Below, in pieces: positions 1 to 64,000 of a DNA stretch of 64,000 nt (its first letter is position 1; each line of letters begins with the position of its first letter). The notes below the pieces were generated by a model. The model saw only the letters and a program-made list of their open reading frames with translations, did not search any database and had not been told where the DNA came from. The translations under genes were made by a program, and so were the position numbers. This DNA is from Actinobacillus seminis (lineage in GTDB: Bacteria > Pseudomonadota > Gammaproteobacteria > Enterobacterales > Pasteurellaceae). The DNA is taken from positions 248,001 to 312,000 of the forward strand of contig NZ_NLFK01000001.1 of assembly GCF_002263215.1 (NCBI RefSeq), written 5' to 3'.

Positions 1-1
1 T

Positions 2-79
2 TATCCGATTGATATTGATGCACCATTTGAAGACGTGGTTGAGCGTTGTGTCAATGTAATTAAACCTTTGCCGGGCTAA
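2..79 (+). CDS. 3' end of an unidentified gene
   Basis: An open frame enters from the left edge and stops with TAA at 77-79, leaving 25 residues that end in NVIKPLPG. Codon use is ordinary for the window and the frame is uninterrupted, so it is probably the C-terminus of a real protein. I do not recognise the family from this fragment. The space to the next gene holds one DNA uptake core at 130-138 and nothing else I can name. Confidence 0.45.
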   Translation, partial: YPIDIDAPFEDVVERCVNVIKPLPG

Positions 80-129
80 GGCTACTTTATCTTTTGGACA
101 TTTACCCACCGTCTTTATTCTCGGCGCTA

Positions 130-138
130 AAGTGCGGT
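130..138 (+). repeat. DNA uptake signal sequence (AAGTGCGGT)
   Basis: This is a perfect 9-bp Haemophilus-type uptake core followed by an AT-rich stretch. It is the only copy I see between the left edge and about 10.47 kb; the next is inside dsbD at 10472-10480. Confidence 0.85.
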
Positions 139-252
139 CAATTTAACTCAACAATGATGTCGGAAATAATATATTAAAGTATGGGTTAAGTGCCATAAAT
201 AGCACATTAACTCCATCTTTAATCCAAATAGATAACGTCTCAACCGCGAACG

Positions 253-423
253 TCAGCCTTTAGCAAATTTCTTCATCATTTTACTGACTTGTTCATTATT
301 TCGTTTAAAATTACGACAATATGGACAAATAATCAAATGCATTCGCGCCCCTACTTTTTCAGCGAAAGATAGTTGTCGCTCCTGCGAATCAGAAATTAAT
401 TTAGTCACTTTTAAGCAATTCAT
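253..423 (-). CDS. Small zinc-finger-like anti-sigma factor
   Basis: This 56-residue protein starts at ATG 423 and was found by reading the strand directly. It contains HLIICPYC near residues 29-36, a His-x3-Cys-x2-Cys arrangement typical of zinc-binding anti-sigma domains. Its start lies 16 bases downstream of the stop of the ECF sigma gene on the same strand, the usual sigma then anti-sigma order. It probably holds the sigma factor inactive in the cytoplasm until oxidant or metal stress perturbs the Cys/His site. There is no transmembrane segment. The role is inferred from size, motif and position. Confidence 0.7.
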   Translation of the reverse strand: MNCLKVTKLISDSQERQLSFAEKVGARMHLIICPYCRNFKRNNEQVSKMMKKFAKG

Positions 424-439
424 CTTGTTTCCTCACTCA

Positions 440-1018
440 TCAGGATAATTTTTTCGATAAGCAATTTTGTAACTGTAACCGCGCTCGATACAGTAACGTA
501 TGTAAATTTGCTGTAGAAATATTCGCATTATTACAAATTTCATCCGTAGCCAATTCTAAATATTCCCGCATCATAAATACCCGCGCCTGCGCCGCCGGCA
601 AATAATTTAAGCAAGCCTCAAAAATCATCCAGAACTCTTCACTATAAACAGCCCCTTCATTTTCTTGCCAATTCTTGGGTTGAAACTCGGGTTTCCAGTG
701 ACCTTGTTGATCAAAAAAGGAATGAGATTCGTCCTCGGAATCTGAATTTGTATTTAAATCAGTTTCTAATATAAACCGATCTTTTAAGCGAAAATAATCC
801 ACTATTTTATTTTTTAAAATAGCGAAAACCCATGTTTTGAAAGCAGCCTGTCGTTTAAAATTGGCAATATTTTTGACCGCACATAATAAACTCTCCTGAA
901 CAAGATCTTCAGCCATGTCATTATCCCTTATTTGCAAACAAGCAAATTGCAACATTTTTTGACGAATCTCTTCAATTTGCTGTGCGGAAAGTGCTTGATC
1001 TATTTTATACATTGTCAT
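440..1018 (-). CDS. rpoE: ECF-type RNA polymerase sigma factor
   Basis: The 192-residue protein has the two-domain layout of extracytoplasmic-function sigma factors. Region 2 lies at about residues 20-80 and includes DNDMAEDLVQES and FKTWVFAILKNKIVDYF. Region 4 lies at about 135-190 and includes LPAAQARVFMMREY and a helix-turn-helix ending in LLYRARLQLQ. The acidic linker between them is long and low in complexity. It directs RNA polymerase to a small stress regulon. It is followed by its likely anti-sigma gene and is divergent from a Met-rich peptide and msrAB. In H. influenzae a comparable sigma factor (RpoE2) is linked to hypochlorite response and msrAB. It is not the envelope-stress RpoE with RseA/RseB, so the symbol is used loosely. 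Confidence 0.85.
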   Translation of the reverse strand: MTMYKIDQALSAQQIEEIRQKMLQFACLQIRDNDMAEDLVQESLLCAVKNIANFKRQAAFKTWVFAILKNKIVDYFRLKDRFILETDLNTNSDSEDESHSFFDQQGHWKPEFQPKNWQENEGAVYSEEFWMIFEACLNYLPAAQARVFMMREYLELATDEICNNANISTANLHTLLYRARLQLQNCLSKKLS

Positions 1019-1097
1019 TTTTCAACTTCATCAATTTTTATTACTAATAATTTGTCAGATTTTTGTCATTATAACGACTAATCTAATGAAAGGTGAC

Positions 1098-1112
1098 ACT
1101 TTCATAGAAAGT
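1098..1112. promoter_or_regulatory. Palindrome in the divergent sigma/Met-peptide promoter region
   Basis: ACTTTC-ATA-GAAAGT is a perfect inverted repeat located 38 bases before the Met-rich peptide start. It overlaps a second imperfect repeat, GAAAG...CTTTC, beginning at about 1088. It could be an operator or part of an ECF promoter serving the oxidant-defence genes. No factor can be assigned from sequence alone. Confidence 0.35.
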
Positions 1113-1149
1113 AATTTTAACAAACTTTTTTAAAAATAAGGAAAAATTT

Positions 1150-1386
1150 ATGAAAAAAATCAAATACACCACTAAATTAATGATGGCAACATCACTTCTT
1201 TCTTTATTAACAATTGGTACAGTTAATGCAAAAGACATGAACAATTGTAAAAATCAAATGAATACTGATTGTATGCAAGAAATGAAATCTGATTCCATGC
1301 AAATGAAAGATAAAATGATGAAATCTGAACCAATGCAAAAAGATGAAGTGATGAAATCTGAACCAATGAAAACAAGCAGTATGTAA
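1150..1386 (+). CDS. Met-rich periplasmic peptide, MXKDX-repeat family
   Basis: The 78-residue product starts with a signal peptide (residues 1-27, Lys-rich start, hydrophobic core, TVNA cleavage site). The mature 51 residues include 12 methionines in degenerate repeats such as MKSEPM and MQKDEVM. It fits the pentapeptide MXKDX repeat family. The next gene encodes a periplasmic methionine sulfoxide reductase, and the divergent operon encodes an ECF sigma/anti-sigma pair. In Azospira a comparable exported Met-rich peptide (MrpX) acts with a Met sulfoxide reductase system to consume hypochlorite. I infer the same sacrificial role here: surface methionines are oxidised and then reduced by MsrAB. 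Confidence 0.75.
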   Translation: MKKIKYTTKLMMATSLLSLLTIGTVNAKDMNNCKNQMNTDCMQEMKSDSMQMKDKMMKSEPMQKDEVMKSEPMKTSSM

Positions 1387-1398
1387 TAAAAACATAAG

Positions 1399-1448
1399 AT
1401 TAAATGGTGCAATGTAAAAAAGGAATAAAAATATCGCCACCATTTAAT
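1399..1448 (+). terminator. Hairpin between Met-rich peptide gene and msrAB
   Basis: An 11-base inverted repeat, ATTAAATGGTG (1399-1409) and CACCATTTAAT (1438-1448), has a 28-base loop and is followed by TTTATAT. It could be a weak attenuator that makes more peptide than MsrAB mRNA, or an mRNA stabiliser. Confidence 0.35.
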
Positions 1449-1470
1449 TTTATATAACAAAGGAGATATA

Positions 1471-2515
1471 ATGAAAACATTGAAAATAACAAAATTATCT
1501 TTACTAATAATATTAGCTACATTTTCTTCAATAACGGTAGCAAATCATCATAATGAAAAAGAGGCGAATATGACCAATATCACACAAAAACAAATGCATG
1601 AAGATATTCGAACAATTTATTTAGCCGGAGGATGCTTTTGGGGAATTGAAGCCTATATGGAGAAAATATATGGTGTGAAAGAGGCAACTTCCGGATATGC
1701 CAATGGTAAAACAAAAATGACATATTATCAAATAATTGGTAGCACAGATCATGCAGAAACAGTACAGGTAACTTATGATGCCAATAAAATTTCATTAGAA
1801 AAACTACTTAAATATTATTTTCAAGTCATCGATCCAACCAGCATTAATAAACAAGGAAATGATCGCGGAAGACAATATAGAACGGGAATTTATTATCAAA
1901 ATAACCGAGATAAAGAGATTATTTTAAAAGAAATACAAGCATTACAAAGCCAATATAAAGATCGTATAACTTCGTATAATGTATGCTATACGAAGTTATG
2001 CAGTCGAAAAAAAAAAAAAAATGTCATATTGATTTAACACAAGCAGATCAAGTAATTATTGATCCGGCAGATTATCCGAAACCAAATGATGAAGAACTGA
2101 AAAAGAAATTAACACCATTACAATATAGTGTAACCCAAAAGAAAATACAGAACATTCATTTAGTAATGAGTATTGGGATAATTTCGCAGCTGGTATTTAT
2201 GTCGATATTACAACAGGTGAACCGTTATTTTCTTCTGATGATAAATATAATTCAGGTTGTGGTTGGCCAAGTTTTACCAAGCCAATTAACAAAGATGTTG
2301 TGCGTTATGCGGAAGACCGAAGTTTTAATATGTTAAGAACAGAAGTATTAAGTCGTAGCGGTAATGCTCATTTGGGACATGTTTTTAATGATGGCCCTCA
2401 AGATAAAGGAGGTTTACGTTATTGTATTAATAGCGCTGCAATTAAATTTATTCCATTAAATCAAATGGAAGATAAAAACTATGGTTATTTGATTCATTTT
2501 ATTAAAGGGAAATAA
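1471..2515 (+). pseudogene. msrAB: Exported methionine sulfoxide reductase MsrAB, broken in this sequence
   Basis: The gene reduces oxidised methionine in periplasmic proteins. It opens with a signal peptide (residues 1-24). The MsrA domain follows, with catalytic GGCFWG at about residues 53-58, and is readable to about 1961. It is then interrupted by a loxP-bearing linker and 15 A (1962-2021). Reading resumes at CHIDLTQAD, so about 30 residues of MsrA usually found between these points are missing. A second break is one missing A in the run at 2137-2140. Adding it restores the MsrB domain with [19 protein letters not shown] and [11 protein letters not shown] to the stop at 2515. Both breaks look like sequencing or assembly faults, so the real gene is probably intact. 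ccdA and a thioredoxin-like gene follow and would supply electrons. Confidence 0.85.
1962..2021. other. loxP-containing sequencing linker plus 15-A run
   Basis: Positions 1966-1999 are a perfect 34-bp loxP: 13-bp arms beginning ATAACTTCG and spacer ATGTATGC. The preceding TCGT makes 38 bases that agree with the 454 Titanium paired-end linker as I remember it. GCAGTCG and a run of 15 A (2007-2021) follow. The block sits inside the MsrA reading frame, replaces about 30 codons and has no recombinase gene nearby. It is most simply untrimmed library linker at a contig join. Confidence 0.85.
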
Positions 2516-2517
2516 TC

Positions 2518-3201
2518 ATGCTTGAACAACAATTACTTATTGGCAGTGTTTTTCTTGCAGGTTTAGCCTCTTTTCTATCCCCTTGTATTTTTCCGATTGT
2601 GCCAGTTTATTTCGGTATATTAAGTAAAGGTGGTAGAAAAATAATAAATACATTTCTATTTATTATGGGGTTATCTGTTACTTTTGTCAGTCTTGGTTTT
2701 AGTTTTGGTTTCTTAGGTGATATATTTTTTAATGATACCGTTAGAATGATTGCCGGAATAATCGTGATTATTTTAGGTATCCACCAATTAGGTATTATAA
2801 AACTTTCTTTCTTAGAACAAACTAAGTTAATTAATATCAAAACAGAAGGCAAAAATGCTTCTCTTGAGGCATTTGTTTTGGGATTAACGTTTAGCCTTGG
2901 CTGGACACCTTGTATTGGACCGATATTGGCTTCTGTACTGGCTTTATCAGGAGATGAAGGAACTGTTTTATATGGCGCTGCAATGATGTTGGTTTATGTA
3001 TTAGGATTAGCAGTTCCTTTTATTATATTTTCATTTTTCTCACAGGAGTTATTAAAAAAATCTAAGTCACTAAATCGCCATTTAAATAAATTCAAAATTA
3101 TTGGTGGCATTTTGATCATATTAATGGGAATTTTATTATTAACAGATAACTTACATAACTTTATAAAAAAAAAAAAAAAAAGAATTTATCGAATGGTATA
3201 A
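2518..3201 (+). CDS. ccdA: CcdA-type thiol-disulfide transmembrane protein
   Basis: This is a polytopic inner-membrane protein of the CcdA/DsbD transmembrane family with about six membrane spans. The two redox cysteines lie in LSPCIFPIVP (about residue 22) and GWTPCIGPIL (about residue 135). It passes electrons from cytoplasmic thioredoxin to periplasmic thiol proteins. The native sequence runs to about NLHNF (position 3163); the last residues, a Lys run then RIYRMV, come from the poly-A artefact at 3165-3181, so the true C-terminus is uncertain. It starts 2 bases after the msrAB stop. With the downstream thioredoxin-like gene it probably recycles MsrAB. Confidence 0.85.
   Translation: MLEQQLLIGSVFLAGLASFLSPCIFPIVPVYFGILSKGGRKIINTFLFIMGLSVTFVSLGFSFGFLGDIFFNDTVRMIAGIIVIILGIHQLGIIKLSFLEQTKLINIKTEGKNASLEAFVLGLTFSLGWTPCIGPILASVLALSGDEGTVLYGAAMMLVYVLGLAVPFIIFSFFSQELLKKSKSLNRHLNKFKIIGGILIILMGILLLTDNLHNFIKKKKKRIYRMV
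3165..3181. other. 17-A run at a probable contig join
   Basis: A run of 17 A separates the end of ccdA from the middle of a thioredoxin-like gene whose start is missing. The length is close to the 15-A runs beside the two loxP linkers, suggesting the same artificial spacer plus native A residues. Confidence 0.65.
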
Positions 3202-3375
3202 CGGATTAGAATATAAAATATCCTTGTTTTACTAGATGAGAAAGGCGAAGTAATGAAAAAAGCAAAAGTCAGAGGGTATCCATTTAACTTATTCTTAGAT
3301 AGCCATTTAGCGTTAAAAAAATCCATTCCCGGTCATTTAACTACCCAACAAATTACCCAAATGATACAGGAATAA
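3182..3375 (+). pseudogene. Thioredoxin-like (TlpA/ResA type) protein, 3' part only
   Basis: The start and the expected CxxC active site are absent because the sequence resumes after the poly-A run. The first frame reads EFIEWYNGLEYK. One missing A in the run at 3215-3218 shifts the frame; correcting it gives LLDEKGEVMKKAKVRGYPF, with the cis-Pro region, to the stop at 3373-3375. This is the C-terminal half of a membrane-anchored periplasmic thioredoxin. It lies directly after ccdA in the msrAB operon and should be the carrier between CcdA and MsrAB. The breaks are probably technical. Confidence 0.65.
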
Positions 3376-3435
3376 AATCTTTGGCATTTAGAAAAATTGG
3401 AAACTTAATATGATTAAGTCAGTATTCCGCTAAAT

Positions 3436-3470
3436 AAAGCCCTTACTTGTTTTAATCTCGTAAGGGCTTT
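3436..3470. terminator. Bidirectional terminator between the msrAB operon and pepT
   Basis: AAAGCCCTTAC and GTAAGGGCTTT form an 11-bp stem with a 13-base loop. The genes on either side converge on it. Confidence 0.8.
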
Positions 3471-3500
3471 GTATTCATCAACTCAAGCGGCAATATCCTT

Positions 3501-4745
3501 TTAACATTGCAATGCTAATTCGGTGATTTTCACAATAACATTCACACTGTCTACCATACCTTCCAAAGTGATCAACTCGTGTTTACTGTGAAAATTATAA
3601 CCACCGGTGAAAAGATTCGGGCAAGCTAAGCCTTTCTCGGCTAATTTGGCGCCATCCGTACCACCACGAATGACTTTATGTTGCGGCTCAATACCACATT
3701 CTCGAATGGCGCGATCTGCCAGGTTAACGGATTGTGGGACTTTTTGAATGGTGTCGTACATATTGAAATAGCTGTCCGTGATTTCCACTTCTGCTTTTTG
3801 GCGCAATTTCTTCTTGCGATTAAAATCGACCACCAACATAGATAAAAAGGCTTTGCGTTGCTCAAATTTAACATGGTCAAAATCACGAATCAGATAACAC
3901 AGCTCCACTTTCTCAATATCGCCACTGAAACTTTCCAGATGGAAAAATCCTTGCCGCCCTTCCGTTTGTTCCGGAGTTTCTGCTTTTGGAAAACCTTGTT
4001 GAAACTCACAAGCCAATGTCAACGCATTAATCATATGATTTTTAGCACTGCCGGTATGCATATTATTGCCATAAATTGTAACTTTGGCACTCGCGGCATT
4101 GAAATTTTCATATTCCAATTCGCCCGATTCACCACCATCCACAGTATAAGCCCAATCGCAAGGGAATTTGTCTATTGGGAAAAAATCCATGCCTAAGCCG
4201 ATTTCTTCGTCCGGTGTAAATGCCACGCGAATATTGCAATGAGGCAGGCGGTTCTCTCGGATCATAGAAAGCGCGGTCATTATTTCCGCAATTCCTGCTT
4301 TATTGTCGGCTCCCAATAAATTATTGCCATCAGACACAATCAAGGTTTTACCCACTAATTTTTGTAAAAACGGGTAATATACCGGGCTAATGAACTCATC
4401 CCCCAGCCCCAGCGCAATATCACCGCCACGGTAACTTTCAATTACTTCCGCTTTAATATGTTTTCCGCTGCATTGCGGTGAAGTGTCCAGATGAGCGATA
4501 AAACCGATAGTTGGTGTATTTGGCGAAACATTTGAGGGTAAAAAAGCGGTTACTACGCCATTTTTGCTCATTTCGATATTTTCCAACCCTAAAGCAAACA
4601 ATTCTTGTTGTAAGTGCTTTGCGAGTTTTAATTGTCCGCCGGAACTAGGGGAACTTTTAGCAGCGATTTTGGATTGCGTATCATAGCTGATATAACGCAA
4701 AAACCGTTCAAGTAATGATTCTTGATACGATATGATTTTCTTCAT
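3501..4745 (-). CDS. pepT: Peptidase T (tripeptide aminopeptidase)
   Basis: The 414-residue cytoplasmic M20-family metallopeptidase removes N-terminal residues from tripeptides. Two zinc sites are visible: FIAHLDTSP (His85, Asp87), LGADNKAGIAE at about residues 145-155, FTPDEEIGLG with the catalytic Glu pair at about 176-185, and a C-terminal His in FHSKHELI. The length matches the usual 405-415. The start ATG 4745 has the expected N-terminus leading to LLERFLRYISYDTQSK. It is monocistronic, ending at the shared terminator. An AT-rich 187-base space separates it from the divergent pot operon. Confidence 0.95.
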   Translation of the reverse strand: MKKIISYQESLLERFLRYISYDTQSKIAAKSSPSSGGQLKLAKHLQQELFALGLENIEMSKNGVVTAFLPSNVSPNTPTIGFIAHLDTSPQCSGKHIKAEVIESYRGGDIALGLGDEFISPVYYPFLQKLVGKTLIVSDGNNLLGADNKAGIAEIMTALSMIRENRLPHCNIRVAFTPDEEIGLGMDFFPIDKFPCDWAYTVDGGESGELEYENFNAASAKVTIYGNNMHTGSAKNHMINALTLACEFQQGFPKAETPEQTEGRQGFFHLESFSGDIEKVELCYLIRDFDHVKFEQRKAFLSMLVVDFNRKKKLRQKAEVEITDSYFNMYDTIQKVPQSVNLADRAIRECGIEPQHKVIRGGTDGAKLAEKGLACPNLFTGGYNFHSKHELITLEGMVDSVNVIVKITELALQC

Positions 4746-5010
4746 AACTTCTCTTTTTAAAAATAAAAAACCTTTTCATTCTATAATGGCATTCAAGCAA
4801 AGATCTTGATATACAACAAAGTTCCATTCAATTTTTTTAGATATAAAAAATGGATTTTTAGGGAATATTTACATTAATTGCTTTCAATTAATCTCCATTA
4901 GCTATATCATTAGCATTCATTTTTAATCAAGGTTGCTTACACATTTTTGTAAGTATTTTGTTTCTACTCAATATCAAATTTTTGATTCATTAGGGAGAAA
5001 ACCAAAGCTA

Positions 5011-6132
5011 GTGGAAAATACAGTTCAAAGCAAGCCGATTATTGAGCTTCATTCTCTAACTAAATCTTACGGTGATAAAACTATTATCAGTAACTTCAAT
5101 TTAACCATCAATAATGGTGAATTTCTGACTATCCTCGGTCCGTCCGGTTGTGGTAAAACAACTGTTTTACGTCTAATTGCCGGTTTTGAGGAATTAAATG
5201 CAGGTAAAATCATCTTAGATGGTCAGGATATTACTGATGTTCCCGCTGAACGTCGTTCGGTAAATACAGTATTCCAAAGTTATGCTTTATTCCCGCATAT
5301 GACCATTTTTGATAATGTTGCCTTTGGATTGCGCATGCAAAAAGTGCCGGATGATCAAATTAAATCCCGTGTAATTGATGCATTGCGCATGGTTAGATTA
5401 GACGAGATGGCAGATCGTAAACCAAATCAACTTTCAGGCGGACAACAACAACGTGTTGCCATCGCCAGAGCGGTAGTAAATAAACCGAAAGTGCTGTTAC
5501 TTGATGAATCATTGTCTGCATTAGATTATAAATTACGAAAAGAAATGCAAAATGAGTTGAAAGCACTGCAACGCCAGTTGGGGATTACGTTTATTTTTGT
5601 TACGCACGATCAAGAAGAAGCATTAACCATGTCAGATCGTATTATCGTAATGAATAAAGGGCGTATAGAGCAAGACGGTTCCCCACGTGAAATTTATGAA
5701 GATCCCAAAAATCTCTTTGTCGCACGTTTCATCGGCGAGATCAATGTCTTTGATGCAACGGTGATTGCCCGTCAATCAGAAAAAACGGTAAAAGCCAATG
5801 TGGAAGGGCGTATTTGTGAAATTTATACCGATATTCCGGTTGAAGCCGGTCAAAAACTGAAAGTATTACTTCGTCCTGAAGATATCGTGATTGAAGAATT
5901 AGATGAAAACGAAAGTTCTAAAGCAATTATTGGTCACGTAACTGATCGTACTTACAAAGGTATGACGTTAGAATCTAATATTATGTTAGATCATAACCAA
6001 ATGAAAGTTTTGGTAAGCGAGTTCTTTAATGAGGACGATCCTCATATTGACCACTCTGTCGGTCAAAAGGTTGCATTAACTTGGCATGAAGGCTGGGAGG
6101 TTGTATTAAACGATGAAAATAACCACGAGTAA
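5011..6132 (+). CDS. potA: Spermidine/putrescine import ATP-binding protein PotA
   Basis: This is the ATPase of the PotABCD polyamine importer. Walker A is GPSGCGKTT, the Q-loop lies near [10 protein letters not shown], the signature is [14 protein letters not shown] and Walker B is VLLLDES followed by LSALD. A C-terminal TOBE-like domain contains LLRPEDI. I chose GTG 5011 because AGGGAG at 4992-4997 precedes it and the 373-residue product matches family length. An in-frame upstream start at 4933 would add residues with no homology that I recognise. It overlaps potB by 20 bases, so the genes are translationally coupled. Confidence 0.93.
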
Positions 6133-6973
6133 ATTTCAAACCGGTACGGTAACGGTAATTTTTGGTTGGTTAATTTTCTTTGTATTAGTACCTAACCTCT
6201 TAGTGCTAACCGTCAGTTTCTTAACCCGTGACAGTAATGATTTTTATACGTTACCGTTTACATTGGAAAATTATTCCCGACTTTTTGAACCTCTTTATGC
6301 TCAAGTAGTATGGAATTCATTATATATGTCCGGAATCGCTACAATTATTTGTTTGATTGTAGGTTATCCGTTCGCCTTTATGATTGCCAAAATAAAGCCG
6401 AAATTTCGACCGCTCTTATTGTTTTTAGTGGTGTTACCATTTTGGACAAATTCGCTTATTCGCATCTATGGAATGAAAATTTTCTTAGGGGTAAAAGGAA
6501 TTTTAAATAATGTGCTTGTCAGCTTAGGTATTATTAGCGAGCCGATTCGGATCCTCAATACCGAAGTAGCGGTGATTATCGGTTTGGTTTATCTCTTACT
6601 TCCATTTATGATTCTACCTCTCTACTCCGCTATTGAGAAACTGGATTATCGGTTATTGGAAGCGGCAAAAGATTTAGGTGCCAACGCGTTCCAACGCTTT
6701 ATTAAAATCATTATTCCGCTTACTATGCCCGGTATTATTGCCGGCTGCTTATTGGTGTTATTACCAGCAATGGGAATGTTCTATGTTGCCGATTTATTAG
6801 GCGGAGCAAAAGTATTGTTAGTAGGTAATGTTATCAAAAGTGAATTCCTTATTTCTCGTAACTGGCCTTTTGGATCGGCGATCAGTATCGGTTTAACAAT
6901 TTTAATGGCATTACTCATCTTTATTTACTACAAAGCCAGTAAACTAATGAATAAGAAAATGGAGTTAGAATAA
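6113..6973 (+). CDS. potB: Spermidine/putrescine permease PotB
   Basis: This 286-residue inner-membrane permease has about six membrane spans and the binding-protein-dependent loop [26 protein letters not shown] at about residues 180-205, the EAA motif that contacts PotA. It forms the channel with PotC. It starts within potA and its TAA stop overlaps the potC ATG (TAATG). Confidence 0.93.
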
Positions 6974-7845
6974 TGGGACGTTTATTTCGCTCACTTTTTA
7001 TATTTATAATATATAGTCGTGGGAGGCAAGGCACACAGGGGATAGGAAAAAAAAAAAAAAATGCATAACTTCGTATAGCATACATTATACGAAGTTATAC
7101 GATTATAATATATTCTTTTTTATATATTCCTATTATTATTCTAGTGACAAATTCTTTTAATGAAGATCGCTATGGCTTGACATGGAAAGGATTTAGCTGG
7201 AATTGGTATGATCGCCTATTTAATAATGATACGTTAATTCAAGCTGCGATCCACTCTGTTACTATTGCTTTCTTCGCCGCTACGTTGGCAACGATCGTCG
7301 GAGGATTGACTGCTATCGCACTATATCGCTACCGCTTCCGCGGCAAACAAGCAGTTAGCGGAATGCTGTTTGTTGTAATGATGTCGCCTGATATTGTAAT
7401 GGCTGTATCTTTACTGGCATTATTTATGATCGCCGGTATCTCGCTTGGTTTTTTCTCATTACTTTTGGCTCATATTACTTTCTGCCTACCTTATGTGGTG
7501 GTCACTGTATTTTCTCGTCTTAAAGGTTTTGATTCGACCATGTTGGAAGCGGCAAAAGACTTAGGCGCCGGCGAAGTGACGATTTTACGTAAAATCGTTC
7601 TTCCACTTGCGTTACCGGCAATTATTTCCGGCTGGTTATTAAGTTTTACTATTTCTCTTGACGACGTCGTAGTTTCTTCCTTCGTCAGTGGCGTAAGCTA
7701 TGAGATTCTACCATTGAAGATATTCTCGTTAGTGAAAACAGGTGTAACTCCGGAAGTCAACGCCCTTGCCACAATTATGATTATTCTTTCTTTATTCTTG
7801 GTTATTTTAAGTCAACTTGTTTTATCCAAAGAAAAATCAAATTGA
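6973..7845 (+). pseudogene. potC: Spermidine/putrescine permease PotC, interrupted by an artefact
   Basis: The gene starts at ATG 6973 ([15 protein letters not shown]) and breaks at 7015. It resumes at about 7103 with IIYSFLYIPIIILV and continues to TAA 7845. The open part from 7144 carries four or five membrane spans and the EAA loop [18 protein letters not shown]. Eleven bases are duplicated at the two edges (7004-7014 and 7103-7113). Removing the 88-base foreign block and one copy restores a continuous frame of normal length. The real gene is therefore almost certainly intact and is the second channel subunit with PotB. Confidence 0.88.
7015..7102. other. 454 adapter, 15-A run and loxP linker inserted in potC
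   Basis: Positions 7027-7046 contain CACACAGGGGATAGG and five preceding bases, the reverse complement of 454 Titanium primer B as I recall it. A run of 15 A (7047-7061), TGC and a perfect loxP (7065-7098, opposite orientation to the one at 1966) follow, then ACGA. The 11-bp overlap of flanking potC sequence shows two adjacent contigs joined without trimming. Confidence 0.9.
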
Positions 7846-7882
7846 ATAAAAATAATACTTCACAAATTTATTAATACGAAAT

Positions 7883-7916
7883 AAAATACGCCTTGCCTCT
7901 TGCAAGGCGTATTTTT
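7883..7916 (+). terminator. Terminator or attenuator between potC and potD
   Basis: AAAATACGCCTTGC (7883-7896) and GCAAGGCGTATTTT (7902-7915) form a 14-bp stem with a CTCTT loop and a T tail. It could separate potABC expression from the more abundant binding protein. Confidence 0.85.
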
Positions 7917-7992
7917 ATTCCGTGTTTTGGTTTATATAACTTAAGTATAACAAATACGGTTATTTTTTATTCTTAACAGGAGAATGATAGAA

Positions 7993-9069
7993 ATGAGAAA
8001 ATTTGCAGGTCTTTTCGCCGTTGGGATGCTTACCGTTTTAACTGCTTGTAACGATAAAGAAACAACTGCAACTACTACAGCTCCGGCTCCAGCAAATGAC
8101 ACTGTATATCTTTATACTTGGACAGAATATGTACCGGATGGGTTATTAGATGAATTTACCAAAGAAACCGGTATTAAAGTGATCGTTTCAAGTTTAGAGT
8201 CAAATGAAACTATGTACGCAAAACTTAAAACTCAAGGCGAAGCTGGCGGTTATGATGTTATTGCTCCATCAAACTATTTTGTTTCAAAAATGGCTCGTGA
8301 AGGCATGTTGATGCCATTAGACCATAGCAAATTACCTGTTATTAAAGAGTTAAATCCGGACTGGTTGGATCAAGACTATGATAAAGGAAATAAATACTCT
8401 TTACCGCAATTACTTGGCGCACCGGGTATTGCATTTAACACAAATGATTATAAAGGATCTGATTTTACTTCTTGGGCTGATTTGTGGAAACCTGAATTTG
8501 CCGGTAAAGTGCAATTGTTAGATGATGCACGCGAAGTATTCAATATTGCATTACTGAAAATTGGTCAAGATCCTAATACACAAGATCCAAAAATTATTGA
8601 GCAAGCCTATCAAGAATTATTGAAATTGCGACCTAACGTATTATCATTTAATTCTGACAATCCTGCGAATTCCTTTATTTCCGGGGAAGTTAATGTTGGT
8701 CAACTATGGAACGGATCAGTGCGTATTGCGAAAAAAGAAAAAGCCCCTCTCGACATGATCTTTCCAAAAGAAGGTCCCGTATTATGGGTTGATACCTTAG
8801 CGATCCCTGCGACATCAAAAAATCCTGATGGTGCCCATAAACTAATCAACTATATGTTAGGTGCTAAGACTGCAGCGAAGTTAACCGAAGAAATCGGCTA
8901 TCCAACCTCAAATATGGAAGCATTAAAATTACTTCCTGCGGAAATTACCCAAGATCCGGCGGTATATCCTAGCCAAGAAATTTTACAAAAAAGTTATTGG
9001 CAAAATGACGTAGGCGATGCAGTACAATACTACGAAGAATTTTACCAAAAATTAAAAGCAGCAAAATAA
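7993..9069 (+). CDS. potD: Spermidine/putrescine-binding lipoprotein PotD
   Basis: This is the periplasmic polyamine-binding subunit of PotABCD. A lipoprotein signal (VGMLTVLTAC, lipidated Cys near residue 19) precedes the mature fold, with YLYTWTEYVP near its start and NPANSFISGEVNVGQLWNG in the ligand region. ATG 7993 is preferred over the in-frame ATG 7984 because AGGAG at 7978-7982 is 10 bases upstream of the former and only one base from the latter; the product is 358 residues. It has its own space after a strong hairpin and is followed by a terminator. Confidence 0.93.
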   Translation: MRKFAGLFAVGMLTVLTACNDKETTATTTAPAPANDTVYLYTWTEYVPDGLLDEFTKETGIKVIVSSLESNETMYAKLKTQGEAGGYDVIAPSNYFVSKMAREGMLMPLDHSKLPVIKELNPDWLDQDYDKGNKYSLPQLLGAPGIAFNTNDYKGSDFTSWADLWKPEFAGKVQLLDDAREVFNIALLKIGQDPNTQDPKIIEQAYQELLKLRPNVLSFNSDNPANSFISGEVNVGQLWNGSVRIAKKEKAPLDMIFPKEGPVLWVDTLAIPATSKNPDGAHKLINYMLGAKTAAKLTEEIGYPTSNMEALKLLPAEITQDPAVYPSQEILQKSYWQNDVGDAVQYYEEFYQKLKAAK

Positions 9070-9091
9070 TAATTAATGCCAACTTATCATT

Positions 9092-9120
9092 AAAAGGAAA
9101 GCTCGACGCTTTCCTTTTTT
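9092..9120 (+). terminator. Rho-independent terminator after potD
   Basis: AAAAGGAAAGC, loop TCGAC, GCTTTCCTTTTTT. Confidence 0.88.
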
Positions 9121-9195
9121 AATCCCTCACAGGGACTAACTTACTTTTATAAACCGATAATTAAATTTATAAAAATTTTTTCATATTTTGGAAAA

Positions 9196-10947
9196 TCAGC
9201 GTAGTACTTTTTCTTTTATCCAAGCAGAAAATTGCGCCTGATCCATAAACCCGCTCACACGTGAACCTTGAATTTCTTCGCCCTGTTGATTAAAAAATAA
9301 AATGCTTGGCAAACCAACAATTTGGAATTTTTTCATTAAAGCAGCATTTTCTGCACTATTTTTAGTCATATCCACTTGCAACAGCAAAATATGCTCAAAA
9401 TCCGACCGCATTTTTGGCGTATTAAAGGTATATTTTTCAAATTCTTTACACGCTACACACCAATCAGCATAAAGATCCAACATAGCAACCGCTTTGGGAT
9501 TATTCATTAAGGCTTGATTTAATTCTGCTTCACTACGGATTTTTTGAAAAACCACCGCATTCTGTGCTTCTTGTATCGCATCATCTTGCCACACCCAATC
9601 TTGCAGCGGTTTAACCAAAATAAACGCTGCGAAAAAAAAGCCAATACGTAATGCATGAGCGATACCTTTTGCCGGAATCTGCAATGCTGCCCATAAGCAA
9701 AACGCCACGCCGAGCATTGCCCACATTCGCGCCCCCCAAACTTCCGGCAAGACGCGGGAAAGTAAAAAGACAGGCAGCGCCAGCATAACAAAGCCAAAGG
9801 CGGTTTTCACTTTTTCTGTCCAAGCAGAAGATGTCGGTAAAATTTTATTGCCAAATAAGGTGATAAAAATTAGTGGTCCCCCCATACCAAGGGCTAACAA
9901 ATAAAGCGTAAGTGCGCCGAAAATCAAATCGCCGCTTTGCGCCACATACAGCAACGTCGCTGAAAGCGGCGCCGAAGTACAAGGCGAGGCGATAAGCCCT
10001 GCCACCATCCCCAGTACAAAAACGCCGGAAAATACACCGCCCTTTTGCCCTTGGCTAATTAGCGTTAATTTGGTTTGCCATGTACCGGGCAATTGAATAC
10101 TAAATACGCCAAACATGGAAAGCGCCAGCAAGGTAAAAATCACCGACAAGCCAATCAGTACATAAGGACTTTGCAGCGCCACTTGGAACGGTAACCCAAT
10201 CATTGCCACCACCAAACCGAGCAACGTATATGTCAACGCCATACCTTGTACATAAGTAAAACTTAACCCCAACGCGCGTGCCATATTTGGACGCCGCCCT
10301 TGCCCGATAACAATCGCCGATAACAAAGGTAACATCGGCAATACGCAAGGAGTAAACGCCAAGCCAAGCCCTAATACAAAAAACCACAAGGCAGAAAAAC
10401 GACTTTCCGATAATGCAGAAGTTAGGCTATTTGGGTCAGTGGAAGAAAGATTGAAAACGGAGAAATTTTTGACCGCACTTTGCGTGTTTATCGACGCATC
10501 ATTGATAGTCTTGATGGGTAAATTCGCTAAAGACAAAGTTTTAGTCTCCGGAGGATAACAAAAACCGGTGGTACATCCTTGATAAATGACTTCCAATTGC
10601 GTATTCGAATTCGCATTGCGCAAACTGAGTGGTAAATCAAGTTGCTCACGATAAATCAGTACTCGTCCGAAAAATTCATCTTGGTGTTCCTCTGCCGGAG
10701 GGAAAGATAAAGGTGCAATCTCGGTTTGCGTACCAACAACGCGCAGTTCTTTTTGATATAAATAATACCCCTCGGCGATATCCCAATGCAAATTAACACT
10801 TTTTTCTTGCGTGGTTGAATTGACATGCTGTTGCGCCGAAAAGACAAATGCATCCTCCGCCTTTAAAAATGGCACTTGAGAATTAAACCATCCTGCGTGT
10901 ACGAATACGGAAAAAAAGACTAAAACAATAAGCCAATATTTTTTCAT
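9196..10947 (-). CDS. dsbD: Thiol:disulfide interchange protein DsbD
   Basis: The 583-residue protein moves reducing power from cytoplasmic thioredoxin to periplasmic DsbC, DsbG and cytochrome-maturation proteins. A signal peptide is followed by the alpha domain with YQGCTTGFCYPPE. The eight-span membrane domain has cysteines in FTPCVLPMLPL and ASPCTSAPLS. The C-terminal thioredoxin-like gamma domain has the active site DWCVACKEFE near residue 490. All six redox cysteines are present. A DNA uptake core lies inside at 10472-10480. It is divergent from arcA. Confidence 0.95.
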   Translation of the reverse strand: MKKYWLIVLVFFSVFVHAGWFNSQVPFLKAEDAFVFSAQQHVNSTTQEKSVNLHWDIAEGYYLYQKELRVVGTQTEIAPLSFPPAEEHQDEFFGRVLIYREQLDLPLSLRNANSNTQLEVIYQGCTTGFCYPPETKTLSLANLPIKTINDASINTQSAVKNFSVFNLSSTDPNSLTSALSESRFSALWFFVLGLGLAFTPCVLPMLPLLSAIVIGQGRRPNMARALGLSFTYVQGMALTYTLLGLVVAMIGLPFQVALQSPYVLIGLSVIFTLLALSMFGVFSIQLPGTWQTKLTLISQGQKGGVFSGVFVLGMVAGLIASPCTSAPLSATLLYVAQSGDLIFGALTLYLLALGMGGPLIFITLFGNKILPTSSAWTEKVKTAFGFVMLALPVFLLSRVLPEVWGARMWAMLGVAFCLWAALQIPAKGIAHALRIGFFFAAFILVKPLQDWVWQDDAIQEAQNAVVFQKIRSEAELNQALMNNPKAVAMLDLYADWCVACKEFEKYTFNTPKMRSDFEHILLLQVDMTKNSAENAALMKKFQIVGLPSILFFNQQGEEIQGSRVSGFMDQAQFSAWIKEKVLR

Positions 10948-11102
10948 AAATACCTACAATTATGCTGTCAACACCACATAGTTTAGCATAAAATCCTACC
11001 TCTAATGAATGATAAAAAATCCCAGATTTTACCATAAATCAAAGTTACGCATTTCAACATACAGTAAAAGAAAATAATATACAGTTCGAGTGTTAATAAA
11101 AT

Positions 11103-11116
11103 ATGATACAGATCAT
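11103..11116. promoter_or_regulatory. FNR-like box upstream of arcA
   Basis: ATGAT-ACAG-ATCAT is a perfect palindrome matching 8 of the 10 fixed FNR positions (TTGAT-N4-ATCAA). It is about 82 bases before the predicted arcA start point. FNR is known to control arcA in E. coli, so the site is plausible. Confidence 0.5.
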
Positions 11117-11156
11117 AAAATTTTATATTAAATATGAAAAAAATTTGCATTTCTAC

Positions 11157-11185
11157 TTGTTACAACTATGTTGCAATTATAGAAT
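11157..11185 (+). promoter_or_regulatory. Sigma-70 promoter for arcA
   Basis: TTGTTA, a 17-base spacer and TAGAAT, 57 bases before the arcA ATG. Confidence 0.5.
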
Positions 11186-11241
11186 AGTCCCCTAGTAAGA
11201 GTTTGATAAATTAATATAAAAAATAAAAGAAGGAAGCATCT

Positions 11242-11955
11242 ATGATAACGCCACGTATATTAGTCGTTGAAGATGAAACGATTACAAGAAATACGCTCAA
11301 GAGTATTTTCGAGGCAGAGGGATATGAAGTATTTGAGGCAAGTGATGGCAATCAAATGCATCGAATTATCTCCTCGCAAGAAATTCATCTTGTTATTATG
11401 GATATCAATTTACCGGGTAAAAATGGACTGATGTTGGCACGTGAACTACGGGAAAATACCAATACCGCACTCATGTTTTTAACCGGGCGTGATAACGAGG
11501 TCGATAAAATTCTTGGTTTAGAAATTGGTGCAGATGACTATATCACTAAACCATTTAACCCTAGAGAATTAACTATTCGCGCAAGAAACCTATTGCAACG
11601 TACCATGTCCGAAAAAGCCAAAACTACGACACCTCATTTAGATCAATATTGTTTTAATGGTTGGACATTGGATCTCAATAGCCGAACATTGATCAACCCT
11701 GAAGGGGAAGAATACAAATTACCGCGCAGTGAATTTCGCGCTATGTTGCATTTCTGCGAAAATCCGGGAAAAATTCAAACCCGTGAAAAATTGCTGAAAA
11801 AAATGACCGGACGCGATTTAAAACCACAAGATCGTACTGTGGATGTGACCATTCGTCGTATTCGTAAACATTTCGAAAATCACCCTGACACGCCGGAAAT
11901 TATCGCCACCATTCATGGCGAGGGTTATCGTTTCTGCGGCGAAATTGAATCTTAA
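11242..11955 (+). CDS. arcA: Aerobic respiration control response regulator ArcA
   Basis: The 237-residue OmpR-type response regulator represses aerobic metabolism genes under low oxygen when phosphorylated by ArcB. The receiver domain has the acidic pair ED at 10-11, phospho-acceptor Asp54 in [11 protein letters not shown] and Lys103 in YITKPF. The C-terminal winged helix includes [20 protein letters not shown] precedes the start. It is monocistronic with a terminator. Confidence 0.97.
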
Positions 11956-11974
11956 TAGCAAGATCCCTTAAACG

Positions 11975-12004
11975 AAAAGCCACATTTTCATGCGGCTTTT
12001 CTTT
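11975..12004 (+). terminator. Terminator after arcA
   Basis: AAAAGCC and GGCTTTT enclose a CAT/ATG inner stem with one mismatch, and TTTTCTTTG follows. Confidence 0.75.
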
Positions 12005-12014
12005 GTCTCTCGTA

Positions 12015-12554
12015 TTAGGCGTTTTTAAATGTCTTAATCCGTTGTAGATGTTGAGAAATTTTCTTAAATTTATGGCTTTCGGTTTCATCCCAAATCACCT
12101 CATAAAAAGGTGCAAGTGTTTCGGCACTACGTTGTGAATCCAATGATTCATCTTGCATAGATAAGAAAACCAAACAGCGTCCTTGGTTTTTCACTCGGAA
12201 ATTTTCCACACATTTTGTCGCAATATCTTGATACTCTTCCGGTCGGTCAATTTTCCCCACCATATTTTCATAAGGAAATAAATTCGGATTAAAAATTGTC
12301 TGTTTAATGCCGCATAAAAATCCCACGCGTTCCGCCCAGTATCCACCGAGTCCGACACCACAAATTAACGGATGCGGATCTTTGCTTTCTGCGACTAATT
12401 TATGTACTTCATTGAGCAAAAACTGCATATCATGCCGCGGATGCAAGGTACTATAATTGACAAAACGCACATCATCATCAATAAATTTCAACTGCATTAT
12501 TTTCTCGTAGTTACCCGGACTACTGGAATCAAACCCGTGTAAATAAATAATCAT
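12015..12554 (-). CDS. ycfP: YcfP-family (UPF0227) alpha/beta-hydrolase-like protein
   Basis: The 179-residue cytoplasmic protein follows E. coli YcfP closely along its length: [19 protein letters not shown] at the start, [20 protein letters not shown] in the middle and [17 protein letters not shown] at the end. The fold is an esterase-like alpha/beta hydrolase, but the substrate is unknown. It lies 52 bases after rimK on the same strand and may be read from the nfsA-rimK transcript. It converges on the arcA terminator. Confidence 0.9.
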
Positions 12555-12606
12555 TACGGCTCCTTATATTTTTTATGGGATTTTGTTCATTAAAACAGAA
12601 AACCAA

Positions 12607-13563
12607 CTATTTTTCTACCCTATTTTCTGTGGTATTTTCGAGCGCACGTTGCACAGATTCCCGCCATAATTTCACTTTTTTCTCTGTATACGCAATCATT
12701 TGCAGTGCAATATCAATGCCGCTGGTTTTTTCAATCATTTCCAATCCCGGGCTGGCGTTGACTTCCAAAACTAGCGGACCTTGTGCCGAACGAATCAAAT
12801 CCACGCCGGCAACATCCAACCCCAAAGCGCGTGCCGCCTTGATGGCAATATGTTTTTCTTCTGCGGTTAATTGCACCGGCTCCGCACTGCCGCCCCGATG
12901 GAAATTCGCTCGAAATTCTCCGCTTTGGCAAATGCGCCGCATTGCCGCGACCACCCTATCGCCAATCACCAAACAGCGTAAATCCGCACCTTCCGCTTCA
13001 GCAATAAAATCTTGCAATAACACCGGTACATTTGATTGCGTCAATGTTTCCAAAATACTGACCGCACTTCGTTCTCTTTCCGCTAAAATCACGCCAATAC
13101 CTTGCGAACCGCTCAAGGTTTTTAAAATCGTCGGCGAACGCACAAATTTCACCGCCTCAGCCGATTGAAATTCGCTGCCGCCCAACGCGGAATTCGGTAC
13201 AGGAATATGTTGTTGCATCAAAACCTGTAAACTCTGCCATTTATCTCGTGCCAACAAAAAAGCCGACGCCGAATTCAAGCAATAAATACTTTCTCCTTCA
13301 AAATGACGCAATACCGCACATCCCATACGATTGCCGGCAGCCCCGAAGCGGGGAAGAACCGCATCATAACCACTTAATAAATAAGGCGAATGTGCATTAT
13401 TGTTTTGATAATAAAGTTGCAAGTGCGGTGCATTTTCCGACAATTTTATTAAACAGCGATTCGGATCCAAAATATCCATTGCATGCCCACTTTCTTGTGC
13501 CGCTTCTTGTAGTCGCTGACAACTGTATAATCGAGGCTCTCGACACAACATCAACAATTTCAT
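12607..13563 (-). CDS. rimK: RimK-family ATP-grasp ligase
   Basis: This 318-residue ATP-grasp enzyme is expected to add glutamate residues to the C-terminus of ribosomal protein S6. An N-terminal preATP-grasp region is followed by the ATP-binding lid ([14 protein letters not shown]) and the metal site [15 protein letters not shown] near residues 260-275. It begins 5 bases after nfsA, the same order as in E. coli. The protein is slightly longer than the usual 300 residues. It carries an uptake core near 13070. Confidence 0.9.
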
Positions 13564-13568
13564 ATTGC

Positions 13569-14300
13569 CTACTTTTTCGCAAAACCCTGTTGGTTTAGAT
13601 AAGGTAAAATAGCCGGTCTTACCGGATGCGCTAAGGCTTTCGCCACATTTTTAGACCAATTCATCTCAATTTGGCTGCGTTTTTGATAATAGTCCGCCAC
13701 CTGTTGATCAAAATCTGCCAAGGCTTGAGGCGCAAGAGGTTGATATTGATTTTCAAAAAACATCATCTCTTTTGGTAATCTTGGTTTCAATGGTGGATCT
13801 TGATCCGGATATCCCAAGCAAAGCCCAACGACAGGAAAAGTATGTTCCGGTAAGTTTAGCAATTCCCCCACCCGCTCAATTTGATTGCGTAATGAACCAA
13901 TATAAACGCCGCCTAAGCCCAAACTTTCCGCACTCGCCAGCACATTTTGCGCCATAATTCCGGTATCAACCGCGCCGATCAATACCACTTCCGTCCAATC
14001 TAATTGTGCCTCAGCACAAATTTGCTGATGCTTACTAAAATCGACACAAAATACCCAAAATTCAGGCGCACTTTTGACATATTCCTGATTGGAACAACAT
14101 TCCATCAATTGCCCACGCAACGCTTCGTCAGTCACTCGAATAATCGAAACACATTGTAAATGATTGGAACTTGAAGCAAAACGCGCCACATTGATTAAAT
14201 TCTCAATCAATTCCGGCGCAAGCGGTTGTGCTTTAAATTTACGAATGGAACGATGAGACAACAAACATGCTAAAGTTGGGGAGGTTAACGAATTTGGCAT
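13569..14300 (-). CDS. nfsA: Oxygen-insensitive NADPH nitroreductase NfsA
   Basis: The FMN-dependent homodimeric enzyme reduces nitroaromatics and quinones with NADPH. The N-terminal [15 protein letters not shown] binds FMN phosphate, and VYIGSLRN and [10 protein letters not shown] are conserved further on. I start at ATG 14300, 15 codons inside the longest frame, because GAGG sits about 8 bases upstream and [16 protein letters not shown] is the usual N-terminus. The product is 243 residues. It is divergent from grxA, as in E. coli. Confidence 0.93.
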
Positions 14301-14431
14301 AAAATTTTCCTCGCTAGACAGTATTTCATCTATTATACCAATCATACCAATGCTTAAAAACTGTTTATTCTTTTTTGTTGAATAAGGTAAAATTATTAGC
14401 GTTTTTAATCCAAAATAAGAGGAAATTAATT

Positions 14432-14695
14432 ATGTTCGTAGTCATTTTCGGTCGTCCGGGTTGCCCATATTGTGTACGCGCAAAAAATTTAGCGGAAAAA
14501 TTAAAAAATACCGTGGAAAATTTTGAGTACCGTTATGTGGATATTATCGCTGAAGGTATTAGTAAAGCAGATTTATCCAAATCTGTCGGTAAACCGGTTG
14601 AAACCGTACCGCAAATTTTTATTGATGAAAAACCGATTGGCGGTTGCACCGATTTTGAAGCATTAATGAAAACACAATTTAACGTGATTGCATAA
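14432..14695 (+). CDS. grxA: Glutaredoxin 1
   Basis: The 87-residue glutathione-dependent disulfide reductase is an electron donor for ribonucleotide reductase. The active site CPYC is at residues 11-14, GSH-binding TVPQIFIDEKPIGG at about 60-73 and CTDFEAL follows. Start ATG 14432 follows AGAGGAAA; the longer frame from 14375 adds non-conserved residues. Its position opposite nfsA-rimK is conserved. In E. coli this pair responds to OxyR/SoxRS; no site is clear here. Confidence 0.96.
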   Translation: MFVVIFGRPGCPYCVRAKNLAEKLKNTVENFEYRYVDIIAEGISKADLSKSVGKPVETVPQIFIDEKPIGGCTDFEALMKTQFNVIA

Positions 14696-14702
14696 CCTAA
14701 GC

Positions 14703-14741
14703 TGCACCTTATCTCTAAAAACATACGAGGGGTAAGGTGCA
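14703..14741. terminator. Inverted repeat after grxA
   Basis: TGCACCTTA and TAAGGTGCA form a 9-bp stem with a 21-base loop. There is no T tail, so rho-independent termination is uncertain. Confidence 0.35.
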
Positions 14742-14932
14742 AAGCGGAAAAACGATATCCCTCTCCGCTTTCAATATATTTCCAGTAGAAACTTCAGCTT
14801 AGAAAACAACCGGTTTTCCACAAAATGAAACTGTATGAAATAAACAGAATTCTTTTGAGTTTTACCGCACTTTTCCCTCTCATACAAAAATCACTTGCAC
14901 ATTTTAAAAAATAAATATAAATTCAAAATAAA

Positions 14933-14946
14933 AGAATAATTATGCA
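14933..14946. promoter_or_regulatory. ArgR-like box before argA
   Basis: AGAATAATTATGCA matches the ARG box TGAATAATTATTCA at 12 of 14 positions and ends 11 bases before the argA ATG. A weaker TAAATATAAATTCA lies just upstream (14912-14925). Arginine-dependent repression is expected for this first pathway step. Confidence 0.5.
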
Positions 14947-14957
14947 AAGGAAACCTT

Positions 14958-16268
14958 ATGAGTGATACTGAATTAGTCCAATGGTTTAGACAATCTACCC
15001 CCTACGTCAATATGCACCGCGGTAAAACATTCGTGATCATGCTCGACGGGGATACTATTGCTAGTCCAAATTTTATTAATATTATCGGCGATATTAGTTT
15101 ATTGCACAGCCTAGGTATTAAGTTGGTCATTGTTTTTGGTGCAAGAGCTCAAATTAACGAATTACTTGAGCTTCAGCATATTCCCTCATCCTATCACAAA
15201 AATATTCGCGTCACCGACCAAAGAACCCTAGAATTGGTGAAACAAGCGGTTGGACGATTAAACTACGATATCGCCGCCCGCTTATGCGTGCGTCTGCCAC
15301 ATTCGCCGGTCATTAATGTTGTCAGCAGCAATTTTATTATTGCACAACCTATCGGCGTAGATGACGGTATAGACTATATGTTAACCGGAAAAATCCGCCG
15401 TATTGATACGGAACAAATTCAACGCCAATTAAACAATAGTTCTATTGTTTTGCTGGGACCAATTGCGCCCTCCGTGACTGGCGAGACTTTCAATTTATCC
15501 TTTGAAGAAATTGCCACCAAAGTAGCGATTAAGCTAAAAGCCGAGAAACTTATTGGCTTTTGTGATACGCAAGGCATTTTAGATCAACAACAGCGAACCA
15601 TCTCCGATTTATTACCGCAAGATGCCCTGCTGCATTTGGCTCAACTAATCCGCGATAATCAATACCATAGCTCGCAAGCACGCTTTTTACAGGCTGCCAT
15701 TGACGTTTGTCGCGCCGGCGTAAAACGTTCGCATTTACTTAGCTATGAAGAAGACGGATCGTTACTACAAGAATTATTTACCCGTGATGGAGTGGGAACG
15801 CAGCTTTCTATAGAAAGCTCCGAGGAAGTTCGCCTCGCCACTGTCGCCGATATTCCGGGGTTATTGGAATTGATTTATCCGTTAGAACAACAAGGTATTT
15901 TGGTCAAACGTTCACGCGAACAATTGGAAATGGAAATCACGCGTTACACCATTATCGATCATGACGGTGTCGTTATTGCTTGCGCTGCCCTCAATCCGTA
16001 TCCGGAGGAAAATATGGCTGAAATGGCATGTGTGGCGGTGCATCCTGATTACCGCAATTCTTCCCGTGGCGATATTTTGCTTGAAGCTATCCAAAAACGC
16101 GCCAAAGAATTACATATCAGCAAACTGTTTGTCCTCACCACGCGTACCGTACATTGGTTTCAAGAGCGCGGTTTTCAGCCGGCGGATGTAGACAGTTTGC
16201 CAAAATACAAACGGGAAACCTACAACTACCAACGTCGCTCCAAGATCTTGATTCAGGATCTCAGCTAA
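14958..16268 (+). CDS. argA: Amino-acid N-acetyltransferase (N-acetylglutamate synthase)
   Basis: The 436-residue enzyme makes N-acetylglutamate, the first step of arginine synthesis. An N-terminal amino-acid-kinase-like domain (about residues 1-280, [14 protein letters not shown]) binds arginine for feedback control. The C-terminal GNAT domain (about 290-436) binds acetyl-CoA and includes [27 protein letters not shown] precedes the start. The length matches the gamma-proteobacterial fused form. It stands alone and ends in a region with two inverted uptake cores (16268 and 16374). Confidence 0.95.
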
Positions 16269-16429
16269 AAGTGCGGTGATTTTTTAACGATTTTCGTGCA
16301 TATTTGAACTATGCACAAAGTTTCAAATCCCACAAATCTCGTTGATTGATGCAAAAAAATCGTAAAAATTCTACCGCACTTTTTATATTAGTGCTTCAAG
16401 AACGGTTAAGATGCAAGAACTTTAAACGC

Positions 16430-16461
16430 AAAAAAATCGGCACATCAATAAATGTGCCGAT
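16430..16461 (-). terminator. Terminator of ompW
   Basis: ATCGGCACAT and ATGTGCCGAT form a 10-bp stem with a CAATAA loop. On the minus strand it is followed by a T run. Confidence 0.88.
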
Positions 16462-16482
16462 AAAATGTATTAAGGTGAGACA

Positions 16483-17130
16483 TTAGAAGCGATAACCAAG
16501 CCCCATGAAGAACACGAACGGATCAAGTTTTACATCAACTTCATGATTACTACCCAATGCTTTAAATTTCGCAGTCGTTTTAATATGGGTGTACCACATT
16601 GCGGTATTGAAGAATAAGTTATCGGTTAATTTAATATCAATCCCGGCATTCACAACCGGACCGAATGAATGTTTATCAATTTCCAAATCACTAATGGCAT
16701 CATTTTTAATTTTTGCATTAAAGAAACGAGTATAGTTCAACCCGGCGCCGATATAAGGACGAGATGGAGAGTCTTTATCTAAGAAATAGTATTGTAAATA
16801 AAGACTTGGCGGTAATTGTTTTAATTTTACTACTTCACCTAAATTCTTATTCATACTCGGAATATTTCCATCAATACTGTGAGAGAACGGCGTTGCACCT
16901 AATAACTCTACCCCGATATTATCGGTAATCATATAGGTTCCGGTTAAACCCAATTGGGCATTATCATTCACTTTTAAACCAATTTCAGTTGATGTTTTGG
17001 TATCGGAGTGAGAATGTGCCGAAACAAAAACGCCACCGGCACGAAGAAGGAAGCTACCTGCTTCATGGGCACTTGCAGTACCTGCCGTCAAGGCAGCCGC
17101 CATTCCTAAGACTAATGCTGTTTTTTTCAT
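16483..17130 (-). CDS. ompW: Outer membrane protein W
   Basis: The 215-residue eight-stranded beta-barrel protein has a signal peptide cut after TASA (residue 21) and the family hallmarks FLLRAGGVFV, GVELLGATPFSH, PSLYLQYYF, RPYIGAGLNYT and a terminal aromatic FFMGLGYRF. OmpW forms a small hydrophobic channel in the outer membrane and is oxygen-regulated in enterics. An FNR-like site lies 41.5 bases upstream of the likely start point. It is divergent from yciCBA, as in E. coli. Confidence 0.95.
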   Translation of the reverse strand: MKKTALVLGMAAALTAGTASAHEAGSFLLRAGGVFVSAHSHSDTKTSTEIGLKVNDNAQLGLTGTYMITDNIGVELLGATPFSHSIDGNIPSMNKNLGEVVKLKQLPPSLYLQYYFLDKDSPSRPYIGAGLNYTRFFNAKIKNDAISDLEIDKHSFGPVVNAGIDIKLTDNLFFNTAMWYTHIKTTAKFKALGSNHEVDVKLDPFVFFMGLGYRF

Positions 17131-17239
17131 TTTAAATTCCTCTATATTACTTTTTTAATTTAAGTAAATATCTTTAAACCATAAAAATATTGTGTCTATT
17201 TGACGAGAAAGAATATACCATTTTTTGGGTATAAATTTC

Positions 17240-17253
17240 GTGAACTAGATCAA
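17240..17253. promoter_or_regulatory. FNR-like box for ompW
   Basis: On the minus strand it reads TTGAT-CTAG-TTCAC, 8 of 10 FNR positions. A minus-strand -10 TATATT lies at 17212-17217, placing the box centre about 41.5 bases before the start point, the class II activator position. Confidence 0.5.
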
Positions 17254-17323
17254 AGTTTTGTAAATTGCTCTTCAATTTATGACGAGAAAATGCATTTTTT
17301 ATGTAATCATTTATTACAGAAAT

Positions 17324-17337
17324 TTGATATAAATCAA
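17324..17337. promoter_or_regulatory. Perfect FNR box
   Basis: TTGAT-ATAA-ATCAA matches the FNR consensus at all ten fixed positions. It lies between the divergent ompW and yciC promoters, about 55 bases before the yciC start point and 200 before the ompW start codon. Confidence 0.75.
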
Positions 17338-17349
17338 TTTTACGCTTTT

Positions 17350-17379
17350 TTGTCAATTTCAAACGGAATCCTGTATAAT
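17350..17379 (+). promoter_or_regulatory. Sigma-70 promoter for yciCBA-yciI
   Basis: TTGTCA, an 18-base spacer and a perfect TATAAT, 39 bases before the yciC ATG. Confidence 0.65.
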
Positions 17380-17418
17380 AGCGAGGATATTTTTATTTGT
17401 ACTATTTGGATGACATAA

Positions 17419-18189
17419 ATGCCGATTAACTTTACTCAAATTTTTCAAGACAGCTGGAATTTTATGCGTAATCAACCCAAACTTACCATACAATTCATTA
17501 TGTTATTTTTTATTTCTTCATTGGCGACGAGCTTATTAATCCCCAATGGTGCATTGCCTACCAATCTGACAGTAAGCGAACAAACCGGAACGAATGAACT
17601 ACAGGCGTTGCTTACTCAAACCGACACGACACATAACCTGGCAACGCTTATTCAAATGGTAATCACTATGTTTCTTTCCGCATGGGGAACTATAACCATC
17701 CACCGATTAAGTCAACGCGCCAATCCCGCGTTAAATCAAACATTCACCGTGGCGTTAAAACGCTTTGCCGGTGTGCTGTTAATCAATATATTAACCACAG
17801 CCCTTATCGCCATTGGTTTATTGAAAGCTTCCATTGCGATCTTAACCAATACGCCGCCATCCATTATTTCTATGATCTCAATCGTTTTCGGCGTTTTTAT
17901 CTTTATTCGTTTATGTTTGGCAAGTGTACATTACATGATTACACCGCTTTCGCTAAAAATAGCATTGGTTGAAAGTTGGCAAGCCGGTATTAAACAAATA
18001 TTTCCGCTGTTTATTTACTGCGTAATCATTTATTTTGCACTGCCACTGTTGATCAAAAATTTAGCAATGATTAGTAGCAATATGATTTTTGGCATTATTA
18101 TTATGTTTCTTATTGCGATATTTAATATGTTTTCATTGATTTTTACCTACCGCTTCTATACGTTATTTATGCCTAAAAAAATGTCATAG
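17419..18189 (+). CDS. yciC: YciC-family (UPF0259) inner membrane protein
   Basis: This 256-residue protein has about six hydrophobic spans. MPINFTQIFQDSWNFMRNQPKLT is the family N-terminus; the function is unknown. It is the first gene of yciC-yciB-yciA-yciI, and the next gene starts within 10 bases of its stop. Confidence 0.88.
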   Translation: MPINFTQIFQDSWNFMRNQPKLTIQFIMLFFISSLATSLLIPNGALPTNLTVSEQTGTNELQALLTQTDTTHNLATLIQMVITMFLSAWGTITIHRLSQRANPALNQTFTVALKRFAGVLLINILTTALIAIGLLKASIAILTNTPPSIISMISIVFGVFIFIRLCLASVHYMITPLSLKIALVESWQAGIKQIFPLFIYCVIIYFALPLLIKNLAMISSNMIFGIIIMFLIAIFNMFSLIFTYRFYTLFMPKKMS

Positions 18190-18198
18190 GGAGACATG

Positions 18199-18744
18199 AT
18201 GAAACAAATTTTAGAATTTATTCCGCTGATTTTATTTTTTGCCGTCTATAAGTTGGTCGGTATTCGGGAAGCGGCGATTACCCTTATTGTTGCCACGATT
18301 GTGCAACTGATTATTTTAAAATTAAAATATGGCAAAATAGAAAAGCAGCAAATCATTATGGGAAGTGCGGTAGTTTTTTTCGGCGCTTTAACTGCCTATT
18401 TTAATGAATTGGAATTTTTAAAATGGAAAGTCACCATTGTTTATGCTCTTTTCGCATTAGTACTGTTAATCAGCCAATATGGTTTTAAAAAACCGTTAAT
18501 TAAACAATTATTAGGCAAAGAAATTCAATTACCGCAGACAGTATGGGATCGCCTTAACCTTGGCTGGAGCGGATTTTTTCTGCTTTGCATGATCATCAAT
18601 TTAATTATCAGCCATTTCTTCTCTGATGATATTTGGGTTGATTTTAAAACCTTCGGTATTATTGGGATGACCTTTGTTGCCACCCTCATCACCGGTTTTT
18701 ATATTTATCGCTACTTACCTAAAACGGATAGCACGAAAGAATAA
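18199..18744 (+). CDS. yciB: Inner membrane septation-related protein YciB
   Basis: The 181-residue protein has five membrane spans and the family features [15 protein letters not shown] at the N-terminus and [16 protein letters not shown]. In enterics YciB takes part in envelope synthesis and interacts with elongation and division proteins. I chose ATG 18199 over 18196 because AGGGAG (18188-18193) then has a 5-base spacing. It lies between yciC and yciA. Confidence 0.92.
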
Positions 18745-18753
18745 GGAAACGTT

Positions 18754-19209
18754 ATGACAAATTTTATTGACGCCAATAGCGGTCGCCAATCCAAAGGGGC
18801 ATTATTACTTCGAACGCTGGCAATGCCTTCTGATACCAATGCCAATGGAGATATTTTCGGCGGCTGGATTATGTCACAAATGGATATGGGCGGTGCGATT
18901 TTAGCCAAAGAAATTGCGCATGGTCGTGTCGTGACCGTGGCAGTAGACAGCATGAATTTTATTCGCCCAGTTGCCGTCGGTGATGTGATCTGTTGTTACG
19001 GCGACTGCCTCTCGGTTGGACGGACATCGATTAAAATCAAAGTGGAAGTTTGGGTAAAAAAAGTCTCCGGCGAACCGCTTAACGAACGCTATTGCGTTAC
19101 CGAAGCAACCTTTACTTTCGTCGCTGTGGATGATAAAGGCAAACCGCGCGTTGTTCCGCGTGAAAATAACCCCGAGTTAACCGCCGCCCTTGCCCATCAA
19201 CTTGATTAA
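18754..19209 (+). CDS. yciA: Acyl-CoA thioesterase YciA
   Basis: The 151-residue hot-dog-fold enzyme hydrolyses a wide range of acyl-CoAs. The active-site segment is ANGDIFGGWIMSQMDMGG at about residues 30-47, with the catalytic Asp near residue 45. VTVAVDSMNFIRPVAVGD follows. The H. influenzae member has been studied structurally. It is third in the operon. Confidence 0.95.
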   Translation: MTNFIDANSGRQSKGALLLRTLAMPSDTNANGDIFGGWIMSQMDMGGAILAKEIAHGRVVTVAVDSMNFIRPVAVGDVICCYGDCLSVGRTSIKIKVEVWVKKVSGEPLNERYCVTEATFTFVAVDDKGKPRVVPRENNPELTAALAHQLD

Positions 19210-19231
19210 TGACACATAAAAGGAGATGAAT

Positions 19232-19528
19232 ATGTATTATGTTATTTTTGCACAAGATAAACCGAATACCTTGGCTCAACGTTTAGCCGTTCGCGAAAAG
19301 CATTTAGCCCGCCTCCAACAATTGCATGATGAAGATCGGCTTTTGGTTGCCGGACCTAATCCAGCCATTGATGATGAAAATCCAGGCGAAGCGGGATTTA
19401 CCGGTTCAACCGTTATCGCCAAATTTGACAGCTTAGATGAAGCTAAACAATGGGCAAGCCAAGATCCTTATGTGGCAGCCGGCGTATATGGAGAGGTGGT
19501 CGTCAAACCTTTTAAACGCGTTTTCTAA
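19232..19528 (+). CDS. yciI: YciI family protein
   Basis: The 98-residue YCII-related ferredoxin-like fold contains [22 protein letters not shown] with the conserved His-Asp pair, and ends in [21 protein letters not shown] as in E. coli YciI. No reaction is firmly established. ATG 19232 is preferred over 19226 because AGGAG (19221-19225) abuts the latter; the length then equals the E. coli protein. Confidence 0.93.
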
Positions 19529-19541
19529 ATCGTAACAAATG

Positions 19542-19570
19542 GGCAACTGAAAAATAGTTGCCTTATTTTT
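19542..19570 (+). terminator. Terminator after yciI
   Basis: GGCAACT and AGTTGCC with a 7-base loop, followed by TTATTTTT. Confidence 0.85.
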
Positions 19571-19707
19571 AAAGCTTGATTTTTTTGTTGTCGCCAACGA
19601 TATTCCGTATTATGATGGTTTAACATTTTTACAACAAAAAGCACCGCTCTTTTTTACAAAGCGCACTCTACTTATAATCCAATAATTTATCCTAACGAGG
19701 TGATATT

Positions 19708-22314
19708 ATGTCTAATTTCTTACAAGGCTATCAAAAACATGTAGATGAACGGGCTGCTCAAGGTGTTGTACCTAAACCTTTGGATGCACAACAAACCGCC
19801 GATTTGGTGGAATTACTTAAAAATCCCCCAGCAGATAAACAAGATTATTTATTAGACTTATTTACCCATCGTATTCCTGCCGGCGTTGATGAAGCCGCTT
19901 ATGTCAAAGCCTCATTCCTCTCCGCGGTAGTAAAAGGCGATGCGCATTCTCCGCTCATTTCCGCAGAAAGTGCGGTCAAATTATTAGGCACAATGCAAGG
20001 TGGATACAATATTGAACCATTATTGACCGCACTTGATAATGAAAAACTTGCCAAAATTGCCGCCGAAGCCCTCTCCTCTACCCTATTAATGTTCGATAAT
20101 TTCCATGATGTTGCAGAACGCGCCAAAGCAGGCAATGTTTATGCCAAACAAGTATTACAATCTTGGGCAGATGCACAATGGTTCTTGTCTCGCCCGAAAT
20201 TGGCAGAAAAATTAACCGTCACCGTATTTAAAGTCACCGGAGAAACCAATACGGACGATTTATCTCCGGCGCAAGATGCTTGGTCGCGCCCGGATATTCC
20301 GTTACACGCCTTGGCAATGTTAAAAAATGCCCGTGACGGCATTCAGCCGGATGATGTCGGCAATGTCGGTCCGATTAAACAGCTTGAGGCGCTTAAAGCA
20401 AAAGGCTTCCCCCTTGCCTATGTTGGTGATGTGGTTGGTACCGGTTCATCCCGTAAATCCGCCACTAACTCCGTATTGTGGTTTATGGGCGAAGATATTC
20501 CATTTATTCCGAATAAACGTGCCGGTGGCGTCGTCTTAGGCGGTAAAATTGCCCCGATTTTCTTTAATACTTTAGAAGATGCGGGTTCATTGCCAATTGA
20601 AGTGGACGTCAGCAATTTGAATATGGGTGATGTTATTGATATCTATCCGTATCAAAATAAAATTTGCAAACATGGAACCGACGAAGTACTTGCTGAATTT
20701 CAATTAAAAACCCATGTGTTGCTCGATGAAGTCCGCGCCGGTGGTCGTATTCCGCTCATTATCGGACGTGGCTTAACGCATAAAGCACGTGTTGAACTCG
20801 GCTTGCCGGAAAGCGATATATTTGCTAAACCGCAAAGCACCACCACCAGCAACAAAGGCTTTACGCTAGCCCAAAAAATGGTTGGACGCGCTTGCGGCGT
20901 TGAAGGTATTCGTCCGGGTCAATATTGCGAACCGCGCATGACATCTGTCGGCTCGCAAGATACAACCGGTCCAATGACGCGTGATGAATTAAAAGATTTG
21001 GCATGTTTAGGCTTCTCCTCTGATCTTGTGATGCAATCATTCTGCCACACCGCCGCCTATCCAAAACCGGTGGATGTCACGACACATCATACCTTGCCTG
21101 ATTTTATTATGAACCGTGGCGGAATTTCATTACGTCCGGGAGATGGCGTTATCCACTCTTGGTTAAACCGGATGTTGCTACCGGATACCGTGGGAACCGG
21201 CGGTGATTCTCATACTCGTTTCCCAATCGGGATCTCTTTCCCTGCCGGTTCCGGCTTGGTTGCCTTTGCCGCGGCGACCGGTGTTATGCCACTGGATATG
21301 CCGGAATCGGTATTAGTGCGCTTTAAAGGAGAAATGCAACCGGGAATTACGCTACGTGATTTGGTGCATGCTATCCCGTATTATGCCATTCAACAAGGCT
21401 TGCTCACCGTGGAGAAAAAAGGTAAGAAAAATATTTTCTCTGGTCGCATTTTAGAAATCGAAGGATTGGAACATCTCAAAGTAGAACAAGCCTTTGAATT
21501 ATCTGATGCGTCTGCAGAACGTTCCGCCGCGGCTTGTACCATCAAATTGGATAAAGAACCCATTATCGAATACCTCAATTCCAATATCGTGTTGTTAAAA
21601 TATATGATCGCTGAAGGTTATGGCGATACGCGTACACTTGAACGTCGTATCAGAGGAATGCAACAATGGTTGGATAACCCGCAATTGTTAGAAGCTGATA
21701 AAGACGCCGAGTACGCTGCAGTGATCGAAATCGACATGAACGAAATCAAAGAGCCGATTTTATGTGCACCAAATGATCCGGATGATGCACGGTTATTATC
21801 CGAAGTACAAGGGGATAAAATTGATGAAGTCTTTATCGGTTCTTGTATGACTAATATCGGACATTTCCGTGCGGCGGGTAAACTGTTGGGTAAATTTAAA
21901 GACATGATCCCAACTCGCCTTTGGATTGCACCGCCAACAAAAATGGATGCAGCGCTGTTAACTGAAGAAGGGTATTACAGTATTTACGGTAAAAGCGGTG
22001 CACGTATTGAAATTCCGGGTTGTTCGCTCTGTATGGGTAACCAAGCGCGCGTTGCCAACGGTGCAACCGTGGTTTCCACTTCAACCCGCAACTTCCCGAA
22101 CCGTTTAGGTCAAGGTGCCAATGTGTATTTGGCATCAGCGGAATTAGCAGCGGTTTCTGCCTTGTTGGGTAAATTACCAACGCCGAAAGAATACCTCTCC
22201 TATGCTGCTGATTTGCTGGAAGATAAAGATGACACTTATCGTTATATGAATTTCGACCAAATTCAACGTTATACGCAAAAAGCAGATAATGTTATTTTTC
22301 AGACTGCAGTATAA
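19708..22314 (+). CDS. acnB: Aconitate hydratase B
   Basis: The 868-residue TCA enzyme interconverts citrate and isocitrate. The N-terminal HEAT-like domain (about 1-160) and swivel domain precede the catalytic core, the B-type order. The [4Fe-4S] cysteines lie in [10 protein letters not shown] and [23 protein letters not shown] is an active-site segment. The length matches E. coli AcnB. AACGAGGTG precedes the start. Two uptake cores lie within the first 350 bases. It is monocistronic. Confidence 0.97.
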
Positions 22315-22332
22315 TATCCATTAATTAAACAC

Positions 22333-22361
22333 AAAGTGCGGTCAAAATGACCGCGCTTTTT
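22333..22361 (+). terminator. Terminator of acnB made from an inverted uptake pair
   Basis: AAAGTGCGGTCA and TGACCGCGCTTT form a 12-bp stem with one G-T pair, followed by TT. Confidence 0.85.
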
Positions 22362-22552
22362 CCTTATTTTTAAAGAAAAGCAATATTGGAACTTCGTTAT
22401 TACATTCATCTTTTTCGTATCAATCAATGCAGAACCAATACCGGTCACCGTTTGCTTCTCTGAGATACTCCAAATGCCGCCCGGTTTGGCGAGTACCCGA
22501 GAACCGAAGGCAATGCCTAAAATAATGTCATTTGTTGATGTTAAAAAAGAAT
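22362..22552. other. Non-coding stretch after acnB
   Basis: Open frames on both strands here are short, and none resembles a family I know. It may be decayed coding sequence, as codon-like texture remains around 22430-22530. Confidence 0.4.
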
Positions 22553-22582
22553 AAAAAAGCGAGAGGCGTATTATCCTCTCGC
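22553..22582 (-). terminator. Terminator of the downstream lipoprotein gene
   Basis: On the minus strand GCGAGAGG and CCTCTCGC pair across an 8-base loop and are followed by TTTTTT. Confidence 0.85.
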
Positions 22583-22603
22583 TCACTCACAGAATCAACG
22601 ATT

Positions 22604-23134
22604 CTATTTGTTTATTTTAGCAGTTGCCTTTTGGTCTACATCACATAATTTTGCCAAAATTTCATCAGAATCTTTTCCTAATTGAGTCAACATTCCAGTT
22701 GTTTCGGCGGTTACCGTTGCATTAGTAAAACCGGTTGAAACGTTCCAAATGTAGTCTTTAGACACAAAAGAGGTGAAATCCGGGTTCGCGGCATCACGAT
22801 TTAACGTTGGGATTTTTTGTGTCGTTTTGCCGTTTTGTAGCACAAGATTTACCGCTACGGCTTCTTCACCTTGGAATACGTAAGTAGCCGTCACTTGCTT
22901 ACCGCTTTGGCAACGGTACACCACAGTTTTTGCTGCATCCGTCATTTTTTCCACTTTCAGCTCTGCTGTGCCGTTGCCCGTGTTCACCACATCTTTTACT
23001 GGTTGGGTGGCATTTTCTGTTGCTTGTGCAACCGCAACTTGTGTTTGTTGAATTTGAGCAACTTCTTGGTTGTTAGAACAAGCAGCTAAAACTAAAGTTG
23101 CAACGAATGCCGGAACGAATTTTACTAATTTCAT
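22604..23134 (-). CDS. Lipoprotein with an MliC-like C-terminal domain
   Basis: The 176-residue protein has a lipoprotein signal ending in LVLAACS (lipid Cys19). A Gln/Ala/Thr-rich linker (20-60) is followed by a beta-rich domain beginning VVYRCQSGKQVTATYVF and ending KLCD. The paired Cys spacing and the YxCxxG start resemble membrane-bound lysozyme inhibitors of the MliC type, but the match is partial and the family is uncertain. It should sit on the periplasmic side of a membrane. The gene has its own terminator. Confidence 0.6.
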   Translation of the reverse strand: MKLVKFVPAFVATLVLAACSNNQEVAQIQQTQVAVAQATENATQPVKDVVNTGNGTAELKVEKMTDAAKTVVYRCQSGKQVTATYVFQGEEAVAVNLVLQNGKTTQKIPTLNRDAANPDFTSFVSKDYIWNVSTGFTNATVTAETTGMLTQLGKDSDEILAKLCDVDQKATAKINK

Positions 23135-23311
23135 AATATCTCCTTTGGTTGAAAAATAGCGTTCTAATGATTGGTTAGTACATTCAATTTAGGAAAAATT
23201 CAAAATATTTACAAATCTTTACAAACAATTACACGCCAGACCTCTTCCTCTTAAAGGTAGAAATCATATATGATCCGCCTTGTTTACTTTCATTTCACTT
23301 GGAGCTTAAAT

Positions 23312-23639
23312 ATGAACAATATTTTTAAGGTAATTTGGAGCAAAGCCACTAGACAGCCAGTTGTCGTATCCGAGCTTTCAAAATCGAACGGCAAAGTCAC
23401 TTCACAAACGGATAAACACACCAATACCTGTGACAATATACAGGGGAGAGGTAACTTCTAACTCTGTCGGTTTATCTCTCTTCTTAACCTCATTAGCATT
23501 GCTGGCGGGTTCTTCTTCTGTTTATGCGGCAATTAAATTAGATCAAGCAGAAAACTTCAATACAAATAATACAGAAGCGGTAACCCAACAAGAAAATAGT
23601 AAGCCTGCACTCCTTTCTTTACACAGAATTCGCCACTAA
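23312..23639 (+). pseudogene. N-terminal remnant of a trimeric autotransporter adhesin
   Basis: MNNIFKVIWSKATRQPVVVSE is an extended signal peptide (ESPR) of the type found on large type V secreted adhesins. One extra G in the run at 23443-23446 shifts the frame. Removing it gives a continuous leader with SLALLAGSSSVYA as the hydrophobic core and cleavage site, then about 45 residues to a stop. No passenger or YadA-like anchor follows. This is the stub of a lost adhesin, or a leader left by recombination. Confidence 0.65.
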
Positions 23640-23716
23640 AGCAACGCCGATACTTTACTGTTGTAATAGACATTTTGCACATTATCGCAATCTTCAAGGC
23701 GATTGATTAAATCAAG
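23636..23716 (-). pseudogene. C-terminal fragment of a YebC-like protein
   Basis: The minus strand reads LDLINRLEDCDNVQNVYYN and a stop, matching the C-terminus of the YebC/PmpR family (LIDxLEDxDDVQxVYHN). No N-terminal part is present. It is a gene scrap next to the adhesin leader, marking past rearrangement. Confidence 0.6.
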
Positions 23717-23995
23717 CCTTTTTGGCTGAATAAATAACCTACAGCCCCTAGTAAAAATTCGCCAACTTACTATCGTCGATTTGTATCGAAGTCACCCATG
23801 AGCGATTTACATTTGAGTAAATTATTCGGCGCTAAACCATTGGATCGCCTCACACAAATTATTACGGAAAAATTAAGCTAATTGGCTGGAATATCCAAAA
23901 TGCCGGAATGATTTATCATTCCCTGCTTAAAAGGGAGGTATAAATTGTCGCTCCACAACTTTCCGACATCACCATATCGCCATATCCTCTAAAGA
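23717..23995. other. Decayed intergenic stretch
   Basis: The only open frame is 27 codons (23798-23881, ending DRLTQIITEKLS). It looks like a C-terminal scrap of an unidentified protein. Nothing else is recognisable. Confidence 0.4.
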
Positions 23996-24023
23996 AAAAA
24001 CCGAATCTCATGTTCGATTTTTT
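23996..24023 (-). terminator. Terminator after rlmKL
   Basis: AAAACCGAA and TTCGATTTT pair (one G-T) around a 7-base loop, followed on the minus strand by a T run. Confidence 0.65.
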
Positions 24024-24037
24024 CTTACAAACAAAGA

Positions 24038-26197
24038 TTACTTTTCCGTGTGGGTAATCAACCAGCAATTGTGAATTTGTTTATTACGCTCAAAATCTAA
24101 GGGTAAGGTTTTAGCTGAAATTTCCACCGCACTTAACCTCAAGGTTTGCAACGCCGCAAAATCCATTTTAAATCCACGTTTGTTATTGGAAAAAACCACC
24201 CTGCCTGCCGGTTGCAAAATACGCTTTAGCTGCCCCAACAATTTAATATGATCACGTTGCACATCCCAACTGTCTTCCATACGTTTAGAGTTGGAAAATG
24301 TCGGTGGATCCACAAAAATCAAATCAAATTGACGATCACATTTCTCCAGCCATTGCAAACAATCCGCTTGAATTAATTTATGTTGTTTGCCTTGAATATC
24401 ATTAAGCAATAAATTTTGTTCCGCCCAATTGAGATAAGTATTGGACATATCAACGGTGGTAGTTGATTTTGCGCCACCAAGCGCCGCATGTACCGTTGCC
24501 GAACCGGTGTAGGCAAATAAATTAAGAAAATCTTTGCCCTGCGCCATGTCGCCCACCATTTTACGGGTCAAACGGTGATCAAGAAATAACCCGGTATCCA
24601 AATAATCCGTCAAATTTACCCACAACTTTGCCCCGTATTCATGCACATAAAAATATTCTCCTTTATTTGCCAATTTTTCGTATTGATTGGTACCTTTTTG
24701 CTTTTGGCGTACCTTCAAAATCAACTTATTGGTTTCCACACCGGTAACAGAAAGCGTCGCGGTCACTGCATCCAACAAACGTTGACGCGCTTTATTTACA
24801 TCAATATTTTTCGGCGCCGCATATTCCTGCACTACAATATGCTCCCCATAACGATCCACCGCCAAGTTATACTCCGGCAAATCCGCATCATATAAACGAT
24901 AAGCATCAATGCCTTGCTGCGTCGCCCATTTTTCAATTTTCTTGATATTTTTTTGTAAACGATTAGCAAAATCTACTGCAACAACGTTTTCTTTTGAAAA
25001 AAACGGCGCATTTTCTACCGCACTTTTATCGTCATTTTGCCTTAAAGTGCGGTCAGAAATTTGATAATTTTTTTGAATACAATCTAACGGACCATTTTTG
25101 GCTTTAAATTGACGGAACGAACGCATCCGCAAACAATCAAGCAAGCCCTCTTCACTACTAAAAATAGATGCATTCCACCCACCAAATTGCGATTTCAAAC
25201 GCTGACCAAACACGGAATACAAGGCAATCAGCGCCGGTGTTGTACCTAAACGTTCACCATAAGGCGGGTTACAAATCACCGTGCCTTTGTGTTCCGAGAA
25301 AGGGTTAGTTAACGCCGCCACATCACCTTGTTTCCATTTAATCAAATGCGCCACGCCAGCATGTTTGGCATTTTTTTGCGCTTTTTGTAACACTCGATAA
25401 TCCAAATCGGAACCATAAAAATGCGCCTGTGGTTCCTGTTGAAACTGTACCTCTGCTAAGGCAATCGCCTCGCTTTTCACCGCCTCCCACGCAGCTTGGT
25501 TATGCCCGTTCCAAAAATCAAACCCCCAATGCAAACGATTCAATTGCGGCGCAATATTGGCTTCCATTTGTGCCGCCTCAATTAATAATGTTCCCGAGCC
25601 ACACATCGGATCAACCAATGGCGTGCCTTTTTCCCAACCGGAACGCAACACAATTGCCGCCGCCAAAGTTTCGCGTAAAGGAGCACTGCCGGTATCCTCG
25701 CGATAACCGCGCAAATGCAGCGCTTCACCGCTTAAATCCAAAGAAATGACCAAATCTTCACGATTAAGATAGGCATGAATACGCACATCCGGATAGTCTT
25801 TATCCACATTCGGGCGTGTCTTGCCTTGACGTTCAAAATAATCCACAATCCCGTCTTTTACACGCATGGCGCCAAATTGAGTATGGCGAATTTCGCGATT
25901 TGTTCCGTTGAAATCCACTAAAAATGTCACTTTTTCATCAAATTCATTTAACCAACTATGCCCTACTACAGCCGAATACAAATCCAAATCGCTGTAAATT
26001 TTGCAATGAATAAGAGGCAATAAAATGCGCGAACTTAATCGTGACCACAATAGCGTGCGGTACATAATTTCATCATTTGCAACAAAATGAACACCGCCTT
26101 GCGCCACTTTACAGTCAGCTGCACCCAATTCGATTAATTCCGATTTTAATAACTCTTCAAATCCACGTGCAGTGGTAGCAAAAAATACTTTCATCAT
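24038..26197 (-). CDS. rlmKL: 23S rRNA methyltransferase RlmKL
   Basis: The 719-residue fusion has two methyltransferase units, making m2G2445 (RlmL half) and m7G2069 (RlmK half) of 23S rRNA. A THUMP domain (about 45-155) binds RNA. The first Rossmann unit has [16 protein letters not shown] and the catalytic [10 protein letters not shown]. The second has [20 protein letters not shown] and [13 protein letters not shown]. The length equals the family norm. Three uptake cores lie inside (24128, 25016, 25047). Confidence 0.95.
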
Positions 26198-26287
26198 ATT
26201 TCGTTAATTAATAAATAAAATTTAGCGGAATTATAACAAATATGAAAAATTTGTATGTAACGACAAGAATATTTTTACTCGGAAAAC

Positions 26288-26317
26288 AAAAATACGGTGA
26301 TGTTCACCGTATTTTTT
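26288..26317. terminator. Terminator of znuA
   Basis: AAAATACGGTGA and TCACCGTATTTT form a 12-bp stem with loop TGT, and T runs lie on both strands. Confidence 0.88.
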
Positions 26318-26405
26318 CATTAGCCACAAAATATGTAAAATACAATTTTTGCTGTTTGCTTAAATTTCTCACCGAAATATAAAGAAATAACGCTCCTTTA
26401 AACGA

Positions 26406-27515
26406 TTATTTCAAGCAGTTATAGTAACTATCCGCAGTAAATTGCAAAAATTTAGCATATGAGTTTTTACCTAAATCTACCGGTCCACCCATCGGATCCA
26501 ACATCCCCACCTTAACTCCGGTGCCCTTACTTAAGCGTTCTACCACTTTAGGTGTAAATTGCGGTTCGGCAAACAAACATTGTACTTGATGTTCATCTAT
26601 TTCTTGCTTAATTTTAGTTAGGGTTTTTACTCCCGGCGCTACTAATGGATTAATAGTAAAAGCACCTTTTTGATTGAGCTTATAAGCAGAATTAAAATAA
26701 GTATAACCATCATGGAATACATAAAAACCTTTATCACGTACCGGCGCTAATTGCTGATTAATTTTTTCGTTTTGCTCAGCTAAAGTGCGGTTAAATTCCG
26801 CTAAATTTTTTGCAATCACATCTTTTTTATTTGGATAAAGTTGAGTCAATTTATCCGCTAAATGATGAGCGGCAATTTGACTAATTTTTGGTGAATACCA
26901 AACATGCCAATTAGTTTCTAATGCACCATGTGCATCATGGTGGTCATGGCTCTCGTGTTCATGATTGTGAGCATGTTTACCCGCGTGACCATGGTCATGG
27001 TCATGGTCATGGTCATGGTCATGGTCATGGTCATGGTCATGGTCATGGTCATGGTCATGGTCATGGTCATGGTCATGGTCATGGTCATGGTCATGGTCAT
27101 GGTCATGGTCATGGTCATGGTCATGGTCATGGTCACCATGATGATGGTGGTGATGTTCTCCTTTCAATAACATATCTTCGGTCACATCAGAAAATTTAGC
27201 AATAGTGAGTACTTTTGCCGAATCAACATCTTGAGAAATATTTTTTTCCAAAAAAGCGTCTACATCTTCTCCAATCCATAAAATCAAATCAGCCGATTTC
27301 ACTTTTTGAATATCTGAAGGCTTTAAGCTGTAATCATGCGGAGAAGCTCCGGCAGGTACTAATACTTGCGTATCTGTTACGCCATCAGCAATTGAAGAAG
27401 CAATAAAACCTAGTGGTTTTATGGAAGTCAATATTGTGGCGCCAGCCATACCGGAAAATGAAATTACAACACCGGCAAGTGCTGCTTTTTTAAAAAGCTT
27501 GCTTAAATCAGTCAT
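26406..27515 (-). CDS. znuA: Zinc ABC transporter substrate-binding protein ZnuA
   Basis: The 369-residue periplasmic zinc chaperone of the ZnuABC importer has a signal peptide ending near GMAGA. Metal-ligand histidines lie in GASPHDYSLKPSD, ETNWHVWYSP and YVFHDGYTYF, with FAEPQFTPK later. The charged loop at about residues 119-195 is a very long His-Asp tract encoded by 24 perfect hexamers, followed by a more varied His-rich segment. Such loops capture zinc. No znuB or znuC lies beside it. I see no clear Zur site in the 103-base upstream gap. Confidence 0.94.
   Translation of the reverse strand: MTDLSKLFKKAALAGVVISFSGMAGATILTSIKPLGFIASSIADGVTDTQVLVPAGASPHDYSLKPSDIQKVKSADLILWIGEDVDAFLEKNISQDVDSAKVLTIAKFSDVTEDMLLKGEHHHHHHGDHDHDHDHDHDHDHDHDHDHDHDHDHDHDHDHDHDHDHDHDHDHDHDHGHAGKHAHNHEHESHDHHDAHGALETNWHVWYSPKISQIAAHHLADKLTQLYPNKKDVIAKNLAEFNRTLAEQNEKINQQLAPVRDKGFYVFHDGYTYFNSAYKLNQKGAFTINPLVAPGVKTLTKIKQEIDEHQVQCLFAEPQFTPKVVERLSKGTGVKVGMLDPMGGPVDLGKNSYAKFLQFTADSYYNCLK
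26990..27133. repeat. 24 perfect tandem copies of a 6-bp repeat inside znuA
   Basis: CATGGT is repeated 24 times without interruption (144 bases), encoding alternating Asp-His on the minus strand. The unit is two codons, so slippage changes loop length but not frame. Confidence 0.95.
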
Positions 27516-27618
27516 AATATAACCTTAATATTGAGAATAATTACCAAGAACCAATAGCGTACTCCTTTTTAAGTTAAAAGGCTATCTTTTTTTTATCAAA
27601 AAAAACTTATTTTAATGA

Positions 27619-29547
27619 TTACTTATGTAAAACCCATTGGTTTGACTTTATCAGCTTATCAGCATATTGAATTTTGAGTTTGGCTTGTTTAAGTGCCTCT
27701 AAATCCTGTGTTGTTCGTTTCTTGGAGTTTAACAAAATCCCACTTTCATTAAATTCAATCCAAGCGGTTGGGGTAATTAATCCAACGGTGTCGCCATGAT
27801 TGACCATTACAAACGGATTGGCTTCGCCGGCAAATAAAGAGCGTCCGAAAGTGGAAATCGGTTGCTGAAAACCTAACAAATCCATAATGGACGGAAATAA
27901 ATCATATTGCGACGCCAGTTCTTTGTTATGCCCCGGCGCTAAAGAACCGTCCGGCGTAAAAATAATTAATGGAATGTGGAAACGTTTCAATAAATCATCA
28001 TCCGGCTTGGCATTTAAGGTATGATCCGCTGAAAAAATAAAAATCGTATTGCGATACCAATCTTGTTTTTCCGCTTCTTGCATAAATTGTTGCAACGCCC
28101 AATCGCTGTATTTTAAGGTGTTCAAAAAACCGTTTTCGCCTTGGCTGTCGTGTGGATAAACCTCAAATTCTTCGCCGATTTTCGGAAAAGGTTCGTGGGT
28201 TGTACCGGTAAACATAAAGGAAAAGAACGGTTTATCCGACTGTCCTTCACTTAATTTGCGCACAAAAAATTGTAATGCATCATAATCCCAACCGAAGCGC
28301 GGTTGTTCTTGCGGATAGTTTTTCAATAATGGTACATCTTCTTTTCCGTAGTATTCTTTAAAGCCCAACGCATGAGCAATTCCATTCATGTGAAATGAAC
28401 GCCGCTCGGAAGATTGCATCATTATCGTACGATAATGGTGTTGATCAGCAATATCAGCAATACGACTCATATCTATCAATTCCAGCCCAAAACCCAAGGT
28501 GGGTTGATTTTGTAACGCTGGTACAGAAGATAAAATCGCTTGAATCCCAATGATACTACGCTGCCCCGCCGCATAATAATTATCCCACACTTGAGAACGC
28601 GAAATAAGGCTATCCATAAATGGCGTCACGCCATAATGCCCGCCGCTTAATCCGTCAATATATTTATAGCTCCAACTTTCCAGTAAAATTAACACGATAT
28701 TTTTACCGGTCGGTTGCTGAACTTGGCTTTGCCAACGAAAAATATTTGGATTTTGTTGTACAAACTCGTTTAACTCCTGCACTGAAACATATTCAAGCAT
28801 ATCTTGATTTAAACGATTTCGACTTTCCCGATAGGTCACATAGGCTGGGTTAAGCGCCAAATTTGCCTGTTGCAATTTTCCGCCGCTAAAAGCATCACTC
28901 ATATTGATCGGGCGCCCACTGAAAATAATGCCACGAAATAAAATCACATACAGCAATACCAAAGCAACCCAATAGAGCCATTTCAGCGCGACAGACTGAC
29001 TTAGGCGAATACCGCGCTGTGTCGGCACAAGCACAAAGTGATACCAAATGACAGCGCCCAGCACTAAAAATGTCATCCCGATCACGGTTGTGGTTAATCT
29101 TGAACTAAAAGCAATTTCCCACATGGCGCCTTGGTCTGCGCTTAAATTTAAAATTTCAGCGCCAATATGGTGTTGAACCTCGCCAAAATAACTAATATCA
29201 GCGATATAGTAGGCAAAAAGGACAAATAAAATAATGCCGCTTAACCAAGTTGCTACCGGACGAATCCACGTATGATGAATAATTTTAAATGGGAAACTCA
29301 ATACCGCTAACATGGGAACACACGCCAACATAACTGTTGCACTATCAAACTGTACACCTTTGATAAAGCTCATCAGAATGTCATTAAGCGTTAACGCCTG
29401 AAACGTGTCATAATGGACAATATAGAAACCCAAACGACAAACAAAAAAACCGAGTAACGCAAATAAAATAATGCGAATAGGCAACATAAAACTCACCATC
29501 AAACGTTTTACCTCTGAATAATTTTTCTTTACTTCTACTTTCATCAT
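27619..29547 (-). CDS. LtaS-like membrane sulfatase-family protein
   Basis: The 642-residue protein has five N-terminal membrane spans (about residues 20-215) and a periplasmic alkaline-phosphatase/sulfatase domain (about 285-590). Metal and core motifs visible are NIVLILLESWSYKYI, GTTHEPFP and FIFSADHTLN. At the nucleophile region the sequence is AGQRSIIGIQAILSSVP, with Ser where LtaS has Thr. The family transfers phosphoglycerol or phosphoethanolamine to surface glycans; the substrate here is unknown. It is upstream of znuA on the same strand with 103 bases between. Confidence 0.8.
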   Translation of the reverse strand: MMKVEVKKNYSEVKRLMVSFMLPIRIILFALLGFFVCRLGFYIVHYDTFQALTLNDILMSFIKGVQFDSATVMLACVPMLAVLSFPFKIIHHTWIRPVATWLSGIILFVLFAYYIADISYFGEVQHHIGAEILNLSADQGAMWEIAFSSRLTTTVIGMTFLVLGAVIWYHFVLVPTQRGIRLSQSVALKWLYWVALVLLYVILFRGIIFSGRPINMSDAFSGGKLQQANLALNPAYVTYRESRNRLNQDMLEYVSVQELNEFVQQNPNIFRWQSQVQQPTGKNIVLILLESWSYKYIDGLSGGHYGVTPFMDSLISRSQVWDNYYAAGQRSIIGIQAILSSVPALQNQPTLGFGLELIDMSRIADIADQHHYRTIMMQSSERRSFHMNGIAHALGFKEYYGKEDVPLLKNYPQEQPRFGWDYDALQFFVRKLSEGQSDKPFFSFMFTGTTHEPFPKIGEEFEVYPHDSQGENGFLNTLKYSDWALQQFMQEAEKQDWYRNTIFIFSADHTLNAKPDDDLLKRFHIPLIIFTPDGSLAPGHNKELASQYDLFPSIMDLLGFQQPISTFGRSLFAGEANPFVMVNHGDTVGLITPTAWIEFNESGILLNSKKRTTQDLEALKQAKLKIQYADKLIKSNQWVLHK

Positions 29548-29734
29548 ACGATTATTTTTTCCGGAAAGTAGAAAACTGCATAAAATAACGTGGATTCCTT
29601 AAAAGGAATCAGAGAATAATGCCCATATCATAATAAATCAAGTCTTAAGGGCAATAAATTTGGTAAAATTACTTTTTAGTTAACATATAATTTAATGATT
29701 TACTTATTGATTTTAAGTATAACGGATATTTTTT

Positions 29735-30247
29735 ATGCAAAATATTGCCCTTTATCGTCGCACACTTGCTTGCGCCAATTGGCACAATCAAAAGCAGGAT
29801 ATTCCCGCATCGGTACTTCCTTGGTTAATGGAGAACGGTTCCTTAACGCAAAAATTACAGCAAATTTGTCGCCACTTGGAGGTGGAAGTCATCCAGCAAG
29901 GTTGGATAAATTCATCACCAAATAATCCCAAAACTTCTTCAAAAATCACCGCACTTAACGAACCCTATTGGCTACGCGAAGTGTTGATTAAAGGCGATGG
30001 TAAACCTTGGATTTTTGCCCAAACCCGATTGCCGAAATCGACCATGGAGCAAGTAGCATCCGATGTGTTAACGCTTGGCAATGACTCCATTGGCTTGTGG
30101 CTTTTCCCGCAAAAGCCAAAAAGGCAGGATTTAACATGGAGCCAAGATCCGCAAAGCGGGCTTTTTGCGCGTAGTTCATCCTTATTATTGCAACAATATC
30201 CTTTAGAAATCCAAGAGTTATTTTTACCGCACTTTGCCTTTCCTTAA
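29735..30247 (+). CDS. ubiC: Chorismate pyruvate-lyase
   Basis: The 170-residue enzyme converts chorismate to 4-hydroxybenzoate and pyruvate, starting ubiquinone synthesis. Conserved parts are PYWLREVLIKGDGKPWIFAQTRLP and the C-terminal ARSSSLLLQQYPLEIQELFLP, with the Glu near the end. The protein is cytoplasmic and of normal length. ubiA is not next to it in this window. Two uptake cores lie inside (29947, 30226). Confidence 0.9.
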   Translation: MQNIALYRRTLACANWHNQKQDIPASVLPWLMENGSLTQKLQQICRHLEVEVIQQGWINSSPNNPKTSSKITALNEPYWLREVLIKGDGKPWIFAQTRLPKSTMEQVASDVLTLGNDSIGLWLFPQKPKRQDLTWSQDPQSGLFARSSSLLLQQYPLEIQELFLPHFAFP

Positions 30248-30378
30248 ACGTCATTCATCCTAAATTTAGCGGTAATGAGATAAATTTTTTACGCAAGGGC
30301 TATTAATTTTTAAGGAAGTGATTTAAAATTTCGCAATTTTTAAATTTTCCACACAATAAAAAAATAAAGAGGCAGAAA

Positions 30379-31005
30379 ATGAAAATTGTTGAAGTTAATC
30401 ATCCGTTAGTTAAACATAAATTGGGCTTGATGCGCGCCGCCGACATCAGCACCAAACACTTTCGTGAATTAGCCACTGAAGTAGGTAGTTTATTGACCTA
30501 TGAAGCGACTGCCGATTTAGAAATAGAAAAAGTGATCATTGACGGTTGGTGCGGACCGGTGGAGATCGATCGCATCAAAGGAAAAAAAGTCACGGTTGTG
30601 CCGATTTTACGTGCGGGTCTTGGCATGATGGACGGTGTTTTGGAACATATTCCAAGCGCGCGCATCAGCGTGGTTGGGATGTATCGTGACGAAGAAACCT
30701 TGGAGCCGGTACCTTATTTCCAAAAATTAGCCAGCGATTTAGATGAACGTTTGGCTATCGTGGTTGACCCAATGTTGGCGACCGGCGGTTCTATGATTGC
30801 TACCATTGATTTATTAAAACAACGCGGGTGCCAACACTTTAAAATTTTAGTTTTGGTTGCCGCGCCGGAAGGAATTGCCGCTCTTGAAAAAGCGCATCCT
30901 GACGTCGAATTATATACCGCCTCCATTGATCAACACCTAAATGATCAAGGTTACATTATCCCGGGTTTAGGTGATGCGGGTGACAAGATTTTTGGAACAA
31001 AGTAA
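30379..31005 (+). CDS. upp: Uracil phosphoribosyltransferase
   Basis: The 208-residue salvage enzyme makes UMP from uracil and PRPP. The PRPP loop is [19 protein letters not shown] (about residues 131-149), and uracil-binding [16 protein letters not shown] is at the C-terminus. AGAGG precedes the start. It is followed by uraA, the uracil importer, an order shared with E. coli; a hairpin between them may adjust the ratio. Confidence 0.97.
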
Positions 31006-31015
31006 TCCAAAAAAT

Positions 31016-31041
31016 AAAGCGGCAATGTTGCTGCTTTTTTT
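31016..31041 (+). terminator. Hairpin between upp and uraA
   Basis: AAAGCGGCA and TGCTGCTTT (one G-T pair) with loop ATGT and a T run; probably a partial terminator. Confidence 0.75.
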
Positions 31042-31107
31042 CCGTGCGATTTCGTTCAAAAACAGACCGCACTTTCAAGTTAATTCAGACAGCGAGTTGA
31101 AACTTAA

Positions 31108-32358
31108 ATGACAGAAAAAATTGAAATCCCTGCACCAATTGAGGTGCAAAGCAAAGTAAAACAGGCGTTTGTCGGTTTGCAAATGTTATTCGTCGCCTTC
31201 GGCGCCCTCGTTTTAGTACCATTAATTACCGGTTTAGATACTAATACCGCATTACTCACCGCCGGTATCGGGACATTGCTTTTCCAACTTTGTACCGGCA
31301 AACAAGTACCGATTTTCCTAGCTTCCTCCTTTGCTTTTATCGCGCCAATTCAGTATGGCGTTGCTACTTGGGGAGTTGCAGTCACTATGGGTGGCTTGGT
31401 TTGTACCGGGTTTGTCTATCTTGCGTTAAGCACCTTAGTGAAACTCAAAGGCGCCGGCGTGTTGCAAAAAATCTTCCCACCGGTCGTAATCGGTCCGGTC
31501 ATTATTATTATCGGGATGGGACTTGCACCCGTCGCGGTCGATATGGCGTTAGGCAAAAATAGCAATTACGAATACAACGATGCGGTATTGGTTTCGATGG
31601 TTACTCTATTGACCACATTATGCGTAGCGGTTTTCTCTAAAGGCATGATGAAACTTATCCCGATTATGCTCGGTATTGTGGTGGGCTATGTGTTATGTCT
31701 ATTCCTTGGACTGATTAATTTCCAACCGGTTTTGGATGCCCCTTGGTTCAGCCTACCGAAAATCACGACGCCGGAATTTAAGACGGAAGCTATTTTATAT
31801 TTACTTCCTATCGCTATCGCACCGGCGGTAGAACACGTGGGAGGTATTATGGCAATCAGCTCCGTCACCGGAAAAGATTTCCTCAAAAAACCGGGCTTAC
31901 ATCGCACTTTATTGGGTGACGGTATTGCTACTTCAGCCGCCTCCTTACTTGGCGGTCCACCAAATACCACTTACGCAGAAGTAACCGGCGCGGTAATGTT
32001 AACCCGCAACTTTAATCCGAACATTATGACTTGGGCAGCGGTTTGGGCGATTGCCATTTCCTTCTGCGGAAAAGTCGGCGCGTTCTTATCCACCATCCCG
32101 ACGATCGTGATGGGCGGTATCATGATGTTGGTTTTCGGTTCCATTGCGGTAGTCGGCATGAGTACACTGATTCGCGGCAAAGTTGATGTCACCGAAGCGC
32201 GTAACCTGTGCATTATTTCTGTGGTCATGAGTTTTGGGATCGGCGGAATGTTCGTCAACTTTGGCGAAGTTTCCTTAAAAGGCATTAGTTTATGCGCCGT
32301 CGTCGCCATTATCCTAAACTTAATTTTACCCCCTGCAAAAAATCAAATAGAAGATTAA
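31108..32358 (+). CDS. uraA: Uracil permease
   Basis: The 416-residue NCS2-family proton symporter has about 14 spans. Family segments include FLASSFAFIAPIQYG, AIAPAVEHVGGIMAIS (substrate Glu and His) and GGPPNTTYAEVTGAV with the second binding Glu. Uracil taken up is used by Upp. It is followed by a terminator and then hda. Confidence 0.95.
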   Translation: MTEKIEIPAPIEVQSKVKQAFVGLQMLFVAFGALVLVPLITGLDTNTALLTAGIGTLLFQLCTGKQVPIFLASSFAFIAPIQYGVATWGVAVTMGGLVCTGFVYLALSTLVKLKGAGVLQKIFPPVVIGPVIIIIGMGLAPVAVDMALGKNSNYEYNDAVLVSMVTLLTTLCVAVFSKGMMKLIPIMLGIVVGYVLCLFLGLINFQPVLDAPWFSLPKITTPEFKTEAILYLLPIAIAPAVEHVGGIMAISSVTGKDFLKKPGLHRTLLGDGIATSAASLLGGPPNTTYAEVTGAVMLTRNFNPNIMTWAAVWAIAISFCGKVGAFLSTIPTIVMGGIMMLVFGSIAVVGMSTLIRGKVDVTEARNLCIISVVMSFGIGGMFVNFGEVSLKGISLCAVVAIILNLILPPAKNQIED

Positions 32359-32370
32359 TTTTTAAACAAA

Positions 32371-32404
32371 AAACAGAGATAGGCTTGCTTATCTCCGTTT
32401 TTTT
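32371..32404 (+). terminator. Terminator after uraA
   Basis: GAGATA and TATCTC pair within flanking A and T runs (AAAACA...CCGTTTTTTT). Confidence 0.7.
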
Positions 32405-32447
32405 CGTATATGCTAATCACAACTTTGTTCACCGCAGGATATTTTCG

Positions 32448-33146
32448 TTGTTAAATTCACAGCTCACATTGCCAATTCATCAACTTGATGATGAAACCCT
32501 TGATAATTTTTATGCGGATAACAATCAGTTATTGCTTAATTCATTACATAAAAATTTTGAGCAATTACAACAACCTATCTTTTATTTATGGGGTGAAAAA
32601 GGCTGTGGCAAAAGTCATATTTTAAAAGGTTCCATCAATTATTTTTTGCAACGCCAACGCCCTGCGCTATATGTGCCACTTAGCAAATCTCGCTATTTTT
32701 CACCGGCGGTTCTGGATAATTTAGAATATCAAGATCTGATTTGTTTGGATGATCTACAGGCAGTCATCGGAGATGATGAATGGGAGTTGGCTATTTTTGA
32801 TTTAATCAACCGCCTGCGGGAAACGGGAAATGCCCTGTTGCTGATAAGTGCGGATCAATCGCCAAATTCGCTGCCGATTCGCCTGCCAGATCTTGCCTCA
32901 CGTTTATCTTGGGGTGAAATTTATCAAATGGCGCCGTTAAGCGAAGCGCAAATGGTTACCGTATTAAAACAAAACGCCTACGCGCGTGGCATTGAACTTC
33001 CTGACGAAAGCGCAATGTTTTTGCTAAAACGCCTAGATCGCGATATGACTACCCTTTTTAGCGCGTTGCAAAAATTGGATCAAGCCTCTTTGCAAGCACA
33101 ACGCAAATTGACCATCCCTTTCGTTAAAGAAATTCTCCAATTGTAA
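32448..33146 (+). CDS. hda: DnaA regulatory inactivator Hda
   Basis: The 232-residue AAA+ protein works with the sliding clamp to make DnaA hydrolyse ATP after initiation. Walker A is LWGEKGCGKSHI, Walker B is LICLDDLQAV and the arginine-finger region is LPDLASRLSWG. I chose TTG 32448 because AGGA (32436-32439) lies 8 bases upstream and the N-terminus SQLTLPIHQLDDETL carries the clamp-binding QLxLP-type motif; an upstream frame from 32292 overlaps uraA. A position after uraA is conserved. Confidence 0.92.
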   Translation: MLNSQLTLPIHQLDDETLDNFYADNNQLLLNSLHKNFEQLQQPIFYLWGEKGCGKSHILKGSINYFLQRQRPALYVPLSKSRYFSPAVLDNLEYQDLICLDDLQAVIGDDEWELAIFDLINRLRETGNALLLISADQSPNSLPIRLPDLASRLSWGEIYQMAPLSEAQMVTVLKQNAYARGIELPDESAMFLLKRLDRDMTTLFSALQKLDQASLQAQRKLTIPFVKEILQL

Positions 33147-33187
33147 AAAGTGCGACCAAAAATTTCTCTTTTTGAGACCGCACTTTT
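33145..33187. terminator. Bidirectional terminator from an inverted uptake pair
   Basis: AAAAGTGCG and CGCACTTTT pair between the converging hda and der genes. Confidence 0.8.
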
Positions 33188-33191
33188 GTAT

Positions 33192-34700
33192 CTATTTTTT
33201 TGATTTTTTAATAAATTTCATTAAACGTTTACGCTTACGCAATTGATTTGGCGTCAATTTATTGCGACGTCCGGCAAACGGGTTATTGCCCTCTTGGAAT
33301 AAAATCCGAATTGGCGAACCGATAATTTTTAAACTGCGACGATAATAATTAGACAAATAGCGTTTATAACTATCCGGCAGACGTTCCATCTGATTACCGT
33401 GAATCACGATAATCGGTGGATTATAACCGCCCGGATGGGCATATTTTAATTTAATGCGACGTCCACTCACCATTGGTGGTTGATGCTCATCAGTCGCCAT
33501 TTGCAAAATACGCGTGAGCATTGAGGTGGTCATTTTTTGCGTCGCACATGCATAAGCCTCTTGGATGGATTCAAATAAATTTCCCACACCGCTACCATGC
33601 AAGGCGGAAATAAAATGCACGCGTGCAAAATCAATAAAGTCCAAACGACGATCCAATTCGGATTTCACCCGAGCTTTCACCTCTTGATCCAATCCGTCCC
33701 ATTTATTGACCACAATGACCAAAGAACGTCCCGCATTCAGAATAAATCCAAGTAGCGACAAATCTTGATCCGACACACCCTCTCGCGCATCAATAGTCAG
33801 TAATACCACGTTGGAATCTTGAATAGCTTGTAATGTTTTGATTACAGAGAATTTTTCTACCGTTAAATGCACTTTTCCGCGCTTACGCACGCCGGCGGTA
33901 TCAATAATTGTATAAGCCTGCCCATCACGTTCCATCGGAATATAAATACTATCGCGCGTCGTTCCCGGCAAGTCATATACCACCACGCGTTCTTCGCCTA
34001 AAATACGATTGGTTAAGGTCGATTTGCCCACATTCGGACGTCCGACAATGGCAATTTTAATATTTTTATCATCCTCTTCCAACTGTTCTTCCGCCAAGGC
34101 TTCATCTAACAATTGTGTATCTTCTTCATTATCACAATCAAAATCCTGATCCCATTCATCTTTCGGTTCATCCTCAAATTCCACCGCACTTTGGGTCATT
34201 TTTTCCGCCAATGGTGCTAATACCTGCTCCATTAACACGGTTACACCACGCCCTTGCGCCGCAGCAATTTGAGCAATCTCACCCAATCCTAATTGGTAAA
34301 ATTCCGCACAATGGGAATCAGCATCAATGCCATCGGTTTTATTTGCCACTACCACCGTTGTTTTATGTTGACGTTGACGTAAATAATTGGCAATGCCAAT
34401 ATCTGCCGACGTGAGGCCAGCGCGCGCATCAACCAAAAATAATACAATATCTGCTTCCTCAATCGCTAACAGCGACTGTTCCGCCATTTTCTCCTCAACA
34501 CCTTCTTCCGTACCATCAATCCCACCGGTATCAATCACAATAAAATCATAACCGGCAACATTGGCTTGACCATACTTGCGATCCCGAGTCAATCCCGGAA
34601 AATCCGCCACCAACGCATCACGCGTGCGAGTTAATCGATTGAATAACGTCGACTTTCCCACATTCGGGCGACCGACAAGAGCAACTACTGGCGTTGTCAT
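33192..34700 (-). CDS. der: Ribosome biogenesis GTPase Der (EngA)
   Basis: The 502-residue protein has two tandem G domains for 50S assembly. G1 motifs GRPNVGKST occur at residues 10-17 and near 220; G3 motifs are DTGGIDG and [10 protein letters not shown]4 motifs are NKTDG and NKWDG. An acidic linker (about 170-205, [16 protein letters not shown]) separates them. The C-terminal KH-like domain ends in a Lys/Arg-rich tail. Confidence 0.97.
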
Positions 34701-34961
34701 AAAAAACCTCTATTCGTCAAATTGGAGTTGGAGCGAATTTTCTCCAATATTTAAAAATGTGCGCCATTATAGCGAATTTTACCTCAGATGAGAAATGTAA
34801 TACCTATGTCAACAAGGTTTAATTTTCTAAATCACAAGCAATACTCCTTTGACCGGTGCGGAAAATTTAAGTAATCGTGCAAAATATAGTAAAATTTTTA
34901 TTCTATTTTCAACAATCTGCATTTTTTTTCAGCAATTAACCATATTTTTTACAAACAACCG
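34701..34961. other. Upstream region of der and the tRNA genes
   Basis: This AT-rich space between divergent der and tRNA-Gly holds no open frame that I can support. It should contain the der promoter. Confidence 0.5.
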
Positions 34962-34989
34962 TTGACAGATTTTCAGAAGTCAGTAAAAT
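34962..34989 (+). promoter_or_regulatory. Sigma-70 promoter of the tRNA operon
   Basis: A perfect TTGACA, a 16-base spacer and TAAAAT, ending 20 bases before tRNA-Gly. Confidence 0.8.
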
Positions 34990-35009
34990 GCACGCCACTA
35001 ACAGCGAAT

Positions 35010-35085
<76 letters not shown>

Positions 35086-35092
35086 AACTAAC

Positions 35093-35166
35093 GGCGTGTT
35101 AGCAAAGCGGTTATGCACTGGATTGCAAATCCATGTAGCTCGGTTCGACTCCGGGACACGCCTCCA
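35093..35166 (+). tRNA. cysT: tRNA-Cys (anticodon GCA)
   Basis: The 74-base cloverleaf has acceptor GGCGTGT paired with ACACGCC, anticodon GCA at 35135-35137 and an encoded CCA. It is 7 bases after tRNA-Gly. In relatives a tRNA-Leu follows; here the sequence breaks at a poly-A run. Confidence 0.96.
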
Positions 35167-35189
35167 TAACTCGCAACGCAGTTAGTTTC

Positions 35190-35205
35190 AAAAAAAAAAA
35201 AAAAA
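35190..35205. other. 16-A run at a probable contig join
   Basis: A run of 16 A follows the tRNA operon. The next bases are already inside a nuclease reading frame that lacks its start. The length matches the runs at 2007, 3165 and 7047. Confidence 0.65.
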
Positions 35206-35206
35206 C

Positions 35207-35973
35207 CCCAAGAATAATATTTGGACTAGAGAAGAAACTATTGTTGCTTTTTATGTATACTGTATTATCCCTTTTGCAAGCAGTAGTAAAACAAATCCAA
35301 TTATCATTAAATACGCAAATATGATTGACAGGAGTCCCTCTGCACTTAATATGAAAATCGGGAATATTGGGAGGCTTGATCCCGAATTAAAAAAGAAGAA
35401 CATTTCAGGATTAATGCATGGTGCAAAAATGGAAGAATTTATATGGAAAGAATTTAATAAAGATAAGGAAAGTCTTGTTTATGAAGCGGAAAGAATTATT
35501 GAAAAATTTCAAATAAGTCAATTGAAAACATCTATCTTCAGCCAGAAGAAAAAGACTATTCAAGTCAAGATAAAGTGAGACTGGTTAAAACAAGAATTAA
35601 TCAAAACTTTTTTCGTTCATCAGTTTTATCAGCATATAATAATGCTTGTGCTATAACGGGAATCAGTGTTAATGAATTTTTGGTAGCAAGTCATATAAAG
35701 CCGTGGACTAAGGATCAAAAAAATAGATTAAATCCACATAACGGAATATGTCTCAATTCCATTCATGATAGAGCATTTGATAGAGGATTAATCACAATAG
35801 ATACAGATTATAAAATAATGATTTCAAGCAGGTTAAAAGATTTTTATACAAACAATTTTATTGATGATGTATTTAAAAATATGAAGGTGAAAAAATTATA
35901 ATGCCCTTTAAAATTTAAACCTTCTTTAGAGTTTTTAGAATATCATAATGAGATCATATTTAAGCGGGCATAG
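35207..35973 (+). pseudogene. HNH-family restriction endonuclease, broken and lacking its 5' end
   Basis: The frame is open from just after the poly-A run (NNIWTREETIVAFYVY), so the start is missing. An N-terminal region (SALNMKIGNIGRLDP, DNA-recognition-like in this family) runs to about 35510. One missing A in the run at 35511-35513 shifts it; correction restores VRLVKTRINQNFFR and the HNH domain (ACAITGI, ASHIKPW, NPHNGICLNSIHDRAFDRG). A further in-frame TAA follows VKKL, after which PLKFKPSLEFLEYHNEIIF, the usual family C-terminus, continues to 35973. The gene may be truly dead because of this stop. Confidence 0.75.
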
Positions 35974-36109
35974 AATGCATTATCCATGTTTTTATCAAAT
36001 TGAAGATTTTTTTAGAAAGCGAAGCTATTGTGCACTTCCCTATTAAGATAATTAGAGAAGAAAACAAAGGTGAAATTAAAGAATAAGTCGCCGAAGAAAT
36101 AATATCAAT

Positions 36110-36479
36110 ATATTAACAGCTCAAAAGTTAAAGAATTGCCTGAAACAGAATCTGAATATCTATTGAACGAAATTAACAGTAAAGCTTAAAAAGGCGCATT
36201 TTCAGTAGAAACCACACAGAATTTTATGGATAAAATTTTGTGTTATAAGCTTTCTGCACCTGCAACGGATAAAAGTGATATTACAGTAAAAATAATTGAC
36301 GTAAATACCGGATACAGTCCGACCGTGGGATTTCCAATAACAGAAAATACTTTGAAGAATATTTGCTGAAGAATACAAAATATAAGACAGCATCCACATC
36401 AAGGCATGATTTCGGGGAAGTATATAGTGAAAACGGAGAAGATTTTATAAAACTTAATTTGCAGGTGAGATTCAGATAA
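36110..36479 (+). pseudogene. Degraded HpaII-type restriction endonuclease
   Basis: Fragments in shifted frames read KELPETESEYLLNEINSKA, stop, KGAFSVETTQNFMDKIL, then KLSAPATDKSDITVKIID and VNTGYSPTVGF, and after a deletion EEYLLKNTKYKTAS and HDFGEVYSENGEDFIKLN to TAA at 36477-36479. These resemble the HpaII (CCGG) endonuclease family as I remember it. Several frame changes, a stop near 36186 and a missing central piece indicate decay rather than a single read error. Its stop overlaps the vsr ATG. Confidence 0.5.
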
Positions 36480-36910
36480 TGAAGAAAAATAAGCTTATAA
36501 CCAGAAGTGAAAACATGGCAAGAGTTAAAAGCAAAAACACAAAGCCTGAAATTTTTTTAAGAAAACTTTTATGGCATAAGGGGTTCAGATATAGGGTGAA
36601 TTATAAGAATTTACCAGGAAGCCCCGATATCTATTTGCCTAAGTATAAAACGGCTATTTTCGTAAACGGATGTTTCTGGCATATGCACGAAAACTGCAAA
36701 TACTCATCTATTCCAAAGAATAATCATGAATTTTGGAAAAATAAGCTTGAAGGAAATGTTGAAAGAGATAAGAAAAACTATACTCAACTTGAAAGTGTGG
36801 GCATTAAAGTGATAGTGGTTTGGGGATGTAAAATTAAACAGATGATGAAAGATGAAATAATAGCAGTCGAAAGAGTAGATAATCTTATATACAAGATTAT
36901 AAAACAGTGA
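36479..36910 (+). CDS. vsr: Very short patch repair endonuclease (Vsr)
   Basis: The 143-residue mismatch endonuclease nicks beside T in T:G pairs arising from deaminated 5-methylcytosine. Motifs are NMARVKSKNTKPEIFLRKLL, the catalytic Asp in PGSPDIYLPKYKTAIFVNGC, and the zinc-site segment CFWHMHENCKYSSIP, followed by FWKNKLEGNVERD. It is intact. It overlaps the HpaII-like remnant by one base (TAATG), so the two formed one operon; a cognate cytosine methylase is expected but not seen in the window. It is AT-rich and lacks uptake cores, consistent with horizontal transfer. Confidence 0.93.
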   Translation: MKKNKLITRSENMARVKSKNTKPEIFLRKLLWHKGFRYRVNYKNLPGSPDIYLPKYKTAIFVNGCFWHMHENCKYSSIPKNNHEFWKNKLEGNVERDKKNYTQLESVGIKVIVVWGCKIKQMMKDEIIAVERVDNLIYKIIKQ

Positions 36911-37293
36911 CTTTGTTCAGTATTATTTTGTAAAATAGCTATCTAATTGAATGAAAATGTTATGAAACGGATTGAAATGGAGGAGCAATGATAAAGGTTG
37001 ATGAATTAGCAAATTCATGAGCCTATCCCAAATTCTGTGTCCCCCCCATTTCAACTTAATGGTGATCGTTTAGACAATCACCAAAATCAATCATAAATCG
37101 TGAGGATGTCAAAACAAATTAATTTCCTACTTCTATAGCAGGAAATGCTGCAACAATATTCAATCTTTCCCCTACTAAAACACTCAGATTTAAATAATGC
37201 TTTTGTGCATGATAAAACTATCGTAAATTTATGTAAATTTTGCTAAACTTCGATGAGTTTTATTGGGTTATCATTTTATTTAGGATTTAGCTT
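36911..37293. other. Right end of the restriction island, no supported gene
   Basis: A ribosome-binding site GGAGGAG is followed by an 11-codon frame (36988-37020, MIKVDELANS), possibly the start of a truncated gene. Near 37027-37047 is a C-rich stretch with seven C, where AT-rich island sequence gives way to normal sequence. GGTGAT (37061-37066) and ATCACC (37077-37082) form a small hairpin. The rest is probably the nrdR upstream region. Confidence 0.4.
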
Positions 37294-37743
37294 ATGCGTT
37301 GCCCGTTTTGTGTCGCCGAAGAAACGAAAGTTATCGACAGTCGTTTGGTTTCTGACGGTTATCAAGTGCGTCGTCGTCGTGAATGTGAAAAATGCCGCGA
37401 GCGTTTTACCACTTTTGAAACAGCGGAATTAGTCGTACCCAAAATTATTAAAAATGATGGTAGTCGCGAGCCTTTTGATGAAGATAAATTGCGCCAAGGC
37501 ATTCAGCACGCCTTAGAAAAACGTCCTGTAAGTCTTGATGATGTGGAACGAGCAATTAGCCATATTATTTATCAATTAAGGGCAACCGGTGAGCGTGAAG
37601 TTTCCAGCCAATTAGTGGGACGTTTAGCGATGAATGAGTTAAAACAATTGGATAAAGTGGCGTATATTCGTTTTGCTTCCGTGTATTTAAGCTTTGATAA
37701 CATTAATGAATTTACCAAAGAAATTGAGAATTTAAAGGATTAA
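37294..37743 (+). CDS. nrdR: Transcriptional repressor NrdR
   Basis: The 149-residue repressor of ribonucleotide reductase genes senses ATP/dATP. The zinc ribbon has Cys3, Cys6, Cys31 and Cys34, followed by a basic segment RRRRECEKC and the ATP-cone domain (about 49-139, [19 protein letters not shown]). The length is normal. It follows the foreign island directly, and the 214 bases after it hold no gene that I can support. Confidence 0.97.
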
Positions 37744-37957
37744 TTATTTTAATCAAAATAAATCAATAAGTTAGATGTTGAAAATAAAAACGCGTTCCAC
37801 AAAAAAACAAATATATTCCAAAATTATTTATTCTGTAGGGCTGACAACCTTGTTACGTTTTACATAAAACCGATAAAAACGGCAAGCGTATTAAAATGAA
37901 ATTTGTCACGACGATAGCAAAAAAATCTCGTGGAGGTAAAGCCAAAGTGCAATTTTT

Positions 37958-39016
37958 TTATTTCACCACCGATACCGCATTAATTTGCACATAAACCGCT
38001 TGCCCTACGGTTAAATGCAACTCGTTGCATGACCATTTGCTTAGACTTGCCCAAATTTGTTGAGACGATACCTCCAATTGCACGTCCACACGATCATCAA
38101 AAGCAAAAAGTGCTGTGATTTTTCCGCGTAAAATATTGCGAATGCTACTTTTCTCCGGCATGATCAAAGCTAAAGAAACATCGGAACTATGCACGCACAC
38201 CCGTACCTTGTCACCAATCGGCTGCGCCACTGCATTGACCCATAATAATTGTTCACCGAGAAAAAGTGCGGTCATATTGTACACCGGATGATGCAAATGC
38301 ACCGGCAAAAACAGCACCGCGCTTTGTTCATGTTCCGTTTTCCACGGAGAAAATAACGGATTTTGCCAAATTTTCTCCAACACATCATAGGCTTTGACTT
38401 TTCCATCATCCAGCAACACCACACGCTCCGCCAAGCGCAACAACTCGTCCAAACTATGTGTCACGTAAAGAATCGGAATCTCAATTTGTTGAGATAAGGT
38501 TTCCAAATACCGCAACAACTCGCGTTTACGCGGTAAATCTAACGCGGATAACGGTTCATCCATCAATAAAATATCCGGATCCGTCAATAATGCCCGCCCA
38601 ATCGCCACACGCTGTTTTTCGCCGCCGGATAAGGTGATCGGGTAACGTTTTAATAAAGATCCAATGCCTAATAAATCTACTATATAATCAAACTCTTGCG
38701 TACTGACATTACGCATTCCGTAACGCAAATTGCCTTTGACATTGTAATGGGGAAACAAGCGCGCCTCTTGAAACACATACCCCACTCGGCGCCCATAGGT
38801 TGGTACGCTTATGTTCTGCACCACATCTACTAAAGTGCGGTCATTTAATCGAATAAATCCTTCATCCGGCGCAATTAAACCGCTGACTAAATTGAGCAGC
38901 GACGATTTACCCGAACCTGAAAGCCCAAAAATTGCAGTAATACCTTGATTGGGGATGTGCAAATCCGCCATCAACGCCATTTTTCCCAGTTGTTTTTTAA
39001 CTTTAATTTCTAACAT
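37958..39016 (-). CDS. modC: Molybdate import ATP-binding protein ModC
   Basis: This is the ATPase of the ModABC importer. Walker A is [11 protein letters not shown], the signature [16 protein letters not shown], Walker [15 protein letters not shown]-terminal molybdopterin-binding (Mop/TOBE) domain covers about 290-350. ATG 39016 is used; the frame extends two codons to a TTG. It overlaps modB by 14 bases. Two uptake cores lie inside (38265, 38835). Confidence 0.95.
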
Positions 39017-39743
39017 TAACAACGCGCCCTAATTTTTGTCGTGTTCGTTTTGCCAACCATTCTGAAAATAATAAAGAAATCAATGAGATCATAATGGCAA
39101 TAAAGCAAAGTCGTGCTACGGCACTTTCCGCGCCAGGCGTTTCGATAAAGGAATACATGGCAAGAGGAATGGTTTGTGTCACTTCAGGAATATTGGAAAC
39201 AAAGGTAATCGTCGATCCGAATTCACCTAAAGAGCGGGCAAAACCTAAAATCACCCCGGCTAAAATGCCGGGAAAAGAAAGCGGCAACACAACGGTGAAA
39301 AATATTCGCCATGGAGATGCCCCCAAGGTTGCTGCCGCTTGCTCCAACTTTACATCCACACTTTCTAACGCCAAGCGAATCGCGCGTACCACTAACGGAA
39401 ACGCGACAATTGCCGAAGCCAGCGCCGCACCGTACCAACTAAATCCAAAACTAAAATCAAACCATTGCAACAGATATTTACCGATAATCCCGTTCCGCCC
39501 CATAGCGATTAATAATAAATATCCGATCACCACCGGCGGTAACACCAAAGGCAAATGGATAATTCCGTTAACGAAAGCTTTACCGAAAAAATCTTTTTTC
39601 GCTAAAACCCATGCCGCCAGTAGCGCAAAAGGCAAACCGGCTAAAACAGAAGCGATGCCCACTTTAATGCTTAAATAGACCGCACTTAGCTCCGCCGGCG
39701 ATAAATGAAAATACCCAATTAATTCATCAATCATTATAATCAC
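39003..39743 (-). CDS. modB: Molybdate ABC transporter permease ModB
   Basis: This inner-membrane permease of about 246 residues has five or six spans and the EAA-type loop [20 protein letters not shown] at about residues 135-155. It forms the molybdate channel with ModC. A GTG begins the frame at 39743; ATG 39734 is an equally possible start, as no strong ribosome-binding site is visible for either. It lies between modA and modC on the same strand. Confidence 0.94.
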
Positions 39744-39802
39744 ATGATATTAAAGTTAAATTTTCCCTGTTTCTCAACATTTGCTCTGCACAAAAAGCAA
39801 GA

Positions 39803-40585
39803 TCATTTGATAGTAAACCCATTTTGGCGAAAAATCGCTTTTGCCGGTGCGGAGTGTAAATAATCAAAAAAATCCCTCGTCTCGGCACGCCCATGTCCTT
39901 TAACGATTGCGGCGGGATATTCTATCGGCATATGGGAGTTTTCCGGGAAAACCGCAACAATTTTCACATTATCTGCGCTAATCATCGCATCAGTTTGATA
40001 TACGACACCCAACGGAGCTTCACCTTTTTCTACAAATAGTAATGCTTTACGCACATTATCTGCTCGTGCAAGTCTTTTCTGTAACCCATCCCATTGATTT
40101 AAATAGGTAAATGCCGTTTTAGCATAAATACCGGCAGGAACATGGCTAGGATCAGCAACGGCTAAAAAAGAACCGTCTAAAGCCGATTGCCATTGTGCAT
40201 TCGTTAAATCCACCGTTTCAATTTTGCTGTCTTTCGGTGCAATCATAACGAGTGCATTACCCGCAACATTTTGACGGCTATCTTCCTCAATTGCGCCTTT
40301 TTCTGCCAAAAAATCCACCCATTGCTGATCAGCGGAAATAAAAATATCGGCAGGTGCATTTTCGGTAATTTGTCTCGCTAAAGTGGATGATGAGGCAAAT
40401 GAAAATACAATTTCTTGCGTTGGATATTGTTTATGATATTCTGCCGCAATTTGCTCCAATGCATTAGTCATTGACGCCGCAGCAAACACCGTGGTTTTTG
40501 CCTGTGCCAAAAATGACATTGAACTTAGCACTATCATTAACAACATTGCCCATTGTTTTATCTCGCCATTTAGTTTACGCACCAT
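39803..40585 (-). CDS. modA: Molybdate-binding periplasmic protein ModA
   Basis: The 260-residue binding protein has a signal peptide ending in FLAQA. The mature start TTVFAAASMTNALEQIA is characteristic and carries a binding Ser. FSFASSSTLARQI supplies another binding Ser, and VADPSHVPAGIYAKTAF is conserved. I chose ATG 40585 because GAGGGG lies immediately upstream; an in-frame TTG at 40597 would disrupt that site. It is the first gene of modABC, divergent from modE. Confidence 0.94.
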   Translation of the reverse strand: MVRKLNGEIKQWAMLLMIVLSSMSFLAQAKTTVFAAASMTNALEQIAAEYHKQYPTQEIVFSFASSSTLARQITENAPADIFISADQQWVDFLAEKGAIEEDSRQNVAGNALVMIAPKDSKIETVDLTNAQWQSALDGSFLAVADPSHVPAGIYAKTAFTYLNQWDGLQKRLARADNVRKALLFVEKGEAPLGVVYQTDAMISADNVKIVAVFPENSHMPIEYPAAIVKGHGRAETRDFFDYLHSAPAKAIFRQNGFTIK

Positions 40586-40614
40586 TTTTCCCCTCAATTT
40601 CCCGCAAATTAATT

Positions 40615-40638
40615 CATTATAAATTTAATTATATAATG
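40615..40638. promoter_or_regulatory. ModE-like operator between modA and modE
   Basis: CATTATA and TATAATG are perfect inverted arms spaced by 10 bases. The E. coli ModE site has TATATA-type arms spaced similarly. It lies 30 bases from the modA start and 69 from modE, suited to molybdate-dependent repression of modABC. Confidence 0.55.
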
Positions 40639-40706
40639 AAATTTAAATAAATGCTACACAAAAATCCGTTTCGATTACACTATAAAAAACAACTCATTGA
40701 AATGCT

Positions 40707-41489
40707 ATGTTAACGACCGAATTAAACAGCGAAATTCTATTAACCATCAAATTGCAGCAACAACTCTTTGTGGATCCCAAACGTATTCGTTTGCTCAAAG
40801 AAATTCAGCAGTGCGGCTCCATTAACCAAGCGGCAAAAAATGCACAAGTCAGCTACAAAAGCGCTTGGGATCATTTAGAAATAATGAATAAAATTAGCCC
40901 AAAACCCTTGCTTGAACGCAATACGGGCGGAAAAAATGGCGGTGGTACCCAATTAACGACTTATGCCCTGCGACTGCTGCAACTTTATGATTTATTAGAA
41001 CAAACTCAACAAAAAGCATTCTCGATTTTACAGGATGAAAGCGTCCCGTTAAACAGCCTGCTATTTGCCACCACCCGTTTCTCGCTACAAAGTAGCGCAA
41101 GAAATCAGTTTTTCGGCAATATTAAAAGGCTGATTCATGAGGATATTCATTGTTATATAGATGTGCATATTACCGATTTTCCCTATCCACTGCGAGTTTC
41201 CATCACCGCGCAAAGTGCGGTGCGTTTACAATTAGTTTTGGAAAAAGAAGTATTGTTGATGATCAAAGCGCCTTGGGTAAAAATCTCTCATCAAGCAACG
41301 TCTCAACCAAACAACTATCCAGCAGCGGTTAAATCCATCATTGATAAAAATGATTTCAAAGAAGTGATATTATCCTTAAGCAAGGAAACCGAACTCTGCG
41401 CCATCGTCCTCAACGACGAACAAATCGCACTTGACCAACTCCTATGGTTTAGTATCGATCCCGAACAAGTTATTTTAGCTACGCTATAA
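40707..41489 (+). CDS. modE: Molybdate-responsive regulator ModE
   Basis: This 260-residue regulator has an N-terminal winged helix (about 20-100) with GSINQAAKNAQVSYKSAWDHLE, followed by ERNTGGKNGGGTQLT. The C-terminal half resembles tandem Mop domains (SARNQFFGNI, AVRLQLVLEKEVLLMIKAPW) that bind molybdate. It is divergent from modABC with a palindrome between. Confidence 0.94.
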   Translation: MLTTELNSEILLTIKLQQQLFVDPKRIRLLKEIQQCGSINQAAKNAQVSYKSAWDHLEIMNKISPKPLLERNTGGKNGGGTQLTTYALRLLQLYDLLEQTQQKAFSILQDESVPLNSLLFATTRFSLQSSARNQFFGNIKRLIHEDIHCYIDVHITDFPYPLRVSITAQSAVRLQLVLEKEVLLMIKAPWVKISHQATSQPNNYPAAVKSIIDKNDFKEVILSLSKETELCAIVLNDEQIALDQLLWFSIDPEQVILATL

Positions 41490-41521
41490 ATTGAAGATGA
41501 TTTTTATTTTAAAAAACCGGA

Positions 41522-42934
41522 TTAAACCCCGCCGGCGTAAATCATCATGGCGAGGATGAAGAGCCAAGCCTGAATATCTTGTTCGCTATAATCTTTGCCG
41601 GTAACATTTAATTTGTCGTTGTCGAGGTTGAATGTCAGCGTATATTTATCATCGGTTTCTTTGAATAACCCTTGGCTTACTAGTGATTTTAGTTTTTTAT
41701 CCAAGATATTTTGCGCGTTTTGTTCCGCATCGGCTTGGCTGAGGCTGTTATCTGATGCCATCAATGAGGTAGCAATAAATTCTTTCAAAAAGGCTTTATC
41801 TAAGTTGAGTTCGCCTGTTAAGGTGTTAAATAAATCTAAGATTTTGCCTTGTTGTCCCGCGTTAAGCACATTTTGCACCACACCGACATCCAAATTTAGC
41901 GTGGCGTTGCCCTTGCTGTTGGTTAGCCCTAATGGCGATAATTGCAAGTGCGGTTGATTATTTAACAATTTTTCCAGTGCATTTATCCCTTCGACACTTA
42001 AGTTATTTTGTCGATTAAGTTTATCCGCCCCTTGTAAAAACAAGCGTAAAGCATTTGCATCAAGATGGTTTAATTTCATGTTCCATTGCAATCCCGCCAC
42101 CGAACGATTGTTTTCTTTCACATCCGCCATCTGATAAACAAAATCAGAATTTACCCAATTTTGTTCTTGTTTTAAGTTAAGAGAAAGCGAGATGTCATCA
42201 AGTTGTAAACGATAATCCTGCCCTTTTTTATCTATGCCATTAAGCGCAAAATCCGCAATGCTTACCTGATATTGACCATTAAATAAATCAGCACTTGGGC
42301 GTTCCACATTCACTTTAACATTTTTCAACAAAATAGTATTGGGTCTTGCCGGATCTTCGGTTTCTTTGCGGATCGTTACACTTGGAAAATTACCGACGGT
42401 TTTGCCAAATCCTTTTTTGTCCAAATCAAATTGCACATTCCCTGTCCATTGCAACTGTTCCGCATCCAAATTCACTTTCGCGCTAGAATTAAGCTCACCT
42501 TTAACTTGTTGGTTATAGGCCATGGCAAGCGTCAGCGCTAGCGGATTACTTTTGTCATCTGTAAACCAAAGTGCTGTTTGTTCATTTTTCTGTAAGGCAA
42601 GATCGGCAGAAAACATCGCGACTGAAAAATTATTCAATGTAATAGGTCCATGATAAATTTTTCCCGCCATCGGCAAACGATAAGTGATATTATCTTTCGG
42701 CGAAGTGAGGAGCAAATCGTAGGACAAAGTTGAGCTAAAAAAACCGCGCTCAAATTTCACATTTTCAACTTTGCTCAAGCCATGTTCAATAGAAACTGAC
42801 GTAGCACTTCGGTTAATTTGTTGCAGATAAAATACATAATTTTCTTCGGCCACTTTTCCAGTGTACCACGCACCACCGCTCCACAGCGCACCGAGGGCAA
42901 CAAGCATTCCGATCGCTAATGTTGATTTTTTCAT
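41522..42934 (-). CDS. ydgA: YdgA family (DUF945) protein
   Basis: This 470-residue protein has one N-terminal membrane anchor (residues 5-24) and a long beta-rich periplasmic part. The N-terminus MKKSTLAIGMLVALGALW and the following YTGKVAEENYVFYL resemble E. coli YdgA. The family is poorly understood. It lies alone, divergent from dnaK and convergent with modE. Confidence 0.83.
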   Translation of the reverse strand: MKKSTLAIGMLVALGALWSGGAWYTGKVAEENYVFYLQQINRSATSVSIEHGLSKVENVKFERGFFSSTLSYDLLLTSPKDNITYRLPMAGKIYHGPITLNNFSVAMFSADLALQKNEQTALWFTDDKSNPLALTLAMAYNQQVKGELNSSAKVNLDAEQLQWTGNVQFDLDKKGFGKTVGNFPSVTIRKETEDPARPNTILLKNVKVNVERPSADLFNGQYQVSIADFALNGIDKKGQDYRLQLDDISLSLNLKQEQNWVNSDFVYQMADVKENNRSVAGLQWNMKLNHLDANALRLFLQGADKLNRQNNLSVEGINALEKLLNNQPHLQLSPLGLTNSKGNATLNLDVGVVQNVLNAGQQGKILDLFNTLTGELNLDKAFLKEFIATSLMASDNSLSQADAEQNAQNILDKKLKSLVSQGLFKETDDKYTLTFNLDNDKLNVTGKDYSEQDIQAWLFILAMMIYAGGV

Positions 42935-43110
42935 TGTAGTTCCTTAAGTCATTATCAAATTTTCAACAATAAACTAACATAACCTGCTATAAAGTCAAAA
43001 AATTTTCCACCCTCCCCTTGAATTTTATTTTTCCGCTCACATTTACAAAAACGTGAACGGATTTGACCGCACTTTTCAAGAAAAAATGTTGAAAAATATT
43101 GGAATTTAAC

Positions 43111-43138
43111 CTTGAAATGCGAAATTCAATCCTTATCT
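43111..43138 (+). promoter_or_regulatory. Sigma-32 (heat-shock) promoter of dnaK
   Basis: CTTGAAA at 43111-43117, a 13-base spacer and CCTTATCT at 43131-43138 fit the RpoH pattern (CTTGAAA, then a CCCCAT-T-like -10), 36 bases before the dnaK ATG. Confidence 0.65.
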
Positions 43139-43174
43139 AAGAGACAACAGAATTTTATTAGGAGAAAACAGATT

Positions 43175-45079
43175 ATGGGAAAAATTATTGGTATTGACTT
43201 AGGCACAACAAACTCTTGTGTAGCGGTAATGGATGGCGATAAACCGCGTGTTATTGAAAATGCCGAAGGGGATCGTACGACACCGTCAATTATCGCTTAT
43301 ACCAACGATAACGAAACCTTGGTTGGTCAACCGGCAAAACGTCAAGCAGTAACCAATCCGAAAAATACGTTATTTGCAATCAAACGTTTAATCGGTCGTC
43401 GTTTTGAAGATCAAGAAGTTCAGCGTGATGTGAGTATTATGCCATTTGAAATTGTAAAAGCAGACAATGGTGACGCTTGGGTTTCAGTAAAAGGTGAAAA
43501 AATGGCACCGCCGCAAATTTCTGCCGAAGTGTTGAAAAAAATGAAAAAAACGGCGGAAGATTTCTTGGGTGAAACGGTAACCGAAGCAGTAATTACTGTA
43601 CCGGCATATTTCAACGACGCACAACGTCAAGCAACCAAAGATGCAGGTCGTATCGCCGGTCTTGAGGTTAAACGTATTATCAATGAACCGACAGCGGCGG
43701 CATTGGCTTATGGTTTGGATAAAGGTAAAGGCAACCAAACGATCGCAGTTTATGACTTAGGGGGTGGTACTTTCGACTTATCCATTATCGAAATCGATGA
43801 AGTTGGCGGCGAAAAAACGTTCGAAGTATTAGCAACTAACGGAGATACTCACTTAGGTGGTGAAGACTTTGATAACCGCGTAATCAACTACTTAGTGGAC
43901 GAGTTCAAAAAAGAACAGGGCGTAGATTTACGTAACGATCCGCTTGCAATGCAACGTTTGAAAGAAGCAGGTGAGAAAGCGAAAATCGAACTTTCTTCTG
44001 CGCAACAAACTGACGTTAATCTTCCGTACATCACCGCAGATGCAACCGGTCCAAAACACTTAAATATTAAATTAACTCGTGCCAAACTAGAATCCTTAGT
44101 GGAAGATTTAGTGGCGCGCTCTATGGAGCCGGTAAAAGTTGCGTTGGCTGATGCCGGATTGAGCGTCTCCGACATCAATGATGTGATTTTGGTGGGCGGT
44201 CAAACCCGTATGCCATTAGTTCAACAAAAAGTGGCTGAATTCTTTGGCAAAGAACCACGTAAAGACGTGAACCCTGATGAAGCGGTTGCTGTAGGTGCTG
44301 CGGTACAAGGTGGTGTGTTATCTGGTAATGTAACTGACGTATTGTTGTTAGACGTTACTCCGCTTTCATTAGGTATCGAAACCATGGGCGGTGTGATGAC
44401 AACCTTGATTGAGAAAAACACCACAATTCCAACCAAAAAATCGCAAGTGTTCTCAACCGCGGAAGATAATCAAAGTGCAGTGACAATTCACGTACTTCAA
44501 GGTGAACGTAAACAAGCAAGTGCGAATAAATCTTTAGGGCAATTTAACCTGGAAGGTATTAACCCTGCACCACGCGGTATGCCACAAATTGAAGTAACTT
44601 TCGATATTGACGCGGACGGTATTATCCACGTTTCCGCGAAAGATAAAGGCACCGGTAAAGAACAACAAATTACCATCAAAGCTTCTTCCGGTTTGAGTGA
44701 TGATGAAATTCAACAAATGGTACGTGACGCGGAAGCAAACGCAGAAGCTGATCGTAAATTTGAAGAATTAGTGCAAGCGCGTAACCAAGCGGATCATTTA
44801 GTTCACTCTACTCGCAAACAATTAAGCGAAGTGGGCGATAAATTATCAGCAGACGACAAAGCTCCGATTGAAAAAGCCGTCAACGAACTTGAAGCGGCAG
44901 CGAAAGGTGAAGACAAAGCGGCGATTGAAGAAAAGCTCCAAGCTTTAGTTCAAGTGTCTGAAAAACTTATTCAAGTGGGTCAAGCGCAAGCCCAACAAGG
45001 TCAACAACAAGCGCAACAAAATCCAAAAGATGATGGCGTAGTTGATGCCGAGTTTGAGGAAGTGAAAGATAATAAATAA
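43175..45079 (+). CDS. dnaK: Molecular chaperone DnaK (Hsp70)
   Basis: The 634-residue chaperone binds exposed hydrophobic segments in an ATP-controlled cycle with DnaJ and GrpE. Nucleotide-binding motifs are [24 protein letters not shown] and [13 protein letters not shown]; the linker [15 protein letters not shown] leads into the peptide-binding domain; the tail ends [11 protein letters not shown]. Start ATG 43175 follows AGGAG; the frame extends to 43112 but those residues are not conserved. A sigma-32-like promoter precedes it. Confidence 0.98.
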
Positions 45080-45086
45080 TTCACGG

Positions 45087-45229
45087 GTAGGGGCACTCTG
45101 TGTGTCCACGGACACAGCCGTGTTCCTACAAAGGGCGTAGCAATACGCCCTTTGGTCTATTACGTAGGGTGGGTGATAACCCACCAAAATATCAAAATTT
45201 AGCGAAATGGTGGGTTACACCCACCCTAC
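45087..45229. repeat. Composite hairpin repeat between dnaK and dnaJ
   Basis: Three adjacent inverted repeats fill the 166-base gap. GTAGG at 45087 and CCTAC at 45125 enclose TGTGTCC/GGACACA. CAAAGGGCGTA and TACGCCCTTTG (45129-45154) have a 4-base loop. GTAGGGTGGGT...TAACCCACCA and TGGTGGGTTA...ACCCACCCTAC (45164-45229) form a stem of about 21 bp with a small bulge. The GTAGGGTGGGT element resembles dispersed repeats found in many bacteria. There is no coding capacity. It may attenuate dnaJ or stabilise dnaK mRNA. Confidence 0.8.
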
Positions 45230-45245
45230 AGAATGATACAAAATT

Positions 45246-46379
45246 ATGGCAAAACGAGATTATTACGAAGTACTAGGTATTCAAAAAGGGGCGGATGAAA
45301 AAGAAATTAAACGTGCCTATAAACGCCTTGCAATGAAATATCACCCTGACCGTACGAAAGGGGATAAAGAAAGTGAAGAAAAATTTAAAGAAATCAATGA
45401 AGCCTATGAAATCTTAAGCGATAAAGAGAAAAAAGCCGCTTACGATCAATATGGTCATGCTGCATTTGAACAAGGCGGATTTGGTGGCGCTGGCGGATTT
45501 AGTGGCTTCGGCAGTGCCGATTTCGGCGATATTTTTGGTGATATGTTCGGCGATATTTTTGGCGGAAGTCGCGGTCGTCAACGTGTCGTGCGTGGCGAAG
45601 ATTTACGTTATGATATTGAAATTACCTTAGAAGAAGCAGTAAAAGGTACTAAAAAAGATATTCAAATCAATACTTTAGTTGAATGTGAAAGCTGCCATGG
45701 TTCCGGTGCGGAAGCGGGTTCTAAAGTAGAAACCTGTCCAACTTGCCACGGAGCGGGTCGTGTTCGTCGTCAACAAGGCTTCTTTGTAACCGAACAAGTT
45801 TGTCCAACCTGTCACGGGTTCGGGAAAAAAATTGAAAAACCATGTCGTAACTGCCATGGCGACGGACGTGTACATAAAAAGAAAAACCTTTCTGTTACAA
45901 TTCCAGCGAGCGTTGATACCGGCAATCAATTACGCTTATCCGGTGAAGGTGCCGCAGGGGAAAACGGCGCGCCGGCAGGCGATCTGTACGTGGTCATCCA
46001 TGTTAAAGAACATGATATTTTCCAACGTGACGGGAACAATCTTTACTGCGAAGTGCCAATCAGCTTCACCATGGCGGCATTAGGTGGCGAAATTGAAGTG
46101 CCAACCTTAGATGGTCGCTTGAAAGTGAAAATTCCGGAAGAAACACAAACCGGTAAATTATTGCGCTTACGCGGCAAAGGTGTATCCTCTAGCAGAAGTG
46201 GCTATGTAGGTGATTTAATTTGTAAAATTATTGTTGAAACCCCAATCAAACTCAATGAAGAACAAAAAGAATTGTTGAGAAAATTGGAAGCAAGTTTGGA
46301 AGGCAAAACGCAACACCGTCCAAAATCCTCCAGCTTTATTGATGGCGTTAAAAAATTCTTCGATAATTTAGGCAAATAA
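45246..46379 (+). CDS. dnaJ: Chaperone protein DnaJ (Hsp40)
   Basis: The 377-residue co-chaperone stimulates DnaK. The J domain has HPD at residues 33-35; a Gly/Phe-rich region (about 75-110) follows; four CxxCxGxG repeats ([32 protein letters not shown]) bind two zincs; C-terminal substrate domains follow. It is downstream of dnaK past the hairpin repeat. No own promoter is obvious. Confidence 0.98.
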
Positions 46380-46389
46380 TCAGTTAAAT

Positions 46390-46432
46390 AAAAAGTGCGG
46401 TCAAAATCCGAAGATTTTTAACCGCACTTTTT
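46390..46432. terminator. Terminator from an inverted uptake pair
   Basis: AAAAAGTGCGGT (46390-46401) and ACCGCACTTTTT (46421-46432) form a perfect 12-bp stem between the converging dnaJ and prs. Confidence 0.9.
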
Positions 46433-46496
46433 CTATATTACGTCTAATTCGGCGTTAAAAGGACAAAAAAAGCGCCTCTATCCCGAATTGGTAAAA

Positions 46497-47444
46497 TTAA
46501 CTAAACATTGCTGAAATAGATTCTTCGTTACTAATACGACGAATTGCTTCAGCCAACATACCGGAAAGTGTTAATACTCGCACTTTACCTAATGCTTTAA
46601 TTTCTGGAGAAAGTGGAATAGTATCAGTCACAACAACCTCATCCAATACATCATTGGCCAGATTTTTTGCCGCCGATCCGGAGAATACCGCATGGGTTGC
46701 ATAAGCAAATACACGTCTTGCTCCACGTTCTTTCAAGGCTTCCGCTGCTTTACACAAGGTACCGCCAGTATCAATCATATCATCAATCAAGATGCAGTCA
46801 CGATCTGCAACATCCCCGATAATATGCATTACTTGTGCAACATTAGCTTTCGGGCGACGCTTATCAATAATCGCCATGTCAGTATCATTTAACAATTTAG
46901 CGACCGCGCGCGCGCGCACTACCCCGCCGATATCAGGAGAGACAACAATTGGATTGATCAAATCAGTTTTCTTCAAAATATCATGAATTAATACCGGAGA
47001 ACCAAACACGTTATCTACCGGGACATCAAAAAAACCCTGAATTTGTTCGGCATGCAAATCACAGGTGAGTACGCGATCTACACCTACACTGGATAAGAAA
47101 TCGGCAACGACTTTTGCAGTGATAGGTACACGAGCCGAGCGAACCCGACGATCCTGACGAGCATACCCAAAATAAGGAATAACTGCCGTAATACGACCGG
47201 CTGAAGCACGACGTAAGGCATCCACCATCACAATCAATTCCATTAAATTGTCATTTGTCGGTGCACAGGTAGATTGAATAATAAAAACATCACTACCTCG
47301 TACATTTTCATTAATTTGAACTTGAACCTCACCATCACTAAAGCGACCAACTGTTGCGTCACCAAGTGAAATATATAAGCGTTCGGAAATTCGTTTTGCG
47401 AGTTCAGGTGTGGCATTCCCCGCGAAAAGTTTTATGTCAGGCAT
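46497..47444 (-). CDS. prs: Ribose-phosphate pyrophosphokinase
   Basis: The 315-residue enzyme makes PRPP from ribose 5-phosphate and ATP. Conserved segments are [20 protein letters not shown] (ATP flap), [18 protein letters not shown] (metal) and [19 protein letters not shown] (PRPP loop). The length equals the family norm. It follows lolB-ispE on the same strand with a 56-base gap, as in E. coli. Confidence 0.98.
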
Positions 47445-47500
47445 TGTTAATGTAACCTCAAGGAGTTTAAGTAGTAAGAAATTTCATATAGCTAATTGAT

Positions 47501-48388
47501 TTATCGAAAAACTTTCTCCAAATACGAAGACAAAGGAGAAATATTCAACCCTTTGGCAACAAAACCGAAATAGGCGTCCGGTTTATTGCTAAATGCTGCT
47601 TGTGCTGATTGCTCATCTTCAAACTCAGCAAATACACAAGAGCCTGTTCCTGTTAATCTCGCCGGTGCATATTTTAACAACCAGCGTAAGGTTTCTTCAA
47701 CCTCTGAATAATGATCCAGCACAACTTTTTGGCAATCGTTTTCGTATTTTTCCGCTAAAAGTTGCTGTAATGATCGTTTTGGTGTATTACGCGACAAGTC
47801 GGGATCTTGGAAAATCACTGCGGTAGAAATGGAAACATCCGGTTTTAATACCAAATACCATTTTTCCGGCGGTTGGCAATAAGTCAGTTTTTCGCCAACA
47901 CCCTCTGCAAACGCCGCTTTGCCATGTACAAAAATCGGTACATCCGCCCCAAGCTGGACGCCCAAATCAGCCAATTGCTGCACGGAAAGTCCCGTTTGCC
48001 ATAAGGCATTGAGTACCACCAACGTGGTTGCGGCATTGGATGAACCGCCACCTAATCCGGCGCCTATTGGTAATATTTTATCTAAATGGATTTTCGCACC
48101 TTGACGACAACCGGTTACTTGTTGCAATAAACGCGCCGCACGGTAAATTAAATTTTGCGTCAAAGGCATACCGGGAATTTCCGGTGTCAAGCTAATTTCA
48201 ATGCTATCTCGCACGTCAATTTCCAGCCAATCGCCAAAATCGAGAAATTGAAATAAGGTTTGTAATTCGTGATAACCATCCGCCCGTTTTCCATTAATAT
48301 ATAAAAATAAATTCAATTTTGCCGGGCTAGGATAGCGCCTGCTGCCGAGGGATTGGGAAAGTGCGGTCGAAAAGTGGTAAGTTTTCAT
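47501..48388 (-). CDS. ispE: 4-diphosphocytidyl-2-C-methyl-D-erythritol kinase
   Basis: This 295-residue GHMP kinase performs the fourth step of the MEP isoprenoid pathway. [20 protein letters not shown] holds the catalytic Lys region, [15 protein letters not shown] (about 95-109) the ATP-binding loop, and [12 protein letters not shown] the third GHMP motif. ATG 48388 shares one base with the lolB TAA (TAATG), indicating coupling; the frame extends four codons further. Confidence 0.96.
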
Positions 48389-49017
48389 TAAAGTGCCCAA
48401 TGATCAATGCGAATTTTTAAGGTCTGCTCGCTATTTTTCAACAAAATATCCCGTGGCATCATGCGATTTCCAACAGATTGATAATTTAAATAATCGGCAG
48501 TCCAATTCTCCCCCTCCGCCGGATAGGAAAAGCCGGCTAACAGATGGTTGCTACCAACGTTGTAATCGGCTTGTTCATTGGGTTGACCTTTTAGCCAAGT
48601 GGAAAAATGTTCCAATGGAATATCCATCCCGATAATTTCTTGCAGTAATAACTTCGCATCCGACGCCGAACGTTGGTTGCCCTTATTGTCGGAAATCGTT
48701 AATCCATAAGGACTCATATCGAATGTTAAGGTTAAAGATGTGATCGTAGAAGATAGCAACAAGGTATAAGATTGCGCGTTGCGATATTGCCAATCAAAGC
48801 GGGCGGAAAAGCGTTCTTTGCTAGAAATATAGCCTAGTTGACCGGTGCTACTATAGAATTTAATTTGCTTTAGTTGTTGCAAATGTTGTTGCCATTGTGC
48901 ATCCGTTTTCTCAATATGAGCCACATTTGTCGGACGATTGTCAGCAATATCCAGCGTTTGACATCCGGCTAAAAACAGCGCCGCCATCAAAATGAAAAAG
49001 AATTTTAAGGATTTCAT
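48388..49017 (-). CDS. lolB: Outer-membrane lipoprotein LolB
   Basis: The 209-residue receptor accepts lipoproteins from LolA and inserts them in the outer membrane. The lipoprotein signal ends in LFLAGC (Cys19). [22 protein letters not shown] and [16 protein letters not shown] are family segments, and WLKGQPN lies near residue 140. It is first of lolB-ispE-prs. Confidence 0.94.
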
Positions 49018-49057
49018 AAGCTCACTTAATCAAAAAAATTGTGCGTATTTTACGTGG

Positions 49058-50323
49058 TTAAACATCATTAGTAAAGTGCGGTAAGATTTCTTCACGTTTT
49101 TGCATCACCGCTAAAATTCGACGCCGGTTCAGTTCATCACGAATTCCCTGCTTGCTAAAACCATCAGCGATCACTTGTTGAACATCAACTTGCAAGGCAC
49201 ATTGATACAATTGCCATAAAAATGCTCGCTGCGGATAAGCCGCTTGTTCAAACCCCGTCCGTCCGCGCGAATCCGCCACACAAACCAACAACAGCAGCTC
49301 AAAACGTTGCGGTTTGCGCCATACATCCAGTTGATTAAACAAGTTCACGACGGTTTTTGCTTGTAATTCAAAGGCTTTATGCACATGCGTATGAAATTCG
49401 CAGCAAAGTAAAGCCAAATCTTGTATCACCTGTGGCACTTTTAGACGTTGGCAAAGTGTGCGTATTGGTTTGAGACCAGCTTTTTCATGCCCATAATGAT
49501 GAGGTAAATTGTCTTTCGGACTCAATGCCTTGCCAAGATCATGACAAATCGCCGCAAAACGTACCGCACTTTGTTGATCCGCAGAAAAAGTATGGCTTAA
49601 TAATGTTGCTTGTTGCAAAACCAGCATGGTATGCACAAAACTATCCTCTTCGGGATGATGTTGAATCGGATTAGGAACGTTATATAAGGCATCCAGTTCA
49701 GGGAAAAGTACCGCTAATGCGCCAATTTTACGCAACAACTCAAAATAAATTTCCGGATTGGGTTCTAATAAGGCTTTTTCGGTTTCCAACCACACCCGCT
49801 CGGCAGTCAGATGCACTAATTCGCCGGCATCAGTGATTTGCTGCATAAGCTGCAACGTTTCTTCAGCAACGGAAAAACCTAAAGTATGGTAACGCGCGGC
49901 AAAACGCGCAACACGCAACACGCGCAGCGGATCTTCGGCAAACGCCGGCGAAATATGGCGCAAAATTCCCTGCTTTAAATCTTCTACACCATGGAAAAAA
50001 TCATAAATTTTTCCCTCTTCATCTTGTGCGAGGGCGTTAATTGTCAAATCGCGTCGAATTAAATCTTGCTGCAAAGAAATATCCGGCGAAAAATCACAGA
50101 TAAAACCGCCATAACCCACACCCGATTTGCGCTCTGTACGCGCTAAGGCATATTCTTCTTTGCTTTGTGGGTGCAAAAAAACCGGAAAATCCTTGCCGAC
50201 TTGCTGATAACCTTGTGCGATCAACATTTCAGGCGTCGCCCCAACAACTACCCAATCCCGATCTTGTACTGTGCTCTGTAATAATTGATCGCGCACCGCA
50301 CCGCCGACAAGGTAGATTTTCAT
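49058..50323 (-). CDS. cca: Multifunctional CCA-adding protein
   Basis: The 421-residue enzyme adds or repairs the tRNA 3' CCA end and has an HD phosphohydrolase domain. The nucleotidyltransferase core is [11 protein letters not shown] with DRDWVVVG carrying the metal aspartates, and [10 protein letters not shown] follows. The HD domain contains [17 protein letters not shown] 50323 gives the conserved MKIYLVGG start; the longer frame to 50431 runs into ygiM. It is 5 bases after the ygiM stop, the E. coli order. Confidence 0.95.
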
Positions 50324-50328
50324 AAAAC

Positions 50329-50940
50329 TTATGCCCAACCGTCGCGTTTGCGACGTTTCGGTAAAATCAACGGAATAATTAAGCCGAGTAATAACCCGAC
50401 ACCCAGTACGGAACCGCCATAAATAAACCATTGAATCGCAATTTCGCGTTTTCCCGCATCCAGCATGGCTTCCAAATCACGATTTTTATTTTTGGTAATA
50501 TCCAATTCGCGTTTTAACTGCGAATTTTGCTCCAACAATTGGCTGCTTTGTTCTTCTGCTTGTTTAGTGCGACGCTGCATTTCATTGGTGCGTTGTTGCC
50601 AATCATTGTCCAAACGACTAAGTTTAAGGCTTAATTCTTCAATTTGTGCTTTAAGTTTAGGATTTTCTTGTTTACTACTTGGTGTATTGCTTAACTCATT
50701 GGTTAAAATCCATGCTTCCCGATTGCGGCTGTCGCGAATAAGCGTGTATTTATCTTTACGATCCAAGACAGTCACCGGCTCACCGGCTTGAATAGCACCA
50801 GTGATTTTAAATTGATCACCGGCACCTTTACGCAAAAAAGTATTTAAATTTTCCGAAACATATTTGGTCTCCGCTTGCGCCATATGAACAGACAGCCCAA
50901 AAATCAGGGAAGAAAGCAGAATCTTAGTGGTTTTTTGCAT
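50329..50940 (-). CDS. ygiM: YgiM-type SH3-domain membrane protein
   Basis: The 203-residue protein has a signal peptide (1-23), a bacterial SH3 domain (about 25-90, [20 protein letters not shown]), a coiled coil (about 95-165, rich in Gln/Glu/Lys) and a C-terminal membrane span (175-195) followed by RRKRDG. This is the TIGR04211 layout. The function is unknown. It is upstream of and coupled to cca. Confidence 0.9.
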
Positions 50941-50963
50941 ACAACCTATCCTAAATAAAAATA

Positions 50964-50994
50964 AAAAAGTGCGGTGAATTGTACCGCACTTTTT
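50964..50994. terminator. Terminator from an inverted uptake pair
   Basis: AAAAAGTGCGGT and ACCGCACTTTTT form a 12-bp stem with a 7-base loop. It lies after the pit gene and before ygiM on the minus strand. Confidence 0.9.
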
Positions 50995-51023
50995 AGATAA
51001 ATAAAATTAAGTTAAGTTAAGCT

Positions 51024-52286
51024 CTAATAAAAGATATACTCTAAAATATAGAAAATAATGATAGCAAAAAAGGCGCCTGCCGGTAACGTAACAATCCAAG
51101 AGGCAAAAATATTGCGAATAACGTTAAGATTTAATGCCGCAATACCGCGCGCAAAACCAACGCCGAGAACTGCTCCCACTAAGGTTTGCGTCGTCGAAAT
51201 TGGCAAGCCGGTACCGGATGCAATCACTACCGTAATCGCAGTAGCAAATTCCGCCGAAAAACCGCGGCTTGGGGTTAAATCGGTAATTCCAGTGCCGATA
51301 GTTCCCATAACCTTATATCCCATCACAGCTAAACCAATCACAATCCCTGTGGCACCTAAGGGTAGAATCCACCACGCTAAGTGAGTGTTGGCTGTAATTT
51401 GTCCGCCATTTTCTACAATTGAGACCACTGCAGACAACGGTCCAATCGCATTCGCAACATCATTTGAACCATGCGCAAATGCCATTGAACAAGCAGTGAG
51501 CAGCATCAAAATACTGAAGACTTTTTCAACACCGCCAAAGGTTCCGCCCTGCACTCTGTTTTTAAAAGACTCACTACGAAAATAAAAATAACAAAATACA
51601 ATACTCGCGATACTGATTATTAATGAAGTAAGCAGGGTTTCATTCATTGAAAGGTGTAATCCGACATGTTTTAATCCTTTCGTAATCGTTACAAGCGTTA
51701 AAATAAACGTGGTTAGTCCCATATAGTATGGTCCGAACTTTTTGGCGTTTTCCAATGGCGTTTCAGTATCAAAAATAAATTTCTGTGTACTAGTAAAAAT
51801 GACATAAGCGACGACCCCAGATACCAGCGGTGTTACAAACCAACTGCCAACAATCCCCTTAATATTTCCCCATTCCACAGAATGCGGACCAATAGTCACG
51901 CAAGCAAACCCGACAATCGCTCCAATAATAGAATGCGTTGTTGATACCGGCCACCCCATAAAGGATGCCAACAACAACCAAACTCCGGCAGACAATAATG
52001 CGCTCATCATTCCCAAAACAAGTAAATCCGGATTATCCACAAACTCCATCGGATTAATAATCCCACTTTTGATGGTTTCCGTTACTTCTCCGCCGGCTAA
52101 ATAAGCCCCGGCAAATTCAAAAATCATAGCGACAAAAATAGCCTGTCTAGCCGTAATTGTGCCTGACCCCACAGAAGTTCCCATGGCATTGGATACATCA
52201 TTAGCACCAATGCCAAATGCCATTAACAACCCAAAAATTGCCGTAAGAACAACAAATAACGTGCCGTATTCATTTATTAATTCCAT
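51024..52286 (-). CDS. pit: PiT-family inorganic phosphate transporter
   Basis: The 420-residue inner-membrane permease has about 10-12 spans. The two family signatures are GANDVSNAMGTSVGSG near residue 28 and GSNDVANAIGPLSA near residue 275, with GWPVSTTHSIIGAI and GLPISTTQTLVGAVLG as paired segments. It imports phosphate with a cation. The DUF47 gene precedes it by 33 bases. Confidence 0.93.
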   Translation of the reverse strand: MELINEYGTLFVVLTAIFGLLMAFGIGANDVSNAMGTSVGSGTITARQAIFVAMIFEFAGAYLAGGEVTETIKSGIINPMEFVDNPDLLVLGMMSALLSAGVWLLLASFMGWPVSTTHSIIGAIVGFACVTIGPHSVEWGNIKGIVGSWFVTPLVSGVVAYVIFTSTQKFIFDTETPLENAKKFGPYYMGLTTFILTLVTITKGLKHVGLHLSMNETLLTSLIISIASIVFCYFYFRSESFKNRVQGGTFGGVEKVFSILMLLTACSMAFAHGSNDVANAIGPLSAVVSIVENGGQITANTHLAWWILPLGATGIVIGLAVMGYKVMGTIGTGITDLTPSRGFSAEFATAITVVIASGTGLPISTTQTLVGAVLGVGFARGIAALNLNVIRNIFASWIVTLPAGAFFAIIIFYILEYIFY

Positions 52287-52319
52287 AATGACTACCTATC
52301 TAAAATCATAACCTTGCCG

Positions 52320-53000
52320 TTAAGAACGAGCCAACATCAATTCAATACGAGCGCCCACGCGTTGCGCTTGATCAGCCAGCCCGCCAATCCATTCAAGAAT
52401 TTTATACAAAAACATAATATCAATCGGGTTATAGCGTTCTTCGACACTGCGCAACATCATGCGCAATTTAATTTGCATTTGATCCGTGTCATCTTCAATC
52501 GAATCCAATTCATTTATCATGGTATTAACAAAGGTTAATTCCCGTCCTCTAAAACCGGTTTCAAGTAACTCGTCCAGTTCATCAATTACACGGTGTGCCT
52601 GTACAGTCGCATCCAGGCTGCGGTAAAGAAACTTCATAAATTCCTCCTGCATACCGCTTGGGAAAGCAAATTGACGTCCCAGCATTCGACCTGCAATATC
52701 TTTAGCACAATTAGCCAGTTTATCTTGTTGAGTCACCAATTCTAATAGATCTGTACGATCAATCGGCATAAATAAACCACGAGGAAGTTTTAAACGAATT
52801 TCACGTTTTAAAGTATCAGCTTGACGCTCCACCTCAGAGATTTGTCGACGAATTTCTAAAGACGCCTCCCAATCTCCGTTAAACGTACTTTCAAAAAAAG
52901 GAACAAGTAAGCTACAGCATTCCGTTACCTTATCTGAATGTCGTTGTAAGGGCTTAAAAGGGGAATGGGCAAATAATCCAAGAATATTATTCACTGCCAT
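52320..53000 (-). CDS. DUF47 phosphate-transport accessory protein
   Basis: This 226-residue helical protein of the PhoU-like DUF47 family (TIGR00153) contains LRSKF-free start AVNNILGLFAHSPFKPLQRH, ADTLKREIRLKLPRGLFMPI and YNPIDIMFLYKILEWIGGLAD. Such proteins accompany Pit transporters and are thought to regulate them. ATG 53000 is chosen because AAGGAG precedes it; an upstream ATG at 53018 lacks a site. Confidence 0.9.
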   Translation of the reverse strand: MAVNNILGLFAHSPFKPLQRHSDKVTECCSLLVPFFESTFNGDWEASLEIRRQISEVERQADTLKREIRLKLPRGLFMPIDRTDLLELVTQQDKLANCAKDIAGRMLGRQFAFPSGMQEEFMKFLYRSLDATVQAHRVIDELDELLETGFRGRELTFVNTMINELDSIEDDTDQMQIKLRMMLRSVEERYNPIDIMFLYKILEWIGGLADQAQRVGARIELMLARS

Positions 53001-53171
53001 AAATTTACTCCTTAACAAGTTGATTAAATTTTCAGGCGTATATTACATGATATAAGGTAAAAATTCACGATTTTAATCGAAAAATCTCCATATTTATTAG
53101 ATAATACCACAAGTCATTTGCATATTAAGTGCTTATTTATAGAGTAAGTAATTAATATAAAAGGAATTTAT

Positions 53172-54233
53172 ATGGAAAACGAAATTGAACTGAAATTAAT
53201 CGCCTCGCCTCAATTTGCCCAATTTTTAAGCCAAGAAATTAGCAATTTTACAATTTTAGCGCAAAAAAACGTCTTTTTACGCAATTGTTACTACGACACC
53301 CCGGAGCAATTTTTCGCCCAAAATAAAATGGGACTGCGGGTGCGTCAGCAAGATGACACCTTTACTTTAACCCTAAAAACCGATGGAACAGTACAAAGCG
53401 GGTTACACATTCGCCCGGAATATAATATTCCGCTTAACGACGCTCATCCCGATTTAAATCAATTAGCCCAAGTTTATCCGCTGGAAAATGCGCAATCATT
53501 ATCACTTACCCCCCTATTTTCCACGGATTTTCAACGCCAATCTTGGCTTATCGAATGTGGCAATGGTACGCAAATTGAAGTGGCATTAGATCAAGGGGAG
53601 ATTATCGCGCAGGACAAAACCGCGCCGATTTGCGAAGTCGAATTTGAATTAAAACAAGGAAATATTGCCGATTTATTGTATTTTGTTCATGAACTTAGCT
53701 TTGCCTGTGATGCTCATTTAAGCCTGCACAGTAAAGCAAAACGAGGCTATCAACTGGCACGAAATCAATCTATCGCTCCGCAAAATTGGTTAACCAAATG
53801 GCGCGAATTTTTGGATTTTGCCCAAAGTGCGGTCAATTCTACGCAAAAATTAACTGCACTTATCAAGTTGGAACAAGAGATGCTCGAAGAAACCGTCGAT
53901 CTCGGCGCGAACTATTTTGCTCAAGATTTTACCCGTAGCGTAGAACGGATCGGTGCTTTTTTTAATTTGTATTATTTTTACAGCGAAAATGCCAAACTGT
54001 TAGAACAAAGTGCCGCTGAACAAGCAGAACAAGCGCCAATCCGATTTGATGAACAACGTTTAACCGAATTATTGGAAAGCAATGTCCGCTTGCTCAATGA
54101 AATCAAAGAAATTATCCGCCTACACAGCGAAAACAAAGATAATTTACGTGCCATGAACCGCCTGATTTCCTTGATCCAAAGCGGACGATATGTAAAACGG
54201 ATGCTTAACTTTTTATTATTAACGGTAAAATAA
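53172..54233 (+). CDS. CYTH-domain inorganic triphosphatase (YgiF-like)
   Basis: The 353-residue protein opens with the CYTH signature ENEIELKLIASP (ExExK) and later RNCYYDTPEQFF and GLRVRQQDDTFTLTLKT, the basic and acidic tunnel residues of triphosphate tunnel enzymes. A CHAD-like helical region covers about 205-350. E. coli YgiF (about 430 residues) hydrolyses tripolyphosphate; this one is shorter. Its stop is 1 base before radA, so they are probably co-transcribed. Confidence 0.85.
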   Translation: MENEIELKLIASPQFAQFLSQEISNFTILAQKNVFLRNCYYDTPEQFFAQNKMGLRVRQQDDTFTLTLKTDGTVQSGLHIRPEYNIPLNDAHPDLNQLAQVYPLENAQSLSLTPLFSTDFQRQSWLIECGNGTQIEVALDQGEIIAQDKTAPICEVEFELKQGNIADLLYFVHELSFACDAHLSLHSKAKRGYQLARNQSIAPQNWLTKWREFLDFAQSAVNSTQKLTALIKLEQEMLEETVDLGANYFAQDFTRSVERIGAFFNLYYFYSENAKLLEQSAAEQAEQAPIRFDEQRLTELLESNVRLLNEIKEIIRLHSENKDNLRAMNRLISLIQSGRYVKRMLNFLLLTVK

Positions 54234-54234
54234 A

Positions 54235-55611
54235 ATGGCAAAATCTCCGAAAACCGCTTATGTATGTAGCGACTGCGGCGCAGAATTTGCGCGTTGGCAA
54301 GGACAATGTTCCGCCTGCAAAGCCTGGAACACTATCAGCGAAGTGCGGTTAGTTTCTGCGACGAAAGGTAAAAATGACAGATTTAGCGGGTACGCCGGCG
54401 AAACTCACGCCAAAATTCAGTGCTTATCAGAAATCAGCCTGCAAGAATTGCCACGTTTCAGCAGCGGATTTAACGAATTGGATCGCGTTCTCGGCGGCGG
54501 GATCGTACCCGGCAGCGCCATTTTAATCGGCGGTCATCCCGGCGCCGGGAAAAGTACCTTGTTGTTGCAAGTAATGTGCGGATTAGCGCAACATTCGACC
54601 GCACTTTATGTCACCGGCGAAGAATCATTGCAACAAGTTGCCATGCGTGCTAATCGCTTAAATTTGCCAACGGATCGATTACACGTGTTATCCGAAACCT
54701 CTGTTGAACAAATTTGCGCTTTAGCTGATCAATTAAAACCGCAAATTATCGTGATTGACTCCATCCAAGTGATGCACCTTGCAGATATTCAATCCTCCCC
54801 CGGCAGCGTGGCACAAGTGCGCGAATGTGCTGCATTTTTAACCCGTTATGCAAAAACTCGCCATGTGGCGATCGTGATGGTTGGTCATGTGACCAAAGAC
54901 GGAACCCTTGCCGGACCGAAAGTGTTGGAACATGCCATTGATGCCTCCCTATTATTGGAAGGCGAAGCAGACTCCCGTTATCGCACCTTACGCAGCCATA
55001 AAAACCGTTTTGGGGCGGTCAACGAACTCGGTGTTTTCGCTATGACCGAACAAGGTTTACGCGAAGTAAAAAATCCGTCGGCGATTTTTTTAAGCCGCGG
55101 TGAAGAAGAAACCTCCGGCAGTTCAGTAATGGTATTATGGGAAGGCACGCGCCCGCTATTAGTCGAAATTCAAGCCTTGGTTGATCATTCCATGCTCGCC
55201 AATCCAAGACGGGTAGCAGTCGGGTTGGAACAAAACCGCTTGGCGTTATTGTTGGCAGTATTACATCGCCATGGCGGCTTACAAATGGCGGATCAAGATG
55301 TATTTGTCAACGTGGTAGGCGGCGTTAAAGTCGGCGAAACCGGGGCAGATTTAGCGTTATTATTGGCATTAATTTCCAGTTTTCGTAATCGCCCGTTGCC
55401 ACGCGATTTGGTGGTTTTCGGCGAAGTGGGCTTGGCGGGAGAAATTCGCCCGGTGCCAAGCGGTCAGGAACGCATTAGCGAAGCGGCAAAACACGGATTT
55501 AAACGCGCGATTGTCCCCTTTGCCAACAAACCAAAAAGTGCGGTGGAAAATATGCAAGTTTTTACGGTTAAAAAACTCGCCGACGCCTTAGCTATTTTAG
55601 ATAATTGGTAA
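54235..55611 (+). CDS. radA: DNA repair protein RadA
   Basis: The 458-residue recombination ATPase drives branch migration. The zinc finger CSDCGAEFARWQGQCSACKAW is at the N-terminus, the RecA-like core has Walker A GGHPGAGKSTLL, the RadA-specific KNRFG motif follows, and a Lon-like domain is at the C-terminus (VNVVGGVKVGETGADLALL). It ends at an inverted uptake pair. Confidence 0.97.
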   Translation: MAKSPKTAYVCSDCGAEFARWQGQCSACKAWNTISEVRLVSATKGKNDRFSGYAGETHAKIQCLSEISLQELPRFSSGFNELDRVLGGGIVPGSAILIGGHPGAGKSTLLLQVMCGLAQHSTALYVTGEESLQQVAMRANRLNLPTDRLHVLSETSVEQICALADQLKPQIIVIDSIQVMHLADIQSSPGSVAQVRECAAFLTRYAKTRHVAIVMVGHVTKDGTLAGPKVLEHAIDASLLLEGEADSRYRTLRSHKNRFGAVNELGVFAMTEQGLREVKNPSAIFLSRGEEETSGSSVMVLWEGTRPLLVEIQALVDHSMLANPRRVAVGLEQNRLALLLAVLHRHGGLQMADQDVFVNVVGGVKVGETGADLALLLALISSFRNRPLPRDLVVFGEVGLAGEIRPVPSGQERISEAAKHGFKRAIVPFANKPKSAVENMQVFTVKKLADALAILDNW

Positions 55612-55616
55612 AAAAT

Positions 55617-55641
55617 AAGTGCGGAATTGACCGCACTTTTT
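55617..55641. terminator. Terminator from an inverted uptake pair
   Basis: AAGTGCGG and CCGCACTT form an 8-bp stem with a 6-base loop and a T tail, between the converging radA and mltB. Confidence 0.85.
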
Positions 55642-55657
55642 CGTATTTTAGCTAGAA

Positions 55658-56752
55658 TTAATTCCCGTTCACGCGGGCTTTGATCCGATCCGCAAACATC
55701 CCGATACTCACCGCAAAATAGTTGGATTTATTCCAATCTAAAATGGTACGGAAATTGTTTGAAACCAAAAACGCGCGACCCGCTTCACGATCCGGACGCA
55801 CTAACCATAAATCAGCCGAAGAAAGTGCGGTCAATTTTTCCAATTCTTGTGAAGTTGGCGATTTTAAGACTACGCCTTTATTTTGCCATTCGCGCCATGA
55901 GCGCGCTTTACCTTTTTCAATACCGGCGAGATCCAAGCTTATATATTGCGTCAAATTAACTTCCACGCCCCAAGGCAATTGATCATTCCAATCGACGGTA
56001 TGCAAATAGTTGGCGATAGAGGCAAAGACGTCGTAGTGATTTTTCCAAATATCTTTTTCACCGTCGCTGTCGCCATCCGCCGCATAACGCAAATATGAAC
56101 TCGGCATAAATTGCGTTTGTCCCATAGCACCGGCCCATGATCCCAGCATTTTGTTGCGTTGAATTCGGTTTTGCTCCAACATTTTCATTGCCGCAATAAA
56201 TTCTTTGCTAAATAAGGCTTCTCGACGTCCGTCAAAGGCTAAAGTCGCCAAAACCGATAAGACGTCATAATTACCTTGATAATAACCGAAACTGCTTTCC
56301 ATGCCCCACAACGCCATCAAATATTCTTTTTGTACACCAAACCGTTTGCTCGCTTTTTCCAATTGCGGCAATTGTTCCCAATAACGACGTTCCGCGACAT
56401 TAACTTTATCCGCAGTTAAAATACAGTTTAAGTAATTAGTAATTCCTTTTGGATTAGATACCGGCGGTTGATTTGGATCGCGTTTTGTCATTTTACCGGC
56501 TTGCTGTCTGTCTAAATCCAGTGCTTTTTGAATAAAACGAATGTTGTTTTGTTCATTCAACACCGACGCTGATACTCCCTGCCGCACTGCTTTAGCTTTT
56601 AAAAACTGCACATAATCATTAAAATTTTCTACAATACGAAGTTTATTATACCGCCTCTCTTTTTCTACTGACTGAAGAGACGGATTGCCTGCACAACCGG
56701 TCAATATTGCGATCAATGCTAATAAAGATAACTTGATTTCATTTTTCAGCAT
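55658..56752 (-). CDS. mltB: Membrane-bound lytic murein transglycosylase B
   Basis: The 364-residue lipoprotein (ALIAILTGC, lipid Cys20) cleaves peptidoglycan glycan strands to anhydromuropeptides. The catalytic Glu lies in MALWGMESSFGYYQG (about residue 155). Substrate motifs GSWAGAMGQTQFMPSSYLRYA and DGDSDGEKDIW follow, the latter like the MltB calcium loop. The length is usual. Confidence 0.93.
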   Translation of the reverse strand: MLKNEIKLSLLALIAILTGCAGNPSLQSVEKERRYNKLRIVENFNDYVQFLKAKAVRQGVSASVLNEQNNIRFIQKALDLDRQQAGKMTKRDPNQPPVSNPKGITNYLNCILTADKVNVAERRYWEQLPQLEKASKRFGVQKEYLMALWGMESSFGYYQGNYDVLSVLATLAFDGRREALFSKEFIAAMKMLEQNRIQRNKMLGSWAGAMGQTQFMPSSYLRYAADGDSDGEKDIWKNHYDVFASIANYLHTVDWNDQLPWGVEVNLTQYISLDLAGIEKGKARSWREWQNKGVVLKSPTSQELEKLTALSSADLWLVRPDREAGRAFLVSNNFRTILDWNKSNYFAVSIGMFADRIKARVNGN

Positions 56753-56797
56753 ATTACTTTCCTGAAAATAAGGGTAAAAAATAACTGATCAACCTAA

Positions 56798-57601
56798 TTA
56801 TTTACGTAAAAATCCATACACGATTTTTAACAACGATAACGGTAACAAGCGTGGAATTACGCGCAATGCGAAAATTACCAAGCCTGACAATGTACCTTGT
56901 AATTTTAGACGCTGTTTTAATTTAAACAGATTCCATTCGCATTTCGCTTGCGCTATGCCGCGACGACGCCCAACCATACCATTGCCAACACGAGCATAAA
57001 CTAAAATATCCGGCAAATTCGCCACCTGTTGAGGAAATCTCGCCACTAAATTAATCCAAAGATAATAATCTTCCTGTAAATCCTGATAACCGCCGGCAGC
57101 TAATACTGCTGTTTTTCGGTATGCCACCGTCATATGATTAAATGGGCAACGTTTGCGCGTAAAATCAACAATCGCTTGCGAATCCAGCGGGACGTGCCGG
57201 TAGCTGACAATATCGTCAATATGTTGACCAAATTCTGCAATTTGACCACCAAAAATTACCGTACTCGGATGCTGTTCAATAAAAGCTACTTGCTTTTCAA
57301 AGCGTTGCGGATCACAAATATCATCCGTATCCATACGAAAAACCCATTCGTGAGAACAATGTCGCAATCCTTCGTTTAGCGCTTTACCTAAACCATGATT
57401 TTGCGCCAATTTCACCACTTTTAATGGCAATAAATCTTGGTATTTTTCTACCGCACTTTCCAACGCTTCCGTTACCGAACCATCAAAAATCAACACGATT
57501 TCGTCCGTCGGTCGCGTTTGCTGGCGCAAACTTTCTAAACATTCAAGTAAAAATTGCGGTTGCTCTTTGACATAAAGAGACATTAAAACAGAAAATTTCA
57601 T
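56798..57601 (-). CDS. Family 2 glycosyltransferase
   Basis: The 267-residue GT-A enzyme has SVLMSLYVKEQPQFLLECLESL at the N-terminus, ADP/UDP-ribose-type VLIFDGS, and the metal motif in FRMDTDDICDPQRFEKQV. It is the last gene of a wzx-wzy-GT-GT cluster and shares one base with the preceding gene. The sugar added is unknown; the context suggests lipopolysaccharide or capsule-like glycan assembly. Confidence 0.85.
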   Translation of the reverse strand: MKFSVLMSLYVKEQPQFLLECLESLRQQTRPTDEIVLIFDGSVTEALESAVEKYQDLLPLKVVKLAQNHGLGKALNEGLRHCSHEWVFRMDTDDICDPQRFEKQVAFIEQHPSTVIFGGQIAEFGQHIDDIVSYRHVPLDSQAIVDFTRKRCPFNHMTVAYRKTAVLAAGGYQDLQEDYYLWINLVARFPQQVANLPDILVYARVGNGMVGRRRGIAQAKCEWNLFKLKQRLKLQGTLSGLVIFALRVIPRLLPLSLLKIVYGFLRK

Positions 57602-58485
57602 TACATAAACCTTTTTAAATAAATCGCCAATGTTGGAGAAATAAAGGTAATCACTGCGATCAGCAGTGTTTTAATCCGCTTATTCAACTTAAACATTGCA
57701 AAATAATAATACGCCGCGCGGCGGGATAAATTCATAATATTCGGATAAGCCAGCATATATTGAGCGTTGATAGCAAAGTTTTTGCGCTGTTGTGCACTAT
57801 GCACATACTGTCGTGCAATCACCGCAATTGCCGCTTCCGTATTGGCAGTATTGGTTGATACGCTGGAGCGTTTAGTATGGAATGTACATTTGGTTAACGG
57901 TTGATCCACATACACCGGTGCAAAGGCGGGCGAAGAAACCAACTTCAACACAAATTCATAATCTTCCAAGGATTTTAATTCTGTCGATAATCCACCGAGG
58001 GCAAAAAAGAAGCTTTTTTTCACCCCAATCATCGGCATACCGCCCATTTTATTGGCAACTAAAATATTCTCCAGCGTTAATTGCGCCGGATCTTGGTATG
58101 GATGTGTAAAATAGGTGAAGTTTTCATTTACCATCACACATTCCGCAGGATGATAAATCACATTACAATTTGGGTGTTGCACAATGGTTTGCGCTACCAC
58201 TTCACATTTTGGCACAGCAAAGCGATCATCATCATCTAAAAATAATAACCAGTCATATTTTGCCTGTTGCGCACCGATATTGCGACTGCCGGCAGCACCT
58301 TGATTTTGTTGATTACGAAGCAATTGTACCGAAAACGGGTAGGTTTTATCAATTTCTACCGGATCTTGCGAACAATCATCCACAATCACCACTTCAAAAT
58401 TATATTGCGTTTGCGCCACTAAGCTGTCTAATAACACTGGTATTTCTTGTTTGCGGTTAAATGATGGAATAATAATACTCAGCAT
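57601..58485 (-). CDS. Family 2 glycosyltransferase
   Basis: The 294-residue protein has the GT-A start LSIIIPSFNRKQEIPVLLDSL, VVIVDDCSQD and the DXD-type LLFLDDDDRFAVP. A C-terminal basic and hydrophobic tail may hold it at the inner membrane. It starts 2 bases after the wzy-like stop. Donor and acceptor are unknown. Confidence 0.85.
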   Translation of the reverse strand: MLSIIIPSFNRKQEIPVLLDSLVAQTQYNFEVVIVDDCSQDPVEIDKTYPFSVQLLRNQQNQGAAGSRNIGAQQAKYDWLLFLDDDDRFAVPKCEVVAQTIVQHPNCNVIYHPAECVMVNENFTYFTHPYQDPAQLTLENILVANKMGGMPMIGVKKSFFFALGGLSTELKSLEDYEFVLKLVSSPAFAPVYVDQPLTKCTFHTKRSSVSTNTANTEAAIAVIARQYVHSAQQRKNFAINAQYMLAYPNIMNLSRRAAYYYFAMFKLNKRIKTLLIAVITFISPTLAIYLKRFM

Positions 58486-58487
58486 CT

Positions 58488-59678
58488 TTACGCCTCTTTT
58501 TTAAATAAAATAAGATGTTTTCCCGACGCACCGAATAAGGAAAGTAACATCAATAACACCAACATAATTCCCGGAAAAGCATAGGTATCGGCTTTAATAT
58601 TTAAGACGGATAAAATAAATAAACTAGATAAGGTAAAATACCAACTGCCTGCAAACCAATTTAGTGCAATTTTACGCACAAAATAAGCGGTAAATAAAAA
58701 AACCATGATAACGTTTAAGATACCGCCATATAATGCTTGACGAATAAACCCACTATCTGTTGCGCCATAATAATGTCCATCAGCGGTGATATAACATCCG
58801 TCACCAAATAAAATTTGTTTTAATTGCGGCATATATAAATGTTTTTGCATCAACGTATCCGTCGAAGAACTGGTTAATTCTTTATTCCCCAATAAATTAA
58901 TCAAAGGTTCCAATGCGTGCCGGACATATTTATTATCAGCATAATTCATTGCAAGAAAAACACAAATTGCCGCAAATAAAAATAATGCAGGAAGATAACG
59001 CCATTTAAAATAAAATAGAATACTCACTACTGACATGAATAAAAAGGTTCTACCGGAAATTAACCCGACAAATAATAATAAAAAGACAAACAATGAACTC
59101 ATGGAGTTATAACGCTGATTATATGCTAATAAAAAATGCAGCAACATAACATAAAAAATACTTAACTGAAAAAAAGCAGCTGATGTTAAGGTATATAAGC
59201 GATATTCCTGTTCGGAACCATAAAAACGCGGCAACAAAGCATTGGTCGAAAGGGCAAAATCAATCACCCAAGAAATTCCGCATAAGGCAAAAAAACCTAG
59301 TGCCGCCTGCACAGAAATTCCCCATTTTAAATCGCGTACGAATTGTTGTTGTCCCAATGAATATTGTTCATGATCGGGAGCATAAAACAGATTATACAGA
59401 CCAATTGCAAAAACAAATAAAATCAATGTCTTACTATATTGAATCACCACGGAGAAATCTCGCGTCTGATGCACTAATAAGGGAATAAAACTTAATAAAA
59501 TTAAGGCAATAATAACCACAAGACTATCCACAGGAAGCATAATGCCTTGCGTGATTTTTCGTCGGTAAACCCGATACCCTAACCACAAAAAAGCGATAAT
59601 GCCGACAAAAAATGCCATCCGAAAAAAATGGAATAACCAAGGATCATAAAGATAAAAAAGCGTAAATATTGCTGACAT
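58488..59678 (-). CDS. Wzy-like oligosaccharide polymerase
   Basis: The 396-residue protein has about ten to twelve hydrophobic spans and a long periplasmic loop (about 255-305), the topology of O-antigen polymerases or ligases. Sequence is too divergent for a motif-based call; the assignment rests on topology and position between a Wzx-type flippase and glycosyltransferases. It would polymerise repeat units in the periplasm. Confidence 0.65.
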   Translation of the reverse strand: MSAIFTLFYLYDPWLFHFFRMAFFVGIIAFLWLGYRVYRRKITQGIMLPVDSLVVIIALILLSFIPLLVHQTRDFSVVIQYSKTLILFVFAIGLYNLFYAPDHEQYSLGQQQFVRDLKWGISVQAALGFFALCGISWVIDFALSTNALLPRFYGSEQEYRLYTLTSAAFFQLSIFYVMLLHFLLAYNQRYNSMSSLFVFLLLFVGLISGRTFLFMSVVSILFYFKWRYLPALFLFAAICVFLAMNYADNKYVRHALEPLINLLGNKELTSSSTDTLMQKHLYMPQLKQILFGDGCYITADGHYYGATDSGFIRQALYGGILNVIMVFLFTAYFVRKIALNWFAGSWYFTLSSLFILSVLNIKADTYAFPGIMLVLLMLLSLFGASGKHLILFKKEA

Positions 59679-59696
59679 AACATTCCTTTATTTTCT

Positions 59697-60902
59697 TTAA
59701 TGCAATTGTGCGCTGATGTTTAATTCGTTCATGGGGAATTTATAATAATACACAATCGAAATTAACAAACGAGTTAAACCAGCGCCAATTAACGCATAAG
59801 CAACACCATATAAACCTTGTTCTCTAAAACAATAAAATAACACAACCAACACCGCAATAGAAATTAATTGACGGGTAAATAACAAAATTTGTTTTCCTAA
59901 AATCAACATATTTTGGGATAACACCCAAGATAATCCTGCGATAATGGAATTCACAATAAACCAAACTAAAATTGGCGCAACTTCTGCATATTTTTCACTA
60001 AAAAAGAAAACCACGACGGGCTTTGCTAAAAATGGAACAATAATAACTGCACTTATTGCCATTAATCCAATTAACAATAAAACGGATTGAATGCGATTCA
60101 TTCGGTTAAGCAAGCCGGAATAATAATAATCCGCAAGCATATTAATAAATTTTGTTAATAATGCATCAAAAGCAATGCAAACCGTATATAGCCCTAAAGT
60201 ATAATTTCCCATTAAAGAAACAATTAAAAATTTATCTAAATTGACTGTCGTTGCACCAAAAGTTTGTAATAAATTTTGTTTAATCCAATTTTTAGCAAAA
60301 AAACGCCCATCCATTTTTTTCACATCATGTTCTCGGATAAATTGGCGTTCAATACGCGTAAGATAAAATAAACAAAATAACGCCTGCACAATCGTTAATG
60401 CGGTTAATAAATATAACGCGATTGCAATTGGCTGTTCTCCCCCAATAAAATAACAAGCCGCATATAAAATCACTGCTAAAATCGGTTGTTGTAAGGAAAT
60501 CACCCGATAAATTTTTAAATTCGCATCAATTTTACTTTTTTCTACTGTAATAGTTAAAATTGCGGTTAAAACCACATTTAACATGAATAAATAAGAAAAT
60601 TGCGTCACCTCAAAAAAATACAAAGCAATTGCCGCTACTAAGCAGGCAAACGCTAAAAAGCCAAGAAAATAATAGCGCCATCCTTGATATTGTTGATGGC
60701 GCATACTTAAAGCAAAAGCAAATCCTACACCGCCGGAACCAATCGCCGCCGCATAACTAACCGAGGTAACAAAAAGCTGGAATAAGCCGCGTTCCTCAAC
60801 TGCCAGCAATCGCGCCAACAAAAATGAACTGACCATGGTCAATCCCGTACTGAACAAGGTCACTAAAATTAAACTGACTAAATTTCGTTGATTGCTATTC
60901 AT
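59697..60902 (-). CDS. Wzx-like polysaccharide flippase
   Basis: The 401-residue protein has about twelve spans in the MOP-superfamily pattern: LVSLILVTLFSTGLTMVSSFLLARLL at the N-terminus and a C-terminal half with PFLAKPVVVFFFSEKYAEVAPIL, a segment typical of polysaccharide transporters. It would flip lipid-linked sugar units across the inner membrane. It is the first of four same-strand genes with gaps of 18, 2 and -1 bases. The gene is AT-rich, as glycan-export genes often are. Confidence 0.8.
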   Translation of the reverse strand: MNSNQRNLVSLILVTLFSTGLTMVSSFLLARLLAVEERGLFQLFVTSVSYAAAIGSGGVGFAFALSMRHQQYQGWRYYFLGFLAFACLVAAIALYFFEVTQFSYLFMLNVVLTAILTITVEKSKIDANLKIYRVISLQQPILAVILYAACYFIGGEQPIAIALYLLTALTIVQALFCLFYLTRIERQFIREHDVKKMDGRFFAKNWIKQNLLQTFGATTVNLDKFLIVSLMGNYTLGLYTVCIAFDALLTKFINMLADYYYSGLLNRMNRIQSVLLLIGLMAISAVIIVPFLAKPVVVFFFSEKYAEVAPILVWFIVNSIIAGLSWVLSQNMLILGKQILLFTRQLISIAVLVVLFYCFREQGLYGVAYALIGAGLTRLLISIVYYYKFPMNELNISAQLH

Positions 60903-61073
60903 CTTCGACGACCGCCAACTTTATCCGCCTATTTGGCTTATTATCATAAACCTGTCATTGTAAAGCGAACCGCAACGACATTCAATAAAACAATAAATCT
61001 TTACAAAATCTTACAATCTCTTTATTCTTGCCTATTTGAGCGTACCCATTTCAAATATCCAATAGGTGGCCTT

Positions 61074-61838
61074 ATGTTTATGTTAGTCAAATTAATTACC
61101 ACCATTATTCTTCCCCCGTTTAATGTGATCTTGCTTTTTATTTTATCTTTAATTCTCGGCGCGTTTGATTACAAAATCTTAAGTAAATTCACCGCACTTT
61201 TAGGCATTTTAATCCTTTATGTGTTCAGCATCCCTTATACTGCACAAAAATTAAATGATAGCCTTGTAATTGAAGATAATCTCACGCTAGAAGATTACCA
61301 AACAGCACAAGCTATCGTCGTCCTCGGCGGCGGGCTACGCGACAGCAAAGAATTATTCGGCACGCTCGCAGTACCACAAATTCCGTTGGAAAGATTGCGC
61401 TACGCTGCCTTCTTATATAAAAAAACTCATTTGCCGATTTTATTAAGCGGTTCCAGTCCAAATGGCAATTCTGAAGCCAAAGTAATGGAAAAAGAATTAC
61501 AGGAATTTTTCCACACCCCAACGCGCTGGCTGGAAGAACATTCTTTAACCACCAGTGAAAACGCCACACTGGTGAAAAAATTATTGGAAAAAGAAAACAT
61601 CAATCGCATTATCTTGGTGACCAACCAATGGCATATGCAGCGTGCAAAATTATTATTTGAAAAACAAGGGTTTGAAGTACTACCTGCCAGCGTCGGCAAC
61701 GGGATTACGCCAGAATCCTATGAACTTGGCTTGATGCATTTTATCCCGCAAGCCGCTGCCATGCCGGCAAATATGCAAGCGCTAAAAGAATGGATTGGCT
61801 ATTGGAAAGAAAAGAATTTAAGCCCGAATTCCATCTAA
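61074..61838 (+). CDS. elyC: ElyC/YdcF-family (DUF218) membrane protein
   Basis: The 254-residue protein has two N-terminal spans (LVKLITTIILPPFNVILLFI and FTALLGILILYVFSI) and a periplasmic DUF218 domain: AIVVLGGGLRDS, LPILLSGSSPNG and RIILVTNQWHMQRAKLLFEKQG. This is the layout of E. coli ElyC, which affects envelope and peptidoglycan lipid-carrier metabolism. ATG 61074 follows AGGTGG; ATG 61080 is a close alternative, and the frame from 60888 overlaps wzx. Confidence 0.82.
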   Translation: MFMLVKLITTIILPPFNVILLFILSLILGAFDYKILSKFTALLGILILYVFSIPYTAQKLNDSLVIEDNLTLEDYQTAQAIVVLGGGLRDSKELFGTLAVPQIPLERLRYAAFLYKKTHLPILLSGSSPNGNSEAKVMEKELQEFFHTPTRWLEEHSLTTSENATLVKKLLEKENINRIILVTNQWHMQRAKLLFEKQGFEVLPASVGNGITPESYELGLMHFIPQAAAMPANMQALKEWIGYWKEKNLSPNSI

Positions 61839-61895
61839 TAGGGGCTATCAGATTGGTTTGAGTGTACAAATTAGCCCCCGGACAATGAATGTTAA

Positions 61896-62826
61896 TTATT
61901 CTATAACTAATTTTTTACCATTATAAGACAGGGTTTGAACTTTCGTTAATGCTTTACCGCCATCAGTTTCTCCTCCTACAAGAAATACTTTATTTTTGTA
62001 ACTAAAAGAGATACCCGATGCGATATTTTCCGGCAATTTACCGACAATTTTCCAAGTACCGTTTTTTCCAAGTAATGTTATCTTTGCCAATTGTTCCTAA
62101 TTCTGTGGTTGGAGTACGTAAGCCGGCTTTTATTTCACCATTCACGACTAACAATGTACCATCTTTCAAGCCAACCACTGCACCGGCACGCGGTAAGAAT
62201 GGGAATATACCCTCATTACGCCATACATTGGTCGCAGGTTCATAGCTTGCGATTTCCGGCGAAAAGAAGAAATCTTGTGCGCGCAGATTGAAATAAGAAT
62301 CAAATATCGCTTTTTCTTTCTCTTTATCACCACCTGCGGAACCAACATCTTGAAATAGAACATTCCAGATTTCTTGATTTACTCCTCCAACAAAATAGAT
62401 TTTTTTGCTATCTGCAACCGCACTTGTTCCCGCCGTTGCCCCTTTTGGTGAACGAGTTTGTAATTTTGTCCAAGTATTGTTAGCCGGATCATAAACATAA
62501 GCATCATTAATACTTTCGCTTTTATTATTTACAGTATCTTGAAAACCACCAAATACATAGAGCTTACCGTTCACACCCGCTGCACCGGCTTGATTACGCA
62601 CCCCTCCCGGGAATGCGGCAATTTCTTTCCATTGTGCATCTTTTTCTTTTAAATTCAATGCGTAAAATTTATCACCACCGGAGCCTAAGCCTACATAAAT
62701 AGTATCACCAATTAATGCTCCGGCACCTCCTTTGATCCCTATGGGCAAATCAGGATAGACGGCTTGTGCAGAAAATGCGGTTAAGCCTAAAATGAATGTT
62801 GCTAAAAAAGATTTTGTCATTTTCAT
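61896..62826 (-). pseudogene. nanM: N-acetylneuraminate epimerase NanM, frameshifted
   Basis: The exported Kelch-repeat mutarotase speeds conversion of alpha- to beta-sialic acid. A signal peptide ends in AFSAQA. Kelch blades include AAGVNGKLYVFGGFQ, KKIYFVGGVNQ and [16 protein letters not shown]. The frame breaks at 62096-62097, where CC (GG on the coding strand) seems to have one extra base; removing it joins PTTEL to [16 protein letters not shown] and continues to the stop at 61896. This is probably a homopolymer read error. It follows the TRAP transporter gene on the same strand, matching the sialic-acid uptake locus of H. influenzae. Confidence 0.85.
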
Positions 62827-62875
62827 AGAAATACACCTTATTGTTTTAGAAAAGTTTCATTGTTATAAACACACT

Positions 62876-64000
62876 TTAAGGCATTAATAAGTCAGGTATA
62901 AATGTAATAATCTGTGGAAACAGGGTAATTAACACTAATGTGACAAAAATCGGCACTAAAAAAGGTAATACACCTTTAGTTACAGTGGAAACGGTCATAT
63001 TACCTACACGTGCCACTACAAACAACGCCATTCCCATTGGTGGTGTAAGAATACCAATCATCATATTCAACGTAGTCATCACGCCAAAAAACACAAGATC
63101 TATACCAAATTGTTGAGCAATTGGAATAAGCATTGGTAACACAAGGAATTGCAATGCAAGCGCATCAATAAACATTCCTAAAAATAAGAGTAATAGATTG
63201 ATCATCACCAATACCATTGTCGGACTGTCTGCAATCGCAACAAAGGCTTCCCCAATTCTCATGGCAACTTGTTCACGGGCAATCATATCACCGAAGAATG
63301 TTACGGTCATTACCATTAACGCAGTGACGCCTGTAATAGAAATGGTTTCCACACAGCTTTTAAATAAACTTTGCAAGTTCAACTCTTTATAAACAAATTT
63401 CCCCACAATAATGGAGTACGCTGCAGCAAAAACTGCCGCCTCAGTCGGGGTAAATAAACCTGAAAAGATACCAACAATAATAAGAATTGGAGTTAAAATT
63501 GCCCAAACACTTTCTTTAAACGCCTTGCAGAGTTCCTCTCTCGTTGCTTTACGTGTTTTTGGATAACCTCGTTTTTTGGATACGAAATAATTCATTATCA
63601 TTAAAGCTATCGTCACCAGCACGCCGGGTACAAACCCCGCGACAAAAAGTTTCGCAATACTTTCATTAGCAATAACACCATAGATAATCATTGCAATACT
63701 TGGCGGCACTAATGGACCAATGATACAAGATGCTGCTGTGATGCCGCCACAAATGTCATCATCATAACCGGCATCTCGCATGGCTTTAATCTCTAATTGC
63801 CCCAAACCACCGGCATCAGCAAGCGCAGATCCTGACATCCCTGAGAAAATCAAGCTCGCCCCGATATTCACGTGCCCCATACCTCCTGTGTAATGTCCTA
63901 ATAACGCTTTCGCAAAGGTAAATATTTTTGTGGTAATCCCCCCTGTATTCATCAAAATCCCTGTAAGAATAAAGAACGGTACACTTAATAATGGGAAACT
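62876..64000 (-). CDS. siaT: TRAP transporter large permease (SiaT type), 5' part beyond the window
   Basis: The frame is open to the right edge and ends at 62876, giving 374 residues here. It is the DctM-type 12-span part: [55 protein letters not shown] and [16 protein letters not shown] are hallmarks. Placed before nanM, it is probably the sialic-acid permease SiaT, whose H. influenzae form is fused to the small permease; the fused part cannot be seen. Confidence 0.87.

Follow-up and report, generated by a model that had tools for sequence, protein, structure and literature searches.

A scaffold gap written as fifteen adenines, flanked by 454 library residues, in potC of an Actinobacillus seminis assembly

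The 88-nt foreign stretch at positions 7015-7102 of the window (the 64,000 nucleotides of contig NZ_NLFK01000001.1 analysed here), which lies inside potC, is almost certainly an assembly artefact, a place where two pieces of an intact potC gene were assembled separately and then joined. The observations behind this reading are the elements of the insert, the 61-fold repetition of its A run with a fixed minimum length and strand, library adapters that point only inward, an excess of 99 nt compared with relatives, and an identical arrangement at the N gaps of an unrelated genome. A sequence-only reading had reported a 454 primer remnant, 15 A and an inverted loxP within potC, and all of these elements are present. 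Its assignment of the artefact to 454 library debris is supported by the data presented below, which add that the 15 A constitute a gap filler of fixed length, found 61 times in the assembly.

The insert and the interrupted gene

The insert can be partitioned without leaving a base unexplained. CACACAGGGGATAGG terminates at 7046; next come exactly 15 A (7047-7061), a single T at 7062, GC at 7063-7064, loxP and ACGA (Table 1). The foreign bases sum to 88 (32 + 15 + 1 + 2 + 34 + 4), and a second copy of 11 potC bases, TTATAATATAT, raises the excess to 99, which is also the spacing of the two direct-repeat copies (7004-7014 and 7103-7113). The eleven-base duplication proposed from the sequence is thus present, with the refinement that the 99 bases comprise 88 of foreign origin and the 11 of the second potC copy. 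The left edge, previously ascribed to the reverse complement of Titanium primer B, does hold an adapter, the match extending beyond primer B to 32 nt (7015-7046). 'Rapid library' and 'Titanium B' are presumably names for this 32-nt adapter. The loxP is one of two perfect copies in the window and, as had been claimed, is opposite in orientation to the first (7065-7098 on the minus strand, 1966-1999 on the plus strand); the mean number of perfect loxP sites in 100 shuffles was 0.00.

As 99 equals 3 × 33, the insert does not shift the potC frame, and the break in the assembled gene is an in-frame TAA (7066-7068). The earlier statement that removal of 99 bases restores the frame is therefore imprecise, since the frame is retained throughout and what the insert adds is a stop. 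NCBIfam PotC matches the open reading frame at 7144-7845 with 404.3 bits (cut-off 326), starting at profile position 27. Upstream of potC are PotA and PotB, both above their NCBIfam cut-offs, while the downstream gene encodes a PotD-like protein with a score below the cut-off (434.2 versus 582).

Comparison with relatives showed that the two flanks form one uninterrupted gene. In G001 and G002, which belong to the same genus, 5 bases lie between the aligned potC blocks compared with 104 in the window, and in G009 the corresponding values are 39 and 138; all three relatives aligned on both sides of potC therefore lack 99 bases. The distance from the start Met to the NSF motif is 26 residues in all 12 family relatives and in the joined flanks of the window, compared with 27 residues at L132, from another family of the same order (14 loci, L119-L132, were examined and 13 gave rows, L131 yielding none by text pattern). 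The potC gene of the organism itself is probably undamaged.

Table 1. Features of the potC insert and of the other filler junctions in the window
Feature	Positions	Strand	Basis
Start of potC (spermidine/putrescine ABC permease), where the left assembled piece ends	6973-7014	+	26-residue start-M-to-NSF spacing in 12/12 family relatives
11-nt overlap, copy 1, TTATAATATAT	7004-7014	+	Direct-repeat comparison
454 B-type library adapter, 32 nt, pointing inward	7015-7046	+	Reverse complement versus 454 primers; Sediminibacterium salmoneum copies
A15 scaffold-gap filler	7047-7061	+	Run length and strand over 61 runs
T and GC, putative A-tail complement and outer end of loxP circularisation adaptor	7062-7064		Comparison with L052, L063 and L073
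Perfect loxP of 454 paired-end linker	7065-7098	-	Pattern search
In-frame TAA truncating potC in the assembly	7066-7068	+	Frame reading
ACGA, linker inner end, side ligated to genomic DNA	7099-7102		Linker ends loxP + ACGA in PMC5199103
11-nt overlap, copy 2, where the right assembled piece begins	7103-7113	+	
Remainder of potC	7114-7845	+	NCBIfam PotC and comparison with relatives
MsrA/MsrB gene junction: TCGT + loxP(+) + GC + AGTCG (adapter start) + A15	1962-2021	+	
17-A gap filler without adapter, end of CcdA/DsbD-like gene	3165-3181	+	
16-A gap filler without adapter, 23 nt after tRNA-Cys gene	35190-35205	+	

The A run as a gap filler across the assembly

A search of the whole assembly (2,365,053 bases in 22 contigs) for homopolymers of at least 11 A identified 61 runs, every one of them on the plus strand of its contig; the minus strand has none, there being no such T run. 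The shortest of the 61 runs is 15 nt long, so that every one of them contains at least 15 A. Twenty-six are exactly 15 nt, 17 are 16 nt, 11 are 17 nt and seven are longer, a distribution close to that expected for 15 A extended by chance flanking A residues (24.9, 18.0 and 9.7 for lengths 15, 16 and 17, with the parameter fitted to the same data). The same search in 20 other genomes returned between 0 and 7 runs each, both strands together. As a biological homopolymer would not be expected to track the arbitrary orientation of a contig in the assembly, the A runs are not biological homopolymers. The 15 A are a filler of fixed length that joins two contig ends, and neither adapter nor homopolymer noise. 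It follows that two contigs meet at the potC site which overlap by 11 nt and were left unmerged.

To characterize the junctions, 320 nt were taken around each of the 61 A runs, and adapter or linker sequences with a local score of at least 12 were counted within 75 nt. Such sequences occur beside 23 of the 61 junctions. All 16 adapters on the left of a run are forward and all 10 on the right are reverse, so that 26 of 26 point inward and none outward, and no adapter was found farther out within the 320 nt around the 61 runs. The adapter at the potC site conforms to this pattern, as it directly adjoins the gap on its left and points into it. A separate search, in which up to two mismatches were permitted, located 21 adapter-like places, 20 of them no more than 40 nt from an A run; the remaining one, at C20:112168, contains two mismatches. 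Against this, the remaining 38 of the 61 junctions have neither adapter nor linker above the threshold, and only the length and strand of their runs assign them to this filler.

The sequences on the two sides of the filler were also compared. A string of at least 12 nt is shared across nine of the 61 junctions, whereas 60 re-pairings of the ends gave 0.2 on average and never more than 2, and this excess indicates that the contig ends at some junctions have a genuine, short overlap. One of the nine is a pentanucleotide repeat, at L112 (C21:121831-122150), where the gap filler stands within a long TGCGT repeat, which the assembly was probably unable to bridge. At a threshold of 9 nt the signal is less clear (15 of 61, versus a mean of 4.85 and a maximum of 10), and the shared string at potC, at 11 nt, belongs to this weaker range.

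The window contains three further fillers (Table 1), two of which were compared with G002. Where the MsrA/MsrB junction has linker, adapter start and filler, 60 nt in all, this relative has ~91 nt of other sequence, as counted on the alignment, and between the blocks that flank the 17-A filler it has 284 nt. Both fillers conceal real missing sequence. The fillers therefore stand for gaps of differing true size, the gap at potC being negative, an overlap of 11.

Origin of the residues and alternative explanations

The residues on either side of the filler can be related to 454 reagents. In PMC4712552, 454 reverse primers begin with the same 20 nt, CCTATCCCCTGTGTGCCTTG, as the reverse complement of the adapter. 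PMC5199103 prints a 42-nt loxP linker, TCGT-loxP-TACG with its complement, which was employed together with Cre and a Roche circularisation adaptor, and the paired-end protocol, as given in PMC6992861, adds biotin-labelled loxP linkers to both ends of the DNA, followed by Cre circularisation, shearing and ligation of the 454 A and B adapters. The match of the linker is not complete. In the copy at 7065-7102 the inner end, ACGA, agrees with the linker as printed in PMC5199103, but the outer end is GC where the published sequence has CGTA, which counts against a 454 residue; the stretch 7063-7102 is consequently not the full-length recombined 42-nt linker (CGTA-loxP-ACGA). GC also occupies the gap side at L063 and L073, the two remaining full loxP sites of the genome, and as an identical GC end is found at L052 of Sediminibacterium salmoneum, 7063-7102 is designated a loxP-adaptor residue rather than a full recombined linker. 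The GC would represent the outer end of an un-recombined adaptor, and the preceding T the complement of an A-tail. The 32-nt adapter and its 20-nt middle, with which the literature was searched as strings, were found in no paper of the collection searched, an observation that again argues against the 454 assignment. Papers containing the GC-loxP string are among the matches listed for that string. Among the papers listed in searches on this genome or on this type of artefact, none could be tied to it. The short linker ends, AAGTTATTACG, occur at six places in the genome, three of them beside A runs, but as the reversed control occurs at seven there is no excess, and these ends were not used.

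The insert in potC almost certainly arose in the following way. In a 454 paired-end library, biotinylated loxP linkers are ligated to sheared DNA, which is circularised by Cre and re-sheared before the library adapters are added. The left piece retained an untrimmed library adapter at its end, and the right piece an untrimmed loxP adaptor at its start. With a true overlap of just 11 nt, the two pieces remained unmerged and were set side by side, the gap between them being spelled as 15 A instead of N. The letter A was presumably introduced by software or during finishing.

Three other explanations were considered and rejected. Two perfect, inverted loxP sites 5.1 kb apart could be the scars or arms of a Cre-lox manipulation spanning msrAB to potC in an engineered strain. 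The four long open reading frames tested between the sites, however, encode CcdA/DsbD-like, PepT, PotA and PotB proteins and not a marker, and no marker or construct gene is present among the seven tested around or between the sites (MsrA, CcdA/DsbD-like, PepT, PotA, PotB, PotC and PotD-like). Furthermore, a third loxP lies on another contig, all three full loxP sites adjoin an A15 run, and matching anatomy surrounds N gaps in the unrelated Sediminibacterium salmoneum, leaving engineering with a vanishingly small probability. Insertion of a P1-like lox site or a mobile element would be consistent with the 11-bp direct repeat, as a target-site duplication, and with the identity of the loxP of P1 and P7 to that in potC. 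This view is at odds with the finding that, Nonomuraea and Lactococcus phage Q33 excepted, the best 20 of 673 plasmid and 8 of 14 phage records contain loxP with at most one additional base. Similarly, the longest string shared at the 61 junctions ranges from 4 to 72 nt, and not the fixed length of a duplication, and a lox site, with any spacer having the same TA centre, is present in 0 of 20 relatives. A natural insertion is thus so improbable as to be negligible.

The remaining alternative, a chimera in which a single 454 read ran through adapter, poly(A) and linker, the A run being a real homopolymer or a product of dephasing, shares with the preferred reading that adapter and linker are both 454 reagents. 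It is rendered highly improbable by the exact minimum of 15 and the single contig strand in 61 of 61 runs, by the 38 runs that have no adapter or linker, and by the N gaps that occupy the equivalent position in Sediminibacterium. Under the preferred reading, a junction of two assembled pieces, the genes at the 61 joins, potC included, should not be interpreted as pseudogenes, as engineered loxP loci or as poly(A) tracts subject to phase variation. Since the gap is written as 15 A and not as N, it is not counted as a gap, and a filler written in letters is invisible to the usual gap counts. It can be detected simply, from the minimum homopolymer length and the strand bias over all contigs. Scaffold gaps filled with a fixed number of A may constitute a type of error that has received too little notice, a suggestion that we make tentatively; such gaps would escape N-based screens, create false stops, homopolymer tracts and loxP sites, and have already entered a viral collection.

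Comparison with other records

The viral collection concerned is IMG/VR, where contig IMGVR_UViG_2834290966_000001 contains (L142, 2384-2449) the adapter-A15-adapter junction of L088, a locus of the present genome. All 320 nt around this junction are letter-identical, showing that the artefact passed into the collection. The 41-nt T-GC-loxP-ACGA string was not found in the viral scan. Lactococcus phage Q33 (JX564242.1, 17544-17581; L143, 151-188) contains 38 nt of loxP plus ACGA overlapping the annotated start of its portal protein gene, which looks like a linker residue of the same type. A GC-loxP-ACGA sequence is also present in Nonomuraea gerenzanensis (NZ_LT559118.1; L138, 601-640), embedded in G+C-rich sequence at one of six matching places in the record, and is probably a linker residue as well.

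The loxP of phages P1 and P7 is identical to the 34-nt core at 7065-7098. Among the matches listed, P1-type records share this core and at most one further base, and the linker ends and the adapter are absent from them. By contrast, a scan with the 27-nt adapter core of a genome collection that may leave out the window's own records returned 14 stretches, all from Sediminibacterium salmoneum NBRC 103935 (NZ_KI866530.1). At all 14 loci a run of N begins 4 to 6 nt beyond the core, the run consisting of 25 N at 11 of them, and the full 32-nt adapter is exact at eight. Beyond the gap, a loxP linker is present at four of the 14 loci (with one extra base at L055), a reverse adapter at L049, and, at seven loci, a sequence within 120 nt that repeats the left end. 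At L052 the N gap is followed by 41 nt, T-GC-loxP-ACGA, identical to those in potC. This kind of artefact is already known, and what is new here is the use of an A run as the filler, its occurrence at 61 joins in one genome, and a potC that is very probably intact. The two genomes are alike in having the same adapter at contig ends, pointing into the gap, with a loxP linker, a reverse adapter or a repeat of the left end sometimes opposite, and they differ in the gap itself, which is written as N in S. salmoneum and as 15 A here.
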